From Pyrinomonadaceae bacterium (lineage in GTDB: Bacteria > Acidobacteriota > Blastocatellia > Pyrinomonadales > Pyrinomonadaceae), in contig JAVEDP010000022.1 of the NCBI GenBank assembly GCA_030841085.1, forward strand, positions 124,001 to 188,000: a DNA stretch of 64,000 bases. The letters run 5' to 3'. Below are positions 1-64,000 of this stretch, one piece after another (position 1 is the first letter of the stretch; each line of letters begins with the position of its first letter). The position numbers and the translations under genes are program-made. The notes below the pieces were generated by a model. It worked only from the letters and a program-made list of their open reading frames with translations, was not told where the DNA came from and ran no database searches.

Positions 1-451
1 CTTTCACGCCGCTGCGTTCTTTTCCCTGCAGCGCATCGAGAAACGCGCTGTACATCGCCGGATTCCGAGTTAGTTGGGTGAGCCGCTGCGAGTTGAGTTG
101 ACCGCCGGAAAGATTGAACAGCCGATGCGCAGCAGGATTTGAAGCGACCACGCGCATTTCCTGGTCCACCACCAACAACCCCTCACGCATGCCGGTCATG
201 GTTGCTTCGAACAACTTTCCGAGCGCAAAAATTTCATTTGGTGACCCCTCGCCATTTGTTGCCTCGCGGGCGCCGCTTGCGGAGAGATTCTTATCGCCAC
301 TTCTTGTTGAGAATGTTTTGGCAAGCAGGAAAACGGCGCCCAGCAGCGTGAAAGCGGCCGCGGACGCGCGCGCAGCGAACGAAGGCAACAGGAACAGCGC
401 GGCAAACAAAACCGCGGCCGCTGCGATCAAGATGGCATTGCGCTTGGACAC
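1..451 (-). CDS. phoR: PhoR-type phosphate sensor histidine kinase (N-terminal part, cut by window edge)
   Basis: Only the N-terminal 150 residues are present; the rest lies to the left of base 1. A GTG start at 449-451 opens a basic tip and a long hydrophobic stretch (AILIAAAAVLFAALFLLP), then a PAS-like segment with GMREGLLVVDQEMRVVASNP. Membrane anchor plus PAS is the usual PhoR front end; the kinase core (HisKA, HATPase) cannot be seen. It is the last gene of the pst-pho operon, about 110 bases after phoB, from which it is separated by a short inverted repeat. Family knowledge: PhoR autophosphorylates and passes phosphate to PhoB when phosphate is scarce, under inhibition by PstSCAB and PhoU. 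No ATG is available before an upstream in-frame stop at 494-496, which supports the GTG start. The role is inferred mainly from the neighbours. Confidence 0.8.
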   Translation of the reverse strand, partial: MSKRNAILIAAAAVLFAALFLLPSFAARASAAAFTLLGAVFLLAKTFSTRSGDKNLSASGAREATNGEGSPNEIFALGKLFEATMTGMREGLLVVDQEMRVVASNPAAHRLFNLSGGQLNSQRLTQLTRNPAMYSAFLDALQGKERSGVK

Positions 452-480
452 GGTTTTTACTTTACCAATTTGCGCAAGGA

Positions 481-540
481 AGTGGCACAGGCTTTAGTCT
501 GTGTTCTTTGCCGACGCCACAGACTGAAGTCTGTGCCACT
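481..540. repeat. Inverted repeat, family A (AGTCTGTG type)
   Basis: AGTGGCACAGGCTTTAGTCT at the left is mirrored by its near complement ending CTGTGCCACT, with a short spacer. It could form a hairpin between phoB and phoR. A second copy lies at 20119-20243. Confidence 0.8.
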
Positions 541-560
541 GCCTTAAGCGCTGGACTTTG

Positions 561-1256
561 CTAAACCTTAGCGGGGCAGCCGACAAAACGATAGCCAACG
601 CCCACGACAGTTTCAATGCAGTCGCCGCATTCGCCCAGCTTTTGCCGCAGCCGTCTGATGTGAACATCGAGCGTGCGCGCGTCTCCGTAATAGCTGTAGC
701 CCCAAACATTGTCCAGCAACTGCTGGCGTGTGATCACGCGATCGGCGCTGCGCGCCAGCGCGGAAAGCAAAGTGAACTCTTTGTTCGTCAGCTTGATCTT
801 TTGGCCGTGACAGACAACGCGAATGTCATCAAAGTCGATCTGCAAATGATCGTCTTCGTAAGTCTTGCCGGCCGTCTCGTCCATCCGTCGCATGACTGCG
901 CGCACCCGCGCCAGGAGTTCGCGCACCGAAAACGGCTTGGTAATGTAGTCGTCCGCGCCCAGATCGAGTCCAGTCACGCGATCTGATTCAGACGCTTTCG
1001 CGGTCAGCATAATGATCGGCGTGCGCCTGGTCGCGGGTTCTCTTCTAAGCCGGCGGCACAATTCAGTGCCGCTCATGCCGGGCAACATTAGATCGAGAAT
1101 GATAAGAGCGGGCGGCTCGCGTTCGTTTAAGGCTGCAGCCAGGCCGGCTTCACCGGTGGCGGCGCTGACCGTCGGCAATCCTTCGCGCTCGAGGTTGTAT
1201 TTCAAACTCTCAGCGATGTCCGGATCGTCTTCAATAATCAGTACTGGTCGCGCCAT
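561..1256 (-). CDS. phoB: PhoB/PhoP-type response regulator (OmpR family)
   Basis: 231 residues, full length for the family. The receiver domain (about 1-120) begins MARPVLIIEDDPDIAESL with the acidic pair, has the phospho-acceptor Asp in LIILDLMLPGMSG, and the conserved Lys in DDYITKPFSVREL. The C-terminal winged helix (about 130-228) shows LTNKEFTLLSALA, ARTLDVHIRRLRQKL and the end motif VVGVGYRF. It should bind Pho boxes and activate pst genes on phosphate starvation. It sits between phoU and phoR in the operon. The start is ATG at 1256; the gap to phoU is about 250 bases and full of repeats. Confidence 0.93.
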   Translation of the reverse strand: MARPVLIIEDDPDIAESLKYNLEREGLPTVSAATGEAGLAAALNEREPPALIILDLMLPGMSGTELCRRLRREPATRRTPIIMLTAKASESDRVTGLDLGADDYITKPFSVRELLARVRAVMRRMDETAGKTYEDDHLQIDFDDIRVVCHGQKIKLTNKEFTLLSALARSADRVITRQQLLDNVWGYSYYGDARTLDVHIRRLRQKLGECGDCIETVVGVGYRFVGCPAKV

Positions 1257-1260
1257 GTTT

Positions 1261-1511
1261 TTTGTAGGACAGGCATTCCTGCCTGTCCCGGATTTTCTTA
1301 CGCTCCCTTATAACCCTCGTAGGAAAAGAAAAGTTTTCCATTTTTCATTTGTCATTGGCTGGCGCAGTCGTGTACGAATGTTTCGTGTCTCGCTTCTTCT
1401 GGTTTTCTTCAATGAAAAATGACAATTGAAAAATGATAAATGGAAAATCTCTTCTATATGCCGCGCGTGAAAACTCTGTCGCACAAGGACAGTCAGCAAT
1501 GTCTGTCCTAC
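1261..1511. repeat. Nested inverted repeats (families N and M) between phoU and phoB
   Basis: An outer pair (GTAGGACAGGCATTCCTGCC near 1264 and its partner ending GTCTGTCCTAC at 1511) encloses an inner pair of TTTTCCATTTTTCATTTG-type sequence (about 1334-1355 and 1410-1448). The outer right arm overlaps the stop codon of phoU at 1508-1510. A related short copy of the outer motif is at 17683-17710, and of the inner one at 59625-59765. Confidence 0.7.
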
Positions 1512-2167
1512 TTAAAGTGCTTGATGAATGCGGCTTCGGCCATGTAAACCGTCAACTCACAGATGTCGGTCACGTAGTCGCCGATGCGTTCCAGGTGTTT
1601 CGCAACGAACAGCAGGCGCGCGTCGCGTGTGGCAGTAGCTGGTTCGGTGACCATCATTTCAATCAACTGATGAAAGATGTGGTTATAAAGCTCATTGATT
1701 TCCGAATCGCTTTTGATGATCTCGCGCGCGGCGACGGCATCGCCCGAGGTGAAAGCATCCAGCGCTTCGTGCAACATGCGCAATGCATGGCCGGCCATGG
1801 AACTCAATTCTGTTACCGACTTCAACTCCGGTTCGTTGTTGAGATCGAGCGCTACCCGGGCAATGTTAGCGGCGTGGTCCGCGATGCGTTCCAGCACGGG
1901 CGCCATTTTCGCGACCGAGATCACAAAACGGAGGTCGCGCGCCGCGGGTTGGCGCAAAGCAATTATTTCAATGCATTGCCGGTCGATCTCAACCTCAAGC
2001 TGATCGACTCGATCGTCGTTATCCAGAACCTGCCGCGCGATGTCGCTATCGCGTTCGACGAGGGCCAACATGGCGCGATCAAGCGCCGATTCGGTTTCGC
2101 CGCCGAGCAGCAACACGCGATCGCGTAGTGAGTTTAGTTCGTCGTCAAGATGGCGATGCTGTTCCAT
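1508..2167 (-). CDS. phoU: Phosphate transport accessory/regulatory protein PhoU
   Basis: 219 residues from the ATG at 2167 (MEQHRHLDDELNSLRD). A longer frame upstream only translates a TTTGGTC tandem repeat (RPKTKDQRPKT), so it is not taken as coding. The all-helical protein has two tandem PhoU three-helix repeats: residues about 15-105 with ARDLRFVISVAKMAPVLERI, and about 115-210 with ATRDARLLFVAKHLERIGDY. These are the E/D-x3-D metal-binding style helices of the family. PhoU links the Pst transporter with PhoR and keeps the kinase off when phosphate is plentiful. It lies between pstB and phoB, as expected. Confidence 0.94.
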   Translation of the reverse strand: MEQHRHLDDELNSLRDRVLLLGGETESALDRAMLALVERDSDIARQVLDNDDRVDQLEVEIDRQCIEIIALRQPAARDLRFVISVAKMAPVLERIADHAANIARVALDLNNEPELKSVTELSSMAGHALRMLHEALDAFTSGDAVAAREIIKSDSEINELYNHIFHQLIEMMVTEPATATRDARLLFVAKHLERIGDYVTDICELTVYMAEAAFIKHFK

Positions 2168-2280
2168 TGTTTTCGGTCTTTGGTCTTTGGTCTTTGGTCT
2201 TTGGATTCCGTGTTGTCCGGCGAAGTTGTGCTTGTTCAAAAATCAGAAGAGCAAAGACCAAAGGCCAAAGTCCTCAGACC
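2168..2280. repeat. Tandem heptamer TTTGGTC and reverse copies (family D)
   Basis: Four head-to-tail TTTGGTC-like units at about 2171-2207 face CAAAGACC-type units at about 2253-2278 in inverted orientation. The same family, with more units, lies at 8813-8912 upstream of chrA. Confidence 0.75.
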
Positions 2281-2287
2281 GCTTTTC

Positions 2288-3121
2288 TTATCCAAACCGG
2301 CCCGTTATGTAGTCTTCCGTAAGTTTCTCAGTCGGGTTGGTAAACATCTTTTCCGTGGAGTTCACCTCAATCAGTTTGCCTAACAAAAAGAAGGCGGTGG
2401 TGTCCGAAACGCGAGCAGCCTGCTGCATGTTATGCGTCACGATTACGATCGTGTAGCGCTTCTTTAGATCGACAATCAACTCTTCGATCTTCGAAGTCGC
2501 AATCGGATCCAGGGCTGATGCCGGCTCGTCCATCAATACTACCTCAGGGCGGACCGCCAACGCGCGCGCAATGCAAAGCCGCTGTTGTTGTCCGCCTGAC
2601 AAGCTAAGCGCGGACGTGTGCAAACGATCCTTTACTTCGGACCAGAGCGCGGCATCGTTCAGCGCCTGCTCCACGCGATCGGCCAACTCGGACTTGGTTT
2701 TCGCCAAACGATTAATGCGCAGGCCGTAAGCGACATTGTCAAAAATCGTTTTTGGAAACGGGTTCGATTTTTGGAACACCATGCCGACTTTTCTTCTCAA
2801 ATCGACCACGTCGGTGCCTGCTTCATAAATATCGCGACCGTCCATTATCACTTCGCCCTCGACACGCGTGGCGGGAATAACGTCATTCATTCGATTCAGC
2901 GTGCGCAGCAAAGTCGACTTGCCGCAGCCCGATGGACCAATGAACGCCATCACGATGCGTTCGGGTATCTCCAGCGAAACGTCATGCAGCGCCTGGGTTT
3001 TTCCGTAGAAGAAATTCAGGTTGCGCACAGAGATTTTCGCCGCGGCGCCAGTCCTGGCAGCGGGAGTGTCGGCAGGACGTTCGGCGACTGCGATTCTGGT
3101 TGTTAATGTTGGCGCGGGCAT
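2288..3121 (-). CDS. pstB: Phosphate ABC transporter ATP-binding protein PstB
   Basis: 277 residues from the ATG at 3121 ([12 protein letters not shown]). Thirty-five more codons upstream are in frame but read out a low-complexity repeat ([13 protein letters not shown]), so they are probably not coding. The ABC ATPase has Walker [12 protein letters not shown], a Q-loop in [15 protein letters not shown], the signature [16 protein letters not shown], Walker [14 protein letters not shown] and switch His in [11 protein letters not shown]. The spacing and the [15 protein letters not shown] segment are typical of PstB. It powers phosphate import through the PstC-PstA channel. The first 25 residues are variable and of no known function. 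Confidence 0.95.
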
Positions 3122-3297
3122 TCTGGGAATTTCGAATTGCGAATTTCGGATTTCGGATTGCAAAGGTCCGTATCTCAATTTCAGATCTGAGATCTCGAAT
3201 CTCAGCTCATAAATCTCAGATCTCAAATCTCAGCTCATAAATCTGAGATCTCGAATCTCAGCTCATAAATCTGAGATCTCAAATTTGAAATCTGAAA
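3122..3297. repeat. Low-complexity direct repeats (family E) between pstA and pstB
   Basis: Several copies of a unit like AAATCTGAGATCTCGAATCT alternate with CTCAGCTCATAA, preceded by GAATTTCGGATTTCGGATT-type units. It fills the gap between pstA and pstB completely. Confidence 0.75.
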
Positions 3298-4131
3298 TCA
3301 AAAGCGTTTACGTGTAAAAAACCGAACGACAATATTTATCGACAGTATCATCGTCATCAAAACGAGCGTTGCGGCCCAGGCTTGCGCGTGCCATTCGTCA
3401 TAAGGGGAAATTGCGTAGTTGTAAATTTGCACTGTCAACGACGCAATCGGCTGATCCAGGTAGTAACTAAAAAAGCGGCTGCCAAACGCAGTGAACAAGA
3501 GCGGCGCCGTCTCGCCCGAGATGCGCGCGATCGCCAACATGGCGCCGGTGGCAATTCCAGATGCCGCAGCCGGAATTACTACGCCTAACGTCGTACGCCA
3601 CTGCGGCGCACCCAACGCGAGAGCTCCTTCGCGCAGGCTGTGCGGCACCAGCTTGATCATCTCTTCGGTGGTGCGCGCCACAATCGGAACCATGATCAGG
3701 GCCAGCGCAATACCACCCGCCAGCGCCGAAAAATGTTTCAACGGCACGACCACGATTGTGTAAACAAAAACTCCGGTAACGATGGAAGGGATGCCGGTCA
3801 GCGTGTCAGTCAAAAATCGCACCAGACTGCCAAACTTTCCGCTGCCGAATTCGGAAAGATAGATACCGACTGCAATGCCAAACGGAAGTCCAATAGCGGC
3901 CGAGAGCCCCAGCAAGACGAGCGTGCCGGAGATCGCGTTGCCGATGCCACCGCCTTCGCCAACCGGTCGCGGGCTGTCAACCAGGAAGCGAAAACTGAGC
4001 GACCCAATGCCCTGCAGGGCGATGTAAATGAGAATGATCAGCAGGATGCCGACGGCCACGAGAGTGCAAAGCGCAGTCAACGTTGTCATCGTTGCGCTTC
4101 TGCTGCGGCGTAACTTGTCAACTTTTCTCAT
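3298..4131 (-). CDS. pstA: Phosphate ABC transporter permease PstA
   Basis: 277 residues with hydrophobic membrane segments spread over the whole length, the first at about 15-42 (LTALCTLVAVGILLIILIYI). The permease coupling loop is visible as EEMIKLVPHSLREGALALGA, the EAA motif that contacts PstB, followed by WRTTLGVVIPAAASGIATG. GIPSIVTGVFVY is typical of PstA. It forms the inner-membrane channel with PstC. It follows pstC after a 149-base gap occupied by an inverted repeat. Confidence 0.94.
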   Translation of the reverse strand: MRKVDKLRRSRSATMTTLTALCTLVAVGILLIILIYIALQGIGSLSFRFLVDSPRPVGEGGGIGNAISGTLVLLGLSAAIGLPFGIAVGIYLSEFGSGKFGSLVRFLTDTLTGIPSIVTGVFVYTIVVVPLKHFSALAGGIALALIMVPIVARTTEEMIKLVPHSLREGALALGAPQWRTTLGVVIPAAASGIATGAMLAIARISGETAPLLFTAFGSRFFSYYLDQPIASLTVQIYNYAISPYDEWHAQAWAATLVLMTMILSINIVVRFFTRKRF

Positions 4132-4145
4132 AACGATCGGAAATA

Positions 4146-4265
4146 TTAGCCGCTGATTAACGCGGAATAACGCGGATCAGGAACAGAAACAGAAAACCGA
4201 AACAAGGCGTTAAGTGCATTGTAATTTCTTTCAGATTCGCGTCATCCGCGTTAATCCGCGGCTAA
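4146..4265. repeat. Inverted repeat, family I (CCGCGTTAATCCGCG type)
   Basis: TTAGCCGCTGATTAACGCGG at the left is mirrored by CGCGTTAATCCGCGGCTAA at the right, enclosing about 70 bases. Related single or paired copies are at 7247-7262, 34791-34824 and 45901-46050. Confidence 0.75.
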
Positions 4266-4280
4266 ATGTTTTTCGTTTCA

Positions 4281-5270
4281 TCACACAGCACTGGAGACGC
4301 CGCTCATCTTGCGCGTTACATTCCAAACCAACACGCGCGCGATCGCGTTAACTATGAAAGTCACCAGGAACAAAATCAGTCCCAGTTCGACCAGCGCGCT
4401 GAGGTAAAGATCCTGCGTCGCTTCAGTAAACTCGTTGGCAATCGCCGACGCGATCGTGTACGACGAATCAAACAACGATGCGCTGATGTGTGCGCGATTG
4501 CCGATGACCATTGTCACCGCCATCGTCTCTCCAATCGCGCGACCTAAGCCGAGGATCACGGCGCCGGCAATTCCGGGTGCGCCGTTTACTAAAACAACGC
4601 GCGTGGTTTCCCATTTTGTCGCACCCAATGCCAACGCCGCTTCTCGTTGCGATCCCGGCACAGCCGCAAGGACGTCGCGAACAACGGCGGAAATAATCGG
4701 CGTCACCATGATCGCGAGGATAATGCCGCCCGTCAGTAATCCGATCCCGGTAATTGGTCCTTTGAAAAGCGGCAGCCACCCGAACCAATGCTGCAATGAC
4801 GGTTCGACGTGAACGCGCAGAAACGGTGCCAGCACAAAAATTCCCCAGAGCCCATAGACTACGGAAGGAATCGCCGCCAGCAGTTCAATTAGAAAAGTGA
4901 CTGGCCGCGCGACCTGCCGCGGCGCTTGTTCGACTAAAAAGATCGCTATTCCCAGAGACAGCGGCACGCTAATCACCAGCGCGATCAGCGACGAGACAAT
5001 CGTTCCGTAAATAAAAGGTAACGCGCCAAACTCGCTCTTAACCGGGTTCCATTCGGAACTGGTGAGGAAGTGAAAACCAAACTGACGAATTGACGGCATC
5101 GATTTCACTGCCAGCGCCACGATCATCGCGCCGGCAATCAACACCATCAGCAACGCCGCGGCAAACAACAAACCGCGAAACACCGCGTCACCCGTGTTGC
5201 CGGTGGGCGCGAGCAAGTGTTTCCAATTGACGGTTGGAGGCGAGCGATGTTCGGCGATCGTTTGGTCCAT
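4281..5270 (-). CDS. pstC: Phosphate ABC transporter permease PstC
   Basis: 329 residues. An N-terminal segment (LLAPTGNTGDAVFRGLLFAA) is followed by the first transmembrane helix and several more. PstC hallmarks are GIAIFLVEQAPRQ, ELLAAIPSVVYGLWGIFVLAPF and the EAA coupling loop AVPGSQREAALALGATKWET. IGETMAVTMVIGNR near the C-terminus is characteristic of the family. It pairs with PstA in the inner membrane. It is the second gene of the operon, 249 bases after pstS; that gap is taken up by a long inverted repeat. Confidence 0.95.
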   Translation of the reverse strand: MDQTIAEHRSPPTVNWKHLLAPTGNTGDAVFRGLLFAAALLMVLIAGAMIVALAVKSMPSIRQFGFHFLTSSEWNPVKSEFGALPFIYGTIVSSLIALVISVPLSLGIAIFLVEQAPRQVARPVTFLIELLAAIPSVVYGLWGIFVLAPFLRVHVEPSLQHWFGWLPLFKGPITGIGLLTGGIILAIMVTPIISAVVRDVLAAVPGSQREAALALGATKWETTRVVLVNGAPGIAGAVILGLGRAIGETMAVTMVIGNRAHISASLFDSSYTIASAIANEFTEATQDLYLSALVELGLILFLVTFIVNAIARVLVWNVTRKMSGVSSAV

Positions 5271-5302
5271 GTAATTGGTTAGCCCGCGAAGCGTGGCGTC
5301 AG

Positions 5303-5487
5303 ACTAGAGCCTGGGGTGGAGCGCAGCGGAACCCCAGGACGACGAAAGTTAAAAGCTCCCGAGAGCGCGAAGCGTGCGATAGCGAAAACGCTAGATTTAG
5401 CCTGTCCTAAACAACTGTCGCCCACTTAGTGGGCTCTTCCTTTTTCACTTGAAGGATCCTGGGGTTTCGCTCCGCTCCACCCCAGGC
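5303..5487. repeat. Inverted repeat, family L (CCTGGGGT-GGAGCG type)
   Basis: AGCCTGGGGTGGAGCGCAGC at 5309 and its mirror GCTCCGCTCCACCCCAGGCT ending near 5487 enclose a spacer with GCGAAGCG-type words. It lies between pstS and pstC and may act as an mRNA hairpin in the operon. Confidence 0.75.
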
Positions 5488-5519
5488 TTTATGCTATCGT
5501 CGCGCTTCGCGGGCTCACC

Positions 5520-6602
5520 TTACCGCAGGGGCTGGCCGCCCGACGTTATCGAACTGATCTTCGCTTCTGCGCGCTTGACGATCTCCGCGGGCAGCGGCGC
5601 GTATTGCAGCTCTTTAGCAAACTGCTCGCCGTCATGAATTCCCCACCAAAGGAAATCGACCAACGCTTTGCCCTTCTCGGCGTTCTTCTGATCTTTGTAA
5701 GCCAGGATGTAGGTGTAACTGGAAATCGGATACGCATTCTCGCCGGCGGAATTTGTGATTGACACGCGCAAGTCGTCGGGCGTTTGTGCCGAGGCCGAAG
5801 CCGCCGCTGCTGTCACCGCATCAATCGAGGGTGCAATAAACTTTCCACTCGCGTTTTTAATCAACGCCGCGGGCAAATTGTTTTGCACGGCGTAAGCCAA
5901 CTCGACATAACCGATTGTGTTTGGCTGTTGCTTGATCTGTCCGGTAACGCCTTCGTTGCCTTTGCCGCCCTGGCCGACCGGCCACTTCGGCGACTTGTCA
6001 GTCCCAACTTTTTCTTTCCATTCGGCGCTTACTTTCGAGAGATAGTCGGAGAAGACGTACGAAGTGCCGCTGCCATCGGCACGATGGACCACCGTGATAT
6101 CCGCCGCCGGAAGATTAACGCCCGCGTTGTCCTGTTTTATGCGCGCGTCGTCCCATTTTTTTATCTTGCCGAGAAAAATATCCGCCAGAACCTCGGGCGA
6201 CAAATTGAGCGCCTGAGTAATTGAAGCGACGTTATAGGTAACGACAACTGCGCCCAGCACTGTCGGAATGTGCAGAAGTTCACCCGGCGCCGCTTTCAAA
6301 TCCGCATCGCTCATCGGCGCATCCGAAGCGCCAAAGTCCACGGTCTGCGCCTGAATTTGCTTAATGCCGCCGCCCGATCCAATCGATTGATAGTCGATGC
6401 GTACGTTCGCATGCAGCTTGCCGTATTCGCTCAACCATTTTTGGTAAAGCGGATTGGGAAACGTTGCGCCCGCGCCCTGCAGCGTGATGTTTCCGCCAGC
6501 GGTTCCCGGGCCTGAGGCACCGCTACAGGCAAAGGCAAAAACGCCGACAATTAGAACAGCGAGAAGCGATCCGGCGCGTGCGATTTTAGTCGAGAGGGAC
6601 AT
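5520..6602 (-). CDS. pstS: Phosphate-binding lipoprotein PstS
   Basis: 360 residues from the ATG at 6602, chosen because CAGGAG lies eight bases upstream; an ATG seven codons earlier has no such site. A signal peptide (ARAGSLLAVLIVGVFAFA) precedes a Cys, so it is probably a lipoprotein. The phosphate-binding fold shows LQGAGATFPNPLYQKW, IGSGGGIKQ, the FGASDAPMSD loop and VVHRADGSGTSYVFSDYLS, all characteristic of PstS, ending with IGYVELAYA and YPISSYTYILAY. It captures phosphate in the periplasm for PstCAB. It is the first gene of the operon, with a Pho-box-like repeat about 60-100 bases upstream. Confidence 0.95.
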   Translation of the reverse strand: MSLSTKIARAGSLLAVLIVGVFAFACSGASGPGTAGGNITLQGAGATFPNPLYQKWLSEYGKLHANVRIDYQSIGSGGGIKQIQAQTVDFGASDAPMSDADLKAAPGELLHIPTVLGAVVVTYNVASITQALNLSPEVLADIFLGKIKKWDDARIKQDNAGVNLPAADITVVHRADGSGTSYVFSDYLSKVSAEWKEKVGTDKSPKWPVGQGGKGNEGVTGQIKQQPNTIGYVELAYAVQNNLPAALIKNASGKFIAPSIDAVTAAAASASAQTPDDLRVSITNSAGENAYPISSYTYILAYKDQKNAEKGKALVDFLWWGIHDGEQFAKELQYAPLPAEIVKRAEAKISSITSGGQPLR

Positions 6603-6663
6603 CCATTTGGCTCCTGCAGTCAATCTTTGATGGTTCGAAGGAAGGCTAATTTAGTTGGCGGGT

Positions 6664-6704
6664 GTTACATCCGTCTGAACATCATCTGAACATGCCGTTA
6701 ACCT
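6664..6704 (-). promoter_or_regulatory. Candidate Pho box upstream of pstS
   Basis: On the plus strand three related octamers stand exactly 11 bases apart: CTGAACAT at 6675, CTGAACAT at 6686 and GTTAACCT at 6697. Direct repeats with an 11-base period are the known layout of PhoB-family sites. Position (about 60-100 bases before the pstS start) and the phoB gene in the same operon agree. No clear -10 box was identified. Confidence 0.55.
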
Positions 6705-6715
6705 CCGGCACGGAA

Positions 6716-6880
6716 TCACGTGAATGAATCCTCGCGCAGCAGCAATCGATATCCCACGTTGATCATCGTATCGATTCTCAAATTGTACCGGGCCAGCTTG
6801 GCCCGCAATCGATAGATATAAACGTGCAGACTCTCGGTGTTGAGCGGCTTATCGTTCAATTGCAATCGACGCAAATGGGA
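6716..6880 (-). pseudogene. Remnant of an OmpR-family response regulator (C-terminal winged helix)
   Basis: Reading the minus strand gives about 54 codons that match the end of an OmpR-type DNA-binding domain: LNTESLHVYIYRLRAKLAR followed by IDTMINVGYRLLLRED, then a stop at 6716-6718. Upstream the frame is closed by a TGA at 6881-6883, and no receiver domain is visible. It is therefore a broken fragment, not a gene. It sits directly upstream of the pst promoter region and is not a copy of the nearby PhoB, whose equivalent segment reads ARTLDVHIRRLRQKL. Confidence 0.75.
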
Positions 6881-7057
6881 TCAGGAAGTTCAAAGCAGAA
6901 AGTAATCTGATGAGGTTAAGGCGCTGTGAATTGCGCTTTAAATGTTTGTTAAGGACGGCTTCAGCGTTCGCTCATTTAAGTTCCACTTAATCTCGCGACA
7001 ACAATCGCGTAACTTGCCGGTGCTAAGGTTTCGGGAAATAGTTTGGAGGTGAAGAGA

Positions 7058-7246
7058 ATGGATAAGCCGAGACTTGGGAGTGTTGAGGAATTTAAAGTGC
7101 TGTGTGTTAACTGTGGCGTGAAGATTCGTAATCATGCGAGCGAGGATTCGTGCGGACTCTGCCTGAAGTGTTTTTATCGCATTCTGGCGGAGCGACTACG
7201 AGAGCAGAAGCGGACGGCGGCAGGTGAATTTGTGAGCGAGCGCTGA
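7058..7246 (+). CDS. Small zinc-ribbon-like protein
   Basis: 62 residues from the ATG at 7058, which follows a strong GGAGGTG site by eight bases. Two Cys pairs, CVNCG and CGLCLKC, spaced about 17 residues apart suggest a zinc-binding ribbon or treble clef. The C-terminus is basic and helical (FYRILAERLREQKR). I do not recognise the family; small proteins of this kind often bind nucleic acid or other proteins. It is a lone gene facing chrA, from which it is separated by a hairpin. Confidence 0.7.
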   Translation: MDKPRLGSVEEFKVLCVNCGVKIRNHASEDSCGLCLKCFYRILAERLREQKRTAAGEFVSER

Positions 7247-7265
7247 TTAGCCGCTGATTTACGCT

Positions 7266-7320
7266 GTCCGATGAACTTTAGTTTGTCGCGGCGTTACGAC
7301 AAGCTAAAGCTTATCGGACA
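7266..7320. repeat. Hairpin between convergent genes
   Basis: TGTCCGATGAACTTTAGTTTGTCG is closely mirrored by CGACAAGCTAAAGCTTATCGGACA, with an 8-base loop. It may end transcription from both sides, but it lacks a clear T-tract. The flanking 7247-7262 also holds a family I half-copy. Confidence 0.65.
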
Positions 7321-7329
7321 TCAAGAAAC

Positions 7330-8769
7330 TCACGGCAGGAAGAAACCGATCACAAATCGCAGTACCCCGGCGCCGAGAATCACCCAGATTGCATTCGGTC
7401 GATAACGAATCAGCACAAAGCCCGCGAGGATGGCAAGGAGTAAACCGGCCCAGGTGTGAATGCCGGCGCGCCCCATGCTGATGCCGGCCGCGACCAACAA
7501 TCCGACGACTGCTGGCGCGACGCCTTTCAAAAACGACTGGACAATTCTATTGTTTTGGAAACGCGCCAGCGACGAACCCGCCACCACGGTCATCAAGAAC
7601 GACGGCAGAAAAATGCTGATCGTCGCCACAATCGCCCCGAGCGTTCCGGCCACGCGATAACCGATGAACGTCGCCATGATCAAAACCGGACCCGGCGTGA
7701 TCTGCCCCAGCGCCGCGGCATCGACGAACTCCTGATGCGTCAGCCAGTGATGCGCATCAACAACTTCAGCTTCGATCAAAGGGATCATTACAAACCCGCC
7801 TCCAAACGTTACCGCCCCCATGCGCAGGAAAATCGTCGATAGCAACAGCAGCAGTCCAACCTTTGCGAAGATTGGCATTGAGGCGCCCAATAAAACCGCC
7901 GAGCGGAGTTTTGTTCCACCATCGTTTCGATTTTCCGGTTCTGCTTCTTCAGCTCGAGTCGCAGCGAGCTCGGCCTGTCGAACGCGCTCTTCCGCCATTG
8001 CTCGCGTTAGATACCCGCCAACGAAATGAGTTTCGCGCCTGTGACGGCGACGCCTTTGTAAAGTAAGACGCGCGGAAATTCTTCGGCGCCGCGACGCCAC
8101 ACCTTCAAGTTTTCCCAGTTTGCGAAGTTGCTTCTCCGCGAACGAGTCGATAAAGATGCCAACCAAACCGGCAGCCAGCACAACTTCGAGCACAGTTGCA
8201 CTAAAAAAGGCGACGACCAAACACGAGAGCACCGCCAGCAACCATTGCCACGGTTTGTAAAGTGTGTTGCGGCCGATGCGCCAGGCAGTAACGATCACCA
8301 GCGCTACCACCGCGGCATTCAAGCCACGAAAGAGTCGATCCGTGTCCGGCAAATAGCGCAGGTGCCGGTAGAGAATTGCCAACACTATCATCATCAACAT
8401 TGAGGGGAGAATGAAGCCCGTGATCGCCACAATGGCGCCGCGCCAGCCGCGCAGTCTCAAGCCCACGTAAGTCGCAGTGTTGCCGGCAGCGGTACCGGGC
8501 AAACTTTGCGCCAGCGCGAATCCCGCCGAGAAGTCCTGCTCGGTAAGCCAACGACGCTGATGGACCACCAGCGAACGGATCTGCGCGATTACAGCGAAGC
8601 CGCCGCCAAAACCAACGATGCCGATTTTTAGAAGTGAGAGGAAAAGACCGCCGAGGGTGGGCGTGCTGGCGATACGCTCGAGTTCGCGGCGGGTATCGCG
8701 TGCCCGCGTGCGCATCTTGCGCGCGCGATTTCGGATTCGGGTTGTGCGCTTGTCGACCTGGGTGACCAC
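7330..8769 (-). CDS. chrA: Chromate transporter ChrA, long two-domain form
   Basis: 479 residues, the usual length for the two-domain CHR family. Each half carries the family signature. The N-half (about 40-215) has KIGIVGFGGGFAVIAQI and ALAQSLPGTAAGN. The C-half (about 305-479) has MGAVTFGGGFVMIPLIE and AALGQITPGPVLI. The halves are separated by a basic, probably cytoplasmic linker of about 85 residues. ChrA proteins export chromate across the inner membrane. The first 30 residues are Arg-rich and poorly conserved, so the true start could be the Met at residue 19. A tandem heptamer repeat lies just upstream. Confidence 0.9.
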   Translation of the reverse strand: MVTQVDKRTTRIRNRARKMRTRARDTRRELERIASTPTLGGLFLSLLKIGIVGFGGGFAVIAQIRSLVVHQRRWLTEQDFSAGFALAQSLPGTAAGNTATYVGLRLRGWRGAIVAITGFILPSMLMMIVLAILYRHLRYLPDTDRLFRGLNAAVVALVIVTAWRIGRNTLYKPWQWLLAVLSCLVVAFFSATVLEVVLAAGLVGIFIDSFAEKQLRKLGKLEGVASRRRRISARLTLQRRRRHRRETHFVGGYLTRAMAEERVRQAELAATRAEEAEPENRNDGGTKLRSAVLLGASMPIFAKVGLLLLLSTIFLRMGAVTFGGGFVMIPLIEAEVVDAHHWLTHQEFVDAAALGQITPGPVLIMATFIGYRVAGTLGAIVATISIFLPSFLMTVVAGSSLARFQNNRIVQSFLKGVAPAVVGLLVAAGISMGRAGIHTWAGLLLAILAGFVLIRYRPNAIWVILGAGVLRFVIGFFLP

Positions 8770-8812
8770 TTTGATGGCCTACAGGTTATCACAGCGAATG
8801 AGGAACAATTAG

Positions 8813-8912
8813 GTCTTTGGTCTTTGGTCTTTGGTCTTTGGTCTTTGAAAAAGAAAACCAATCGATCTTTGCTAAACACCAAAGACCCAAGACCTAAGAC
8901 CAAAGCCCAGGA
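8813..8912. repeat. Tandem heptamer TTTGGTC array with inverted partner (family D)
   Basis: Five TTTGGTC units at about 8816-8852 face CCAAAGACC-type units at 8878-8908. It lies between chrA and the porin gene and belongs to the same family as 2168-2280. Confidence 0.75.
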
Positions 8913-8926
8913 GTTTCCTACTGAGA

Positions 8927-10699
8927 TCAAAACTTCAGCACGGTATCAAACTGCACGCGCGTGGTGGCGCGATTCGAAGAACCCGCCGGTGTCGCCGCAA
9001 ATGGACCAAGCAAGCCGTTCAGCCGTTCGGTAACAATGCCGGTAATTGTGAACGTGACGCGCGGATCGGCGGCGTATGAAAACTGTAAACGATGTCCGCG
9101 CATGTCGGACTGTTGAGTTATGTCGGACATGTTGAAAGGAGTCAGCACCGCGTCCTTTTCAATCCGCATGAACGTATAGCCAAACTGAACGTCGCCGCGG
9201 TCTTTTGTTTTTCCAACTTGTATTTCGCCCCAGAAGCCATTGTTCTCGTGATTCGGCAACAGCACATCGGCGCCCGTCGGTCCGGCGACAACGACATCAT
9301 GCGTCTGGGTGTTGGTGACAAAATCCAACAAGATCGCGACAGGAAAACGTTTGCTGTGTTTCAGCTCGAGCCGCGCCAGCATGTCGACGAGATTAAATCC
9401 GGAAGCGAGATGACCGTCACGGTTTGTTGCATTGTTGCTGGCATTTGTTAATCCCAAATTAGCGTTACCCGCAACCAGCAGATCGCGCGGAATGGAAACT
9501 TGAGTCGTAATAGTTTGCGCCGGCGTAGCGCCATTCGCCGGAATGATGAAGGTTACCGGAAGCTGTAATTGATTGCCGAAAACCTGCACCGGCGTTATGA
9601 ATTGCGTGCCCGAATAGAAAAGATCTGACACCGAAAGATTGAGCGCCACCTTCGCGTTAGGTTCAAAGCGCGCTCGTGCTTGTGCTCCAAACAGAGCGAG
9701 GTCGCGGCCGCCGCGTTGCGACTGATCGATGTTCACGGTGCCATTGCTGTTGCGCACGAACGCGGAATTGCGTTCGAGGAACGGTAGTTCCCACGCGACA
9801 AACGTCAGATCTTTCAGCGCGGATTTTTTGAAGCTGCGGGAATAAGACTGGTTGAATCCCTCAACCATCAAATCGTTGTCGGTCGTCAATTCCGTGAAAG
9901 TCCATGGCGGTTCAAACTTGCCGCCCTGAAGTTTCAGTCCCGGCACACTATGCGGTTTGTAAGTTATGAAAGCTTGATCAATGCCAAAAGGTTTGCGGTT
10001 GAAAAAATCCGTCAGCGTTTGGTTGTTTGAGATGTTGTCGCCAAAGCTGCCGCTGGTGAAACGCAGGCCCCAGTCAAACTCGGCGCCAATCGAGCCACGC
10101 ATTTGTAAGCGCGCGCGCAGGCGCATGCGGTGACGCGGACTCAAATCGTTGCCGAGCACCGCCGGATTGTTGCCATTCGCGAGACTGTTCGATTGTCCAA
10201 AAATGGATTCAGACCGCAGACGAATGTCACCGCTAAACTTGATCGCGCTCAGCTCCGAAAGGCGCGATTCCACGGTTTTCAAACGATCGTCAACGGTTGG
10301 CGTCTTAACCGTCTGGGGCGCAACCGGTGTTTGCGCCGTCGCGGTTGGCGATGTCGACGTCGATAATGGCGCCTCAGCACTGTTTACTTTGGCGGCGAGC
10401 AGGCGAATCGTTTCCTGCTGTTCCGAAATTGTTTGCTGCAAGCGATCGAGCCGCTGACTTTGTTCGACCAACATCTGCTCCAGCGTATTGATCTTCGCCT
10501 CAGCAGTTTCCGGTTTGATCTCTGGCGCGGGTTCCGTCATCTTTTTCGAGGAGTGAACCACAACCTCAAACCGGTTGGCGGAATGTTTGCTTGCCACTTT
10601 CTGCGCGCGCGCCTCAACAGCACCTATGGCGAACAGCGAAATGCAGAAAAAGGAAATTAACAAACGGATGTTGTTATTCGGTCTGAATGTCAGCCGCAT
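8927..10699 (-). CDS. Putative outer-membrane porin with N-terminal coiled coil
   Basis: 590 residues. A signal peptide (LLISFFCISLFAIGAVEA) is followed by a polar stretch and a heptad-rich coiled coil at about 65-110 (LEQMLVEQSQRLDRLQQTI), then a Thr/Pro linker. From about residue 150 the sequence alternates as expected for a beta barrel: FSGDIRLRSESIF, RHRMRLRARLQM, then many short strands, ending in aromatic-rich VQFDTVLKF with a terminal Phe. This matches the Porin_5-type putative porins. The coiled coil may bind peptidoglycan or trimerise. AAGGA precedes the ATG. The substrate cannot be told from the sequence. Confidence 0.82.
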   Translation of the reverse strand: MRLTFRPNNNIRLLISFFCISLFAIGAVEARAQKVASKHSANRFEVVVHSSKKMTEPAPEIKPETAEAKINTLEQMLVEQSQRLDRLQQTISEQQETIRLLAAKVNSAEAPLSTSTSPTATAQTPVAPQTVKTPTVDDRLKTVESRLSELSAIKFSGDIRLRSESIFGQSNSLANGNNPAVLGNDLSPRHRMRLRARLQMRGSIGAEFDWGLRFTSGSFGDNISNNQTLTDFFNRKPFGIDQAFITYKPHSVPGLKLQGGKFEPPWTFTELTTDNDLMVEGFNQSYSRSFKKSALKDLTFVAWELPFLERNSAFVRNSNGTVNIDQSQRGGRDLALFGAQARARFEPNAKVALNLSVSDLFYSGTQFITPVQVFGNQLQLPVTFIIPANGATPAQTITTQVSIPRDLLVAGNANLGLTNASNNATNRDGHLASGFNLVDMLARLELKHSKRFPVAILLDFVTNTQTHDVVVAGPTGADVLLPNHENNGFWGEIQVGKTKDRGDVQFGYTFMRIEKDAVLTPFNMSDITQQSDMRGHRLQFSYAADPRVTFTITGIVTERLNGLLGPFAATPAGSSNRATTRVQFDTVLKF

Positions 10700-10863
10700 G
10701 ATCCACGTCCTTTTTGAAGAGAATGCTTTCGAGAAAACTCACGCGATCTCTGAACAATGCAACCATCGCCTTAAACGCAGGTGAACGCAGTATTAAATCA
10801 GTGTTACCGAAAGCTGACTAGAGAAAATGTTCGGCAGGCGAAAACTGAACTGTGCTGGCGGGA

Positions 10864-11017
10864 TCGTCGCGGCTTTGCCGCCTTCCGTGCGGTAAGGCTG
10901 TGCCTTACCGGAAACTATTTCCCCGAATTTTCGCGAGGCTTAGCCTCGCGAAATCTTTGTAAGGACACGACGGAAAGGCCGAGCCTTTCCGCACGGAAGG
11001 CGGCTGAGCCGCGAAGA
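10864..11017. repeat. Modular multi-hairpin repeat, family C, copy 1
   Basis: Several palindromes centred on GGCTNAGCC-like cores are nested: GCGGCTTTGCCGC, GGTAAGGCTGTGCCTTACC, CGCGAGGCTTAGCCTCGCG, GGAAAGGCCGAGCCTTTCC and GCGGCTGAGCCGC. The outer ones pair across the element. Other copies are at 18939-19100 and 63417-63577. It fills most of the 324-base gap upstream of the porin; the rest (10700-10863) shows no gene. Confidence 0.8.
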
Positions 11018-11023
11018 ATCCGG

Positions 11024-11785
11024 TCAATCCAACAGCACGCGCGCGTCTAACGCTTCGGCCCGCTCAATCGCTGCCAGCAAACGAAGGTACTGCGAATAGT
11101 TTCTGCTGCGGTTGGTCAGGCGCACAACTTCCGACTGACTAAGATCGTTGCGCAACAGCAGATCGAGAAAGTCGTAGTAGTCGGCCGTCGCGTTGAGCGG
11201 AAGTTCGCGGACGTAACTCGTTTCGCCACTGTCGTCGGAACGAAAACCGGCGAGCACATCGAAAATGTTGTCCGTCGTCAACCGGCCGGCTTCCCGAGAC
11301 AAACGGATCGGCACGCGCAGCTCAAAAAAACGCAGACCCTGTGCGGTTGTCACCCGGCGCAACTCTTTGGTTGCTTCACCATCAAAAGGCGACTCGGGAT
11401 CGACAAGTATGCGCAGCAGGCGCGGATGATCCGCAGCGTCGCTGGTATCGAGCACGAGCTGCACGCGGTCGGCGAGGAATTTTTCAAACTGCGCTTCAAC
11501 CGGATAGGTGATGCGGCCCAGACAGCCGACAGCTTCACCTTCAGCCGCAACCTCGTCAGGTAAGCAAGCGGGGCAAGACGGGCAAACAACAGTTTCTGTC
11601 TGCATCAACTCGATTTCGTCGCGCGCATTCTCGACCCACTCCAGTTTTTCCGGCGACGGAGAACTAGTATCGCCGGTTGTCAGGCGCGCGTGCAGATTTC
11701 CCAGACGACCCCACTCGCGCAGGTGCTTCTCGGAATAGCGCGCACGCAAGGTGCATGGATATTGAACTGCGAATTCGAGTGACAC
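11024..11785 (-). CDS. Hypothetical protein with a CPSCPAC cysteine cluster
   Basis: 253 residues, family not recognised. The N-terminal part looks soluble and charged. A cluster CPSCPAC at about 89-95 could bind a metal ion. The C-terminal third is helical and rich in Leu, Arg and acidic residues (LLRNDLSQSEVVRLTNRS). There is no signal peptide or membrane segment. It is separated by about 45 bases from the next gene upstream on the same strand (11830-12060), with which it may be co-transcribed. The N-terminal half has motifs like VPIRLSREAGRLTTDNI that might form a beta domain. No function is proposed. Confidence 0.65.
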   Translation of the reverse strand: MSLEFAVQYPCTLRARYSEKHLREWGRLGNLHARLTTGDTSSPSPEKLEWVENARDEIELMQTETVVCPSCPACLPDEVAAEGEAVGCLGRITYPVEAQFEKFLADRVQLVLDTSDAADHPRLLRILVDPESPFDGEATKELRRVTTAQGLRFFELRVPIRLSREAGRLTTDNIFDVLAGFRSDDSGETSYVRELPLNATADYYDFLDLLLRNDLSQSEVVRLTNRSRNYSQYLRLLAAIERAEALDARVLLD

Positions 11786-11829
11786 TTGGTTGGAGATGCG
11801 ATGAGATTCAGCGGCGGCTGTATTAACAT

Positions 11830-12060
11830 TTATGCAGCCGATAAAAGGGCTTTTTCTGCTGCTTGCGGCAGTTCGATCGGTACAAAATAATCTTGCGGAT
11901 ATACATAATCTTGGCCCGATTCGTCGATCACTCGCACGTAACCGTCCTGTGCCGCAGCTTCGTCAGGCAGCAATTGATAAACTTTCCGAGGCTCCAAATC
12001 CTCACAATCTTCGTTTCGGATGCAGAGAACAAACCGTGTCGTCTCTTTTTGTTCGGTCAT
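11830..12060 (-). CDS. Small conserved-looking protein, SH3-like
   Basis: 76 residues. The pattern FVLCIRNEDCEDLEPRKVYQ then GYVRVIDESGQDYVYP and YFVPIELP suggests a small beta barrel of SH3 type; this is a guess from the sequence pattern. Its ATG overlaps by ATGA the stop codon of the decayed gene just upstream (12057-12299), so the two probably once formed a coupled pair. I recall similar short proteins from acidobacterial genomes but cannot name a function. Confidence 0.65.
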   Translation of the reverse strand: MTEQKETTRFVLCIRNEDCEDLEPRKVYQLLPDEAAAQDGYVRVIDESGQDYVYPQDYFVPIELPQAAEKALLSAA

Positions 12061-12299
12061 GATGTTAGATCCAGATAACGCTTAATTTTAACCTTACGTT
12101 TGCCGACGCCGTGGGCTTCGTACTAGTGCAACTCAACGGTTCGTATCCTACCATTGCCCAGCTTGACTGTTGCAACTCCTTTTAGTTTGCGCCACCTTCC
12201 CTCGCCGTACTGCTTTCGTAGTCGCTTGAGTTCACGAATAGACGGACCAACAGCTATTTTCTCGATCTCAGTAATTTCGCCCAGTATTTCAAAGTACAT
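12057..12299 (-). pseudogene. Small gene interrupted by an in-frame amber codon
   Basis: From an ATG at 12299 the frame reads MYFEILGEITEIEKIAVG, then SIRELKRLRKQYGEGRWRK and VATVKLGNGRIRTVELH, stops at TAG (12123-12125), and continues in the same frame as YEAHGVGKRKVKIKRYLDL to a TGA that overlaps the next gene. As I recall the family, the stop position is a Trp (HWYEAHG), so one base change TGG to TAG explains it. Either a 58-residue truncated product is made or the gene is dead. The function of the family is unknown to me. Confidence 0.6.
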
Positions 12300-12329
12300 A
12301 GACGGCTCGACCAGTTATCACATGCCCTT

Positions 12330-12505
12330 CTCAGTCCCGTTAACAGTTTCTTGTAGCCCGATCCATGGCGCAGCGATTCAAATTTCTGGTTCTCTTCAAT
12401 TTTCGCCAGATCAGTAAAGCCGTTGTCGATTGCACGACCCAATGCGTTAATGGCCTTGTTCTTATTTCCCACGCGCGCATAGGCAACGGCCGCTTGCCGC
12501 TGGTC
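12330..12505 (-). pseudogene. Remnant of a TPR-containing protein C-terminus
   Basis: The minus strand reads AVAYARVGNKNKAINALGR, then IDNGFTDLAKIEENQKFESL and a LLTGL end. This matches the end of TPR proteins like the kinase at 20252-22756 in style (GLARA...NWAALKNTVRFQEL). The frame is closed upstream by a TGA at 12506-12508 and there is no start codon for a complete protein. It is a decayed fragment. Confidence 0.6.
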
Positions 12506-12579
12506 TCATCTCGCTCCCGGGAGCGAAGACGACTATCAAGTTGGACTTCAAACTTGAATCCACCACACATATTCAGCGA

Positions 12580-14430
12580 CTACAAGTTTGATGACAGCGG
12601 CGGCGTCACAACCTTCGCCGGCTCGGGCGTAAAGTCTTCACCCGGATTAATGAATTGATTTCTCTCAAAGTTATATTGCTTGTCGTACAACTGTTTATAG
12701 CGGCCGCCGGCAGCCAGCAATTCATCGTGGGTCCCGCGTTCGACAATCTCGCCCGCTTCCAGCACCAGAATCTGATCCGCGCTGCGAATCGTCGACAGCC
12801 GGTGGGCGATTACAAACGTCGTTCGGCCGCGCCGCAATGACTGCAATCCATCCTGGATCAGCGCTTCACTCTCGCTGTCCAGGCTCGAGGTCGCTTCATC
12901 CAAAATAAGAATTCGCGGTTCCGCCAGAATCGCGCGCGCAATCGCCACGCGCTGTCGTTGTCCGCCTGACAACTTCACGCCACGCTCGCCGACGACGGTG
13001 TCATAGCCGTCAGCGAAGCCGTTGATGAACTCTTCGCAGTGTGCGATGCGGCTGGCGGCGACGATCTCTTCGCGGGTGGCGTGCGGATTTGAGAAACCAA
13101 TATTCTCGGCAACCGTGCCGTCAAAAAGAAAGTTGTCCTGCAAGACCACACCAAGCTGGTTGCGAAAATCCTTCAGCCGAATCGAAGCGAGATCGCGTCC
13201 GTCCACCAACACCACGCCCGACAGCGGCCGATTGAATGCCATTACCAAACTAATCAGGGTTGACTTGCCCGAGCCACTCGAGCCTACCAGCGCCGTGGTC
13301 GAACCCGGCGGCGCTGTAAACGAAACATGTTTCAGGACAGGCGTGTTGTCGTTGTATTCAAAGCTCACATCCTGAAATGCAATCTCGCCAACGATGGCCG
13401 GACATGTTTGCCGTTGCAGATCGTTTTCATCTTCGGTCGCCATCTGCTTGAGATCGCGTATCCGGTCGAGTCCGGCAAAGGCTTCCGTGATCTGCGTGCC
13501 GATGTTCGCGATTTCAACCAGCGGCATGGCCACCAGTCCGGTGAAAATCATGTACATGAAAAAGTCGCCGAGCGTCATCTGCCCGTTAAGAATGTCGCGC
13601 CCGCCAACCAGAATCAGAATGACGCCGATGGCGCCGACAATGATGGTGGAAAAGGCGGTGACTCCGGAAACAGCAGTCATCGAACGCGCGACGTTGCGAA
13701 ACAGACGATGCGCGCCGCGCGCGAACACCAACTCTTCGCGCTTCTCCGCCGCATAAGCTTTGACGATGCGAATGCCGCCCAATGATTCCGTCAGACGGCC
13801 GGTAACTTCCGCGCTTATCTGCCCGCGTTCGCGAAACACCGGCCGCAGCTTCTTAAAGGCCAGCGCCATGCAAATCCCAAACGCTCCCAACGCCAACAGC
13901 GTGACCAAGGTTAGTTTCCAGTTGAGATAAAGCAGCACCGTGAGGGCGAGTGCCGCCGTTACCAAACTGCCGACGAGTTGGACCAGGCCTGTGCCGACGA
14001 GATTACGAATGCCTTCAGCGTCGGTCATGATGCGCGAGATAAGTATTCCGGTTTGCGTGGAATCGAAATATCTCACCGGTAGACGCGCGACGTGCTGCTG
14101 CACACTCTTGCGCATTTCGGTTATGGCGCGTTGCGCGGCCACGCCCAGGACTTGCGACAGCGCAAACGAGGTGAACGCCTGGACCAGCGTTGCAGCGCCG
14201 GCAACCAGCGCCAACGGCAGCAGCAAGCTGCTTTGATGTTTCAAGATGACGTTGTCGATTAGGTATTTCGAACTTGCCGGTAACACCATTCCGACGAGTC
14301 GATTGAGAATCATCAGAACCATGCCCAACGCCAGCCGGTAACGATGCGCCCAAATCAACTCGCGCGCGTCGCGCCAGGCGGTGGCGGGTGTGATCCTTTT
14401 CTTTTTTTGCTTATCGATGCTGGTGCTCAT
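12580..14430 (-). CDS. msbA: MsbA-like ABC exporter (fused permease and ATPase)
   Basis: 616 residues, typical for a half-size exporter. The membrane domain (about 30-330) includes LARLPVRYFDSTQTGILISR, a hallmark of the lipid A exporter type. The ATPase (about 360-595) has Walker A GSSGSGKSTL, signature LSGGQRQRVAIARAI, Walker B RILILDEATSSLD and switch His AHRLSTI. By family and by its place next to heptosyltransferase and glycosyltransferase genes, it probably flips lipid A-core across the inner membrane. Drug or lipid export by a related paralogue cannot be excluded. It is downstream of the WaaE-like gene on the same strand, with about 210 bases between them. Confidence 0.85.
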   Translation of the reverse strand: MSTSIDKQKKKRITPATAWRDARELIWAHRYRLALGMVLMILNRLVGMVLPASSKYLIDNVILKHQSSLLLPLALVAGAATLVQAFTSFALSQVLGVAAQRAITEMRKSVQQHVARLPVRYFDSTQTGILISRIMTDAEGIRNLVGTGLVQLVGSLVTAALALTVLLYLNWKLTLVTLLALGAFGICMALAFKKLRPVFRERGQISAEVTGRLTESLGGIRIVKAYAAEKREELVFARGAHRLFRNVARSMTAVSGVTAFSTIIVGAIGVILILVGGRDILNGQMTLGDFFMYMIFTGLVAMPLVEIANIGTQITEAFAGLDRIRDLKQMATEDENDLQRQTCPAIVGEIAFQDVSFEYNDNTPVLKHVSFTAPPGSTTALVGSSGSGKSTLISLVMAFNRPLSGVVLVDGRDLASIRLKDFRNQLGVVLQDNFLFDGTVAENIGFSNPHATREEIVAASRIAHCEEFINGFADGYDTVVGERGVKLSGGQRQRVAIARAILAEPRILILDEATSSLDSESEALIQDGLQSLRRGRTTFVIAHRLSTIRSADQILVLEAGEIVERGTHDELLAAGGRYKQLYDKQYNFERNQFINPGEDFTPEPAKVVTPPLSSNL

Positions 14431-14521
14431 TGATGTTTCGATACGGGCCCGAAGAAATGCTGGCCATTGATGTTAAAGGTTTTATGGCCGACAAAGAAAT
14501 TGCCACCATAGGTCGAGTAAT

Positions 14522-14620
14522 ACAGAACCGGGAGCGGAGAATGAACTTATTTTAGAGAGGCGCTTTGGACTGTCACTCAATTGACGCGATTGACCCGGTC
14601 GCTACCGCTCCAGGTTCTGT
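14522..14620. repeat. Inverted repeat, family H (AGAACC-GGAGCGG type)
   Basis: ACAGAACCGGGAGCGG at the left is mirrored by CCGCTCCAGGTTCTGT at the right. A second copy with the same words (AGCGGTAGCGACCGGG) is at 58619-58709. Confidence 0.7.
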
Positions 14621-14640
14621 ATTTTTTTCACCCGCACAAA

Positions 14641-15435
14641 TCAATCCTTCTTCGAGTCTTGCGAGGTTTCGCAATTCTGCAGCTCCCACAGCTGCAGGTG
14701 TTTCAAAAACGCGTGATGGGCGGCGAAGGTTGCAATGCTAAGCCCAGCGAGACCGTCGCGAAAGCCTCCTTTTAAAACAAAATTTCGGATAAAAGTCGCG
14801 GGACCAATCGTGGCGATTTTCAAAGGCGATGTCCGCCGTCCCTGTTCCAGCATCTTGCGCGCGCCCAGCGGCGCATAACGCTCGCCTATCATGCGGTGAT
14901 GCTCGGCGGCATCGCGAACAGTGTAATGAAGCAGATCGCCGTTCAGTGTTCCGAGGCGCGCGTCCGGGTTCATTTTTATAGACTCATGAATATGCGCTCC
15001 CTGCCAGCGGCCTTGCGATTTGCGATACAGGCGCAGTTGACGATCGGGATACCAACCACCGCCGCGTATCCAGCGGCCCATGTAAAAGGCACGACGGGGA
15101 ATCCGATAACCGTCCGCAAGGTCGCTCTCTGCTTTCGAGAACAGGTCGATGATGGCCGCTCGCAGCTCTTCGGAAACGCGCTCGTCAGCGTCGAGGCTGA
15201 AAATCCAATCGTTGGTAGCGTGGCTGGTGGCAAACTCTCGCTGCGCCGCAAAACCAGGCCACGCGTTTTCAAATACCCGCGCCCCGCATTCTGCGGCAAT
15301 CTGTCTGGTGCGATCGGTTGAGCCGGAATCCACCACCACAATTTCATCGGCCCAGGAAACGGACTCACAGGCCTCGCGGATGTGGTCTTCTTCGTTGAGC
15401 GTGATGATGCAGACTGAAACTTTGCAGTTGTTCAT
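14641..15435 (-). CDS. WaaE/KdtX-like family 2 glycosyltransferase
   Basis: 264 residues from the ATG at 15435 (MNNCKVSVCIITLNEE); the frame continues upstream but without conserved sequence. The GT-A fold shows the nucleotide-sugar site VSVCIITLNEEDHIREAC, IVVVDSGSTDRT and the metal-binding DXD-like SLDADERVSEELR. GRWIRGGGWYPDRQLRLYR and AHIHESI are typical of the WaaE (lipopolysaccharide core beta-glucosyltransferase) group. It probably adds a sugar to the inner core. The last residues (QDSKKD) are polar. It is upstream of msbA on the same strand and divergent from the 2OG oxygenase gene. Confidence 0.82.
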   Translation of the reverse strand: MNNCKVSVCIITLNEEDHIREACESVSWADEIVVVDSGSTDRTRQIAAECGARVFENAWPGFAAQREFATSHATNDWIFSLDADERVSEELRAAIIDLFSKAESDLADGYRIPRRAFYMGRWIRGGGWYPDRQLRLYRKSQGRWQGAHIHESIKMNPDARLGTLNGDLLHYTVRDAAEHHRMIGERYAPLGARKMLEQGRRTSPLKIATIGPATFIRNFVLKGGFRDGLAGLSIATFAAHHAFLKHLQLWELQNCETSQDSKKD

Positions 15436-15485
15436 GCGAGTCCGCACGAGCATAGAAGGGCGCGGCGGGTGCGTCAACCAACCAG

Positions 15486-15575
15486 CCCGCTGCATTTCCG
15501 ATTTCCGATTTCCGATTGCCAATTGGCTTTATAGGCGGCGGCTAATCGGAAATCGGCAGTTGACAATCGGCAATC
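15486..15575. repeat. Inverted repeat, family O (TTTCCGATT / AATCGG type)
   Basis: TTTCCGATTTCCGATTTCCG followed by GATTGCCAATTGGC faces AATCGGAAATCGGC and CAATCGGCAATC. It lies in the divergent gap. A related copy is at 57919-57991. Confidence 0.7.
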
Positions 15576-15626
15576 ATGAGGCCTATTAGACAGCCTCGGA
15601 AGGCCAAGCTTACAATTGACCCTTCT

Positions 15627-16277
15627 ATGGACGAACCACTCTCCATTATCAGGCTCGAGGCGCTGCGCCAGACGCCGCTCAATGACCAACCGTTTCCATT
15701 CCTGGTTATCGAGAATTTCCTGCGGCCTGAATTTGCCGCGCAGGTGGTGAAGGACTTTCCTGCGATTAATTCTCGTGGCAGCTTTCCCTTAAGTGAAGTC
15801 AACGGCGGCGCAACTTTTCAGCGACTCGTTGATGAATTGAACAGCGCCGAGTTGAAAGCAGCTATCGCAAACAAGTTCGACGTCGACCTTGACGACCGTT
15901 CCACAATGATCACAGTTCGCGGCCAGGCAAGTTCACGTGATGGCCGTATACACACCGACACGAAATCCAAGTTTCTAACGATGCTGCTTTACCTCAATCC
16001 CGTTTGGGAAGCCGAAGGCGGCTGGCTGCGCATCCTTAAGAACGGGAAGAGTCTCGACGATTATGTTGCCGAGATTCCACCAACGTTTGGCACCTGCCTG
16101 CTGTTCAAAGTTACGGACAACTGCTGGCACGGCCATAAGCCGTTCAAGGGAACGCGCAAAGTTCTGCAATTGAATTACGTGACGGACGACGCCGCGCTCC
16201 ATCGTCACTTGCTGCGACACAGCCTAACCGCCAAACTCAAGAACCTCCGCGAAGTCTTCGTGAAAGGCGCCGCTTAA
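15627..16277 (+). CDS. 2-oxoglutarate/Fe(II)-dependent oxygenase
   Basis: 216 residues from the ATG at 15627 (MDEPLSIIRLEALRQ). The double-stranded beta-helix signature is visible: the first iron ligands in GRIHTDTKSKFLTMLLYLN (HxD), the distal His in NCWHGHKPF and the 2-oxoglutarate-binding Arg in GTRKVLQLNY. This is the 2OG-FeII_Oxy_3 pattern. The substrate is unknown; its place in a run of LPS core genes suggests hydroxylation of a core sugar or lipid, which is inference. It ends ten bases before waaC, so the two are probably co-transcribed. Earlier in-frame start at 15576 is possible but less likely. Confidence 0.82.
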   Translation: MDEPLSIIRLEALRQTPLNDQPFPFLVIENFLRPEFAAQVVKDFPAINSRGSFPLSEVNGGATFQRLVDELNSAELKAAIANKFDVDLDDRSTMITVRGQASSRDGRIHTDTKSKFLTMLLYLNPVWEAEGGWLRILKNGKSLDDYVAEIPPTFGTCLLFKVTDNCWHGHKPFKGTRKVLQLNYVTDDAALHRHLLRHSLTAKLKNLREVFVKGAA

Positions 16278-16286
16278 ATTTCTTCA

Positions 16287-17348
16287 ATGCGAGTTTTAAT
16301 CGTCAGGCTTTCTTCAATGGGCGATCTCGTCCAAACTTTGCCGGCGCTCAGCGACGCGGCGCGAGCCATTCCCGAGATCAGTTTCGATTGGATTGTCGAC
16401 GAATCGTTTGCGCAGGTGCCCGGCTGGCATCGCAACGTGGAGACGGTGATACCGAGCGCTTTCCGGAGATGGAGAAAGAACTGGCGCCGCGCTTTCAAGA
16501 GCGGTGAGCCGCAAAGCTTTCTAAGAAAAGTACGCGCACAAAAATACGACTTCATCGTCGATGTGCAATGCGAACTAAAGAGCGCGCTGGCGAGTCGACT
16601 CGCTAGAGGGCCGCGCTATGGTTATGACAGTCGCGCGGTTCACGAGTGGGGCGCGCAGTTCGCTTACGAGAAAAATTTCTTCGTGCCGAAGGACAGGCAT
16701 TCCCTGCAACGCATGCGGCAATTGCTGGCCAGCGCGTTGGGCTATAAGTACGAAGAGGCTGAGTTGGATTACGGCATTGACCGTTCGCGATTGGGAATCG
16801 TATTAATCGACTTGCCCGAGCGGTTCGTAGTTTTCATTCACAGCACTAGTTGGACCTCGAAAGTCTGGCCGGAATTCTATTGGCAGGATCTGCTCAATAA
16901 AGTGACGAGCGACGGATACGCGGTGCTCTTGCCGTGGGGCGATGAAGCAGAACGCGAACGTGCTGTCCGAATCGCTGCGGGTAATAACAAAGCAATCGTG
17001 CTGCCTGCACTTTCAATTTCTGAAAAAGCCGCCATCATCAATCGGGCTTCGGCGACGGTCGGTTTGGATACCGGGTTAAGTCACATCGCGGCGGCCCTCG
17101 ACATTCCGTCGATTACAATTTACGGCGCCACCGATCCGCTTTTGGTGGGCGCGACGGGCCAGCATCAAATGCACCTAACTTCAACTTTCGCATGTGTCGG
17201 TTGCCATGACGTCGAATGCAAATACACTGGCCCGGCGGAGTTCAAGCCTTCATGCCTGGTCGAGATCAAACCGGAGTATGTTTGGCAAAAACTCAAACAA
17301 CTTTCGCCCGGCGCGGCGGCGGAAGTTGTCAGCCTCAGAGTGAACTAA
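16287..17348 (+). CDS. waaC: Lipopolysaccharide heptosyltransferase I
   Basis: 353 residues, GT9 family, GT-B fold. The start MRVLIVRLSSMGDLVQTLPA is the classic WaaC/F N-terminus (loop with the nucleotide pocket and the catalytic Asp). The C-terminal half has GLDTGLSHIAAALDIPSITI and YGATDPLLVGATG, which bind ADP-heptose. WDE-like FDWIVDESFAQVPGWH is specific to heptosyltransferase I. It adds the first L-glycero-D-manno-heptose to Kdo-lipid A. It follows the 2OG oxygenase closely and precedes the Trm112-like gene. Confidence 0.92.
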   Translation: MRVLIVRLSSMGDLVQTLPALSDAARAIPEISFDWIVDESFAQVPGWHRNVETVIPSAFRRWRKNWRRAFKSGEPQSFLRKVRAQKYDFIVDVQCELKSALASRLARGPRYGYDSRAVHEWGAQFAYEKNFFVPKDRHSLQRMRQLLASALGYKYEEAELDYGIDRSRLGIVLIDLPERFVVFIHSTSWTSKVWPEFYWQDLLNKVTSDGYAVLLPWGDEAERERAVRIAAGNNKAIVLPALSISEKAAIINRASATVGLDTGLSHIAAALDIPSITIYGATDPLLVGATGQHQMHLTSTFACVGCHDVECKYTGPAEFKPSCLVEIKPEYVWQKLKQLSPGAAAEVVSLRVN

Positions 17349-17453
17349 ATCTTCGGTTGCCTGCTGCTGACGAGTTGCATCTTTGTGATAAGCTTTGCCC
17401 TCCAAACGCGAGTCCTTCCCGAAGCTAGCGAAACCGCAATTGAAAGGTCTGCC

Positions 17454-17642
17454 ATGGCAATCAGTGAAGATTTATTGGAAATACTTGCCTGTCCCGCATG
17501 CAAAGCAAAGGTTGAGTTGAAACCGGATGGCAGCGGCTTGAAATGCGTCGAGTGCAAGCGCGTCTATCCCATTCGCGACGACATTCCCGTTATGCTAATC
17601 GACGAAGCAACGGTTGAAGACGAGCAACCTGAGACAAGTTGA
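17454..17642 (+). CDS. Trm112/YcaR-like zinc-ribbon protein
   Basis: 62 residues from the ATG at 17454, with AAAGG just before it. The sequence ISEDLLEILACPACKAKVEL and LKCVECKRVYPIRDDIPVML is the Trm112 pattern: two CxxC zinc knuckles and the IRDGIPVML end. In Enterobacteria the homologue YcaR sits next to lpxK and kdsB; here too it is inside an LPS cluster. Members act as small partner subunits of methyltransferases. Its partner in this genome is not visible. Confidence 0.85.
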   Translation: MAISEDLLEILACPACKAKVELKPDGSGLKCVECKRVYPIRDDIPVMLIDEATVEDEQPETS

Positions 17643-17712
17643 CCGCTCGCATTAAGGGCGGCCAGCAAGGGAAAATGGAAATGGACAGACTGGAAAGTCT
17701 GTCCTACTTGCT

Positions 17713-18894
17713 TTGAATAGTTTACGCGAAATAATTGAGCAGTCGCCGCAGATGCGGAACCTGGCGATGCATAGCTTGCGCGGGGAAGACCGGGGTCCCC
17801 AGCCGGGCAGCCCGGCTGGGGTGGCAGACTCTCCACAGCCGCTGGCGCCGGCGCGTTGGGACTGGAAAAAAGTAGAACGAGTTCTGATAGTCCGGCTGCG
17901 TTCGATTGGCGATACCGTGTTGTCGACTCCTTCCCTCACGGCGCTAAAACGATTTCTGCCGCACGCTGAGATTGATATCTTGTTGGAAGACTGGGTGGCG
18001 CCGTTGCTTGAAGGATCGCCGTACGTCGATAACATCATTACCATGGAGCGCGGCAGCGTGGCTTCAAGAGCACGAGTCGCGGCGCGCCTGCGGACCAGGC
18101 GGTATGACGTTGTTTACAACCTGCACGGCGGCACGACCGCGACTCTGTTAACGCGGGCGACGGGCGCAACTCATCGAGTCGGCTATGAAGCCTATCAGTA
18201 TTCGTGGCTGCACAATCATCGATCGCCGTCATCTTCATTTCTTTGGAAGCGAGACAAAACGCATTCGGTTGAACAGCAACTGGCGTTGCTGGGATGGACC
18301 GGCGTTCCGGTAAGCGATCGCCCGCCGACGCATTTGGCAGTGACCGAAGCGGCGGACGCAAAGATTGCGGAACGTCTGCGTGCGCAAGGAATCGGGGCTG
18401 CGCCTTTCGTCGTTATTCATCCGGCGGCGGCTTCTGATACCAAGCAATGGGCTGCGACTAACTTCGCTCGCGTGGCCGATGCGCTTACCGATCAGGGATT
18501 GGCTATCGTTGCGATTAGCGCGCCGGACCAACTCCCGGTGATCGAGGCGTTGAAAAAAGATTCAACTGCGGCGATTTTGCCACTCACGAATCTGAGTTTG
18601 CCGGAAGTAACGGCACTGCTCGCGCGCGCGCGTTTGTTTGTCGGCAATGACAGTGGCATCGCGCACATGGCGGCCGCGGTGGAGACGCCGGCGGTCGTTA
18701 TTTTCGGATCGTCCAACACCGCGCACTGGCAGCCATGGGCCAGCGCTGCGGCGGAATTCGTTTTGGAAGAGATGGATTGCCAGCCGTGTCATGGCTATTT
18801 TTGCGAAAAGTTTGAGCAACCGGAATGCATCAAGCGCGTGCCGGTCGAGCGGGTGATGGCGGCGGTTGAACGAGTGTTAAGAGAGAGCGCGTGA
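17713..18894 (+). CDS. Lipopolysaccharide heptosyltransferase (WaaF/WaaQ-like)
   Basis: 393 residues, GT9 family. The catalytic N-domain begins only at about residue 55 with ERVLIVRLRSIGDTVLSTPS; the ADP-heptose motif is LFVGNDSGIAHMAAAVETP near residue 310. The extra 50-residue N-terminus contains a stretch encoded by a G/C-rich inverted repeat (17790-17824), also present outside genes at 52297-52340. If a later start is used, the Met at residue 1 would be replaced by a non-ATG codon. CQPCHGYFCEKFEQPEC near the end is a Cys cluster seen in many WaaF/Q-like proteins. It probably adds the second heptose or a further one. Confidence 0.85.
   Translation: MNSLREIIEQSPQMRNLAMHSLRGEDRGPQPGSPAGVADSPQPLAPARWDWKKVERVLIVRLRSIGDTVLSTPSLTALKRFLPHAEIDILLEDWVAPLLEGSPYVDNIITMERGSVASRARVAARLRTRRYDVVYNLHGGTTATLLTRATGATHRVGYEAYQYSWLHNHRSPSSSFLWKRDKTHSVEQQLALLGWTGVPVSDRPPTHLAVTEAADAKIAERLRAQGIGAAPFVVIHPAAASDTKQWAATNFARVADALTDQGLAIVAISAPDQLPVIEALKKDSTAAILPLTNLSLPEVTALLARARLFVGNDSGIAHMAAAVETPAVVIFGSSNTAHWQPWASAAAEFVLEEMDCQPCHGYFCEKFEQPECIKRVPVERVMAAVERVLRESA
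17790..17824. repeat. G/C-rich inverted repeat (family Q) inside the heptosyltransferase gene
   Basis: CCGGGGTCCCCAGCCGGGCA and CCCGGCTGGGGTGG can fold on themselves. The same words in reverse order are at 52297-52340 in a non-coding gap. Here they translate to GPQPGSPAGV. Confidence 0.7.
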
Positions 18895-18938
18895 CTTCTT
18901 ACGCTTCGCCGCCTTCCGCCTTTCGTCTTCCGTTCTTT

Positions 18939-19100
18939 GCGGCTTTGCCGCCTCCCGTGCGGTAAGGCTTCGCCTTACCAGTAGGCGTTTTGATTTTTCG
19001 AGGGGAGGCTGTTTGCCTCCCAAAGGAGGCGCAGCCTCAGACTTAGAGGGAAGGCTTACGGTAAGGCTGAGCCTTACCGCAAGGAAGGCGGCAAAGCCGC
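18939..19100. repeat. Modular multi-hairpin repeat, family C, copy 2
   Basis: Opens with GCGGCTTTGCCGCC, contains GGTAAGGCTTCGCCTTACC, GGGAGGCTGTTTGCCTCCC, GGAGGCGCAGCCTC and GGTAAGGCTGAGCCTTACC, and closes with GGCGGCAAAGCCGC. It fills the gap between the heptosyltransferase and hldA. Confidence 0.8.
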
Positions 19101-19127
19101 GCGGCCGAGAAACCCATTTTCACCATC

Positions 19128-20111
19128 ATGCCCCAACTAACCAAACAGCGCGCCGGCGAGATCATTCGCGCGATGAGCGATCGCAGCATCGTCGTACTCG
19201 GCGATGTGATGCTCGATGAATTTGTTTGGGGCGACGTGAGCCGCATCTCGCCCGAAGCGCCCGTGCCGGTCGTTGATATTCGCCGCGAATCGGTTCATCT
19301 TGGCGGCGCGGCGAATGTGCTGGCTAACGTCATCGCCCTGGGCGGAAGTGGCTGTGTCGTCGGTGTGGTAGGGAACGATTCAGCCGGCGAAAAAATCAAG
19401 ACGACGCTGCGCGAAGTCAGCCCGCAAGCGGATGAGTATCTGGCCGTAGACGACTCGCGCCCATCGACGACGAAGACCCGCATCATTGCGCACAGTCAAC
19501 TAGTCGTCCGCGCCGATCGCGAAAATCGTAAGCCGGTGAACGGTAAGGTTGAGCAACGAATTATCGAGATTCTGAAAGAAGCCATTCAGAGCGCGGACGC
19601 TTTTGTCGTTTCCGATTACGACAAGGGCGTTGTCACGCCGCGCATTCTCAGCGAGATTCTGCAGCTCGCTTACGAAAAAGTTCCAGTGCTAATCGATCCG
19701 AAGATTAGAAATTTTTCCCATTACCGCCCGGCGTCCTTAATCACACCTAACCACTTTGAAGCGCTGCGCATGACCAATCTGGAGCAGGATTCGGACGAGG
19801 GCTTGCACCAGGCCGCGCGTTTGATTCAGGAAAAACTCGATTGCGATGCAGTGTTGATTACCAGGGGCGAGCGCGGGATTATGTTGTTGGCACGTGGGCA
19901 AGATCCGGTTTTTGTTGAAACGGCCGCGCGCGAAGTTTATGACGTGACCGGCGCCGGCGATACAGTTATCGCCACGCTGGCAGCCGCATTGGCCGCCGGC
20001 GCATCAGTCTTAGAGGCAGCGAACCTCGCGAACCATGCGGCGGGAATCGTGGTCGGCAAAATTGGCACTGCAACCGCCAGCGCTGAAGAGTTACTCGCAA
20101 CGTTTGAGTAG
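19128..20111 (+). CDS. hldA: D-glycero-beta-D-manno-heptose-7-phosphate kinase
   Basis: 327 residues, the size of the stand-alone kinase; the nucleotidyltransferase half found in HldE is absent. PfkB/ribokinase fold: IVVLGDVMLDEFVWGDVSRI, SPEAPVPVV, GGAANVLANVIALGG, and the catalytic end DVTGAGDTVIATLAAALAAG with the Asp base. RISPEAPVPVVDI is specific for RfaE domain I. It makes heptose-1,7-bisphosphate for ADP-heptose, the substrate of the two heptosyltransferases just upstream. A separate HldC-type nucleotidyltransferase should exist elsewhere in the genome. Confidence 0.93.
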   Translation: MPQLTKQRAGEIIRAMSDRSIVVLGDVMLDEFVWGDVSRISPEAPVPVVDIRRESVHLGGAANVLANVIALGGSGCVVGVVGNDSAGEKIKTTLREVSPQADEYLAVDDSRPSTTKTRIIAHSQLVVRADRENRKPVNGKVEQRIIEILKEAIQSADAFVVSDYDKGVVTPRILSEILQLAYEKVPVLIDPKIRNFSHYRPASLITPNHFEALRMTNLEQDSDEGLHQAARLIQEKLDCDAVLITRGERGIMLLARGQDPVFVETAAREVYDVTGAGDTVIATLAAALAAGASVLEAANLANHAAGIVVGKIGTATASAEELLATFE

Positions 20112-20118
20112 GCTGGTA

Positions 20119-20243
20119 GCATAGACTTTAGTCTGTGCTCTTTGCGGAGAGGTCTATAGGGCCTGCACAGCCTGTCATAGTAAGTGCTACAAATTTTAGC
20201 TCGTGCTCTTGGCGCGGAAACACAGACTGAAGTCTGTGCTACT
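20119..20243. repeat. Inverted repeat, family A, copy 2
   Basis: GCATAGACTTTAGTCTGTGC at the left and CACAGACTGAAGTCTGTGCT at the right enclose about 80 bases with a degenerate middle copy. Same family as 481-540. Confidence 0.8.
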
Positions 20244-20251
20244 TCAAAAAT

Positions 20252-22756
20252 ATGATCGGAACGTTTCTACGCAATTATAAGATTCTCGAAAAGCTCGGCG
20301 TGGGCGGGCAGGGCACGGTTTACAAAGCCACCGACGGAAAACTCGGCCGCACCGTTGTCGTAAAAGTTTTGCCGCCAGAGCTGACTGCAAGAGAAGCAAA
20401 CCTGAGGCGCTTTGAACGCGAAGCACGCCTGGCATCCTCGCTCGATCATCCAAACATCTGCACCATATTCGATCTCGATGAAGTTGACGGCGTTCACTTC
20501 ATAGCCATGCAGTACGTCGAAGGCCGCAACGTGCGCCAGCTCGTGGGTGGTCATCCGCTGGAATTGAAAAGCGCGCTGCTGATCGGCATTCAGGTTACTG
20601 ACGCACTCGCGGCTGCACATTCGCGCGGTGTCATTCACCGCGATATTAAGAGCGGCAATGTGATGGTCACCCCGTCGGGCCAGGTCAAGATATTGGATTT
20701 TGGTCTGGCAAAATTGCTGGACGATTCCGAAGAGACTCCCAGGAGCGCGGTGCACCGCACCGATCTAACTGAAGTTGGTGTTCCCTACGGCACTGCAACC
20801 TACGCCGCTCCGGAGCAAGCTCGCGGCGATCGCGTCGACAAACGCGCCGATATTTTTTCTACCGGCGTTTTGCTTTACGAAATGTTGACTGGCACCTGGC
20901 CGTTTCGCGGCAAGACGACGATCGATGTTCGTCATGCGGTACTTCATGACGCGCCGCGGCCGGTTGCCGAGTTGCGCAACGAACCATTGCCGGCAAGCTT
21001 GCAGCAAATTTTGGATCGCTGTTTGGCCAAGGAACCGCGCCATCGTTATCAGAAGATGGAAGAACTGCGCGACGATTTGCGTGGCGTGTTGCAGGAAGTT
21101 TCAGCCAGTGAAACTACGGGTCAGCCATTTACCAGCGTGACACCGGAGCCGGCGCGCCACCTCGCCGGAGCAAGTCCCGTTTCACGCGCAATGCGCTGGC
21201 TGAAAGGCCGGAAAGTTGATGCCACTTCCGCGCCGGGAGCGGCGACGCCCACCAAACCGACAATTCACGAGACGCCATTCACCACGATTGCGGATCAGGA
21301 AAAAAAGAGTCTCGCAATTCTCTGCTTCCGCAATTTGAGTAACGATCCCGCTACCAGCTTTTACGAATTCTCGCTTGCGGACGCCGTAATTACCGAACTC
21401 GCGCGCGTGCGTTCGTTGGCCGTGCGGCCGTCTTCGGTGATCGCGAAATATCAGGGCGGGCAGATGGATCCGCGCGAAATCGGCCAGGAATTGAAAGTGA
21501 ATGCGGTGCTGGCCGCCGGATTTATGCATGCCGGCGGGCGCTTTCGCGTGACGGCGCAACTGCTCGACGTTGCTACGGGCGATATTCTCTGGAGCGATCG
21601 CATCGACACATCCGACGCCGACATCATCGCGGTTCAGGACACGATCGCGCAGCGAATCGTTGAAGGCTTGCGGCTTGAGCTTAGTCCCGCCGAGCAGGAC
21701 GGGATCGCGAAACCCTCGACGCAAAACGCCGCCGCTTACGAACAGTATTTGCGCGGACGCGATCTGTTTGCTCGTTTTATTTTCCGGACGATCGCGCCCG
21801 AGGATTGCGCCGCCGCCATCGAACATTTTCAGCGCGCCATCGAGTTGGATCCAAAATTCGCGTTGGCCCATGACGGCCTCGGCGCCGCTTACGTCAATCG
21901 AGTGTTCAAGGGATTTGGCGGCGCGGAAGATTATGAACGGGCGGAAGTTGCCTTCGAGAAAGCGCTGTCAATCGATCCGAAGTTGGTCGAAGCGCGCATG
22001 TTGATGGTGTTTATTTATTTGTGGCGCGGTCAAAAACAAAAAGCGCGGGAAGAAGTGGCGCGCGCGCGCAAGGAAGCGCCGGACGAGCCGGTGGTCCATT
22101 TTGTAAAAGCGACGCTGCACCGCCTTGACGGCGAATACGGCCGTGCCTTGCGTAGTTACGAACGCCTCATGCGTCTGGACCCGGCTGCGCATATTGTCGC
22201 CAGCTACAACCGCGCGCTGGTCTACATGTACATGGGGAACTTTGAAGAGACGGCGCGACAGTTGGACCACGCCGGCGACGAGGACAATCCGCTGGTGAAG
22301 ACTTTTCGCGCCCTGTCTTTGTATTACACCGGCAAGACCGATGCGGCCGCCGAATTGATGCAGGGAAACATCGCGACACATCCGAACATGCACGGCATTC
22401 GTCCCTTCATGGCCATGTTTCTCAGCGCCCAGGGCAAACATGAAGAGGCGCTGGCGCAGTTGACCGCCGATGTTATCCGCAACGCGGACGTTGATGCCGA
22501 CATCGCATACTCGGTCGCTTCAGTCTATGCGCTTGAAGGAATGCAGGACGAAGCTTTCGAGTGGTTGGCGCGGGCGATTGCTTTGGGAAATGAAAACCGA
22601 CCGTGCTTTGAACACGATCCAAACTGGGCCGCGCTGAAAAATACGGTACGGTTTCAGGAGTTGATGGCCCAGGTTAGCGCTCAACACAAGGCCGATGGGC
22701 TCAAGGCCCAAGCTGCCGGGCAAACCGGCGTCGAGAACAAATCACCTGATGTTTAG
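20252..22756 (+). CDS. Hanks-type Ser/Thr protein kinase with FlgO/TolB-N-like and TPR domains
   Basis: 834 residues. Kinase domain (about 8-280): glycine loop LGVGGQGTVYKA, Lys in VVVKVLPPEL, catalytic loop HRDIKSGNVM, DFGLAK and APEQARGD. It starts at the first residues with no sensor domain. Region about 345-480 (SLAILCFRNLSNDPATSF to GDILWSDRIDTSD) resembles the CadC/TolB N-terminal or FlgO-like module common in such proteins. Residues about 490-790 carry several TPRs (FQRAIELDPKFALAHDGL). No membrane helix is clear, so it is probably cytoplasmic. Targets are unknown. The last codons overlap the start of dacB by eight bases, suggesting coupling to cell-wall genes. Confidence 0.9.
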   Translation: MIGTFLRNYKILEKLGVGGQGTVYKATDGKLGRTVVVKVLPPELTAREANLRRFEREARLASSLDHPNICTIFDLDEVDGVHFIAMQYVEGRNVRQLVGGHPLELKSALLIGIQVTDALAAAHSRGVIHRDIKSGNVMVTPSGQVKILDFGLAKLLDDSEETPRSAVHRTDLTEVGVPYGTATYAAPEQARGDRVDKRADIFSTGVLLYEMLTGTWPFRGKTTIDVRHAVLHDAPRPVAELRNEPLPASLQQILDRCLAKEPRHRYQKMEELRDDLRGVLQEVSASETTGQPFTSVTPEPARHLAGASPVSRAMRWLKGRKVDATSAPGAATPTKPTIHETPFTTIADQEKKSLAILCFRNLSNDPATSFYEFSLADAVITELARVRSLAVRPSSVIAKYQGGQMDPREIGQELKVNAVLAAGFMHAGGRFRVTAQLLDVATGDILWSDRIDTSDADIIAVQDTIAQRIVEGLRLELSPAEQDGIAKPSTQNAAAYEQYLRGRDLFARFIFRTIAPEDCAAAIEHFQRAIELDPKFALAHDGLGAAYVNRVFKGFGGAEDYERAEVAFEKALSIDPKLVEARMLMVFIYLWRGQKQKAREEVARARKEAPDEPVVHFVKATLHRLDGEYGRALRSYERLMRLDPAAHIVASYNRALVYMYMGNFEETARQLDHAGDEDNPLVKTFRALSLYYTGKTDAAAELMQGNIATHPNMHGIRPFMAMFLSAQGKHEEALAQLTADVIRNADVDADIAYSVASVYALEGMQDEAFEWLARAIALGNENRPCFEHDPNWAALKNTVRFQELMAQVSAQHKADGLKAQAAGQTGVENKSPDV

Positions 22757-24452
22757 AAACTTTCGGGGACCCATCGCCGTCAGCTTGTTGCTGGCGTTTT
22801 CGATCATTGAGCCGCTTGCCCCGATTGGTGTTGCGCAGCAACCGCCGCAACGCGAACGGCGAGTCGCGCCTACCGCTTCACCGAGTCCGACCCCAAGCCC
22901 AAGCCCAAGCCGGAGCCTAACGCCCGACGACGTTTCTGATAGCCCTAGTCAACTTTCACAAGTTCCACCCGTAGTCCAACAACGCGCAACCCCATCGACC
23001 ACCCGAACGTTGGCGGAGTTGCAAGCGCGCATTTCAGAAATCCTGCGCCGTCCCCAGTTGGCGTCGGCAACGATTGGCATCAAGGTCGCTTCGCTAGACA
23101 CGGGAAAAATTCTTTTCGAACAGAACGCAAACAAGCTGCTGAGCCCGGCTTCGAACATGAAGCTTTACACGGTAGCTGCGGGGCTCGATCGGCTTTCGCC
23201 TGGCTATCAGTTCGTGACTTCAGTTTATGCGGCGGCGAAACCGGATGCTGCGGGGACGGTTCCCGGCGATCTAACGATTTACGGCCGCGGCGATCCGTCA
23301 ATCGCAGCGCGCTTCAACGGCGACTACTTCAAAGGAATCGACGATCTCGCTGGGCGCATCGCCGCGGCCGGGGTGAAACAGGTTGCCGGCGATCTGGTTG
23401 GCGATGAAAGTTATTTCAGCGGACCACCCTACGGGTCGGGTTGGCAGTGGGAAGATTTGCAATGGGGCTTTGGCGCCGAAGTCAGCGCCTTAAGTGTTAA
23501 CGACAACCTGGTAAATCTTTCGATTAGCCCGGGACGGCAAGTCGGTTCGCCCGCCATAGTTTCTACAGATCCTCGCAATCCCTTGCTGACTATCAACAAC
23601 CACCTGACTACTGCGGCCAGGGGGACGAGAAGAAATTTGCTGGTCCATCGCGGGCTTGATTCAGATGTGGTGGAGATCCAGGGATCGATGGCTTTGGACG
23701 ATGCTGGTTTCTCGGGGCGGTTGGGCGTGGCGCGTCCGGCGTTGCTGTTTGTGTACCTGCTGCGCTCGGCGCTCGCGAAAAAAGGTGTGATAGTTTCCGG
23801 AAAGTCCAGGACTATTGCGCCTTCGTTGTCGGTCGCTCAAGCAAACAGCAACGTCGCCTCAGGTTTAGTTGAACTAACTAATTTGCAGTCGCCACCGTTT
23901 AGTGTGATTGCGGCGCAGACCTTGAAGCCCAGTCAAAATCTGTATGCTGAATTGATTTTGCGAACGCTGGGAAGAATTGTCCCTTCATCGAGTCCCAACT
24001 CGCCCGACGTCGCACGGACAAGTGAAAGCAACGGTGTCGAAGTTGTTAGAACTTTTCTGCGCGAGGCCGGTGTCGATGCGTCGGCGTTATCGTTGTCTGA
24101 CGGATCGGGTCTGTCGCGGGACGATATGGTGACAGCCGAAGCAACTCTGCAATTGCTCACCTATATGCGCCGGCATCGTTACGCAAACGCATTTCGCGAA
24201 GCTTTGCCAATCGCCGGAGTGGACGGCACGATCCGCAATCGCATGAAAGGCACGCCGGCACAGAATAATCTGCGCGCGAAGACTGGAGAGTTGCGGAGCG
24301 CCTCCAGCCTTTCCGGATTTGTGACTACGGCGGCGGGTGAAGAACTTGTCTTTTCGATCATGGTCAACAATTATCCTGACGGTGTTAACCCGCCGTCAGT
24401 TTGTATCGATCCAATTGCGGTGCTGCTGGCTTCGTTTGCCGGACACTCGTAA
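22749..24452 (+). CDS. dacB: D-alanyl-D-alanine carboxypeptidase/endopeptidase (PBP4, family S13)
   Basis: 567 residues from the ATG at 22749, which overlaps the kinase stop. A signal peptide (GPIAVSLLLAFSIIEPLA) is followed by a Pro/Ser linker of PSPTPSPSPS type. S13 active-site motifs are present: SxxK in SPASNMKLYT, SxN in ALSVNDNLVN and KTG in RAKTGELRSASSLSG. It trims peptide stems or cross-links in the periplasm. The stop codon TAA at 24450-24452 falls inside a family B repeat (gTAAagc). It is followed by dapF, another cell-wall gene. Confidence 0.92.
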   Translation: MFRNFRGPIAVSLLLAFSIIEPLAPIGVAQQPPQRERRVAPTASPSPTPSPSPSRSLTPDDVSDSPSQLSQVPPVVQQRATPSTTRTLAELQARISEILRRPQLASATIGIKVASLDTGKILFEQNANKLLSPASNMKLYTVAAGLDRLSPGYQFVTSVYAAAKPDAAGTVPGDLTIYGRGDPSIAARFNGDYFKGIDDLAGRIAAAGVKQVAGDLVGDESYFSGPPYGSGWQWEDLQWGFGAEVSALSVNDNLVNLSISPGRQVGSPAIVSTDPRNPLLTINNHLTTAARGTRRNLLVHRGLDSDVVEIQGSMALDDAGFSGRLGVARPALLFVYLLRSALAKKGVIVSGKSRTIAPSLSVAQANSNVASGLVELTNLQSPPFSVIAAQTLKPSQNLYAELILRTLGRIVPSSSPNSPDVARTSESNGVEVVRTFLREAGVDASALSLSDGSGLSRDDMVTAEATLQLLTYMRRHRYANAFREALPIAGVDGTIRNRMKGTPAQNNLRAKTGELRSASSLSGFVTTAAGEELVFSIMVNNYPDGVNPPSVCIDPIAVLLASFAGHS

Positions 24453-24580
24453 AGCAAACTGTTAGTTCCAGCTCTCGTAAAGCAAACTGTTAGTTTGCGT
24501 TCGTTCGGGAGAGTCACCGCGCGGCAATTTGAATCTAGGTTAAATCTTTGGCACCCCCGCAAACTAACAGTTTGCTTTAC
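24449..24580. repeat. Inverted repeat, family B, copy 1
   Basis: GTAAAGCAAACTGTTAG occurs twice at the left (24449 and 24478) and its mirror AAACTAACAGTTTGCTTTAC ends at 24580, seven bases before the dapF start. Other pairs: 46573-46670 and 57791-57860; an in-gene copy is at 43401-43452. Confidence 0.85.
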
Positions 24581-24587
24581 ATAAACG

Positions 24588-25454
24588 ATGCCTCTTAACT
24601 TCATCAAGTTTCATGGCTTCGGCAACGATTACATCGTTATCGAGGCGAACCAGTTTCCCGATCTGAATGGCTTGGGCGAGTTCGCGCGCCGCATCTGCAA
24701 CCGGCATTACGGCGCCGGCGCAGATGGCATCGCAATCGTCAGTCCTTCACAAGATCAAGCCGCGGATTTCCAGGTGCGCATATTCAATCCCGATGGCAGC
24801 GAGGCGGCACTCTCCGGAAACGGAACTCGCTGCGCCGCCGCCTATCTGTATCATCAAAAATTGTGGCAGGCAGAGGAATTGCGCTTGAGCACGTGCGCTG
24901 GCGTAAAGCTATACGTTCTGTGTGAAGACGACGGCAATGGCCGGTATGTCTTCGATTCAGAACTGGGCCAACCAAAGTTTGATTCGGCTTCGATCCCAAT
25001 GCTGACTGACCCTCCGCTGGACCAGGTTGTCGATTACCCGATAGACGTCTCCGGTGAAACTTTCAAGATCACCGCTTTGCAGATGGGAAATCCGAACTGC
25101 TGTTTGTTTGTTATTGACTTTGACGAGCTCGATTGGCGCAAAGTCGGAAAAACAATTGAGAATCACAAGCAGTTTCCCGACCGCACCAACGTCGTTTTTG
25201 TCCGCGTTAAGGATCGCAAAAACATAGAACTGCGCATTTGGGAACGCGGCGTGGGCGAGACTACCGCGTCGGGAACCTGTTCCTGTGCAGCCGCGGTGGC
25301 CGCGATCGTCAAAAAAGAAACCGAGCGGGTCATTCAGGTCGAAATGCCGGGCGGCAATGCGAAAATCCATTGGCGTGACGACGGCGAGGTTGTCATTAGA
25401 GGCTCGGCTGAAGTAATTTATGCAGGTCAATGGCTGGCCTCGGTCCCGAAATGA
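24588..25454 (+). CDS. dapF: Diaminopimelate epimerase
   Basis: 288 residues, usual length. Both catalytic cysteines of the family are visible: ALSGNGTRCAAAYLYH (first Cys, near residue 82) and ETTASGTCSCAAAVAAI (second Cys, near residue 228). The start is FIKFHGFGNDYIVIEA and the substrate loop GAGADGIAIV. It turns LL- into meso-diaminopimelate for lysine and peptidoglycan. This agrees with a Gram-negative wall. It sits between dacB and the PQQ-propeller gene on the same strand. Confidence 0.95.
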   Translation: MPLNFIKFHGFGNDYIVIEANQFPDLNGLGEFARRICNRHYGAGADGIAIVSPSQDQAADFQVRIFNPDGSEAALSGNGTRCAAAYLYHQKLWQAEELRLSTCAGVKLYVLCEDDGNGRYVFDSELGQPKFDSASIPMLTDPPLDQVVDYPIDVSGETFKITALQMGNPNCCLFVIDFDELDWRKVGKTIENHKQFPDRTNVVFVRVKDRKNIELRIWERGVGETTASGTCSCAAAVAAIVKKETERVIQVEMPGGNAKIHWRDDGEVVIRGSAEVIYAGQWLASVPK

Positions 25455-25503
25455 CTTGGTCCATTTGGTCCAAACCTGGCCGGCAAAACCTGGAAATCCC
25501 CCA

Positions 25504-26766
25504 ATGAATTCTCCCAAGTCGAATCGTAAATCCTCTCGTCGCAACCTCTTTCTGCGCGCCTCGGTCGCAACTGCCTTGCTTGCGATGGTGGGATCACTTC
25601 CCGCTTGCGCCGGCAAACTCGTTAAAGAAACTTCTGCTGAACCGTTAATCGAACACCCGGCGCCGCCCCCCAGTGATTTTCCCACCTGGTTCGGCAATCC
25701 CGCGCGCAACTTCTACGGCACTGGCCGATGGACCGGCAAACCGCTCGAGGTCGTTTGGGATTTCAAGACTGAATGGTCCAGCGGGCGTTTGCACAAAGAT
25801 GCGTGGGCCGGCTCTGGCTGGCCGGGGCAACCAGCCATCGTCGGCGATCGCATTTATTTTGGTTCGGCAGGCGCGCGCGTCTACGCCTTAAACGCAAAAG
25901 ACGGTTCCGTGATTTGGAGTTACAAAACCGGAGACAGCGCCAAGTCGTCGCCGGCGGTGGCAGGCGATCGTCTCGTTATCGGCAACCTGGACAACAGCGT
26001 CTATTGTTTGAATGCAAACGACGGCACGCTGATTTGGAAGGTCAAGACGGGATTTGAAACCGACTCATCACCGGCCATCATTGACGATCGCGTTTACATC
26101 GGCGGCGAAGACGGTTTCTATTATTGTTTCAATCTCGCCGACGGCGCGGTTATCTACAAACAACCGCTGGCGGGATCGGTAGAAGGCGGTTCGACAATCG
26201 TTGCCGGAAAGATTTTTGTTGGCACCGAAGCCGGGGATCTTTATTGCCTGAACCAAACTGACGGCACCGTGGTTTGGAAAGCGCGCATCGGAGCGGATTC
26301 GAATTCCACACCGGCAGTCGCCAACGGTTTCGTTTACACGGCGGCTGAAGATGGAATCGTCAGGGCCTTTAAACAGGAAGACGGCACGCCCGTTTGGACG
26401 CACAAAGTCGAAGGCGGTCTGAACCTAAAGACGGAAGAAAAGACCGGCTTCTGGTCCAGCCCAATCGTTTACCACGGCAAAGTCTTCCTCGGTTCCAACA
26501 ATGGCTATATGTATTGTTTGTCCGCAATCGATGGACAGCAAGTTTGGGCTTACCTGGCACGAGCGGCCATTTGGGGAAGTTCACCCGTAGTCGAAGGCCG
26601 CGTTATTGTTGGTGACAAGTCCGGTTGGATTTACGCCTTGTCGGCGGAAGATGGAAAACTTATTTCCGAAATTCAGGTTGGTGAAAACATCGATGCAACT
26701 CCAGCCGTCATGAACGGGCGCATCTATGTTGGGGCTTTCAATGGGAAGTTCTATTGTCTGAAGTAA
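25504..26766 (+). CDS. PQQ-type beta-propeller lipoprotein (BamB-like)
   Basis: 420 residues from the ATG at 25504; an upstream in-frame Met would overlap dapF and is not preferred. The lipoprotein signal is RASVATALLAMVGSLPAC with lipobox LPAC. Then come about seven or eight repeats of the PQQ-blade type, such as VYALNAKDGSVIWSYKTG, VYCLNANDGTLIWKVKTG and YCLSAIDGQQVWAY. BamB in the BAM complex and several other exported proteins share this fold; no PQQ-dependent dehydrogenase residues are apparent. A scaffold or binding role in the cell envelope is likely. Confidence 0.85.
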   Translation: MNSPKSNRKSSRRNLFLRASVATALLAMVGSLPACAGKLVKETSAEPLIEHPAPPPSDFPTWFGNPARNFYGTGRWTGKPLEVVWDFKTEWSSGRLHKDAWAGSGWPGQPAIVGDRIYFGSAGARVYALNAKDGSVIWSYKTGDSAKSSPAVAGDRLVIGNLDNSVYCLNANDGTLIWKVKTGFETDSSPAIIDDRVYIGGEDGFYYCFNLADGAVIYKQPLAGSVEGGSTIVAGKIFVGTEAGDLYCLNQTDGTVVWKARIGADSNSTPAVANGFVYTAAEDGIVRAFKQEDGTPVWTHKVEGGLNLKTEEKTGFWSSPIVYHGKVFLGSNNGYMYCLSAIDGQQVWAYLARAAIWGSSPVVEGRVIVGDKSGWIYALSAEDGKLISEIQVGENIDATPAVMNGRIYVGAFNGKFYCLK

Positions 26767-26767
26767 C

Positions 26768-27391
26768 TTGCTGATTTATCTAATCGACAACACCATCGAC
26801 GGCCAGGGCGACAGCCCGCGCGAACTGCGCGCCGTGCTGGGCCGCATGCGCGCAGGCCTTGAGATATTGACCGAGCCTTTCCACGCAGTTTCCCTGAAAA
26901 GAATAAAGACGCTGAAACCTTCTCACCTAATTCTCAGCGGCCAAAGTCATCCCTGGAACCAATACTCAGCGCAGTCACTCGCCGGGGTTTTTGAAGTCAT
27001 CAAAAAAGCCGAACAGCCAATCCTGGGCGTCTGCGGCGGACACCAGCAGATGGCGCTGGCGTTTGGCGCGCCGGTGGATCTGATGGCGCGCCTCGAGCCG
27101 GGCGAAGGTTACGAAGGTGCAAAACGCGAGCGTGGCTACTTTCCGGTCGACACGAACCGCAACGGCATCTTTCAAAACCTGCCCACCACGATCACTGTAT
27201 GGCACTCCCACTTTGACGAAGTGAAGCAACTGCCAAAAGATTTTCGCGCCACCGCTTGGAACGAGAACTCTCCGATTCAGGCAATGCAGCACACCAGCCG
27301 GCCCCTTTTTGGCGTGCAGTTTCACCCCGAGCTTTTCGACGACGAACATCCCGAGGGTCGGCGGGTTATTGAGAACTTTCTCTCGATTTAA
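26768..27391 (+). CDS. Class I glutamine amidotransferase-like protein
   Basis: 207 residues, starting at TTG (26768) one base after the stop of the propeller gene; no nearby ATG. The triad of class I amidotransferases is intact: Cys in ILGVCGGHQQMAL, and His-Glu in FGVQFHPELFDD. The sequence resembles GuaA/PabA-type glutaminase domains (IDNTIDGQGDSPRELRA at the start) but no synthase domain is fused. The acceptor partner is unknown. It may be co-translated with the upstream lipoprotein gene. Confidence 0.8.
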   Translation: MLIYLIDNTIDGQGDSPRELRAVLGRMRAGLEILTEPFHAVSLKRIKTLKPSHLILSGQSHPWNQYSAQSLAGVFEVIKKAEQPILGVCGGHQQMALAFGAPVDLMARLEPGEGYEGAKRERGYFPVDTNRNGIFQNLPTTITVWHSHFDEVKQLPKDFRATAWNENSPIQAMQHTSRPLFGVQFHPELFDDEHPEGRRVIENFLSI

Positions 27392-27540
27392 CCGCCTTGT
27401 CGGCCGCACTGGATTTTTATCCTTCCTCCTAACTCATATTATTTCAGTATTTAAGCTGAATCGTGAACATTGGGCCTGATTTTGGGCTTGCTCTCGCCTG
27501 GACTGAGCTTGAACGCCTGTGCTAGGTTCCTTGCCATCAA

Positions 27541-27579
27541 GCGGGGTGTTCTTACCCCCGCCTTTTCTTTTTTGGCGGG
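27541..27579 (+). promoter_or_regulatory. Attenuator-like leader of the 3D-domain gene (mutually exclusive hairpins)
   Basis: GCGGGG (27541-27546) can pair with CCCCGC (27556-27561), followed by TTTTCTTTTTT, a terminator-like layout. The same C-rich strand (CCCGCC, 27557-27562) can instead pair with GGCGGG (27574-27579), hiding the first hairpin. The start codon of the gene is about 75 bases further. No known riboswitch consensus was recognised in the upstream part (27392-27540), which holds no gene. Confidence 0.45.
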
Positions 27580-27653
27580 CTTGGCGGTTTTCAGCGCATG
27601 CATCCAGGATGCAAGCCCCTTATCTAAACAAAATTGGACGGAGACCCGGACGG

Positions 27654-28169
27654 ATGAAGGCAATAATCGGCCGTAGCGCAGTGATTGTGTTTGTGCTTCT
27701 AGTTGGCCTAATCGTTTTTTCAGCAACGCCTTCAATAGCAGAAACCGTCCTTTCGCAATTCAAAGAACAAAAGGAAGACGCTGGTCAGACGCAGGGAAAA
27801 GTTCTCACGAGCGCCGATTCCGCAGGCTTGAAGAAAACGGGTGACGACATTTTGGTCACAGGTCCGGCCACCAGTTACCTGGCCACGGCCTATAGCCTGA
27901 GAGGCAGAACGGCAAGCGGCAGAATGGTGAGCCGAGGTTTGATCGCTGCTGACCCGAGGGTTTTGCCACTCGGTTCGCGGGTTAGAGTTGAGCATCCGGG
28001 TTATTCAGGCGAGTACCTGGTTGCCGATACCGGGGGTGCCATTCGCGGGCGTCACATCGACATCTGGACTCCGAGCTCAAGCGAAGCGATGCGATTTGGC
28101 AAGCGCACCGTCAAGCTGACAGTCCTGAGCTATGGCGGGCGGAGAGCGAGAAAACAAGGAAAGATTTAG
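27654..28169 (+). CDS. 3D (Asp-Asp-Asp) domain protein, double-psi beta barrel
   Basis: 171 residues from the ATG at 27654. A signal peptide (AVIVFVLLVGLIVFSATP) is followed by a spacer and the 3D domain at about 75-165: ATAYSLRGRTASGRMVSRG, IAADPRVLPLGSRVRVE, YLVADTGGAIRGRHIDIW. The three Asp residues that name the domain (AADP, ADTG, HIDIW) are all present. Members include lytic transglycosylase-like MltA/RpfB/YabE domains, so a peptidoglycan role is likely. A leader with switch-like hairpins precedes it and a strong terminator follows. Confidence 0.85.
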   Translation: MKAIIGRSAVIVFVLLVGLIVFSATPSIAETVLSQFKEQKEDAGQTQGKVLTSADSAGLKKTGDDILVTGPATSYLATAYSLRGRTASGRMVSRGLIAADPRVLPLGSRVRVEHPGYSGEYLVADTGGAIRGRHIDIWTPSSSEAMRFGKRTVKLTVLSYGGRRARKQGKI

Positions 28170-28200
28170 ACCTATTCAAGTATTTTCCGGAATTCATGCG

Positions 28201-28227
28201 GCAGAAGGAAAACCTTCTGCTTTTTTT
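28201..28227 (+). terminator. Rho-independent terminator after the 3D-domain gene
   Basis: A perfect stem GCAGAAGG / CCTTCTGC with loop AAAA is followed by seven T. It ends transcription 30-60 bases after the stop codon at 28169. Confidence 0.9.
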
Positions 28228-28274
28228 GTTGTCGCTTTTCTGGTGCTGGTTCAGTTTCGACTTTTGCATGCTCC

Positions 28275-28456
28275 AGGTCCGAAGGACCGGTAGTTAGTAG
28301 CCCCGTCCATCAGGGCGGGGTAGATGTACGGTTTACTTGCCTGAGCGCCGAAGGTGCGCAAGTGTTCGTGCCGGCCCTTCGGGCCTCGCATCAATCCAAG
28401 AATAAGGTCCCCCGCCCTCACGGGACGGGGCTATTGACTGCTGGTCCTTCGGACCT
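28275..28456. repeat. Large inverted repeat, family J (AGGTCCGAAGGACC ... TAGCCCCGTC)
   Basis: AGGTCCGAAGGACC and TAGCCCCGTC at the left match GACGGGGCTA and GGTCCTTCGGACCT at the right in inverse order; the centre has GCCGGCCCTTCGGGCC. It looks like a REP/MITE-type element of about 180 bases. It occupies the rest of the 350-base gap before the asparaginase gene; no gene is seen there. Confidence 0.75.
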
Positions 28457-28523
28457 ATAAGTTCAAATTGGAACCGGTTCCCTTTTTCATGACAGTCAAA
28501 CTTTCGAATCCCGTCGTGGTAAC

Positions 28524-29660
28524 ATGCGCGCCATTCCCCTAAGCGCGAGCCCAAAGAGCAAAGGTATGCAGGTTAGTCGACAACCGTCTGCAAACAATCT
28601 GGAAGTTCCCGCGGCCGAGCCGTTGGTCGAGGTGACGCGCGGCGCAATCACCGAGTCGCGCCATCGCGGACACGTGGTCGCGGTCGAGCCGGACGCTACG
28701 ATTGTCGCCCATCTCGGCGCGCCGGAAACCGTTACTTTCCTGCGTTCCTCCGCCAAGCCCCATCAAGCCATTCCCTTAATTACTTCCGGCGCCGCGGATC
28801 GTTTTGGCTTTACTGAAAGAGAGATTGCGCTTGCCTGCGCGTCGCATAGCGGCGAGCCAATGCACACGGACGTCGCGGCATCGATGCTGAAGAAAATCGG
28901 ACTCGGGCCGGAAGCTTTGAAATGCGGCACGCATGAGCCTTTTAGTCCCGAGGTGACGAGCGACTTGCGCAAACGCGGCGAAGCGCCAAACGTGTTGCAG
29001 AACAACTGTTCGGGCAAACACGCCGGGATGCTGGCGCTGGCGTTGCATCTGGGCGCGCCGACCGAAACCTATTACGAGGCCGCCAATCCAGCGCAACTGG
29101 CAATCGGCAATGCCATTTCCCAATTTTCCGACATCGCTATTGAAAATATTTCGGTGGGCGTCGATGGCTGCGGCGTCCCGGTGTTTGGAATTACCGTCAA
29201 GGCAATGGCGTTGATGTATGCGCGGCTGGTGTCGCCGCCGGAAGAATTTGATGAGCCGACCAAGGCCGCATGCGCGCGCATTGTTTCGGCGATGACAACT
29301 TATCCGGAACTGATCGGCGGCTCGACCGAACGACTGGATACGGAAATGATGCGTGCTGCCGCGGGCCGCTTGATTTCAAAGGTTGGCGCGGAAGGCGTCT
29401 ACACGGTTGGCGTTTTGCCTTGCGACGATTGGCCGCATGGGTTTGGACTGGCACTGAAGATCGAAGACGGCGACGATCATCGCGCGCGGCCGACGGTTGT
29501 GATCGAATCACTGCGGCAACTCGGCGTGTTGGTTGATGAATCGCTCGAAGCAGTTGCGCGTTACGCGTTTTTCCCAGTTCTTAATCGACGCGGCGAAGTA
29601 GTCGGCGAAGTCAGGGCCGGCTTTGAACTAAACCGTCCGGAGCATTCAGCGGTGAAATGA
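28524..29660 (+). CDS. Asparaginase, Asparaginase_II family (Rhizobium AnsA-like type)
   Basis: 378 residues; the conserved part starts at about residue 30 (PLVEVTRGAITESRHRGHVV). The PF06089 pattern is clear: FLRSSAKPHQAIPL, CASHSGEPMH, LQNNCSGKHAGMLALA and VGVDGCGVPVFG. The last three carry the Ser, Lys and Cys residues of the active centre and zinc-site in this family. It hydrolyses L-asparagine to aspartate. A second start at 28566 (MQVSRQPS) is possible and would shorten it by 14 residues. It ends six bases before the next gene, on the same strand. Confidence 0.88.
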   Translation: MRAIPLSASPKSKGMQVSRQPSANNLEVPAAEPLVEVTRGAITESRHRGHVVAVEPDATIVAHLGAPETVTFLRSSAKPHQAIPLITSGAADRFGFTEREIALACASHSGEPMHTDVAASMLKKIGLGPEALKCGTHEPFSPEVTSDLRKRGEAPNVLQNNCSGKHAGMLALALHLGAPTETYYEAANPAQLAIGNAISQFSDIAIENISVGVDGCGVPVFGITVKAMALMYARLVSPPEEFDEPTKAACARIVSAMTTYPELIGGSTERLDTEMMRAAAGRLISKVGAEGVYTVGVLPCDDWPHGFGLALKIEDGDDHRARPTVVIESLRQLGVLVDESLEAVARYAFFPVLNRRGEVVGEVRAGFELNRPEHSAVK

Positions 29661-29666
29661 TTTCCT

Positions 29667-30239
29667 ATGAGTACTCCTGAAGCTTCCCAGACAATTCCAG
29701 GCAACGGCGACGGCGAAACCGCTGGTCCGCCCGCCTTGGGCCGCGATGCTGCCGGCAGACTCGATCTCGATTCGGTGCCGGATGTTATTCAGTGGTTCCT
29801 CGATTTCGATCAGCGCGTCGCGATCGTCAAACATCCCAACGTAGAAGAGGTGTTTCAGTGGAAACAACAGCGCAGCCAAACCGCCGGCGAACAAGTTTTC
29901 GCTTTTAACCGCGCCGAGGATCGTCTGGCTATCGGCATAATTCAGGCGTTGGCCGAACATGCCACGGAGCGGCAGCTTCACGTCTGGGTAAGCCAGCTTC
30001 TGAATGCACTCGACACCGCCACGAAAGCTACCGAGGCGGCCACTACTGCGTATCAACTCGATTTGCAATCAGGCGGCTCGGTTGTGAACGAGGCCAAAAA
30101 GATTCCGTCAGCCCGCGGCCGCGAAGAATTCCTTATCAACTGCTGGATTGAAACACTCTGCACTGCAGAAGCGCGCGTGCTTGGCTGGTTATACAAAGAA
30201 CTCTATGACCGCCCCTTCGTTCCTGATTCACTGACTTAG
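29667..30239 (+). CDS. Hypothetical protein
   Basis: 190 residues, not recognised. The first 30 are Gly/Pro-rich and probably disordered. From residue 38 it is mostly helical (DVIQWFLDFDQRVAIVKHPN, then WVSQLLNALDTATKATEA, ending EARVLGWLYKELYDRPFVP). No signal peptide, membrane segment or catalytic motif is seen. It lies six bases after the asparaginase gene, so the two are probably co-transcribed, and it precedes the aminotransferase gene. No function is proposed. Confidence 0.65.
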   Translation: MSTPEASQTIPGNGDGETAGPPALGRDAAGRLDLDSVPDVIQWFLDFDQRVAIVKHPNVEEVFQWKQQRSQTAGEQVFAFNRAEDRLAIGIIQALAEHATERQLHVWVSQLLNALDTATKATEAATTAYQLDLQSGGSVVNEAKKIPSARGREEFLINCWIETLCTAEARVLGWLYKELYDRPFVPDSLT

Positions 30240-30294
30240 GTTGCACGCTTGTTAGTTAACCCCGACCGCCGGGCCCTGCTGCTAAATCCTTTTT

Positions 30295-31419
30295 ATGAAT
30301 GATGCTTTGCGCGCGCTCTTTCCGGTAATCGATCGGTTTAACTATCTGAACCACGCGGCTGTCTCGCCGCCTCCCGCCGTCACGATCGCCGCAGTACAAC
30401 GCCAGTTAAAAGACGTGTCCGAGAATGGCTCAGTCAACTTTCGCAATTGGATCGCGACGAAAGAAAGAACGCGAACGCTGCTCGCGACGATGCTGGGCGC
30501 TCGGCCGGAACAAGTCGCGTTCATGCGCAACACCTCGGACGGCTTGTCGACAGTTGCCAATGGTCTGCGCTGGCAGCCGGGCGACAATCTGGTAACTTTC
30601 CGTAACGAGTTTCCTTCAAATATTTATCCATGGCTGCGGCTGCGTGACGCACTTGGCGTCGACGTGCGCATGGCCGAAGAGCGCGATGGCAAAATCGATC
30701 TGAACGAACTTATTGGATTGATAGACGCGAAAACGCGGCTGGTTGCAATCAGTCAGGTCCAATACGCGTCTGGGTTCCGCGCCGACCTGGAGCGTCTCGG
30801 TCGCGCCGCACGCGCTGTCGATGCGCTGCTTGTCGTGGATGTTATTCAGGCGTTAGGTGTAATTCCCATTGATGTGCAGGCGGAACTCGTTGATGTGGCT
30901 GCGGGCGCCTGTCACAAATGGCTGCTGACTCCCGAGGGCGTCGGGTTCCTCTATCTTTCCGAAAGAGCGCGCGAGCGAATTCAACCCACACTCGTCGGCT
31001 GGATCAGTGTTCCTGACCCGGATGACTACGCAAACTTTTCCCAGGGTTGGAACTGCGGCACGCTTGCCTGGGAAACAGGCACTGGACCAGCGGCACTGAT
31101 TCATGGCCTTGAGCAGAGTCTGAAACTTCTCAGTGAAACCGGAATCGATCGCGTACAGACGCATCTGGAAATGCTCACCGACTATCTTTGCGAACGTTTG
31201 GCAAACAAGCCTTATCGCATTGTTAGCTCCAGGCTGCGCGGTGAAAAGTCTCAGATTGTCTGCATTCAACACACCAGCGGCCTGAGCGCGCTGAACTTGT
31301 ACGCTCATTTAAAAGAGCGCCGGATCATTACCGCTCCGCGCGGCGACCGTTTACGCATCTCGCCTCATCTTTACAATACTCCCGAAGAAATCGACGTGTT
31401 AGTCGACGCCCTTCCTTAA
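30295..31419 (+). CDS. Class V aminotransferase (PLP-dependent, IPN epimerase/cysteine desulfurase-like)
   Basis: 374 residues, usual for the family. The fold type I signature is visible: RFNYLNHAAVSPPP at the start, FMRNTSDGLSTVANGL, then VDVIQALGVIPIDV (Asp-Gln pair at the cofactor ring) and AGACHKWLLTPEG, whose Lys should bind PLP. EWETGT-like LAWETGTGPAALI closes the active site. It lacks the Cys of cysteine desulfurases at the usual loop, so an isopenicillin N epimerase-like or other amino-group enzyme is more likely. The substrate is unknown. Confidence 0.85.
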   Translation: MNDALRALFPVIDRFNYLNHAAVSPPPAVTIAAVQRQLKDVSENGSVNFRNWIATKERTRTLLATMLGARPEQVAFMRNTSDGLSTVANGLRWQPGDNLVTFRNEFPSNIYPWLRLRDALGVDVRMAEERDGKIDLNELIGLIDAKTRLVAISQVQYASGFRADLERLGRAARAVDALLVVDVIQALGVIPIDVQAELVDVAAGACHKWLLTPEGVGFLYLSERARERIQPTLVGWISVPDPDDYANFSQGWNCGTLAWETGTGPAALIHGLEQSLKLLSETGIDRVQTHLEMLTDYLCERLANKPYRIVSSRLRGEKSQIVCIQHTSGLSALNLYAHLKERRIITAPRGDRLRISPHLYNTPEEIDVLVDALP

Positions 31420-31429
31420 ACTTTTCATG

Positions 31430-31875
31430 GACCAGGGATGAGTGGACGCAGTCTGGCGAGCGATTTCCGTTCGCGCGAATGAGCGCGATGTATTGAAGGT
31501 GTACGAGCTGACGCAGTCCTTACGGCCGCGTTGGCCTGGGCCAACATAGCGCACGCAGCAGGTTTTCTAAGGAAAAGGAATACTGGCAGAGCGGTTCATG
31601 TTGGAAACGGTTGTTGGCACGATCGTTGCTAAAAGAGCAACGACACAAGAAGGGTAAAAGGGTAAATCGGGTCAGGCTCAAAGATTGTGGTGAGTGGAAG
31701 CTTTGGGGGAGGCGTCCTCTCACGATTGAAAAGCAGGCGGTGGCTCTTTCGGGGGAACGGAGTTAACGCTGGCGCACAGTTGATGAGCATCCATTGCGAG
31801 GCTGCTGATTTCCGTCCTGAAGGGGCTTGGGGGAGCCTCCCAGGAAGATCAGCAGCCCGCATTATTTTTTTAAGG
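31430..31875 (+). ncRNA. Candidate structured non-coding RNA
   Basis: This gap has no convincing gene but many perfect or near-perfect hairpins: GCGAGCG/CGTTCGC at 31456-31474, GTTGGCC/GGCCAAC at 31530-31545, CGTTGCT/AGCAACG at 31624-31642, and a long terminal stem at 31795-31861 followed by a T-tract. It is therefore a candidate for a trans-acting or long 3' RNA. I looked for the conserved sequences of RNase P, tmRNA, SRP RNA and 6S RNA and saw none. Boundaries and strand are inferred from the terminator. Confidence 0.4.
31795..31871 (+). terminator. Long terminator hairpin at the end of the structured region
   Basis: TGCG-A-GGCTGCTGATTTCC pairs with GGAAGATCAGCAGCC-CGCA (one bulged G); a second small stem GGCT/AGCC lies inside. 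It is followed by TTATTTTTTT. Confidence 0.7.
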
Positions 31876-31886
31876 TTAGGTGACAA

Positions 31887-31923
31887 TAAAAAAGCGCGGG
31901 TCGAATTCGGCCCTGCGCTTTTT
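31887..31923. terminator. Bidirectional terminator
   Basis: A run of A, then GCGCGGG and CCCTGCGC arms (31894-31918), then a run of T. It would serve both the plus-strand transcript and the minus-strand gene ending at 31977. Confidence 0.7.
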
Positions 31924-31976
31924 CATTGTACGTGGGATGTCGGACGTGGGATGTCGGACGTGAAAAGCCGGAAACC

Positions 31977-33161
31977 TTAGCGCACGCCCGGACCGATCAG
32001 CCGCGACGGATCTGTCTCTGGCGTCATCTCATCAAGGTTCAGCCGCAACATGCCGCCAGCATCGCTATAAGCATCTACGTTTCGCGTCCGCGTGCGTCTA
32101 CGGCTGAACAATAAAGCCCCAAAAAGTCCGCCCACCCCTAAACAGGTAACCCACGCCAGGCCTGACGCTTTAACTACCGAGACAAAAACACCGAGCGTCG
32201 TCTCAGTAAATTCTCGGGTTGCGCGTTCGTAAACGTAAGGGTCATTCCCAAGCCATTGGACGACCTGCTGGTATTTCACCTGATCGATTAGTTCGTTTGC
32301 GACGGGTTCGCTGGGCGCGTCAAATACAAACACCGAATAGTTTCCGACACGACGATAAGCAGAAGGGAGCGCGTTAGCATTCGCGCCGGCGCCGCGCAAT
32401 TCTGCGATTTTAGTTTTTATGTTCCAGTCGTTGTCGGCTGCTATCTTGGCAGTATTGAATTCAATGATGAGGAGTTTGCCTGCGTCATAATTCGCTAGCG
32501 CGGCCTCGGCGCTACCTTCGAATGAAACCGCGTCCAGCACGCGTTGTTGCGGCAACAACTCTTTCAAAGCCTGCAAGCTGACAAAGTAGGAAGCGTGCGC
32601 TTGAACTGTTTCCCAGTTTGGCAGGTGTTTGATGAGGACTGGTATGTCGTTCTCGCCGCGATCGAATTGTTCGGCCAGGGCGACGGCCAAGCCGTAGAGT
32701 TCAACTTCCGACGAGTTATTTGGCGCAGCTGAATCAGCCGGCGAGATTTTGACGAAGTTGTTTCCCTTAAAGAAAACAACCATATGCGGATCAGCAGCGC
32801 TTGCAGTTCCAATGGCTCCCAGCTTCATTTGCTGGCCGGCCGGCACCGCGGCAGTCAGAAGTGAGTACGCCGCGGAATCCATTTTGGTCTGCGTCAGAAC
32901 CACTACAAAGGTATTACCCGTGCGCGAAATGTACGTCCTCGTGGTGCGTGAAATTATCGAGTCTTCAGTTTGTTTAGGTTCGTTTGGGGTCGACGAAGCC
33001 AATCCGCGAGCACGAAAGTCCGCGAGATTGTCGGGCAAACTCTTGGCGGTCGCGGCGTTTGAGTTTTCAGGCGCAGCGAAAGACGACACCAGGCAAGCCG
33101 CAGCAAGTAAAACCGCCGAGCATAGTTTGAAAAACGAGTGTCCCACGATAAACCTCAACAA
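31977..33161 (-). CDS. Hypothetical exported membrane-anchored protein
   Basis: 394 residues. A signal peptide (FKLCSAVLLAAACLVSSFAA) is at the start and one transmembrane helix is near the C-terminus (about 330-355, ASGLAWVTCLGVGGLFGALL) followed by RRRTRTR, so most of the protein should lie in the periplasm with a short cytoplasmic tail. The middle shows two similar-looking halves (VVFFKGNNFVKISPAD, LLIIEFNTAKIAADN). The family is not recognised with certainty; it resembles the acidobacterial DUF6599 style of protein. No enzyme motif is seen. It ends in a bidirectional terminator. Confidence 0.7.
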   Translation of the reverse strand: MLRFIVGHSFFKLCSAVLLAAACLVSSFAAPENSNAATAKSLPDNLADFRARGLASSTPNEPKQTEDSIISRTTRTYISRTGNTFVVVLTQTKMDSAAYSLLTAAVPAGQQMKLGAIGTASAADPHMVVFFKGNNFVKISPADSAAPNNSSEVELYGLAVALAEQFDRGENDIPVLIKHLPNWETVQAHASYFVSLQALKELLPQQRVLDAVSFEGSAEAALANYDAGKLLIIEFNTAKIAADNDWNIKTKIAELRGAGANANALPSAYRRVGNYSVFVFDAPSEPVANELIDQVKYQQVVQWLGNDPYVYERATREFTETTLGVFVSVVKASGLAWVTCLGVGGLFGALLFSRRRTRTRNVDAYSDAGGMLRLNLDEMTPETDPSRLIGPGVR

Positions 33162-33248
33162 TCCGCTGGACCGTGTTGCTTAGAACCCAATGTCCTTTGG
33201 ATGTTCCGCGCTTTGTACGGGTTGGAAATGAAAAGGACGAGCAAGAGT

Positions 33249-33833
33249 CTAATGCCAGCGCCGGAGCTGGCGCAAAAGCAGGTCGGCAAAATGGCGTGGA
33301 TTGCTGATGTTATGCAGGACTATCGTGCCGCCGACCTCGCTGGCGTTGTCTACGATTAGATCTCCAAACCCAAGCATACGCTGGGGAATGCTGGCAGCGA
33401 CCGTGACATCCTGAATTTTGCTGAGCGGGATGTTACGCGTGGTGCGCGCGATTAGGCCGGTGTCAATTTCGAGTTTGGAATCCGTCAAGGTGTAGCGAAC
33501 CATGTTACGCCGGAGGTGGTAATACGCCGGCACCAGCAGCAGCGCCAGACCGACAGGAACGGAAATCAGCGCCGGCACATCGACCCATCCCAATAACACC
33601 ACCAGGGCAAACGCCGCGAGCACTGCCAGCGCGTAACCGAATTTGATAAAGATCATCGTCGGACGAACGGTAAAGATGACCTGCTCGAGATCTTCATTTA
33701 GATCCTGCTGGACGGGTAGACCACTTTGCACGCGAGCAATGCGCGTCACTTCCGGATCGCCGGCGGGTGAGCCACAGTTTGAACAGAAGCGCACGCCCGG
33801 AGGAATATAGGAACCACAATTAGAACAGTGCAT
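33249..33833 (-). CDS. Zinc-ribbon and bacterial PH (bPH2) domain membrane protein
   Basis: 194 residues. An N-terminal zinc ribbon (CSNCGSYIPPGVRFCSNCG) is followed at about 60-105 by two hydrophobic helices (FGYALAVLAAFALVVLLGW, SVPVGLALLLVPAYY) and a bPH2 domain at about 110-175: RYTLTDSKLEIDTGLIARTT, IPLSKIQDVTV and GDLIVDNASEVGG. This is the YdbS/YdbT pattern. Members are thought to act at the inner membrane; the role is unknown. It is upstream of the exported protein at 31977-33161 on the same strand, with an 87-base gap. Confidence 0.82.
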   Translation of the reverse strand: MHCSNCGSYIPPGVRFCSNCGSPAGDPEVTRIARVQSGLPVQQDLNEDLEQVIFTVRPTMIFIKFGYALAVLAAFALVVLLGWVDVPALISVPVGLALLLVPAYYHLRRNMVRYTLTDSKLEIDTGLIARTTRNIPLSKIQDVTVAASIPQRMLGFGDLIVDNASEVGGTIVLHNISNPRHFADLLLRQLRRWH

Positions 33834-33917
33834 TGGTTTCTAATACGAGGAGGTAGCTTGACAAGTTCTGCTGCGAATTTTGAACTTGGACCTTAGAACT
33901 TTGCGCAACGCTCAAGC

Positions 33918-33980
33918 GGTTCAGAGTCCAAGCTTTAGCTTGCTCTTCCGCCGGCAACCTAAAGGTTGGACTCTGAACTG
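33918..33980. repeat. Inverted repeat, family G (GTTCAGAGTCC type)
   Basis: GTTCAGAGTCCAAGCTTTAG is mirrored by CTAAAGGTTGGACTCTGAAC. A second copy is at 48934-49014. The remainder of 33834-34106 holds short low-complexity words (CTACTGCTCCTGCCTACTG) and no gene. Confidence 0.75.
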
Positions 33981-34106
33981 CTGCTCTGCGCCAAATGACA
34001 AATGGCAAATGATGAATGGTGAATTTTCTTTTCGCTTTCAATCTAAGCTGAAGCCAATCTTGCGTCACCCTTGTTTTTTCTGCCTACTGCTCCTGCCTAC
34101 TGTCTT

Positions 34107-34562
34107 TTACTCTTTCTTATCAACCGGCAATCCTGCATTTTGCCAGGCTGCAAAACCACCTAGTAGCGCAGCCGCGTTATCAATCCCTTTTCCTTTGAGG
34201 TCGACCACCGCACGGGCGGACGTATGTTCGCTTGGTCAAGAACAATAGGTGACGATGAGCTTGTCCTTTGGCAGCTCGCTTAGATGATTCGGAAGGTCTG
34301 CTTCCGGAATCAACTTCGCGCCGTGAATGTGACCGGCGTTGTACGAGGCTTCGTTACGCACGTCAATAACGACCGCTTGATTTTTGGCAAGCAGGTCCTG
34401 AAGTTCACTAACGCTGATCCGGCGCGCGCCATCAGCAGCCGGAGCGGCAGGTGACGCAGTTGCGATTGGGCCGCTGCGGTTTTTCTGTTCAGCAGAATTG
34501 CAGCCGCTTTGAGCTACCGCACCCAAAAGACTTAAAACAAAGAAAGAAATAAGAAGACGCAT
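34107..34562 (-). CDS. Rhodanese-like lipoprotein with in-frame TGA (candidate selenoprotein)
   Basis: From the ATG at 34562, eight bases after GGAGG, the frame runs 151 residues to TAA at 34107, with one TGA at 34236-34238 (position 109). A lipoprotein-like signal (LLISFFVLSLLGAVAQSGC) comes first. The rhodanese domain (about 50-145) reads ISVSELQDLLAKNQAVVIDVR, SYNAGHIHGAKLIPE, KLIVTYCS, then the TGA, then PSEHTSARAVVDLKGKG and LLGGFAAWQNAGLPV. The domain continues in the same frame after the TGA, so nothing is shifted or lost. As I recall, relatives have Cys there (YCSCPSE). UGACCA and UGGUCG (34233-34238 and 34202-34207) can pair, as bacterial SECIS hairpins start near the UGA. The alternative is a nonsense mutation. 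Confidence 0.7.
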
Positions 34563-34568
34563 TACCAA

Positions 34569-34877
34569 ACCTCCAAAAACCTTTGAACCCCATTAACCAC
34601 AGCTAATTTCTTACGGCTGCGACCTTTTGTCAATGTCGCCTCGGTCGCTGACACCGCCGGGGTTGATTGAATTAGGAAATTAGGCGGCGAATAGCGGCGG
34701 GTCTGAAAAATACGATTAACAAACACGCCGAGCGCCAATTTCAATGTCGTTTGTGAATTCCTGTTCGGTGCTAACTTTAGTATTGTTTGAATCAGCGTTT
34801 ATCCGCGTAAATCCGCGGTCAATCTTCTTGGCCCCATGATATAGTTCGCCCTCATCAACGAAATCCGAATTCGAGAG
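34569..34877. other. Divergent intergenic region
   Basis: It separates the rhodanese-like gene from the molybdoenzyme operon. A family I half-copy (TTTATCCGCGTAAATCCGCGG) lies at 34799-34819. Both promoters should be here, but no clear -35/-10 pair was identified. No gene is seen. Confidence 0.6.
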
Positions 34878-36485
34878 ATGCACGAAGAGTCACAAAACCA
34901 AGCGGTGAAGTGGGCCAAGGTCATCGACCATACGCGTTGCATCGGCTGTCACGCGTGCACTACCGCCTGCAAATCTGAAAACCTGGTGCCGCTATCGGTC
35001 ACGCGTACTTACGTCAAGCACGTTGACGTGGGTGTGTTTCCCACCGTGCGGCGCGCGCATCAGGTCACGCGCTGCAATCAATGCGCGCATGCGCCCTGCG
35101 TTACCGCCTGTCCCACAACGGCGATGTTCCAGCGCGGCGACGGCATAGTCGATTTCGACAAATCGATCTGCATCGGTTGCAAGGCCTGCATGGCCGCCTG
35201 TCCTTACGACGCAATCTTCATAAATCCGGAAGATCATTCCGCGGAGAAATGTAACTTCTGCGCGCACCGCATCGATGTCGGTTTGGAACCTGCGTGCGTC
35301 GTAGTTTGTCCAACGCAAGCAATTTTGATCGGTGATATGAACGATACCGAGTCTTACGTTTCACAAATCATTAACCGCGAGCCGGTCGCAGTGCGCCGTC
35401 CGGAAAAAGAGACACTGCCAAAACTTTTTTACAAAGGAGCGCACCAGGCGACGCTGGATCCGCTGGCAGCACGCCGGCCCGACGGCGGACTTTTCATGTG
35501 GAGCGAGCAGCAGGAAAATTCGTCGCAGGTAGTTTCCGGAAATCCAAACTACAACAACAGCTCGGCGGCGGCGTTGCTCTCTTACGACGTGGCCCATGCG
35601 ATCCCCTGGGACTGGAAAGTCAGTCTCTACACCTGGACTAAAGGAATCGCGAGCGGCGTTTATCTCGTCGCCGCTTTGCTCGTGTTGTTTGGTTATCTGA
35701 GTGCGAATAATTCGATCTGGTTGTGGGCGACGCCAGTTGTTTCCGGAATATTTCTCGCGATCACCGGAGGGTTGTTGATTTGGGACCTGGAACATCCGGA
35801 ACGCTTCTACCTGATCTTTACTCGGCCGCAGTGGCGCAGTTGGCTGGTCAAGGGCGCATTCATTATCGCCGGCTATACGTTAGTGTTGGCTTTGCACTTC
35901 TTTGCGAGTTGGTTTGGATCGCGAACTTTTCAAACCTGGCTGATGGTCGCGGGCATTCCGTTGTCGATCATGACCGCCGTTTACACTGCGTATCTATTCG
36001 CGCAAGCGAAGGCGCGCGACATGTGGCAAAACCCGCTGCTGCCGCCGCATCTCCTGGTGCAGGCGTTACTGCTGGGTTCGGCCGTTCTGCTTTTGGTCTT
36101 CGTCGGACTCAAAGGAACGATGGTGTCAGATGACATGACCTTGAGCGGCGTCATCGATACAGTCCGCCGCGAGATTTATTATCTGTTATGCATACTAGTA
36201 GGTTCTAGTTTGCTTCACCTACTGATGATCTGGGGCGAGGTGTCGTTGACGCATCCAACTGCGCACGCGCGTCTGGCAATTTGGGAAATGGTGCGCGGCC
36301 GTTACAAAAGTGATTTTTGGATGGGAATTATTTTATCGCTGGCGGGAGGCTTGCTACCCGCACTCGCGCTTTTCGGCGCCATTGATATTTCGCTCGCCAT
36401 CGCCTGCGCACCGCTCGCGCTGATTGGCATGATGCTTTTCGAAAACGCTTACGTGCAGGCCGGGCAATCAGTGCCGCTGGCGTGA
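34878..36485 (+). CDS. Fused ferredoxin/NrfD-type membrane subunit (PsrB-PsrC fusion) of a molybdoenzyme
   Basis: 535 residues. The N-terminal 185 are a four-cluster [4Fe-4S] subunit of NrfC/PsrB type: CIGCHACTTACKSE, CNQCAHAPCVTACP, CIGCKACMAACPY and CNFCAHRIDVGLEPAC. After a linker the C-terminal part (about 240-535) is an NrfD/PsrC-type membrane protein with many helices, e.g. GIASGVYLVAALLVLFGYL and GGLLIWDLEHPERFYLIF. Normally these are two genes. It should carry electrons between quinone and the catalytic subunit. The partner gene begins at 39403, after an island of unrelated genes. The physiological substrate (polysulfide, thiosulfate or tetrathionate) is inferred from neighbours only. 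Confidence 0.87.
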   Translation: MHEESQNQAVKWAKVIDHTRCIGCHACTTACKSENLVPLSVTRTYVKHVDVGVFPTVRRAHQVTRCNQCAHAPCVTACPTTAMFQRGDGIVDFDKSICIGCKACMAACPYDAIFINPEDHSAEKCNFCAHRIDVGLEPACVVVCPTQAILIGDMNDTESYVSQIINREPVAVRRPEKETLPKLFYKGAHQATLDPLAARRPDGGLFMWSEQQENSSQVVSGNPNYNNSSAAALLSYDVAHAIPWDWKVSLYTWTKGIASGVYLVAALLVLFGYLSANNSIWLWATPVVSGIFLAITGGLLIWDLEHPERFYLIFTRPQWRSWLVKGAFIIAGYTLVLALHFFASWFGSRTFQTWLMVAGIPLSIMTAVYTAYLFAQAKARDMWQNPLLPPHLLVQALLLGSAVLLLVFVGLKGTMVSDDMTLSGVIDTVRREIYYLLCILVGSSLLHLLMIWGEVSLTHPTAHARLAIWEMVRGRYKSDFWMGIILSLAGGLLPALALFGAIDISLAIACAPLALIGMMLFENAYVQAGQSVPLA

Positions 36486-36538
36486 CCCAATAGGAAGTGA
36501 AGTGTAATAATTGGCAAGGTAAACGGAGGTCTAAGCCA

Positions 36539-36754
36539 ATGGCCCAAAAACTCAACAATTCAGACAAAACGGCGCGAGACACCTTGGCCGACCACGCTCG
36601 AAATGAACTGATGAAGGAATGCTTGCTCAAAGCCGAAGAGATCCGTCGAAGTCTGGAAGGGCGTAAGCATACCGACAGCACGATTTTGATCGCCGAAGAT
36701 CGCGCGCCGACGGTTCACCTAGGACACCGCAGTGAAGACCACTCAGTACTTTAA
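36539..36754 (+). CDS. Small unrecognised protein, possible antitoxin
   Basis: 71 residues from the ATG at 36539, with GGAGGT nine bases upstream. It is polar and mostly helical (RDTLADHARNELMKECLLKA) with a looser C-terminus. It overlaps the next gene by 23 bases. The layout (short helical protein, then a second short protein, overlapping starts) is that of toxin-antitoxin modules, but the family is not recognised. Confidence 0.6.
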   Translation: MAQKLNNSDKTARDTLADHARNELMKECLLKAEEIRRSLEGRKHTDSTILIAEDRAPTVHLGHRSEDHSVL

Positions 36755-36968
36755 AGCAATGCGTGTGCGGCACGACCGCGCTATTATTCAAGAAGAGTGG
36801 ATTCAGCGCGTCATCGATCATCCCGTAAAAGAGAAGATCCAGAAGGATGATCGCATTCGCCGTTGGGCACCAATCGCTGAGATGGGCGGCAAGTATTTGC
36901 GCGTAATCCTTCTTCCCGACGGACAGACTGTTCACAACGCTTTCTTTGACCGATCATTTACACCATGA
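36732..36968 (+). CDS. Small conserved-looking protein paired with DUF2283 (toxin-like)
   Basis: 78 residues from a GTG at 36732. The pattern YFKAMRVRHDRAIIQEEWI, RIRRWAPIAEMGGKYLRVIL and TVHNAFFDRSF is one I associate with short proteins encoded beside DUF2283 antitoxin-like proteins (a DUF4258-like layout). That pairing and the ATGA overlap with the next gene suggest a toxin-antitoxin unit; toxicity is not shown. The C-terminal His-Asn-Phe-Phe-Asp-Arg cluster would be a candidate active site. Confidence 0.65.
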   Translation: MKTTQYFKAMRVRHDRAIIQEEWIQRVIDHPVKEKIQKDDRIRRWAPIAEMGGKYLRVILLPDGQTVHNAFFDRSFTP

Positions 36969-37162
36969 ACATCAAATATTTTCAGGACACTGACACTCTC
37001 TACATTGAGTTTAAGGCGGCCGAAGTAGCTGAATCGAAGGATCTCGATGAGGACACTGTTTTGGATCTCGATCAGCGGGGCAATATCTGCGGCATCACGA
37101 TCGAGCACGCCAGTCAGCGTGCAGACATTCCGCGCTTCTCCTATGAACAAGTCGCAGCCTAA
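36965..37162 (+). CDS. DUF2283 family protein, putative antitoxin
   Basis: 65 residues. The sequence NIKYFQDTDTLYIEFKAAEV, LDEDTVLDLDQRGNICGITI and EHASQRAD is a clear DUF2283 match. The ATG overlaps the stop of the preceding gene (ATGA), so the two are translationally coupled. Family members are found as partners in probable toxin-antitoxin pairs. It overlaps the start of the following fused reading frame by about 20 bases. Confidence 0.8.
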   Translation: MNIKYFQDTDTLYIEFKAAEVAESKDLDEDTVLDLDQRGNICGITIEHASQRADIPRFSYEQVAA

Positions 37163-37546
37163 CATCCGCTCCTGTGAGACTCGCGCTGTCCGCGACGATT
37201 TCTGGCTGAAGGCCAGCGAACCATCACTCAGTCTCATTTGGGACAACTCCGAAGATGATATCTATGCGGAGCTACTCGACGCTGACGATCCAACCACCCA
37301 GGTAGCCATGAGTACAATCGAAGAAATACTAAAAGCAGCACTCGCTTTGCCACCGGGCATGCGCGCGATGCTCGCTGATCATCTGCTCGCGATTTTGGAC
37401 GGTCCGAACCAAAAAAGGAAATCGATGCTGCCTGGGCAGTAGAGGTTGAGCGACGAATACGCGAGGTCGACGAAGGCAAAGTCGAACCGATAGACGGTGA
37501 GTTGGTAATGCAGAAACTGCGATCACGACGAAGACGACAAGATTAG
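37143..37546 (+). pseudogene. Fused antitoxin-type frame with a -1 frameshift in a run of six A
   Basis: The frame from ATG 37143 first gives FWLKASEPSLSLIWDNSEDD and IYAELL, the typical end of a small antitoxin-type protein, but it runs on without a stop into MSTIEEILKAALALPPGMRA at 37308. That is an addiction-module antitoxin (PF09720 type). At CAAAAAAGG (about 37410) the frame is off by one; in the -1 frame it resumes as KEIDAAWAVEVERRIREVDE and ends at TAG 37544-37546, as family members do. Either one A was lost, or ribosomes slip. No RelE/ParE-type toxin follows, so this would be an orphan. Confidence 0.65.
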
Positions 37547-37558
37547 AGCGTTATTGAG

Positions 37559-39373
37559 ATGACTGGTTATGTGTATTTGCGATATTGCGACCTCTTTGAT
37601 GAAAGATCACGTTTGATAACGCTGAAGCAAAAACTGCGTCAGTTCAAGTTGTCGAACATAATCTTTACCTTAGCGAGGATCAGTCTTCTCCTAGGTCGCC
37701 AAGGAATGCTCCGTGAGGGCAAAGACAACCAGCGGCAGTTACAAGAACTCTTAATCTCAAATTACATTGGCCCTGAGTTGTTGGAAGGGAATCTTAAGCC
37801 GAGGTTCGGTCACTTCGGAGCAGACGAACGCCCTATCTTTTTCCGGCAGCAGATTCTGAATCTCTTGCGAATGTGCGTCCTCCTGTGCCGCGAAGATGCA
37901 CCGATGACTACAGAAGGCAAGTCTCGTGGGGGCTATGAGCTTGGCCAGTGTTGCTTGATGATGAATGATCATCTTGTTTCTCCGAAAGAAGAACAGGCAA
38001 CGGGCGAAGGCAGCGATAAGAAGCGGCGGATGCACATCGGCCTCCAACTCGCTCCGAATATTGAGCTAAATAACCCACCGCAAGCTGCCCGAGCAGTTGT
38101 CCGTGCCGAGAGTCTTTTCTCTGAGATACTCTTCTCCGATGACATGAAAGCCAAGATTGCCACGATTGATCAGAAGCGAGGCTTCGACCTCGCTGAAGCC
38201 TTTCGCGAGGCAACCGGACTCAAGATAGACGAATACACGGAGTTCGTTCTCACCATGACTTCGGTCCTCTTCAGTCGAACTCAGAAAGAGATTGTCGAGA
38301 ACGCAAACCTACTGCTGTTTCGTCGGTCGGAACTTATCAAAGGCACTCGAATTGTTGCCGATGACTTTGATCGTTACTTGGCTCTTGATTGCATGACCCT
38401 CGCGGAAGCGAAAGCGCGCTTCAACGAACCTCAAAAGAAGCTGCTACCACAGTTTGACTATGTTTGGTTCCGGACATGGCCCTTACTTCAACTGGAAGAC
38501 GAAGTGATGGTATGCGTTGATCCCTGCTTTATGGTTGAGAAGCTGAGTTCAGGGATTTATTGGACCATCGTAAACAGCCTGAAAGGCAAGAAACGCGACA
38601 ACGCTCTTACAGCATTCGGATACTTATTCGAGACTTACGTTAGTCGAATCCTGCAACAGGTGTCGCCACCGATTGGCATGTTTATCGACGATCCCAAGTA
38701 TACGAACGGCGAAAGAGCGTTTGATGGAATCATTCATTGCGGAGACCAACTTATCGTGACCGAATGCAAGGCCAGTTTCATGACAATCGAGGCCAAATAC
38801 GGCGGAAGAGTCAGGGGTTTTAACAATGAACTGGACAAGAAGTTTGGAACAGGGCGAGGCGTTGTACAGTTGGTTAATCATATAGAACGGCTCTTCGCCA
38901 GAAAACCTTCCGACCGCTATCGGATTTGTGAGTTAGATCGCGTATCAGAATCCTCACATTCAAGAATCGAGAAGATAACGCCAGTATTGATCGTGCAGGA
39001 ATCGCTCCTTCGATTTTCTGCAATTGAGGAAATGCTGAGTGATCGATTTGTCCGCTTGTTGAAGCAACGGCGCATTTCACACGCTGTGCAGATTGCGCCT
39101 CTAGCTGTTATCGATATCGATACGCTCGAACAAATGAAACCTCACTTGGTAGCTGGCGACTTTACGTTACAGCAATGTCTAAACGCGCGGGCGGTCCGCG
39201 ACCCTGGCTATAGGTCTGGCTCTTGGCATGATTTCTTGATCGAGTCCTTTCCACAGTACGCGACCAAGGCAGATGTGCAAATCAATGAGAAGTTCGAGGC
39301 GATAATGGACCGCGGTACGAGAAACATCTTCGGCGACCAGCCGCAAAGAAACCTAGCCGGAGCGACGTTGTAA
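37559..39373 (+). CDS. 604-residue protein with PD-(D/E)XK nuclease-like motif, possible defence protein
   Basis: The family is not recognised. The N-terminal 300 residues are helical and without hallmark. From about residue 345 a possible restriction-nuclease core is seen: ERAFDGIIHCGDQLIVTECK, i.e. Asp, then Glu-x-Lys, followed by a conserved-looking Gln in GRGVVQLVNHIERLF. This fits PD-(D/E)XK enzymes but is a pattern only. No helicase or methylase is next to it. Base use is visibly richer in A+T than in the flanking molybdoenzyme genes. It is inserted with toxin-antitoxin type genes between the two subunits of one enzyme, as mobile defence cargo often is. Confidence 0.6.
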   Translation: MTGYVYLRYCDLFDERSRLITLKQKLRQFKLSNIIFTLARISLLLGRQGMLREGKDNQRQLQELLISNYIGPELLEGNLKPRFGHFGADERPIFFRQQILNLLRMCVLLCREDAPMTTEGKSRGGYELGQCCLMMNDHLVSPKEEQATGEGSDKKRRMHIGLQLAPNIELNNPPQAARAVVRAESLFSEILFSDDMKAKIATIDQKRGFDLAEAFREATGLKIDEYTEFVLTMTSVLFSRTQKEIVENANLLLFRRSELIKGTRIVADDFDRYLALDCMTLAEAKARFNEPQKKLLPQFDYVWFRTWPLLQLEDEVMVCVDPCFMVEKLSSGIYWTIVNSLKGKKRDNALTAFGYLFETYVSRILQQVSPPIGMFIDDPKYTNGERAFDGIIHCGDQLIVTECKASFMTIEAKYGGRVRGFNNELDKKFGTGRGVVQLVNHIERLFARKPSDRYRICELDRVSESSHSRIEKITPVLIVQESLLRFSAIEEMLSDRFVRLLKQRRISHAVQIAPLAVIDIDTLEQMKPHLVAGDFTLQQCLNARAVRDPGYRSGSWHDFLIESFPQYATKADVQINEKFEAIMDRGTRNIFGDQPQRNLAGATL

Positions 39374-39402
39374 ATCAGATTCGCGGGAAGGCGGGATGAA
39401 CC

Positions 39403-42400
39403 TTGAACTTCGACGAATCAAACCATCACCTCAGTGCATCGCGCGAAGAGACGGAAGCGCGTGGCGAGACGTTCTACCCCGGCCCGAGCCGCAGCCATCT
39501 CGCGGCGTATCCGCCGAAGGAGCGCTGGGACGATTGGACCGAGCTTGATTCGCAGGCGTGGCCGCGACGCAAGGAAAGACATTACTCGCTGGTGCCAACG
39601 ACTTGTTTTAATTGCGAGTCTGCCTGCGGTCTGCTCGCCTACATCGACAAAGTCACCGGCGAGGTGCAGAAGTTCGAAGGCAATCCCGAACATCCGGGTT
39701 CGCGCGGACGCAACTGCGCGAAAGGTCCGGCAACGCTCAACCAGATTCACGATCCCGATCGCATTCTTTATCCACTAAAACGAACCGGCAAACGCGGCGC
39801 GGGAAAATGGGAACAGACAACCTGGGATGCGGCGCTTGACGACATCGCGTCTCGGATTCGCAAAGCCATTGTTGAAAATCGCCGCAACGAGATCATGTAT
39901 CACGTTGGCCGGCCCGGCGAAGATGGTTTCACCGAGCGCATTCTCGCCGCGTGGGGAGTCGACGGTCACAACTCGCACACCAACATTTGTTCGTCCGGCA
40001 GTCGTGAGGGTTATCAACTCTGGATGGGACTCGATCGGCCCAGCCCCGATCACGCCAACGCAAAAGTCATCCTGCTGATCAGCGCGCATCTCGAATCGGG
40101 TCATTACTTCAATCCACACGCGCAACGCGTCATTGACGGCAAGGCCAACGGCGCGAAGCTGATCGTGTTCGACACGCGCCTGTCGCACACCGCCACGCAC
40201 GCCGACTACTGGGTCGCGCCGTATCCCGGTTCAGAAGGCGCAATGCTGCTCGCGATCGCGAATTATTTGATCAAGAACAATCTTTACAATCGCGAGTTTG
40301 TGAGACGCTGGTGGAACTGGCAGGAATTCCTGGAACAGAGGTCAGAGGTCAGGGATCAGAGGTCAGAACGCGAGTCCTCGGTTGCAGAGGAAGTTACAGG
40401 ACACCAGGGCACCCACGATAGTTTGCAGGTCGGGACGGGCTTGCCCCCGCTTACCTTCGAAATATTTGAAGCTGAGCTAAAACAACTCTACTCCGAATAC
40501 ACTTTTGAATTCGCCGAACAGGAATCGGGAGTCGATGCGAAAACAATTGAAGAGATTGCGAAGTTAGTCGCGACAGCAGGCACACGCTTTTCCAGTCACA
40601 ACTGGCGCAGCGTTACGTCCGGGGTCAGCGGCGGCTGGGCCGTCGCGCGCGCGGTTTTCATGTTGAATGCGTTGCTGGGCGCGGTCGCGACGGAGGGCGG
40701 CGTGTTTCCTAACGCCTGGAACAAGTTTGTTCCCAAGCCAATCTACACACCGCCTCATCCGCAGATGTGGAACGAAACGCAATGGCCGCGCGAGTACCCG
40801 CTCTCGATGCACGAGATGTCGTTTCTGCTGCCGCACTTTTTGAAAGACGGGCGCGCCAAGCTCGACGTTTATTTCACGCGAGTCTATAACCCGGTATGGA
40901 CCAATCCCGACGGTTTCTCCTGGATCGAAATGTTGACCGATCCCGAGCTGGTTGGCTGTTATGTGGCGCTGACGCCAACGTGGAACGAGACGTCCTATTT
41001 CGCCGACTATGTTTTGCCGATGGGCCATGGCTCGGAACGCCACGACATTCATTCTTATGAAACTCATGATGCGCAATGGCTCGGCTTTCGCCAGCCCGTG
41101 AAGAAAGCGGACAAGCAGCGCGACGGCGAAAGTATTAACGATACTCGGGAGGTAAATCCCGGCGAGGTTTGGGAAGAAAACGAGTTCTGGATGGAACTCA
41201 CCTGGCGAATAGATCCGGACGGCAGCCTCGGCATTCGCCAGTACGTCGAGTCAAAAAAGAATCCCGGTACGCGTCTGAGTGTCGATGAATACTACGAGTG
41301 GATGTTCGACAACTCGGTTCCGGGTTTGCCGGCGAAAGCTGCGGCTGAAGGTCTGACGCCGCTGGAATTCATGCGGCGCTACGGCGCTTATGAAGTCAAA
41401 CAAAAAGTCGGGAAGATATATGAAGAGCCTGTTCCCGAAACCGAACTCGAAGACATACGCGAGGATGCGCGCGGCCGTGTGTTCACACGCGCGGCCAAAC
41501 CCGCCTCGCCAAACGTGGTTCCCATTCCCAGTCCTGATGGCGACGCTGAAGGCCGGCGACTCGTGGGCGTAAAGGTAGACAACGAAATCAAACGTGGATT
41601 TCCGACTCCGAGCGGTAAGCTGGAATTCTATTCGCGCACTCTAGCTGATTGGGGCTGGCCGGAGTTTGCGTTGCCCACCTATATGAAGAGTCACGTGCAC
41701 CCGGACAATCTCGAACCGGATCAGACAATTTTGATTTCAACTTTTCGTTTGCCAGTGCAGATTCATACGCGCAGTGCCAATGCCAAGTGGCTTGACGAGA
41801 TCGCCCACACCAATCCGCTTTGGATTCATACCAATCATGCGGCGAAACTTGGCGTGCGAACCGGCGACTTGCTGCGCGTGGAAACTGAAATTGGTTATTA
41901 CGTGGTGCGCGCCTGGGTTACGGAAGGCATTCGGCCGGGCATCGTCGCCTGTTCACATCACATGGGCCGTTGGAAAACAGCCGAACAAGCCGAACAGGGA
42001 CAGCGGCAATTGATGGCAACGGTAAAGTTGGACCATGAAGGAACCGAGTGGGGACTCAAGCGCGAAAAGGGCGCGGGGCCTTACGAGTCAACCGATCCGG
42101 ACACGTTGCGCATTTGGTGGAGCGACGTGGGCGTGCATCAGAACATGACTTTTCCTGTTCACCCCGATCCAATTTCCGGAATGCACTGTTGGCACCAAGC
42201 CGTGCGCGTCACGCGTGCAAAGGAAGGCGACAACACCGGCGATGTGTTTGTTGACACTGCAAAGTCGCGCGAGGTTTATCGCAAATGGCTGGCCCTGACG
42301 CGGCCGGCTGATCAGTTTTCACCTGACGGAACGCGCCGGCCTTACTGGATGCTGCGCCCGCTGAAGCCGGCGCGCGAATCTTATAAATTGCCTGAGCAAG

Positions 42401-42426
42401 AATCGGACTCAGTTGGTGTGGATTAA
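39403..42426 (+). CDS. Molybdopterin oxidoreductase catalytic subunit (PsrA/PhsA-like)
   Basis: 1007 residues from a TTG at 39403. N-terminal [4Fe-4S] motif: TTCFNCESACGLLAY with the fourth Cys in GRNCAKGPA. The active-site segment is HTNICSSGSREGYQL, whose Cys should bind molybdenum; it is not selenocysteine. Further cofactor motifs are FDTRLSHTATHADYWV, GMWA-type PTWNETSYFADYVLPMGHGSE and a C-terminal MopB domain from about 790 (IHTRSANAKWL, GIVACSHHMGRW). The start has no twin-arginine signal, unusual for PsrA-type enzymes. Residues about 311-350 come from short repeats (40334-40452). Polysulfide or thiosulfate-type activity is inferred from neighbours. Confidence 0.87.
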   Translation: MNFDESNHHLSASREETEARGETFYPGPSRSHLAAYPPKERWDDWTELDSQAWPRRKERHYSLVPTTCFNCESACGLLAYIDKVTGEVQKFEGNPEHPGSRGRNCAKGPATLNQIHDPDRILYPLKRTGKRGAGKWEQTTWDAALDDIASRIRKAIVENRRNEIMYHVGRPGEDGFTERILAAWGVDGHNSHTNICSSGSREGYQLWMGLDRPSPDHANAKVILLISAHLESGHYFNPHAQRVIDGKANGAKLIVFDTRLSHTATHADYWVAPYPGSEGAMLLAIANYLIKNNLYNREFVRRWWNWQEFLEQRSEVRDQRSERESSVAEEVTGHQGTHDSLQVGTGLPPLTFEIFEAELKQLYSEYTFEFAEQESGVDAKTIEEIAKLVATAGTRFSSHNWRSVTSGVSGGWAVARAVFMLNALLGAVATEGGVFPNAWNKFVPKPIYTPPHPQMWNETQWPREYPLSMHEMSFLLPHFLKDGRAKLDVYFTRVYNPVWTNPDGFSWIEMLTDPELVGCYVALTPTWNETSYFADYVLPMGHGSERHDIHSYETHDAQWLGFRQPVKKADKQRDGESINDTREVNPGEVWEENEFWMELTWRIDPDGSLGIRQYVESKKNPGTRLSVDEYYEWMFDNSVPGLPAKAAAEGLTPLEFMRRYGAYEVKQKVGKIYEEPVPETELEDIREDARGRVFTRAAKPASPNVVPIPSPDGDAEGRRLVGVKVDNEIKRGFPTPSGKLEFYSRTLADWGWPEFALPTYMKSHVHPDNLEPDQTILISTFRLPVQIHTRSANAKWLDEIAHTNPLWIHTNHAAKLGVRTGDLLRVETEIGYYVVRAWVTEGIRPGIVACSHHMGRWKTAEQAEQGQRQLMATVKLDHEGTEWGLKREKGAGPYESTDPDTLRIWWSDVGVHQNMTFPVHPDPISGMHCWHQAVRVTRAKEGDNTGDVFVDTAKSREVYRKWLALTRPADQFSPDGTRRPYWMLRPLKPARESYKLPEQESDSVGVD
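40334..40452 (+). repeat. Repeat insertion inside the molybdoenzyme gene
   Basis: Tandem AGAGGTCAGAGGTCAGGG-type units, then AGGACACCAGGGCACC, then GTCGGGACGGGCTTGCCCCC. The last is a family K word, also present at 42471-42557. In frame it adds about 40 residues (EVRDQRSERESS, GTGLPPLTF). Confidence 0.7.
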
Positions 42427-42470
42427 GATCTACTGCAACTTGACGCTAACTACTTGAGAAAATTGCAGTC

Positions 42471-42557
42471 GGGAAGGCGGGCTTGCCCCCGCTCTTAGAA
42501 TTGAAGGGAACGTCCATTGTTCAACTAATGCAAGAGCGGGGGCAAGCCCACCTTCCT
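42471..42557. repeat. Inverted repeat, family K (GGAAGG-GGGCTTGCCCCCGC type)
   Basis: GGAAGGCGGGCTTGCCCCCG at the left and CGGGGGCAAGCCCACCTTCC at the right, with about 40 bases between. It lies in the 174-base gap between the molybdoenzyme and the persulfide dioxygenase gene. Confidence 0.8.
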
Positions 42558-42600
42558 TACCTGTGAGATACCGAATCTTCAGAGGCAACTCCGGGAAGCT

Positions 42601-44043
42601 ATGTACTTTAAGCAATTCTATCTAGGCTGTCTGGCGCACGCTTCGTACCTGATCGGTTCAGAAGGCGAAGCGGCGGTGGTTGATCCGCAACGCGATGTAG
42701 ACGAGTACATCAAGGAAGCCACCGCGCAGAAACTCGAAATCAAATACATTATCGAGACTCATCTGCACGCTGATTTTGTTAGCGGCCATCGCGAGCTTGC
42801 GGCTCGCACTGGCGCTGAGATTGTCTTCAGCAGAACAGCCCAAGCCACATTCAAACATCGCGCAGTCAAAGACGGTGAGGAGTTAAAGCTCGGCAAAGTC
42901 GTGTTGCGAATCATGGAAACACCCGGACACACGCCGGAGAGTATTTGCATTCTCGTGACCGACACCGCGGTTTCTGATAAGCCGCAGAAAATCTTGACTG
43001 GAGATACGTTATTCATTGGCGACGTTGGCCGTCCCGACCTCGCCGGCGGCAAAGGCTACACGCCACAAATGATGGCCGGCCTGATGTATGACACGCTGCA
43101 CGAAAAACTCTTGCGACTGGCCGACGAGGTGGAAGTTTATCCGGCACACGGCGCCGGTTCGATGTGCGGTAAGAACATGTCAAACGAACGATCGTCAACC
43201 ATAGGCGAGCAGCGCAAGTTCAACTACGCGCTCAAGCCGATGGCGAAAGATGAATTCGTGCGCATGATGACTGTTGATCTCGCCGAAGCTCCTGCCTACT
43301 TTCCCAAAGACGCGGAAATGAACCGCACCGGCGCGGAAGTGTTGAGTCAATTACCCAAGGCGGAGCCGTTGACACCGAAACAGGTTCGCGACCTAACATC
43401 GCAAACTAACAGTTTGCTTTACGGCGAATCGCAAACAGGCAGTTTGCGTTACCTCATTCTCGACGTGCGTACGGCCGCAGAATTTGGCGCGGGTCATGTG
43501 CCGGGCTCATTGAACGTCGGTTTGGGTGGCCAGTTTGCGATGTGGGCCGGCACGCTGATTCCGTTAACTACGCCAATCGTCATCGTGGCGGATTCGGAAT
43601 CGCAGGTTCCGGAAGCGCAAATGCGCCTGGCGCGGGTCGGCAGCGAAAATGTGAAAGGCTATCTCGCCGGTGGCGTGGACGAGTGGCAGCGTTCCGGATT
43701 TGAACTCGTTACAGTTCCGCAAATTTCAGTCGCCGAATTAAGCACGCTAATTTTAGAACAAACCTGGTTGCAAATACTCGACGTGCGGCGGTCGCCAGAG
43801 TACGCCAGTGGCCACGTGCCGCGCGCATTTCATGCGCCACTTGCAACCCTCTCGCAAACCATTAGAAATTTGCAGCTCGATCCAGCCAAACCAACGGCCG
43901 TGATTTGTGCCGGCGGATTTCGCTCGAGCGCCGCCACCAGCATCCTCCAGGAAAATGGCTTTACGAATCTAATGAACGTCACCGGCGGCACAACTGCCTG
44001 GGTCAATGCGGGCCATCCTGTGGAAATACTGCCAAAGAGTTAA
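42601..44043 (+). CDS. Persulfide dioxygenase-sulfurtransferase (CstB-like): MBL fold plus two rhodanese domains
   Basis: 480 residues. N-terminal metallo-beta-lactamase domain (1-240): ETHLHADFVSGHRELA, METPGHTPESICI, LTGDTLFIGDVGRPDLAGG and VYPAHGAGSMCG, the ETHE1/persulfide dioxygenase pattern. The first rhodanese domain (about 250-365) has ILDVRTAAEFGAGHVPGSLN but no Cys in its loop (IVIVADSESQVPE), so it is inactive. The second (about 375-478) has VICAGGFRSSAATSIL with active Cys. This layout matches CstB of Staphylococcus, which oxidises persulfide to thiosulfate. Residues about 268-284 are encoded by two family B repeat copies. It fits the sulfur-related genes upstream. Confidence 0.9.
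   Translation: MYFKQFYLGCLAHASYLIGSEGEAAVVDPQRDVDEYIKEATAQKLEIKYIIETHLHADFVSGHRELAARTGAEIVFSRTAQATFKHRAVKDGEELKLGKVVLRIMETPGHTPESICILVTDTAVSDKPQKILTGDTLFIGDVGRPDLAGGKGYTPQMMAGLMYDTLHEKLLRLADEVEVYPAHGAGSMCGKNMSNERSSTIGEQRKFNYALKPMAKDEFVRMMTVDLAEAPAYFPKDAEMNRTGAEVLSQLPKAEPLTPKQVRDLTSQTNSLLYGESQTGSLRYLILDVRTAAEFGAGHVPGSLNVGLGGQFAMWAGTLIPLTTPIVIVADSESQVPEAQMRLARVGSENVKGYLAGGVDEWQRSGFELVTVPQISVAELSTLILEQTWLQILDVRRSPEYASGHVPRAFHAPLATLSQTIRNLQLDPAKPTAVICAGGFRSSAATSILQENGFTNLMNVTGGTTAWVNAGHPVEILPKS
43401..43452 (+). repeat. Two family B repeat units inside the persulfide dioxygenase gene
   Basis: GCAAACTAACAGTTTGCTTT begins at 43401 and GCAAACAGGCAGTTTGCGTT at 43431; both end in AC. The first is identical to the intergenic family B unit. 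In frame they give QTNSLLYGE and QTGSLRYL. Confidence 0.85.
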
Positions 44044-44189
44044 TCCGCAGATTACGCAGATTACACCGATTAGAAAAAGCTTACAGCAAACATTTGCGCT
44101 CGAAGTACCAACTACTCCTCGCTTTCTGCTCGGCAGTCTCCTGCTTGTGTGTCCTAAAAATCTGCGTAATCTGTGAAATCTGCGGATAG
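44041..44189. repeat. Inverted repeat (TCCGCAGATTACGCAG type)
   Basis: AATCCGCAGATTACGCAGAT after the stop codon is mirrored by ATCTGCGTAATCTG and AAATCTGCGGAT at about 44159-44188. The following 44195-44257 is A/T-rich with TTTACGATTCACGATTC-type words; no gene. Confidence 0.75.
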
Positions 44190-44257
44190 GTCTTTTACGA
44201 TTCACGATTCACGCTTCGTTTTACTATTCACTATTTACCATTTACGATTTACCCGCT

Positions 44258-45862
44258 TTGGATCCATTTACCTTCAAACTTCTAATCTCGATCGCCATCG
44301 TGGTCATTGCCACGATTCACGGTTACGGCGCGGCCTGGCTGGCCATCTGGATGCTGTTTCATCCTTACCATCCGGTAAAACTTTTCGGTATCACCATCTG
44401 GCCACAGGGAATGATTCCCCGTCATCGAGAAAAACTGGCGCAGTCGATCGGCAATGCGGTGGGCAACGAACTGGTTTCGCAGGAAACAGTTTTTGATGCG
44501 TTGTTTGAAACGAGTTTCTTCGAACGCAAGGTCGAGGATTTTGTCGGCGTCTATACCGGCGAGTTGCTCTCGACAGTTTACCCGTCGTTCATCGACGCCC
44601 TGCCGTCGCAGGTGCGCGCGCCCATTCTCGACACCATCTCGGCGTTGCAATACCGGCTGGCCGATTACATCGCGGCAATGTTGAAAGGCGACGAGACAGC
44701 CATCGCCATCGGGCGTTTTGTCGACGCGCGTGTTGACGAATTGTTGGCGCGGCGAATTGACACTACGTTCGGCGAAGATGTTTTTTACGAGATCGCCGGC
44801 TTTGCCCAGGCACGCTTCACGCGGCTGGTTAATGAAGAAGGGTTTGAACGCAAGATTGGTGAGTTTGTTTCCGGACGTATCGACGATCTGGCGCGTAGCA
44901 CCGAGACGCTTGCGGAAACCTTTACTCCGGAAACTGTCGCTTTTCTGAAAGAGCGTATCGATAGCCAGGTCCCGCCCATCGTCCATCATCTCGCCGACAT
45001 CGCCACCAGCCAGAATACTCGTAAACAAATCGGCGCGCTCATCAAACGCGAAGTCGATGATTACTACGAGCAGCTTTCGCTGATAAAGAAAATCTTTATT
45101 TCGCGCGAGCGCATTCACCGCGAAGTTGACGAGCTGGTAAATAAGACTCTGCCGACAAGGATCGAAGAATACCTGCGCGGTCCGGCCTTTGAGCAGGAAG
45201 CTGAAGCGTTTTTGAATGCGACGATCGACAGTGTGCTGGCGCGGCCGTTGAATGTTTTGCTGGGGCAGATCGAGTCCGAAAAGTTTGACTCGATAAAAGA
45301 TCAGATAACGAAACGCATCGTGGAGATGGCAAAGAGCGAAGAGTTGTCGGAATCCGTTTCCAATTATTTTAATGACGCTTTCAGCCGGCTGCGGACGCAA
45401 ACACTTGGCGATGCCTTAGCGCAAGTAGACCCCGACGCAATCGGCCGCGCTAAAGAATTTCTAACCAGGAGTCTGCTGGGGTTGTTGGCGCGCGACGATA
45501 CGGCGCAAACCATTAATCTAATTCTCAGTTCGCAGATCGAGCGGCTGCTGATCTCTCCGATTGGCAGGCTGGGCGATCACGTTTCTGAGCATTCAATGAA
45601 CCGTGCCAGTACAGCGTTGGTGGAACGAATCACAACCGCCGCGCGTGAACGTTTGCCGAATGCTATTGCTGAGTTTGATGTAGGCGGGCTGGTGCGGAAG
45701 AAGGTGTCGGACTATCCGATCGAGAAGCTGGAAGTGTTGGTGTTATCGGTGGCGCAACATCACTTGAAAACGATTGAGTTGTTTGGAGCCGCTATTGGTT
45801 TCTTTATCGGGGTGGCCCAGGCGATTTATTTCTGGCTGACTTATGTGCCCAAAGTGCCGTGA
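44258..45862 (+). CDS. DUF445 family membrane protein
   Basis: 534 residues from a TTG at 44258, the only start near the conserved N-terminus. One hydrophobic helix is at the start (LLISIAIVVIATIHGYGAAWLA) and one at the end (IELFGAAIGFFIGVAQAIYF); the part between is long, charged and helical, with repeated amphipathic segments (e.g. LADYIAAMLKGDETAIAIG). WLAIWMLFHPYHPVKLFGI and PQGMIPRHREKLAQSIG are the clear DUF445 signature. The function is unknown; such proteins sit in the inner membrane. No operon partner is close. The gap before it is filled by an inverted repeat, after it by another. Confidence 0.85.
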   Translation: MDPFTFKLLISIAIVVIATIHGYGAAWLAIWMLFHPYHPVKLFGITIWPQGMIPRHREKLAQSIGNAVGNELVSQETVFDALFETSFFERKVEDFVGVYTGELLSTVYPSFIDALPSQVRAPILDTISALQYRLADYIAAMLKGDETAIAIGRFVDARVDELLARRIDTTFGEDVFYEIAGFAQARFTRLVNEEGFERKIGEFVSGRIDDLARSTETLAETFTPETVAFLKERIDSQVPPIVHHLADIATSQNTRKQIGALIKREVDDYYEQLSLIKKIFISRERIHREVDELVNKTLPTRIEEYLRGPAFEQEAEAFLNATIDSVLARPLNVLLGQIESEKFDSIKDQITKRIVEMAKSEELSESVSNYFNDAFSRLRTQTLGDALAQVDPDAIGRAKEFLTRSLLGLLARDDTAQTINLILSSQIERLLISPIGRLGDHVSEHSMNRASTALVERITTAARERLPNAIAEFDVGGLVRKKVSDYPIEKLEVLVLSVAQHHLKTIELFGAAIGFFIGVAQAIYFWLTYVPKVP

Positions 45863-45900
45863 ATCGTAAATCGTGAATCGTGAATAGATAAGAAAATCAG

Positions 45901-46050
45901 CCGCGGATGAACCCGGACAAAACGGATCTGACAAATCAACAAGGGCGCGCGGCCATATCGCCAGTTCTCTCGCCAGGGTTTTGTTTCTTGTTAGATCTGT
46001 ATTGTTATATTTTTTCAGATCCTTTTTTATCCGCGTTCATCCGCGGCCTA
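45901..46050. repeat. Inverted repeat, family I
   Basis: CCGCGGATGAACCCGGACAA is mirrored by TTATCCGCGTTCATCCGCGG with about 105 bases between. It is preceded by GAATCGTAAATCGTGAATCG. Confidence 0.7.
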
Positions 46051-46077
46051 ACTCTCTTGACAATCACAATTCACGAT

Positions 46078-46557
46078 TTACTGCTCTTTAGAAAACGCTT
46101 CCATGCGCCGCTGCATCTCGTCCGGCGCGACATCTTCGACATGCGTCGAGACCAGCCAGACATGTCCAAACGGATCCTCGAGTCTTCCAGAACGATCGCC
46201 ATAAAATTGATCCGCAACCGGAATCAAAACCTTTGCGCCGGCGGCTACCGCTTTTTCAAAGAAGGCATCGACATCCTCAACGTACATGTGCAGGCGCACC
46301 GGTGACCCGCCGAGAGTCTTGGGGCTGAGATTGCCATAGTCGGGATATTCATCCGCCAGCATAACCAGCGCATCGCCGATCTTGATTTCAGCATGGCCCA
46401 GCGTTCCATCCGGACCAGGCAAGCGCATCAACTCCGTGGCGCCGAAAGCTTTTTTGTAAAACTCGATCGCCTCAGCCGCGCCCTTGACTGACAAGTATGG
46501 AGTTATGCCTGGGTAATCCGCGGGTATCGGATTCACTTTCTTTTGGGGAGTGCTCAT
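46078..46557 (-). CDS. VOC family (glyoxalase/PhnB-like) protein
   Basis: 159 residues from the ATG at 46557, with AAGGAG nine bases upstream. The double beta-alpha-beta3 fold is visible: YLSVKGAAEAIEFYKKAFGA (PhnB-type start), GTLGHAEIKIGDALVMLADE, VRLHMYVEDVDAFFEKAVAA and RSGRLEDPFGHVWLVSTHVE. The His in GHAEI and the Glu in RLEDPFGHVW are usual metal-site positions. Substrate unknown. A family B repeat touches its ribosome-binding site. Confidence 0.88.
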   Translation of the reverse strand: MSTPQKKVNPIPADYPGITPYLSVKGAAEAIEFYKKAFGATELMRLPGPDGTLGHAEIKIGDALVMLADEYPDYGNLSPKTLGGSPVRLHMYVEDVDAFFEKAVAAGAKVLIPVADQFYGDRSGRLEDPFGHVWLVSTHVEDVAPDEMQRRMEAFSKEQ

Positions 46558-46572
46558 CGGTTGTGCTCCTTC

Positions 46573-46670
46573 GTAAAGCAAACTGTTAGTTTGCGGTTGT
46601 GCGCAGCAAATGACGTCGGCAGGGTTTTGCCCGCGCATACCAACCACCGCAAACTAACAGTTTGCTTTAC
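46573..46670. repeat. Inverted repeat, family B, copy 2
   Basis: GTAAAGCAAACTGTTAGTTT at 46573 and its mirror ending TTTGCTTTAC at 46670. It fills the gap between the VOC gene and the M1-like gene, which are on the same strand. Confidence 0.85.
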
Positions 46671-46672
46671 AC

Positions 46673-48730
46673 CTAATTTCCCGGCGACATCAATCCCGCT
46701 GACTGCATAGCCTTCGGATCAAACGGCGTCGCCAAAAACTTCTTGGCTATTGCCATAGCGTTGTCGTAATTAATTCCGGACTGCACGGCCTTGTTGTATT
46801 CCGCGACGGCGCGATTGCGTTCGCCTTTAGCGTCGTAGGCATTGCCCTTTTTGATGTGCGCCCAGACCTCGATCCACGAAGGCTGGATGGTGCCGTTAAG
46901 AGAAGCCTCAAAATTGTCGAGCGCAAGCTGCCAGTTGCGTTGTTCCAGATAAAGCAGTCCCAGATTGTAGTAGACCCAGGAATTCGAGCGGTCCAATTTC
47001 AGCGCCGCCTCAAACTGTTGTTGCGCTTCCGCGTATTGGCCTTCCTTCATCAGCTCGATGCCGCGGCGCGCGATAATCGATATGCGCAAATCGTCGGACA
47101 TGCGCAGAATTTTGTAGTTCGGATCGACAACTACTTCGATCGGCTGGCCGTTCGACTCGAAATCAAAATCCTCGCTGCGGCCTTCAATCATGGTGAGTAC
47201 TGTTTGACTGTCGCCTTCGGAACGCAGCATCAACTGGACCGGCATGCGCAGGCTTTCCAGCGTTTGCTTGACCGTGCCGCGTGTGCGGAATTTGCCCGCG
47301 CGCGTGCGAATGATTTGGTAATCGACAGTGAACTCGGGAACGCCGGTGCCCTCGACCCATTGGGCGAAAAAGTAACGCATGTTTTGCGAGGCAAGCTGCG
47401 TGGTTAAATGCTCAAAGTCGTCGATCGAGGCATTCTTGCCGCGATACTGTTCGAGAAAGTTGTGCAAAAGCAGATCGAATTTTTCCTTGCCCAGGACTTC
47501 GCGCAGCATACGAAAAACCATTGCGCCTTTGTGAAAGACTATCGACTGATAAGCAGCGGATTGGTCGTCAAGGGCGCTGGGCGCGCGTGCAATCGAAGCC
47601 GTCTGTTCAAAAGTCAGCGCGCGTTCCTGCTGCTCGCGTTGGGCGCCTTCGAGCGCGCCGCCACTCAAGGTTGATTCACGAAACGCAAACGAACTCCACT
47701 CAGCCAGCCCCTGCGAAATCCAGGCGTCGTCAAACGACTTTAAGCCGACGGTTTGCCCCCACCATTGGTAAGCAACTTCGCGTTCCAGCTTTTCTTCCGG
47801 CAAAGAGCGCGCCGAATCGAACAGCCTCGAAGCCAGAAACATAATTCCCGGTCCCGAGTAAGTGTCCAGACTTTCGTCGTCAATCTGCGCGACTACCAGG
47901 CGATTGCCGAAAAGCGGCGCGCCGTATTGCTTCGAATAAAATTCCAGCACCTGGCCCATCAGCTCGGCGTAACTATTGATTCGGCCTTCGCTGCCAGGCT
48001 TGGCGTAAAATTGAATCTCGTAGTTGCCGAAACGAAGATTGCGATTGATGTACTGCCCGGCCGCGAAGTTTCCAATCAGCACCGGCTGGCGATGAACAAA
48101 GCGATACCTAGTTGCACCTTCTTTCGGCGACGGTTGAGCCGTCACTGCATCGTCGCTGGTGCCGGCGACCTGTAAACCAGTGGGTACGATCAAAGTGATA
48201 TCGGAAGTGGCGCGGTCCGCAGCATAGTCGTGGAAGGGAAACCAACGAGACGCGTAAAGCAAGTAAGAACCTTCCGGTCCGACATAAGCCAACCGCTTAG
48301 TGGCCAGCGGTCCGCCCTCTGGCGAGACCAGCGCGCCGCTCCAGCGAAAGCGTAATGTCACCGGCTGATTGGCCGGGACTACCTGGCCCAAATCCACGCG
48401 CACGCTTGGTCCAAGTGAACCGACGCCGACTGAATCCTGGACGTAGGTCAGTGCCTGTCCGTTACGGTCGATGCTTTCAACCTTCAGCGAACCGTTCAGT
48501 TCGAAAACAAGAGAGCGCGTCGCATCCAGCGGGGTCAGGGTGATGTCGGCTCCCGCCCGTAACATGTGTTGGTCGGGAATCAACTGCGCTTCAACGCGAT
48601 AGTTCGTGATATCAAAACGGTTGACTGCTTGCTGCGCTGCGGGTTGCTGTGCAGCTGCTGCCGCAGCAAAAACAAGAACCGCCGAGATGATTAAAAAGAG
48701 TTGGAGAAAGATGGGCCTGAATATCTTCAT
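46673..48730 (-). CDS. M1 peptidase-like protein without catalytic residues, with C-terminal TPRs
   Basis: 685 residues from the ATG at 48730. Signal peptide IFLQLFLIISAVLVFAAAAA. The region about 40-480 follows the M1 aminopeptidase fold, with GPEGSYLLYASRWFPFHDYA and YQWWGQTVGLKSFDDAWISQ. The zinc motif HExxH is replaced by REVAYQWW (both His lost) and the distal ENEGFAE by SQGLAEW, so it cannot be a zinc peptidase of this type. Residues about 570-660 are TPR-like (FEAALKLDRSNSWVYYNLGL). It is probably an exported binding or scaffold protein. Confidence 0.82.
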   Translation of the reverse strand: MKIFRPIFLQLFLIISAVLVFAAAAAAQQPAAQQAVNRFDITNYRVEAQLIPDQHMLRAGADITLTPLDATRSLVFELNGSLKVESIDRNGQALTYVQDSVGVGSLGPSVRVDLGQVVPANQPVTLRFRWSGALVSPEGGPLATKRLAYVGPEGSYLLYASRWFPFHDYAADRATSDITLIVPTGLQVAGTSDDAVTAQPSPKEGATRYRFVHRQPVLIGNFAAGQYINRNLRFGNYEIQFYAKPGSEGRINSYAELMGQVLEFYSKQYGAPLFGNRLVVAQIDDESLDTYSGPGIMFLASRLFDSARSLPEEKLEREVAYQWWGQTVGLKSFDDAWISQGLAEWSSFAFRESTLSGGALEGAQREQQERALTFEQTASIARAPSALDDQSAAYQSIVFHKGAMVFRMLREVLGKEKFDLLLHNFLEQYRGKNASIDDFEHLTTQLASQNMRYFFAQWVEGTGVPEFTVDYQIIRTRAGKFRTRGTVKQTLESLRMPVQLMLRSEGDSQTVLTMIEGRSEDFDFESNGQPIEVVVDPNYKILRMSDDLRISIIARRGIELMKEGQYAEAQQQFEAALKLDRSNSWVYYNLGLLYLEQRNWQLALDNFEASLNGTIQPSWIEVWAHIKKGNAYDAKGERNRAVAEYNKAVQSGINYDNAMAIAKKFLATPFDPKAMQSAGLMSPGN

Positions 48731-49245
48731 TATAGTCTCAGTGTTGGTTCGGATGGTTTTCGAATTATACAACCACGGTCTTCTGGCAGCACAGCACTCT
48801 GGCTCTTGTTTTTGGGCTTCCGTGTGGGTCCTGCAGCCCGCCGGGTCCGGAACCAATCAAAGCTATCTGCGTCGGGATTTTGGATGGTAGGAAGTTGCGC
48901 GCGGTTGGCTGGCCGCTCATGCGTTTGCGGCTAGCAGTTCAGAGTCCAGCCTTTAGGCTGCTGGTTTGGGCTCTCAACCGAAAACGCAAGCTAAAGCTTG
49001 TACTCTAAACTGCATGAGTACCGGCGTCCCGGGCAACTTGACAGCCTTTATTCTGCTGCCTAAAGTCGAGGCATTCCGTTATGGCGGGTTCCTTGATTTC
49101 GAGCCCGCGTCGCCCTGTAAATCCCCCCGGCACGTATCCGGACAAGAGATGGCAGTCGTGGGACAATGATGTTCGGGATCCGCAGCGAGCGACTGACGGG
49201 ACGCCAACTGAAACCGAAAAATGAACACGATGAAGGAGTGGTTTT
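48731..49245. other. Intergenic region between the M1-like and M16 genes
   Basis: Divergent promoter region of 515 bases. A family G inverted repeat lies inside (48934-49014). No open frame looks like a real gene. The M16 gene has a good ribosome-binding site (GAAGGAG) just before its ATG. Confidence 0.6.
48934..49014. repeat. Inverted repeat, family G, copy 2
   Basis: AGTTCAGAGTCCAGCCTTTA is mirrored by CTAAAGCTTGTACTCTAAAC. Same family as 33918-33980. Confidence 0.7.
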
Positions 49246-50610
49246 ATGAAACATGCCCTGAAGGTATGGTTGCTTTTGTTTGTTTGCGCTTTTGCGGCGC
49301 AACAAGCGCCGGCGCAAACAAGAAATATAAGAGTTGATTACAAAGAAACGACGCTAAAAAACGGCCTGCGCGTAATCACTGTTGAAGATCACAGTGCCCC
49401 GGTAATTGCCATAGCCGTCAATTACAACGTGGGTTCGCGCAATGAGCGACAGGGTCGTACCGGCTTTGCGCATTTGTTTGAACACATGATGTTCAAAGGT
49501 TCGGAAAACGTCGGCACCGGCGAGCATTTCGTTCTCGTTTTTAACAATGGTGGAAACATGAACGGCACCACCAGCGAAGATCGAACTGTTTATTTCGAGG
49601 CGCTGCCGGCAAACCAGCTTGACCTGGGACTATTTTTGGAAGCTGACCGCATGCGCAGTCTGGCAATCACTAAAGAAAATCTGGACAACCAGCGAAACGC
49701 GGTCCAGGAAGAACGGCGCCTGGGCGTTGACAACCAACCCTACGGGCAGAGTGACGAAGTGCAGCAGGGTTTGCTATACGATAATTTTGCCTACAAGCAT
49801 ACTGTGATTGGCTCGATGGAAGATCTGAACGCAGCCACCGTCGACGACGTGGCCCAATTCTTCAAAACCTACTACGCGCCCAACAACGCCGTCCTCACGC
49901 TGGTCGGAGACTTTAATACCAAAGACGCCATTAACCGCATCAAGAAGAATTTCGAGCGCATCCCGCGGCAACCGAATCCACCTGCCGTCGACATGACTGA
50001 GCCTGAGCAAACGGCAGAGCGACGCGCTACCCTCGACGACGTGCTCGCCCGTTCGCCGCGTCTTGATCTCGCATTCAAAGCCGTCCCGGGAAACACCGCG
50101 GACTTTTATGCCCTGCAAGTTCTTTCAAACGCACTTCAAGGCGGGCAGAGTTCGCGTCTCTATCAAAAGCTGGTGAAAGAAAAGGAAGAGGTCACCGGAG
50201 TTTTCGGCTTCGTCGATGAGAAACGTGGACCAGGCGCGTTCTATGTTCAAGCGACAGTAAAGCCGGGCGTCAAAGTTGCCGATGTCGAAGCCAACATTTA
50301 CCAGGAAATTGAGCGGATCAAGCGGGAACCGATTGCCGATTGGGAACTGCAAAAAGCCAAAAACACCACGCGGCGCGGCTTTGTCAATGGCTTGCAAAGC
50401 TCGCTTTCGCGGGCCATCAATCTTAGCCAGTACGCTATCTACTACAACGATCCCAGTTTGATTAATACCAGGCTGGACAAGGTCAATGCGGTCACAAAAG
50501 AAGACGTTCAGCGCGTCGCAAACAAATACCTGCGTTCAACCAACCGCACTGTAGTAATAACGATGCCCAAGCCAAAAGCTAAGGGCGCTGCACCGGCATC
50601 GGGCCAGTAA
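49246..50610 (+). CDS. M16 family zinc peptidase (catalytic subunit)
   Basis: 454 residues. Signal peptide VWLLLFVCAFAAQQAPAQ. The inverted zinc motif HxxEH is intact in FAHLFEHMMFKGSENV, and the distal Glu is in the following helix NQRNAVQEERRLG. The second domain (about 250-440) has the usual M16 fold with VLSNALQGGQSSRLYQKL. It should degrade peptides in the periplasm together with the next gene's product. The two genes are 11 bases apart. A pair of one active and one inactive M16 subunit is known in several Gram-negative bacteria. Confidence 0.92.
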   Translation: MKHALKVWLLLFVCAFAAQQAPAQTRNIRVDYKETTLKNGLRVITVEDHSAPVIAIAVNYNVGSRNERQGRTGFAHLFEHMMFKGSENVGTGEHFVLVFNNGGNMNGTTSEDRTVYFEALPANQLDLGLFLEADRMRSLAITKENLDNQRNAVQEERRLGVDNQPYGQSDEVQQGLLYDNFAYKHTVIGSMEDLNAATVDDVAQFFKTYYAPNNAVLTLVGDFNTKDAINRIKKNFERIPRQPNPPAVDMTEPEQTAERRATLDDVLARSPRLDLAFKAVPGNTADFYALQVLSNALQGGQSSRLYQKLVKEKEEVTGVFGFVDEKRGPGAFYVQATVKPGVKVADVEANIYQEIERIKREPIADWELQKAKNTTRRGFVNGLQSSLSRAINLSQYAIYYNDPSLINTRLDKVNAVTKEDVQRVANKYLRSTNRTVVITMPKPKAKGAAPASGQ

Positions 50611-50621
50611 GGAGATTAGCA

Positions 50622-52130
50622 ATGAAAACAACTAACAAGAATCGTGTGAAATTTTTTGGCGTAGTTCTGCTGGCCGCGCTGTTCGCTTCGTTTGCAGGCG
50701 TGGGAATGGGCCAGGGTCCGACTACCAGTCCTGTAGCGCAGACGACAAAGGGCGCAGTGCTCAAGGGCAAAGCACCAGTCAATAAAAAACTCTTAAAGGT
50801 TAACTTGCCCAAAGCGCAGGAAGCCACGCTGTCCAATGGCTTGAGAATCGTTGTACTCGAAAGTCACAAAGTGCCGACCTTTAACATGCAGATGGTGGTG
50901 TTAAGTGGCGGCCTGGCGGATAGCAATGACTATCATGGACTGGCGACCTTTACCGCTGGATTGCTGCGCGACGGCACCAGCAAACGTTCGAGCAAAGATA
51001 TCGCGGAACAGATTGATGCGCTCGGCGGAACAATTGCGAGCGGGTCCGGCTTGTCGACATTGACCAGCACGGTGTCTACGTCGGGTTTGATTGAGAACCT
51101 GGACCAGACGCTCGACATTTTTGCAGACGTTGTGCGCAATCCTACATTTCCGGCCGGCGAAGTAGAAAAGTACAAATCGCGGACGCTCGCTCAGCAGCAG
51201 TTTCAGCGTTCGAATCCTCAGTTTCTCGCCCAGGAACAGTTCAGTCGCGCAATTTATGGCGAACATCCGGCAGCGTTTATTACACCGCCGGTAAGCTCGA
51301 TCAAAAGGTTATCCTCAAAAGATCTGGCCAACTTTCATTCAACCTATTACCGGCCCAACAATGCAATTCTCGCCATTGTCGGCGATGTAACGTTGAAAGA
51401 AATATTGCCGAAGATCGAAAAGGCTTTTGGCGATTGGCAAAAGGCGGACGTACCGGCGACGACAATTCCGTCAGCGCCGTCGCAAGCTGCCTCGCGAATT
51501 TTCCTGATCGATCGGCCGGGTTCGGTGCAAACAGTGCTGCAACTCGGGACCTTGGGAATCGAGCGCACGAATCCGGATTACTTTTCCCTGTTGCTGGCTG
51601 ATCGGATTCTCGGTGGTGGTCCAGCGGCGCGTCTGTTCATGAATCTCCGCGAAGACAAAGGCTATACCTATGGCGCCTACAGTAATTTTAGTGGCTCCAA
51701 ATTCCGCGGCACCTGGATGTCCAGTTCAGAAGTAAGGACCGACGTCACCGAAGGTGCGATGAAGGAGTTCATGTACGAGCTGAAACGTTTGCGCGACGAC
51801 AAAGTCAGCGCCGACGAATTGGAAAATGCCAAGCGCGCGATTGTTGGCAACTTTGCGCTATCGCTCGAGCAACCGCAAAGTCTCTTGCAAAACATCATCA
51901 CGCAAAAGATTTACGATCTGCCGGCCGACTACTGGGATACCTACCCGCAAAAAGTCGCGGCGGTTACTGCTGAGGATATTCAAAAAGTCGCTCAGCAATA
52001 CATCGATTTGAACCACCTGCAAATCGTGGCCGTGGGCGACGCTGCGAAAACACGCACGATTCTCGCGAAGTACGGAACGGTGGAAGTTTATGACGCGGAG
52101 GGGAAACCGGTGGCCCCGGGCGGGAACTAG
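50622..52130 (+). CDS. M16 family peptidase-like protein (non-catalytic subunit)
   Basis: 502 residues. Signal peptide FFGVVLLAALFASFAGVGMG. It has the M16 fold (LSNGLRIVVLESHKVPTFNM) but the HxxEH motif is replaced by LATFTAGLLRDGT. The C-terminal domain has the substrate-binding LFMNLREDKGYTYGAYSNF with the Arg-Tyr pair used by inactive partners. It therefore should complete the active site of the upstream protein. PTYYRPNNAILAIVGDVT-type segments are conserved. A strong terminator follows. Confidence 0.9.
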   Translation: MKTTNKNRVKFFGVVLLAALFASFAGVGMGQGPTTSPVAQTTKGAVLKGKAPVNKKLLKVNLPKAQEATLSNGLRIVVLESHKVPTFNMQMVVLSGGLADSNDYHGLATFTAGLLRDGTSKRSSKDIAEQIDALGGTIASGSGLSTLTSTVSTSGLIENLDQTLDIFADVVRNPTFPAGEVEKYKSRTLAQQQFQRSNPQFLAQEQFSRAIYGEHPAAFITPPVSSIKRLSSKDLANFHSTYYRPNNAILAIVGDVTLKEILPKIEKAFGDWQKADVPATTIPSAPSQAASRIFLIDRPGSVQTVLQLGTLGIERTNPDYFSLLLADRILGGGPAARLFMNLREDKGYTYGAYSNFSGSKFRGTWMSSSEVRTDVTEGAMKEFMYELKRLRDDKVSADELENAKRAIVGNFALSLEQPQSLLQNIITQKIYDLPADYWDTYPQKVAAVTAEDIQKVAQQYIDLNHLQIVAVGDAAKTRTILAKYGTVEVYDAEGKPVAPGGN

Positions 52131-52160
52131 AAGAAAACTTTGTAGCAGCGGTTAGTCTAA

Positions 52161-52226
52161 AACCGCGAGCATTGCGCGCAAGTTGCCGGATTCCGCGAGT
52201 TGCGAACACTGCTCGCGGTTTTTTTT
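52161..52226 (+). terminator. Terminator after the M16 pair
   Basis: AACCGCGAGCA at 52161 pairs with TGCTCGCGGTT at 52210, followed by eight T. The loop of about 38 bases is long, but the stem is perfect over eleven pairs. Confidence 0.8.
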
Positions 52227-52622
52227 GTTGTTCGGAAAGAACCTTCTTAAGTACTTGATTCAAGATTGGTGTTCTCGTGGTTGGGAAGGGTGACTTCCAC
52301 CCCAGCGGGGCTGCCCCGCCGGGGACCCCGGGCTTGCCCCCGCGAGTCGAATGCCAAGCGATCGGGTGAGGAAAGAAGGGGCATCCGCCTTTTGATCTTT
52401 GAATTATTTCAAGGTGTCGTCGGTTTAATGGTTGTTGGGTTACCCTAAATGAAATTTATCAACCTGGATTTCATCCAAGCTCGCCTTGACGCTGGCGCTC
52501 GGCGGATGTGGCCCCGAAAGTGGCTGCGGTGTTCATTCATACCTGGCGCGTGACGATTCTTGTCAGCTATTGCTCCGGTGCTGGCGCCTCACTTACAATA
52601 ACGACCGACCCAAGGAGATTAC
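52227..52622. other. Intergenic region before the G+C-rich gene pair
   Basis: About 400 bases. It includes a family Q copy at 52297-52340; no gene is seen. AAGGAG at 52612-52617 is the ribosome-binding site of the next gene. Confidence 0.6.
52297..52340. repeat. G/C-rich inverted repeat (family Q), intergenic copy
   Basis: CCACCCCAGCGGGGCTGCCC then CGCCGGGGACCCCGG: the same words, in reverse, as the in-gene copy at 17790-17824. A family K-like tail GGGCTTGCCCCCGC follows. Confidence 0.7.
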
Positions 52623-53408
52623 ATGACCATTCAGCTAAATAGGATTAATAGCGATCAGGTCAAGTCGTGGCAGTACATCGAGACGACGCTCATCGATCCG
52701 AACCGGCGGCTGCACATCATGTCCGGCATCGCGATCCCCGCCTGGGAGATCAACGACGACAGCAAGATTTACCGAGACCTCTGCGAGGTGCGTCTCGGCG
52801 TCACGTTGCCGGACTTCATTCAGGCGACGTGCCAGGTCGGCCTCGCCAGCGTCAGCAACGGCGAGTCTTCTTTCCTGTTCGCTCTCGACGAAGCGTGGGT
52901 GGAACCGGACAAAACCTCGGGTGAGCTCATCCTCTTCGTGCGGCTCGCGCTGAACGGGGAGGACTCATCGCTGGCCCGCTTCGGCTTCCAAATCGTGGCC
53001 CTGGCGGGTAACCGCATCACAGGCGTGTCCGGTCATATCCGCTGGGCGCGGAGCTTGTTCGATGCGAGCCAGTTCACGGACGGCTCAAAACTCGCATCCG
53101 TCACCGCGAACCTCGTCGAGCGGATCACTCCCCCGCAGGGGTTTGAGTTCGACAAGCTCACGCCGCTGGGCGGAAACGCACCTGGCGGCGACGTCCACCG
53201 AGACGGCGACGACTTCTCGATGCCATATTCTTTCGAACATCTCCCGCTAGGCGTGCCCTTGCGGTTCACGGTGAACCTGTCCGCCGGGCATTTCCCATTC
53301 GACTGTAGTCCCGGCCAGACTTCCGGGCCGTTCACGGTATTGCTCACGCCGACGCACGTGTCGGAGAGCGTGGATTTCCGTGTCTCACAAAACAACGTGG
53401 TGCGATGA
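52623..53408 (+). CDS. Unrecognised protein, first of a G+C-rich pair
   Basis: 261 residues, start supported by AAGGAG. Soluble, rich in beta-type segments (FLFALDEAWVEPDKTSGELI, ARFGFQIVALAGNRITGVSG), no signal peptide or membrane helix. Codons end in G or C far more than in the flanking genes, so it may have come from elsewhere. It is followed three bases later by a second unrecognised gene. I found no catalytic motif and propose no function; a structural or binding role is possible. Confidence 0.65.
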   Translation: MTIQLNRINSDQVKSWQYIETTLIDPNRRLHIMSGIAIPAWEINDDSKIYRDLCEVRLGVTLPDFIQATCQVGLASVSNGESSFLFALDEAWVEPDKTSGELILFVRLALNGEDSSLARFGFQIVALAGNRITGVSGHIRWARSLFDASQFTDGSKLASVTANLVERITPPQGFEFDKLTPLGGNAPGGDVHRDGDDFSMPYSFEHLPLGVPLRFTVNLSAGHFPFDCSPGQTSGPFTVLLTPTHVSESVDFRVSQNNVVR

Positions 53409-53411
53409 ACC

Positions 53412-54092
53412 ATGGGTGACAATCTCAACGAGCTCCCGCGCAGCGTAATTCGGATTCCGGTCGCCGGTCCCAAGCCGAACAACACGCTCGTGTTCGTCCG
53501 CGGCTTCATTGCCCAGCCCAGCGTAGTCGACGACGATCTGGCGAGAACGTGGGTCACGTTCGACACGCTCTTCCGCATCGACGGCTTCCTGCAAAGGAAA
53601 GCCGACGAGTACCTTCAGAACACCCGTATCTCGATGACCGCGTACACCGAGAACTTGGCGCAAGTCGACGACGGCGCGTTCGTGGGCGCGGTCGATGAAG
53701 TCGAAGGGTATCTCACAAATGATGGCGCCTTGAAAGGCAAGGCCCTGATCGCCGATATGGACACCAAAGTAGAGCTCACGCTGGGCTTTTACTTCAGCGC
53801 GTGGGTGCTCACCTACGAGCCTCGAGCAGCGGAGTTTCCGAAGCCCGATCCGCGCAAGTGGGGGATCAGACAGAAGGGCCAGCTCAACGAGGAGATGAGT
53901 CGCGGCAGGCGGACCGATCACGACCGCGTAACGATCGTCAAGGACGGCTGCCATGCCGAGCCCGCTGCCAATTCTCTCCGCCTCGAAAAGTATTTCGCGG
54001 ACCGTGCCCTCCGGCGCGCGCAGGGAGCGTCGTCAACCTCAGGCCATCCCAAACGGCGGCGTAAAAACTATGAAGGTGAGGAGGGCGGCTGA
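53412..54092 (+). CDS. Unrecognised protein, second of a G+C-rich pair
   Basis: 226 residues. Beta-rich middle (NTLVFVRGFIAQPSVVDDD, VELTLGFYFSAWVLTYEP) and a basic, low-complexity end (GHPKRRRKNYEGEEGG). The ATG is three bases after the stop of the preceding gene, so the two form an operon. Base use is the same G+C-rich type. The last 50 residues look unlike the rest and may be read-through into decayed DNA. Function not known. Confidence 0.6.
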   Translation: MGDNLNELPRSVIRIPVAGPKPNNTLVFVRGFIAQPSVVDDDLARTWVTFDTLFRIDGFLQRKADEYLQNTRISMTAYTENLAQVDDGAFVGAVDEVEGYLTNDGALKGKALIADMDTKVELTLGFYFSAWVLTYEPRAAEFPKPDPRKWGIRQKGQLNEEMSRGRRTDHDRVTIVKDGCHAEPAANSLRLEKYFADRALRRAQGASSTSGHPKRRRKNYEGEEGG

Positions 54093-54313
54093 AAGACGAA
54101 GCGACGCCGATTTGTCTTTGCTGGCGTTGCCGCCCATCGAAAGGTCCGGTCTATCGCTTCTACGTCAATGACTCAACCTCTACGCACTGGATATCACTGT
54201 AGAATTCACCGTCACCGATTCGGTTTCCTCCTAGTCCCTTACCTTCGTTAACCCTTGGCTACTGTCGGGCAGGGTTTGGTTCTCAGCACCGTGCGGCAAG
54301 CGACCCAACTATA

Positions 54314-54380
54314 TATTATCCGCTCATGCTCGATAACGCGCTTTCGAGAGTATTATCCCGCTCGTGCTGGATAACAACGC
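54314..54380. repeat. Two tandem palindromic sites TTATCC...GGATAA
   Basis: TATTATCCGCTCATGCTCGA (from 54314) and TATTATCCCGCTCGTGCTGG (from 54351), both followed by ATAAC. Each has inverted ends: TTATC/GATAA at 54316-54336 and TTATCC/GGATAA at 54353-54374. Confidence 0.65.
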
Positions 54381-54436
54381 TGTGGTGGGTTTGTCGGCTC
54401 ACTTAGTCGAGCGAGTCTAGCTCCCCGTTAACCAGA

Positions 54437-54456
54437 AAATCTTATCGATAAGATTT
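54437..54456. repeat. Perfect 20-base palindrome
   Basis: AAATCTTATCGATAAGATTT, fully self-complementary. It could be a binding site for a dimeric regulator or recombinase. Confidence 0.7.
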
Positions 54457-54582
54457 CCCTCGCTTGAGACGGGCTTGAGTTTTTGGATCTTCTCGCGCAC
54501 CTTGGCATTCACTCCACTTCACACATTCGCCTTAGAACAATCACTGGCTCTCTTCTTGAAGTTTCAATCGGACTCATTGAAT

Positions 54583-57500
54583 TTATGGCTTAGGGTTTGA
54601 GGTGCCGACGAAATTCACGTCTTTCACATCACCGCTGACGGCGGACAAAACTTTATCGACCGGTTCAAAAGCGAAGCCATCGCGCGAGGGAATAATTCTA
54701 AACCCGTGTTCAGAAGGCGCGACCGTGAACGAATAATTTCCTGATTTATCGGTTGTAGTCGTAAGCACAGTGCCCTGCGTACTGATCAATACGACAACGA
54801 CGTTCGCGAGTGCGTTATTAGCGTCGTCTTTCACTGAGCCGGTGACGGTAAACGTCGGTGGCATCGTTGCCGGTCCCGGTCCGACGAAGGGCAGCCGTTC
54901 TCCAACAGGCGTGGGGCTCGGAGCGACAGCAGGTCCCGGAGTTTGTGTTTGAGCCGGCTGCGGTTCTTGTTTCACTTCAGCGGCAGGCGTCGGTGATGGA
55001 GTTGCAGCGTCAGTTGAAGAGGTTGGTGTTACCACTTCGGTCAACGTCGCTGCCGACGGTTCGATCACCGGCGGCTTCAAGTTCGCCTCCGGAGTGGCTA
55101 CAGGGTTCGCCACCTTTGTCTCGTTCGGCGCTGGCGCTGTCTCGCCAACCGCCCCACTGCCTGCTCCATTCAGTCGCTCGTCCAATCCTTCGAGCGAACC
55201 GTTCACGCGCCGGTAGAGTTTTTCAATTACCGCGCGGCGCACCGGATCGGGCCCACCGGCGCTGTAGCTTTTTATGTAATAAGAGATCGCTTCTTCGTTC
55301 TTTCCCTGCCGTTCGAGAGCAGCACCCAGATGCCATTGCGACGCGCGCAGTCCAGGCGTGCCCGCAGGCAAAATATTAACCGCGCGATTGAGGTGGTCCG
55401 CCGCTTCATCAACTTTGTCCAAGTTGAAGAGCGCCCAACCCGAGGTGTCTTCAATGTGCCCGCGCAAAATATTGGATAAGACATTCGCCGGGGCATCCAC
55501 AATGTCCGCCGTACCGCCGGCAGAGATGGCCCGCGCGCGAATATCGCGATATTCATCTGCCTGCACTGCGAGTGTTACCGCCGGCACGGTCAACGCGGCA
55601 GCGGCGCTGGTGCGTGCGGCTTCAGCCAGTTCATAAGCCGTCTGAAAGCCAATGCCTTTTTGCAGCAATCTGCCGGCTGCATAAAGCTCGCGATGAGCGC
55701 GTGCCGCATCGTTCCCGGAAGCAAACTCTTTCGCCGCGGCGATCGCGGCTTGTTCATTAATCGTTCCGGTCGCCGGATTGAGCGCAGTCGCGAACAGCAG
55801 CAAGTCCTTCAGAACTTTGCTGCCACTTTCCGAGTCTGCGGCCGCCAACTGAAACAAACTTGCCTGCCGCTCGGGTGTCAGCAGGTCGATGAAGTTCGTA
55901 GCTTGCGCCGTTATCCGGCCGCCAAGCTGCGTTTCGATTTTGTCGTTCCGGAAACGAAATGTCTGCGTCAGGACCTCGGCTGCTTCGTCGTACAACCCGG
56001 CCGAAACCAGAGCATTAGCCAGTTCATAATCGAGCGTGGGAAACTTTCCATATTGTCGCGCGAACCTGATCACGCCTTCCGCCGCCAGCGGGTTGCGCTG
56101 CGCTATCAGCGCCCGCGCCACCGCAACATGCGACCAGGTATAACGCGGTTCGACTTCGACAGCCCTGTTGCCCAACCCGAGGGCCACCTCGTTTTCCTTG
56201 TGCGCCGCAAACCAATAGGCAGTCGACGAAAGCAGCGGCAGATTTTTCGGATCAGCCTTCAACGCGGAGTCCATTTCGGTCCTGGCTTCATCGGTGCGGC
56301 CGAGATCCAGTAGTGAAATCACCAAACCCGCGCGCGCTCCTTTGTCTGTGGCGTCGCTGGCCACTAGGTCTCGATAAAGCGCCAGCGCTTCTTCATCTTT
56401 ACCGAAAGCACGCCGCAAATCGGCCAGCCCACGTCGCGCCGCCTTTGATTTTGGATCGAGCTCGAGCGCTCGTTTGTATTCGCTTGCGGCTTCCTCCAAA
56501 CGCAGGGAAACGTGCCAGGCCAGTCCCAACGTTTGATGGGCGGCTGCGAGATCCGGCGCCAGCTTTATCGCCTGCATCGCAATCTGCCTTGCCTCTTCGC
56601 CACGCTCGATTGCAATGTAAAATCCGGCAACCGACAGCAGTCTGTTCGGGTCGGAGCCAAACTTTGCAATGATATTTCGTGCGGCAGTGTCGGCGGCGGC
56701 GCGCTCGCCACGCAGATAGAGATTCAAAGGAATTTGCGAAATCACTCCCGCAAACAACTTGTCCGACGAAGTAGCCGGCGCTTCGCTGATGGCCAGTAGT
56801 AATTGTTCGACGCCGGCAGCGCTGTCGCCCTTCTTCAAGAGTTCGTCGCCAGAGGCCGCATACGAGCTTATGAGCAATTCCAAAGCGCGCGGTCTTGCGC
56901 TCGAATCAGGATGTGCCGCGAGAAACTTTTTTAGAGTAATCACGCGAGCCGCAACCGGCAAAGTCAGCGTCAGTTCAACTTGTTCGGCTTCAGCGGCATC
57001 GTCGAGACTGGTTGCCTTTTTGATTTTCGCCGAGGCTCTTTCCTTGGGTATTTCAGTATTTCCCCTCGTTGGCATGGCGGCGATTGAAGCGGACGTTAGC
57101 ACGGGATCGACTTGACTCGAGGCCTGGTCAGTCGCCGGACTGGCAACTGCTACTGATTCCGAAGAAATTTGCGGCGAAGGTGCAACGTCTAACCGTGTCT
57201 CGCTGGCGGCGGGACTCGGAGCTGCTGCGGCCACGGGCGCATTCAACTCCTCGATACTAAACCCGCGATTAGTCGCGATTGACGTAACGAAATAACTGAC
57301 TGCCTCCGTAACGCCTTCAGCAACTCGTCCCGAGCTAAGATATCCGCGAAGGCGTTGACTGACTTCGCCCAGCACGCCTTCAGGCAAGCTGCTCTGCGCC
57401 GCCTTGCTGAATTGCGTAAACGAAGTCTTTTCATTGATTGCCAAAACCAGCAGCAACCTTTTACCAGTTGCGCCGCGCCCGATAACTTTCCAACTCTGCG

Positions 57501-57783
57501 CCAGTTGTTGCGAAAACTCGAAGATGTCCTGGCCGCCGGTTGTCTCGACAGTGACCACGTCGAATTGCAGGCCCGTTTTCTGTTTCAAGTTTTCGAGCGT
57601 GTTTTCCAGTTGCTGACGCGTGGGCTCGTCAACCACGTGGGCAAAGTCGTTTATGTGGCCCATGCGCGCCGGCACTTGCGCGACGGTCTGCGCGTTTTGA
57701 GTCAACGCAAACGCCGGCAACAATGCTGCGACGGTGCAACTTGCAAGCAACAACGCTGCTTTACGATAAAGTTTTAGTTTCAT
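54583..57783 (-). CDS. TPM-domain and TPR protein with C-terminal carboxypeptidase-regulatory-like domain
   Basis: 1066 residues. Signal peptide LLLASCTVAALLPAFA. TPM (TLP18.3/Psb32-type) domain at about 40-175: INDFAHVVDEPTRQQLENTL, WKVIGRGATGKRLLLVLAIN. Then a Ser/Pro/Ala linker, a large TPR region (about 280-880; e.g. AASEYKRALELDPKSKAARR, LVASDATDKGARAGLVISLL), a second Pro/Ala/Thr linker (about 895-965) and a C-terminal CarboxypepD_reg-like beta sandwich (VTGSVKDDANNALANVVVVL). Exported, probably a large periplasmic scaffold. No catalytic motif is seen. Its start is next to a family B repeat. Confidence 0.85.
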   Translation of the reverse strand: MKLKLYRKAALLLASCTVAALLPAFALTQNAQTVAQVPARMGHINDFAHVVDEPTRQQLENTLENLKQKTGLQFDVVTVETTGGQDIFEFSQQLAQSWKVIGRGATGKRLLLVLAINEKTSFTQFSKAAQSSLPEGVLGEVSQRLRGYLSSGRVAEGVTEAVSYFVTSIATNRGFSIEELNAPVAAAAPSPAASETRLDVAPSPQISSESVAVASPATDQASSQVDPVLTSASIAAMPTRGNTEIPKERASAKIKKATSLDDAAEAEQVELTLTLPVAARVITLKKFLAAHPDSSARPRALELLISSYAASGDELLKKGDSAAGVEQLLLAISEAPATSSDKLFAGVISQIPLNLYLRGERAAADTAARNIIAKFGSDPNRLLSVAGFYIAIERGEEARQIAMQAIKLAPDLAAAHQTLGLAWHVSLRLEEAASEYKRALELDPKSKAARRGLADLRRAFGKDEEALALYRDLVASDATDKGARAGLVISLLDLGRTDEARTEMDSALKADPKNLPLLSSTAYWFAAHKENEVALGLGNRAVEVEPRYTWSHVAVARALIAQRNPLAAEGVIRFARQYGKFPTLDYELANALVSAGLYDEAAEVLTQTFRFRNDKIETQLGGRITAQATNFIDLLTPERQASLFQLAAADSESGSKVLKDLLLFATALNPATGTINEQAAIAAAKEFASGNDAARAHRELYAAGRLLQKGIGFQTAYELAEAARTSAAAALTVPAVTLAVQADEYRDIRARAISAGGTADIVDAPANVLSNILRGHIEDTSGWALFNLDKVDEAADHLNRAVNILPAGTPGLRASQWHLGAALERQGKNEEAISYYIKSYSAGGPDPVRRAVIEKLYRRVNGSLEGLDERLNGAGSGAVGETAPAPNETKVANPVATPEANLKPPVIEPSAATLTEVVTPTSSTDAATPSPTPAAEVKQEPQPAQTQTPGPAVAPSPTPVGERLPFVGPGPATMPPTFTVTGSVKDDANNALANVVVVLISTQGTVLTTTTDKSGNYSFTVAPSEHGFRIIPSRDGFAFEPVDKVLSAVSGDVKDVNFVGTSNPKP

Positions 57784-57790
57784 ATAGTTT

Positions 57791-57860
57791 TGTAAAGCAA
57801 ACTGTTAGTTTGCGGGTCGTTGGATCCCTTCAATCACCGCAAACTAACAGTTTGCTTTAC
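57791..57860. repeat. Inverted repeat, family B, copy 3
   Basis: GTAAAGCAAACTGTTAGTTT at 57791 and its mirror ending TTTGCTTTAC at 57860, 30 bases apart. It sits eight bases before the start of the TPM-TPR gene (minus strand). Confidence 0.85.
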
Positions 57861-57918
57861 AAATGAAAGACGTTATGAAAGCCATGATAACATCGCCTGC
57901 TTTGGCCAGCGAACGACA

Positions 57919-57991
57919 TTGCCAATTTTCGATTGCCGATTGCCAATTGCTCGGATCGTTAGACATTAATCGGCAATTGCCAATTGGCAAT
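57919..57991. repeat. Inverted repeat, family O, copy 2
   Basis: TTGCCAATTTTCGATTGCCG and GATTGCCAATTGC face AATCGGCAATTGCCAATTGG. Same family as 15486-15575. Confidence 0.7.
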
Positions 57992-58020
57992 CACTGGTCA
58001 CGACCCAAACTGCAAATACT

Positions 58021-58590
58021 ATGTCCGATAGCGAAACTCCAGCGCCGGCATTTCATGACCTGGACGAAACCTGGGCCAACGAACTCCGCGACGCCGAGAC
58101 GCGCGCCCGCGCGGCCGGGCGCGCCGACATCTCGGAATACCTCGCGCTGCGACGTTCAAATGATGCGCTGCGCCAGACTGCCTGCGATTGGTTACTGGAA
58201 AACTTTCGGAACATGGCCGGCGAAATGAACCGCGCCGGCGCCTCGCTGCAAATAACGAACGACGACAATTATAAATTCACGGTTGGAAGCGCCGCGCTGT
58301 CGGGTAAACTTTTGAAACTTGAAAATGGAGTCAGACAGTTGCTGGTTGAAGTCGGTTGGCCACGCGTTCCTCGGGACGGGTTCCTTCGCGGCGGCGGCAT
58401 CGCACTCGGACGCCTACGGCACCTCGGAATCAAGTCGGCCAGCGATCAGATTCGCCTGGTGACTTCGCCCGACGGCGCGCCGCGCTGGATAGTTGAAAAC
58501 AAAAGTGAGAACGCGGAAATTCGTGAAGCAAACATTAGGGGTCACATCTCAATCCTGCTCGACAGCTCGCGCGTTGACGAAAGCTTGTGA
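58021..58590 (+). CDS. Hypothetical protein
   Basis: 189 residues from the ATG at 58021. Soluble. The first half is helical (WANELRDAETRARAAGRADI), the second beta-rich (YKFTVGSAALSGKLLKLENG, IRLVTSPDGAPRWIVENK). No signal or membrane segment, no catalytic motif, family not recognised. It lies upstream of rsmI on the same strand with about 170 bases between, filled by a repeat. No function is proposed. Confidence 0.65.
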   Translation: MSDSETPAPAFHDLDETWANELRDAETRARAAGRADISEYLALRRSNDALRQTACDWLLENFRNMAGEMNRAGASLQITNDDNYKFTVGSAALSGKLLKLENGVRQLLVEVGWPRVPRDGFLRGGGIALGRLRHLGIKSASDQIRLVTSPDGAPRWIVENKSENAEIREANIRGHISILLDSSRVDESL

Positions 58591-58618
58591 TGGCTACAGT
58601 TGTTCGCCAACACGAATA

Positions 58619-58709
58619 CGGAACCGGAAGCGGTAGCGACCGGGTCTCTTCGTAGGAATAAGAATTCGGGTGCATCACTCCACCCCGTCGCTACCGCTCA
58701 GGGTTCTGA
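58619..58709. repeat. Inverted repeat, family H, copy 2
   Basis: CGGAACCGGAAGCGGTAGCG at the left and CGTCGCTACCGCTCAGGGTT at the right. Same family as 14522-14620. Confidence 0.7.
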
Positions 58710-58761
58710 CTTTCTCTCGCTCTCCCTTTCGGTTGTCCCGCCTTGATGACAGAATAGCGGC

Positions 58762-59601
58762 ATGCCGGGAACGCTCTACGTCGTTGCCACGCCTATTGGC
58801 AATTTGGAAGACATCACTCATCGCGCGCTCCGAGTACTGCGCGAAGTCGACATCATTGCCTGCGAAGACACACGGCACACCAGAAAACTCCTGAACCATT
58901 ACGGGATCAAAACAAAAGTCACCAGCTATCACGATCACAACGAACGCGAACGTACGGTTGAGCTGCTGCAAGCTCTCGCCTCGGGTACAAACGTGGCGAT
59001 TGTTTCTGATGCCGGCACGCCGAGCATCAGCGATCCTGGCTTTCGCCTGGTCAGCGAAGCTGGCGCGCAAGGTTTAGCGGTGGTTGCTTTGCCGGGAGCG
59101 ACGGCATTGATCGCGGCGCTGGTGGCTTCAGGACTGCCAACCGACGAATTCTTTTTTGCCGGCTTTCTGCCCGCGCGCTCAGGCGAGCGGCGTGCGCGCC
59201 TGACGAAGCTGCGCGAACTTCCCGCGACTCTGATTTTTTACGAAGCGCCGCATCGCATCGCCGCCACGCTAAAGGACGCGCACGAAATCCTCGGCGAGCG
59301 TCGAGCGGTCATTGCACGCGAGTTGACCAAGATGCATGAAGAGATTGCGCGCGGGCGTTTAAGTGAACTCGCTGAGCGGTTTGCTTCAGATGAGCGCGCA
59401 CGCGGAGAGATTGTGTTGCTAATCGATCGCACGCCAATTGAAATGGAGAACGCGGCGGAGGTTCGCAACATTGCGAAGCTGGTTGCCGGGTTTGAAGCAG
59501 AAGGCCTGGACCATCGCGCGGCTCTCAAGAAAGCGGCGCGCGAGCTGGGCCTGACTCGCGATGAAGCTTATCGCCGGCTTATTGCTGAACGCGGCAACTA
59601 G
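58762..59601 (+). CDS. rsmI: 16S rRNA (cytidine1402-2'-O)-methyltransferase
   Basis: 279 residues, full length. The tetrapyrrole-methylase fold shows LYVVATPIGNLEDITHRALR, IIACEDTRHTRKLLNHYGI, NVAIVSDAGTPSISDPGFRL and VALPGATALIAALVASGLP, all RsmI hallmarks. FAGFLPARSGERRARL and LIFYEAPHRIAATLKD are specific. It methylates the ribose of C1402 in the 16S rRNA. It stands alone between a hypothetical gene and a convergent peptidase gene. Confidence 0.95.
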   Translation: MPGTLYVVATPIGNLEDITHRALRVLREVDIIACEDTRHTRKLLNHYGIKTKVTSYHDHNERERTVELLQALASGTNVAIVSDAGTPSISDPGFRLVSEAGAQGLAVVALPGATALIAALVASGLPTDEFFFAGFLPARSGERRARLTKLRELPATLIFYEAPHRIAATLKDAHEILGERRAVIARELTKMHEEIARGRLSELAERFASDERARGEIVLLIDRTPIEMENAAEVRNIAKLVAGFEAEGLDHRAALKKAARELGLTRDEAYRRLIAERGN

Positions 59602-59624
59602 CCGCAAGAGTTAGCTGAGTAATA

Positions 59625-59765
<141 letters not shown>

Positions 59766-59783
59766 TCGCCTTTTCTTAAAACC

Positions 59784-61496
59784 TCACCCTCCACTCAACA
59801 GCACCGGCAGCTGCTTATCAACATTTGGTCGGACAGCACGGTTAGCCACTTCCCACAGCAACATGTAAACCGTGCGCGTGATCTTCTCCATCTTTTGAAA
59901 ATCGATCTTTTGCACTTCGTCGCCCGGGCGGTGATAGTCTTCGTGCTCGCCGTCAAAAAAGAAGACGATGGGGATGCCCTTCTTTGCATAGTTGTAATGA
60001 TCGCTGCGAAAGAAAAAGCGATTAGGATCGGTTGGATCGTCGTAGCGATAATTGAAATTGAGGTTCAAATAATCTTTGTTGACCGTTTCTGTCAGTTCGC
60101 CTAACTCGGTGCTCATCATCTTTGAGCCAATCACATAAACTTCGTTTGGCCCCGACAGATTCGCGTTACGCACATTCGCGTCGCCTTCCTTTTTGCTGCG
60201 CCCGATCATATCGATGTTGAGTTGCGTCACGATCTTGTTAAGCGGAATGGTGGGGTTCTCGCTGAAATAACGCGAGCCCCACAAACCTTTCTCCTCGCCT
60301 GCATGCCAAACAAACAGCACCGAGCGTTTCGGCCGCTTCGGAGCTTTCGCCAACGCCTCAGCCATCGCCAACAGCGCCGTTGTGCCGGAACCATCGTCGT
60401 CCGCGCCGTTGTAGATCGCGTCTCCGTTCACCGGCGCGCCGATACCAATGTGATCGTAGTGCGCTCCGACCGCGACGTACTCATCTTTCAGTACCGGATC
60501 GCTGCCTTCAAAAACTGCCACTACGTTTTGTGTCGCCAGCGACTCAGATTTCGTTTTGATCGCGAGCGTTAGTTCCTTTTCCGAACTCAGCTCAAAAGAA
60601 TCAGGATACTTGCCTGAATAGATCGAATCGAAGATCGCGTTGGCGCTTTGCTTTTCACCCTGGAACAAAGCATTCGCCACACGCGGCGCCACCACGATCT
60701 GGGGGAGCTGCACTGAGTTTACAGCCGGGTTGCCGGCAATGAGAGCAGCGGGCGAAGTTTGAAACTTCTCGACTCTGGTAACGCCTCGCTCAGTTAGTCG
60801 ACTTCGATTACGGTCCCAATTTGCCAGGTATTGAAAATCTGGAATGAATACCAGCGCGGCGACGCCCTGCTTCTGCGCATATTCGCCGGCCGTCATAAAG
60901 TCTTCGCCGCGCTTGCCGGTTAGATCCGTCCGGGTGATGCCGCGCGGCAGTCCGTCGGGCGGCGCAACAATGATGGCGATTTTCCCCTTTGCATTGATGC
61001 CTTTATAAGCGTCGATATTTTTCGACTTAACAAACCAACCGCTGCCGGCGAACACGAGCGAAGCGGAAACGTTCGCAGTGCGCGAATAAGGAATGTAATC
61101 CTCGCCCATGATTAGGGTTTGGCCATTGAGCTGCACTTTCGTTTCGGCCTTTTCCAGATAGTCTCGGCGCAGGCCAATCTTTTGAAAGAACGAACCGTCG
61201 TCGCCGGCAGGTTTGAATCCCCAGCGCGACAAATTCATCGCCAAAAATTTTGCGGTCGTATCCAGTCCGCGCGAAGGCGTATCGCGGCCCTCCATCTCAT
61301 CCGAAGCGATGAACGAAAGATAGTCTTTCAGTTCCGCGGCGTTGATGGTTTCGACGCCTCTTTGCGACGCGAGGGAAATAGGAGCGGCTTTTGCGCTGGT
61401 TTTACGCTGCGCTTGCGCTAATGAAAAATTTCCCGCGGGCGGTAAGCCGGAAAACAGAACCCCGGTTAGAACAATTGCTGACAAAAATCTTCGCAT
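59784..61496 (-). CDS. M28 family aminopeptidase with PA domain
   Basis: 570 residues; AGGAGA lies eight bases before the ATG. Signal peptide SAIVLTGVLFSGLPPA. A PA-type insert (about 170-290) with GKRGEDFMTAGEYAQKQG is followed by the M28 core with all five zinc ligands: VAVGAHYDHIGI (His), NGADDDGSGTTAL (Asp), VWHAGEEKGLWGS (Glu-Glu), LNIDMIGR (Asp) and HEDYHRPGDE (His). It is an exported peptidase of the aminopeptidase Y/S type. Such enzymes are numerous in soil bacteria. The gene is convergent with rsmI, separated by a family M repeat. Confidence 0.93.
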   Translation of the reverse strand: MRRFLSAIVLTGVLFSGLPPAGNFSLAQAQRKTSAKAAPISLASQRGVETINAAELKDYLSFIASDEMEGRDTPSRGLDTTAKFLAMNLSRWGFKPAGDDGSFFQKIGLRRDYLEKAETKVQLNGQTLIMGEDYIPYSRTANVSASLVFAGSGWFVKSKNIDAYKGINAKGKIAIIVAPPDGLPRGITRTDLTGKRGEDFMTAGEYAQKQGVAALVFIPDFQYLANWDRNRSRLTERGVTRVEKFQTSPAALIAGNPAVNSVQLPQIVVAPRVANALFQGEKQSANAIFDSIYSGKYPDSFELSSEKELTLAIKTKSESLATQNVVAVFEGSDPVLKDEYVAVGAHYDHIGIGAPVNGDAIYNGADDDGSGTTALLAMAEALAKAPKRPKRSVLFVWHAGEEKGLWGSRYFSENPTIPLNKIVTQLNIDMIGRSKKEGDANVRNANLSGPNEVYVIGSKMMSTELGELTETVNKDYLNLNFNYRYDDPTDPNRFFFRSDHYNYAKKGIPIVFFFDGEHEDYHRPGDEVQKIDFQKMEKITRTVYMLLWEVANRAVRPNVDKQLPVLLSGG

Positions 61497-61567
61497 CTTT
61501 TCTCCTAAAAAATTAATGAAACGAACAATTTGAGGGAGACTTAATACGCAGCAGCGTTGCGGAAGGT

Positions 61568-62944
61568 TTACGCTTGCTGAACTGCCTGGATCAGGCGCGT
61601 GAGAGTTTCTTTCGCGTCGCCGTAGAGCATTCCCGTTACGGGTTTGAAGAACAGCGGATTCTCGAGACCGGAAAAACCTTTGCCCTGCCCGCGTTTCAAA
61701 ACTACGACGGACTTCGCGTGGTCCACTTCCAGAATTGGCATGCCCGCAATAGGACTGCCGGGATTGTCGCGCGCGTCGGGATTGACGACGTCGTTCGCGC
61801 CAATCACAACGGCGACGTCGGTTTGCGGAAATTCGGGATTGATCTGCTCCAATTCATAAAGCGACGAGTAAGGCACGTTTGCTTCGGCGAGCAGCACGTT
61901 CATGTGACCGGGCATGCGGCCGGCTACGGGATGAATTCCATATTTAACTGTGACGCCGCGCTTCTCGAGCGTGTCCGCCAGTTCGCGAACCGCGTGTTGC
62001 GCTTGCGCAGTCGCCATTCCATAACCGGGAACGAACACGACCTGCTTTGCATATGCCATTTGCGTGGCAATGTCTTCCATGCTGACTTCACGCATCGTGC
62101 CCGTTTGTTCACCCTGCGTGCTCGAGGCGGCAGCGCTTCCGAAAGCGCCAAACAGCACGTTCGTCATCGAACGATTCATCGCGCGACACATCAGGATCGA
62201 AAGAATGAATCCGGAGAAACCGTCAAGCGTGCCGGCAATGATCAGAACGTTGTTTGATAAGACAAAGCCTGTCGCCGCCGACGCCAGACCCGCATAAGAA
62301 TTGAGCAGCGACATCACTACCGGCATGTCTGCCGCGCCGATTGGCATGACCAGCAGCAGTCCGAAGATAAATGCCAGCCCGACCATCGTGAAGAACAGCG
62401 GCATCGAGCCGGGTACAAAGATGAGGTAAACAAAAATGCCGACCGTCGTGGCCAGCAGCGCCATGTTGAAAATGTTTTGGCCTTTGTACGTGAACGGCGT
62501 GCCGCGCACCAGGCTCTGCAACTTCGCGAAGGCCAGCAAGCTTCCGGTCGTGGTCAACGCGCCGAGCATTACTTCAAAGCCGAGCGCCGCCATCGTGATC
62601 GTTTCGAGATGACCCGCGTGACGATAGAACTCGGAAATACCCACCAGCGCCGCGGCGAAAGCACCGAATGCGTGCGACAGCGCAGTTCGTTGCGGCATCG
62701 CAGTCATCGGCACCCAAAGACCCATTGCCAAACCAACCAGCGAGCCCAGCACCAGACCGGTGATGATCCAGGTGAAGGTAATGATCTCGTAATGCATCAG
62801 CGTGCCGATGATGGCCATCAACATGCCAAACTCCGCCAGATGCATGCCGCGCTTGGCAGACTCCGGATGGCTCAATCCTTTTAGCCCGAGAATGAAAAGG
62901 ATCGAGGCCAGCAGGTAGCTTAGTTCGATGAAGTAGGTGCGCAC
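61568..62944 (-). CDS. pntB: NAD(P) transhydrogenase subunit beta
   Basis: 458 residues. The N-terminal membrane domain with many helices (about 1-270; YLLASILFILGLKGLSHPE, GANDVVNP later) is followed by the NADP-binding domain: VVFVPGYGMATAQAQHAVRE, IHPVAGRMPGHMNVLLAEA, VIGANDVVNPDARDNPGSPI and VVVLKRGQGKGFSG. These are strongly conserved in PntB. It couples proton flow to hydride transfer from NADH to NADP. It is the last gene of the pnt operon, about 95 bases after pntAB. Confidence 0.96.
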   Translation of the reverse strand: MRTYFIELSYLLASILFILGLKGLSHPESAKRGMHLAEFGMLMAIIGTLMHYEIITFTWIITGLVLGSLVGLAMGLWVPMTAMPQRTALSHAFGAFAAALVGISEFYRHAGHLETITMAALGFEVMLGALTTTGSLLAFAKLQSLVRGTPFTYKGQNIFNMALLATTVGIFVYLIFVPGSMPLFFTMVGLAFIFGLLLVMPIGAADMPVVMSLLNSYAGLASAATGFVLSNNVLIIAGTLDGFSGFILSILMCRAMNRSMTNVLFGAFGSAAASSTQGEQTGTMREVSMEDIATQMAYAKQVVFVPGYGMATAQAQHAVRELADTLEKRGVTVKYGIHPVAGRMPGHMNVLLAEANVPYSSLYELEQINPEFPQTDVAVVIGANDVVNPDARDNPGSPIAGMPILEVDHAKSVVVLKRGQGKGFSGLENPLFFKPVTGMLYGDAKETLTRLIQAVQQA

Positions 62945-63040
62945 TGAATTTGGAATTTGGAATCTGGAATTTTGGACTTAGTATCTGCTTTTTGGTCCTT
63001 GCCTTGGTTCTGCCGACTGCCTACTGCTCCTGCCGACTGC

Positions 63041-63349
63041 CTACTTCTTTTCTTCCTTCGCCGCAGGCTTGCGCTTGAACATCCTCAGCATGCGATCGGT
63101 GATCACAAATCCGCCCACAACATTCGTGGTCGAACAAAAGACCGCAGTGAAACCAAGAATCGTGCTGATCGTGTTGTAATGAGCGCCGGCTGTAACGATG
63201 GACCCGACCAGCGAGATTCCCGAGATGGCATTCGTCGCCGACATCAGCGGCGTGTGCAACAGCGGCGGCACTCGCGAAATAACCTGGTAACCGAGAAAGG
63301 CCGCGAGCGCGAAAACGTAAAGCGCGGAAATTAATGTTGCTGCAGTCAT
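63041..63349 (-). CDS. pntAB: NAD(P) transhydrogenase subunit alpha part 2 (membrane part)
   Basis: 102 residues from the ATG at 63349; GGAGGG lies about ten bases upstream, and the earlier in-frame start would read a family C repeat. The typical sequence is LISALYVFALAAFLGYQVIS, RVPPLLHTPLMSATNAISG and VGSIVTAGAHYNT, with three or four helices and a basic tail (FKRKPAAKEEKK). In E. coli it is fused to the NAD-binding part; here, as in Rhodospirillum, it is separate. It is followed by pntB on the same strand. Confidence 0.93.
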   Translation of the reverse strand: MTAATLISALYVFALAAFLGYQVISRVPPLLHTPLMSATNAISGISLVGSIVTAGAHYNTISTILGFTAVFCSTTNVVGGFVITDRMLRMFKRKPAAKEEKK

Positions 63350-63416
63350 AATCCGACGACCCTCCAAATCATGAGTGGGAATTTCCGATCCGGAAACACC
63401 AGCACTCAACCAGACT

Positions 63417-63577
63417 TGCGGCTTTGCTGCGGCCCGTGCGGTAAGGCTGTGCCTTACCGCAAGCTCTCTTCTACTTCCGGAGGCTATGCCTCTTCCGAAT
63501 CGGAGGCGTAGCCTCAAATACAAAATTTAGATCGCCGGTAAGGCGGAGCCTTACCGCACGGGTGGCGGCAAAGCCGC
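63417..63577. repeat. Modular multi-hairpin repeat, family C, copy 3
   Basis: Opens TGCGGCTTTGCTGCGG, has GGTAAGGCTGTGCCTTACC, GGAGGCTATGCCTCTTCCG and GGTAAGGCGGAGCCTTACC, and closes GGCGGCAAAGCCGC just before the stop of pntAA (63578-63580). It lies inside the pnt operon. Confidence 0.8.
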
Positions 63578-64000
63578 TCAAGCAACAGCGCTCAACGCCG
63601 CTGCTACTCTTTGATTCACAACCTCGCCCTGATGCGTGACGCAGGATGGACCAACCACGTCATCGTTCATATCGATGCTCAATTCCCCGTTTTTGATCAG
63701 CAAACCGAGGAACGCCGTGACGTTGCGCGAATACAACTGACTCGCATGGACCGGAACGGTGGCGGCCAAATTGGTAGGCGCGATGATCGTCACGCCATTT
63801 CGTTCTACAGATTGATCGGGCTTGCTCCCGACAACGTTACCTCCAGTCGATCCGGCCAGGTCGATGATCACTGAGCCCCGCTTCATACCGCTTACGGCGG
63901 ATTCATCCATCAGCAACGGCGCGCGGCGCCCCGGAACTTGCGCAGTTGTGACCACCACGTCTGCGGTTTTGGCATGCTCCGCGATCAAGTCGCGACCGCG
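63578..64000 (-). CDS. pntAA: NAD(P) transhydrogenase subunit alpha part 1 (C-terminal part, cut by window edge)
   Basis: About 140 residues of the C-terminal end are visible; the gene begins to the right of base 64000. The NAD-binding domain of the family shows VVVTTAQVPGRRAPLLM, GSVIIDLAGSTGGNVVGSKP, and TNLAATVPVHASQLYSRNVT. It catalyses binding of NAD(H) in the complex with the two proteins downstream. The stop codon touches a family C repeat that separates it from pntAB by about 230 bases. Confidence 0.93.
   Translation of the reverse strand, partial: RGRDLIAEHAKTADVVVTTAQVPGRRAPLLMDESAVSGMKRGSVIIDLAGSTGGNVVGSKPDQSVERNGVTIIAPTNLAATVPVHASQLYSRNVTAFLGLLIKNGELSIDMNDDVVGPSCVTHQGEVVNQRVAAALSAVA

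Follow-up and report, generated by a model that had tools for sequence, protein, structure and literature searches.

In rhodaneses, the cysteine of the active-site loop is the residue that carries the sulfur. Rhodaneses that contain selenocysteine (Sec) have already been catalogued among bacterial selenoproteins: those with a CxU motif appear as rhodanese-like form 3, which is tied to the NCBIfam model NF041203 (PMC13188914), and as COG0607 form 2 in PMC9312934, where the part of the article consulted gives the form without NF041203. The remaining catalogued rhodanese selenoproteins in the part of PMC13188914 used here, namely forms 1, 2 and 4 (UxxS, UxxG) and TsoB (UxxxxU), likewise have Sec within the rhodanese domain, but their motifs differ from the CxU of the protein described below.

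The window analysed here, a 64-kb stretch of DNA (64,000 nucleotides) from a Pyrinomonadaceae bacterium, contains on its minus strand, at positions 34107-34562, a candidate Sec rhodanese gene of 151 codons plus a TAA. The start ATG at 34562 is preceded by GGAGG, codon 109 is a TGA (34236-34238, minus strand, read from 34238 to 34236), and the 42 sense codons that follow it, up to the TAA at 34107, encode the rest of the rhodanese domain. The domain covers residues 50-143 (34134-34415, minus strand; Pfam PF00581, 1.2e-16, also recovered with AlphaFold and Foldseek), and therefore spans the TGA. Two codons before the TGA lies that of Cys107 (34242-34244, minus strand), the first residue of the active-site loop YCS-U-PSEHTS, assigned by alignment with YCRTGGRS of 3tp9 and by the loop in the AlphaFold model. 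The initial annotation had given the coordinates and frame, the in-frame TGA two residues after the loop Cys, and the 42 codons in frame with their conserved domain end, all of which hold upon sequence reading and alignment; the strand had been left unstated. From its sequence, the encoded protein is organized as a hydrophobic leader (signal sequence, residues 1-20, 34503-34562, minus strand), Cys21, a Pro/Ala-rich spacer and the rhodanese domain. Regarding its designation as a lipoprotein, the leader is there, and Cys21 is a candidate lipid-anchor residue, but the QSGC of the window protein departs from the usual lipobox and does not fit even a loose lipobox pattern, which 26 of the 34 rows of the window's type do fit.

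The AlphaFold model, built from seven sequences, has block-mean pLDDT values of 90-98 across residues 51-150 and places the loop (residues 107-112) between a strand (102-106) and a helix (113-124). The best Foldseek matches among solved structures are rhodanese domains, some of which belong to persulfide enzymes, namely a dioxygenase fusion and a reductase. The rhodanese domains of 3tp9 and of 5ve3 (the persulfide dioxygenase fusion) share with the window protein both the fold and the loop Cys, which in 3tp9 is the Cys aligned with Cys107; unlike the window protein with its Sec109, the aligned loop of 3tp9 has no Cys two residues further on. With a rhodanese domain containing Cys-x-Sec, the protein fits the definition of the CxU rhodanese selenoproteins, and its best NCBIfam match is indeed NF041203 (rhodanese_LYCAU; 2.4e-24), with which it shares the domain and the CxU loop. 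However, when scored with C in place of U it reaches 85.4 bits, below the model's cut-off of 115, and the TsoB model gives it 31.3 bits against a cut-off of 805. With the TGA left unread, the NF041203 cut-off was exceeded in none of the 59 genomes searched (the window's own and 58 relatives); one locus, L047, reaches 116.9 bits when read through. A tree built quickly from 92 domains over 106 columns, in which many forks stay open, places the window protein in a 63-row clade; a branch with 98% support divides it from a second clade, of 29 rows, that holds L047 together with the fusions to membrane proteins described below. It also differs from the NF041203 proteins in its signal sequence, its type being mostly lipoprotein. 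Judged by these comparisons, the window protein is a new variant of the CxU rhodanese, outside NF041203. Since the cut-off of this model excludes the window member of the clade, genes of this sort may easily be recorded as truncated ones. On the same tree, 15 changes between Sec and Cys are needed, and at least 8 of them are forced by well-supported branches; with close Sec and Cys forms standing side by side as well, the role of Sec in a rhodanese becomes testable.

All 59 genomes gave a rhodanese match, not always of the window's type, and the loci counted were the best-scoring of each search rather than all matches. The best 30 loci yielded 32 aligned stretches, the window included, with TGA at codon 109 in 31 and Cys in the other (L024); among the relatives' stretches alone the proportion is 30 of 31, and each of these 30 contains exactly one stop. 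Even in relatives as distant as 33-40% identity this codon is again TGA, which chance does not explain. Over the phylum, where 12 candidates at most were scored per genome, 43 of 297 genomes matched the family profile at 1e-24 or better, and among the 57 matches listed 39 have one TGA and 18 have none. Pooling all fetched loci, and leaving out identical domains and stretches that do not cover query residues 62-138, gave 93 distinct domains, of which 69 have Sec at the site, 23 Cys and one Ser. The Ser-bearing domain (L072) belongs to a different rhodanese and was excluded from the set of 92 domains and from the tree, so that only Sec or Cys occurs at this position among homologues of the same kind. 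The expectation in the initial annotation that relatives have Cys here is thus correct for 23 of the 92 domains; the other 69 have Sec. A contig scan with a pattern requiring Cys returned 6 loci in named genomes, all Cys forms; the best, 49% identical, is from Pyrinomonas methylaliphatogenes (Acidobacteriota, Pyrinomonadaceae; L096), and its 54-nt stretch is identical to that of L106 of G139, a genome placed in the window's family. G139 has two more matches, each with one TGA, and may be of the same species as P. methylaliphatogenes. No relative of the Sec rhodanese was found in a search of viral contigs.

Two further observations concern gene types and copies. The second rhodanese match of L072, which is a different rhodanese, contains an in-frame TGA at another position of the loop (YCASPT-TGA-HAS); its motif is similar to the UxxS of one of the catalogued rhodanese forms. 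Sec rhodaneses like that of the window occur as tandem pairs, no more than a few hundred bases apart, at L025/L056 (G021), L033 (G029) and L105 (G128).

According to the bacterial SECIS model given in the legend of Figure 2A of PMC13188914, the element has a loop of 3-9 nt on a stem of 4-16 pairs, with G in the first two loop positions, a distance from UGA to loop of 16-37 nt and an energy of -7.5 kcal/mol or lower. The DNA downstream of the TGA aligns codon by codon across the genes, and reveals a five-pair hairpin at 19-33 nt from the U of UGA, with the core CCGCC-CGUGC-GGUGG in the window (34205-34219, minus strand; codon alignment, pair counts and folding). Its arms, CCGCC and GGUGG in the window, are GCGCC and GGYGC in most other genes. 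Counting identical DNA stretches once (L106 being the same stretch as L096), all five pairs are present in 28 of the 33 Sec genes that belong to the window's type (a number that includes the window gene) and in 12 of 14 other Sec rhodaneses, versus none of 11 Cys forms. Resampling of synonymous codons by local usage (2000 rounds) gave means of 2.4 in 33 (maximum 8), 0.9 in 14 (maximum 5) and, for the Cys forms, 0.1 in 11 (maximum 1), so that the hairpin of the Sec genes is more than a by-product of the protein sequence. The geometry was defined on this first set, and held-out loci provided an independent test, with all five pairs in 18 of 21 Sec genes versus 1 of 12 Cys genes, compared with resampled means of 1.3 in 21 (maximum 6) and 0.4 in 12 (maximum 3), respectively, in 1000 rounds. 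One or more pairs are thus missing in 5 of the 33 and, among held-out loci, in 3 of the 21 Sec genes. The outermost pair is C-G in 8 of the 33 and G-C in 19, both sides having changed. All 47 of 47 genes have G at the second loop position, and the base after it is U or G.

This hairpin fits the geometry of the published model as given in the legend cited above, with its loop of 5 nt, five pairs, G at loop position 2 and 21 nt from UGA to loop; the energy of a 21-nt hairpin, -8.9 kcal/mol, is within the limit, and shorter cuts give -6.6 (17-19 nt) and -5.9 kcal/mol (15 nt). A hairpin after the UGA had been anticipated in the initial annotation, but not this one. For the 45 nt from the UGA on in the window sequence, the structure of lowest energy is the stem drawn there, UGACCA/UGGUCG with an inner CCGC/GCGG, yet it is complete in only 2 of the 33 Sec genes and would pair the UGA itself, and was rejected as the conserved element in favor of the smaller hairpin. 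In the window sequence the pairing probability of the conserved hairpin is 0.05 with the UGA free, 0.78 with the UGA held out and 0.99 with nine bases held out. Because the UGA, at the least, would be occupied by a ribosome paused on it, we take the conserved five-pair hairpin to be the working SECIS element. The Rfam model RF00031 (SECIS_1) had no match in the genome, nor in any of its 14 controls.

The genome to which the window belongs (4.69 Mb, 43 contigs, 98.9% complete) encodes SelA and SelB, as well as a SelD (L004, C29:109349-110278, minus strand), matched over 310 of 311 positions. As there is one TGA in frame within this match, SelD itself is probably a selenoprotein too. It also has two tRNA-Sec genes with anticodon TCA (L008:1497-1595, minus strand, and L009:1501-1599, plus strand), which differ at 6 of 99 bases; a tRNA search limited to the 64-kb window found none. 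Across the 59 genomes, SelB was above the cut-off of 1e-40 in 51 and tRNA-Sec was matched in 56, with a single tRNA-Sec match in most of them and four in G015. In G035 (99% complete) neither SelB nor tRNA-Sec was matched, and the two rhodanese matches listed for it are both free of stops, a coincidence that speaks for the reading of the TGA as Sec. There are also genomes where TGA rhodaneses are present and part of the machinery was not matched: SelB at 1e-40 in G004, G015 and G032, which do have tRNA-Sec, tRNA-Sec in G013 (62% complete), which has SelB, and both in G001 (67% complete); incomplete assemblies may explain these five cases.

Given the machinery, the conservation of the TGA and the hairpin, codon 109 is almost certainly read as Sec and the gene is, with the same confidence, a working selenoprotein gene, a conclusion about as secure as sequence alone allows. 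The proposal of a candidate selenoprotein is therefore sustained, and none of the three observations named at the outset as fatal to it was made: SelA, SelB, the SelD with its TGA and both tRNA-Sec genes are present in the genome, the only residue other than Cys or Sec among the 93 domains is the Ser of a different rhodanese, and no second stop disrupts any of the 30 closest TGA-bearing stretches.

The gene has neighbors of a sulfur type. As already indicated in the initial annotation, the rhodanese gene is divergent from a sulfur-type molybdoenzyme operon, which on the plus strand and by neighbor comparison comprises a 4Fe-4S ferredoxin/NrfD fusion (34878-36485), a molybdopterin oxidoreductase (39403-42426) and a metallo-beta-lactamase/double rhodanese protein like 3tp9 (42601-44043). 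The nearest solved chains are 2vpw_A for the molybdopterin protein and 2vpw_B for the Fe-S protein, 2vpw being the polysulfide reductase of Thermus, and the nearest structures for the metallo-beta-lactamase/rhodanese protein are 3tp9 and 3r2u. Among the NCBIfam models listed for these three proteins none reached its cut-off, so "polysulfide-reductase-like" is as far as the naming of the operon can go. A relative of the NrfD fusion lies near the Sec rhodanese gene in 10 of 20 loci (19 relatives), and one of the metallo-beta-lactamase/rhodanese protein in 7 of the 20, several of which end at a contig edge, where a missing operon is not proof of absence. The 10 loci are those examined from the window's genus, nine of nine, and one of the two G021 loci, where the distance is about 3.5 kb; in nine of the 10 the fusion is divergent from the rhodanese, and in L093 both run in the same direction. 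The window contains a further gene (37559-39373) that separates the NrfD fusion from the molybdopterin gene and has a weak match to the antiphage model GapS1 (50.4 bits against a cut-off of 320). At the corresponding place L079, a close relative, has about 180 bases, and L076, L080 and L092 have about 1.3-2.7 kb; given this variation it may be an insertion site.

For the expression of the protein, SelB on the short hairpin, with 21 nt between the UGA and the loop, would bring Sec-tRNA to codon 109, and the ribosome would then make an exported rhodanese of 151 residues that has Cys-Ser-Sec in its active-site loop and is probably anchored by a lipid. Polysulfide, thiosulfate or a persulfide could give up a sulfane sulfur to Cys107, and the resulting Cys107 persulfide could be resolved by Sec109, either by forming a Cys-Sec bond with release of sulfide or by handing the sulfur to an acceptor. 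Outside the cytoplasm, the protein would act as a persulfide/polysulfide reductase or relay and, in the window's genus, would work beside the polysulfide-reductase-like complex. This chemistry, suggested by the loop position of Cys107, the fold matches to persulfide enzymes and the sulfur-type neighbors, is put forward tentatively, and may well turn out to be different.

The alternative with most weight accepts the selenoprotein and changes its substrate: the rhodanese fold could have been reused in the envelope for thiol-disulfide or peroxide chemistry and have no sulfane-sulfur substrate. We consider this possible, if on the unlikely side; CxU is a redox-type pair, most such selenoproteins are treated as oxidoreductase-like in the part of PMC9312934 consulted, and the sulfur operon was not found nearby in 10 of the 20 loci, but the rhodanese loop Cys is retained and the operon adjoins the gene in nine of nine same-genus loci examined. 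It is improbable that the protein handles selenium itself, for example by carrying reduced selenium for SelD: rhodaneses can carry selenium and this genome uses Sec, but an exported protein is badly placed for a cytoplasmic SelD. Bacteria do read through UGA as such, and a near-cognate tRNA could in principle insert Trp or another residue at codon 109 in place of Sec; the Cys in 23 of 23 homologous domains without TGA, the complete Sec system of the genome and a hairpin that largely tracks the TGA make this very improbable. As for an ordinary nonsense mutation leaving a pseudogene or a 108-residue fragment, TGA is a stop in table 11 and termination always competes at a Sec codon, but the idea was rejected as barely credible in view of the same-codon TGA in 30 of 31 closest stretches of relatives without a second stop, the conserved domain end downstream, and a hairpin kept beyond coding needs, above resampling.

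Taking the gene, then, as encoding a Sec rhodanese, this work adds to the known CxU forms a sizeable clade, a hairpin defined for it and a tie to a sulfur operon in one genus. The literature search found no earlier description of the clade, the hairpin, the sulfur-operon link or the fusions to membrane proteins; neither a lipoprotein CxU rhodanese of Acidobacteriota nor an antiporter-rhodanese selenoprotein was the subject of any title among the matches listed, which is weak evidence of absence, and the word "antiporter" is absent from the review PMC13188914. More speculatively, the Acidobacteriota of this group might possess, in the envelope and its membranes, a set of Sec rhodaneses that would reduce or sense sulfane sulfur in a selenium-dependent manner, made up of exported lipoproteins, single or in tandem and in one genus beside a polysulfide-reductase-like complex, and of fusions to cation/proton antiporters and to a DedA-type membrane protein; such a system would have been overlooked because gene callers cut each gene at the UGA.

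The antiporter fusions are proteins of about 560-590 residues in which a Na_H_Exchanger domain is followed by a C-terminal CxU rhodanese (L055:1474-3249, minus strand; L059:142-1842, plus strand; L052, L054 and L063), Pfam having been run on two of the five (L055 and L059). The TGA is found in the motif YCAUPNEATSAR in all five, and all five SECIS pairs are present in four of four with distinct stretches. Fusions of DedA to rhodanese are known, with no mention of Sec found in the part of that article consulted (PMC10127716). At L068:1474-2469 (minus strand), a VTT/DedA-type membrane domain is fused to a CxU rhodanese that has both the TGA and all five SECIS pairs.
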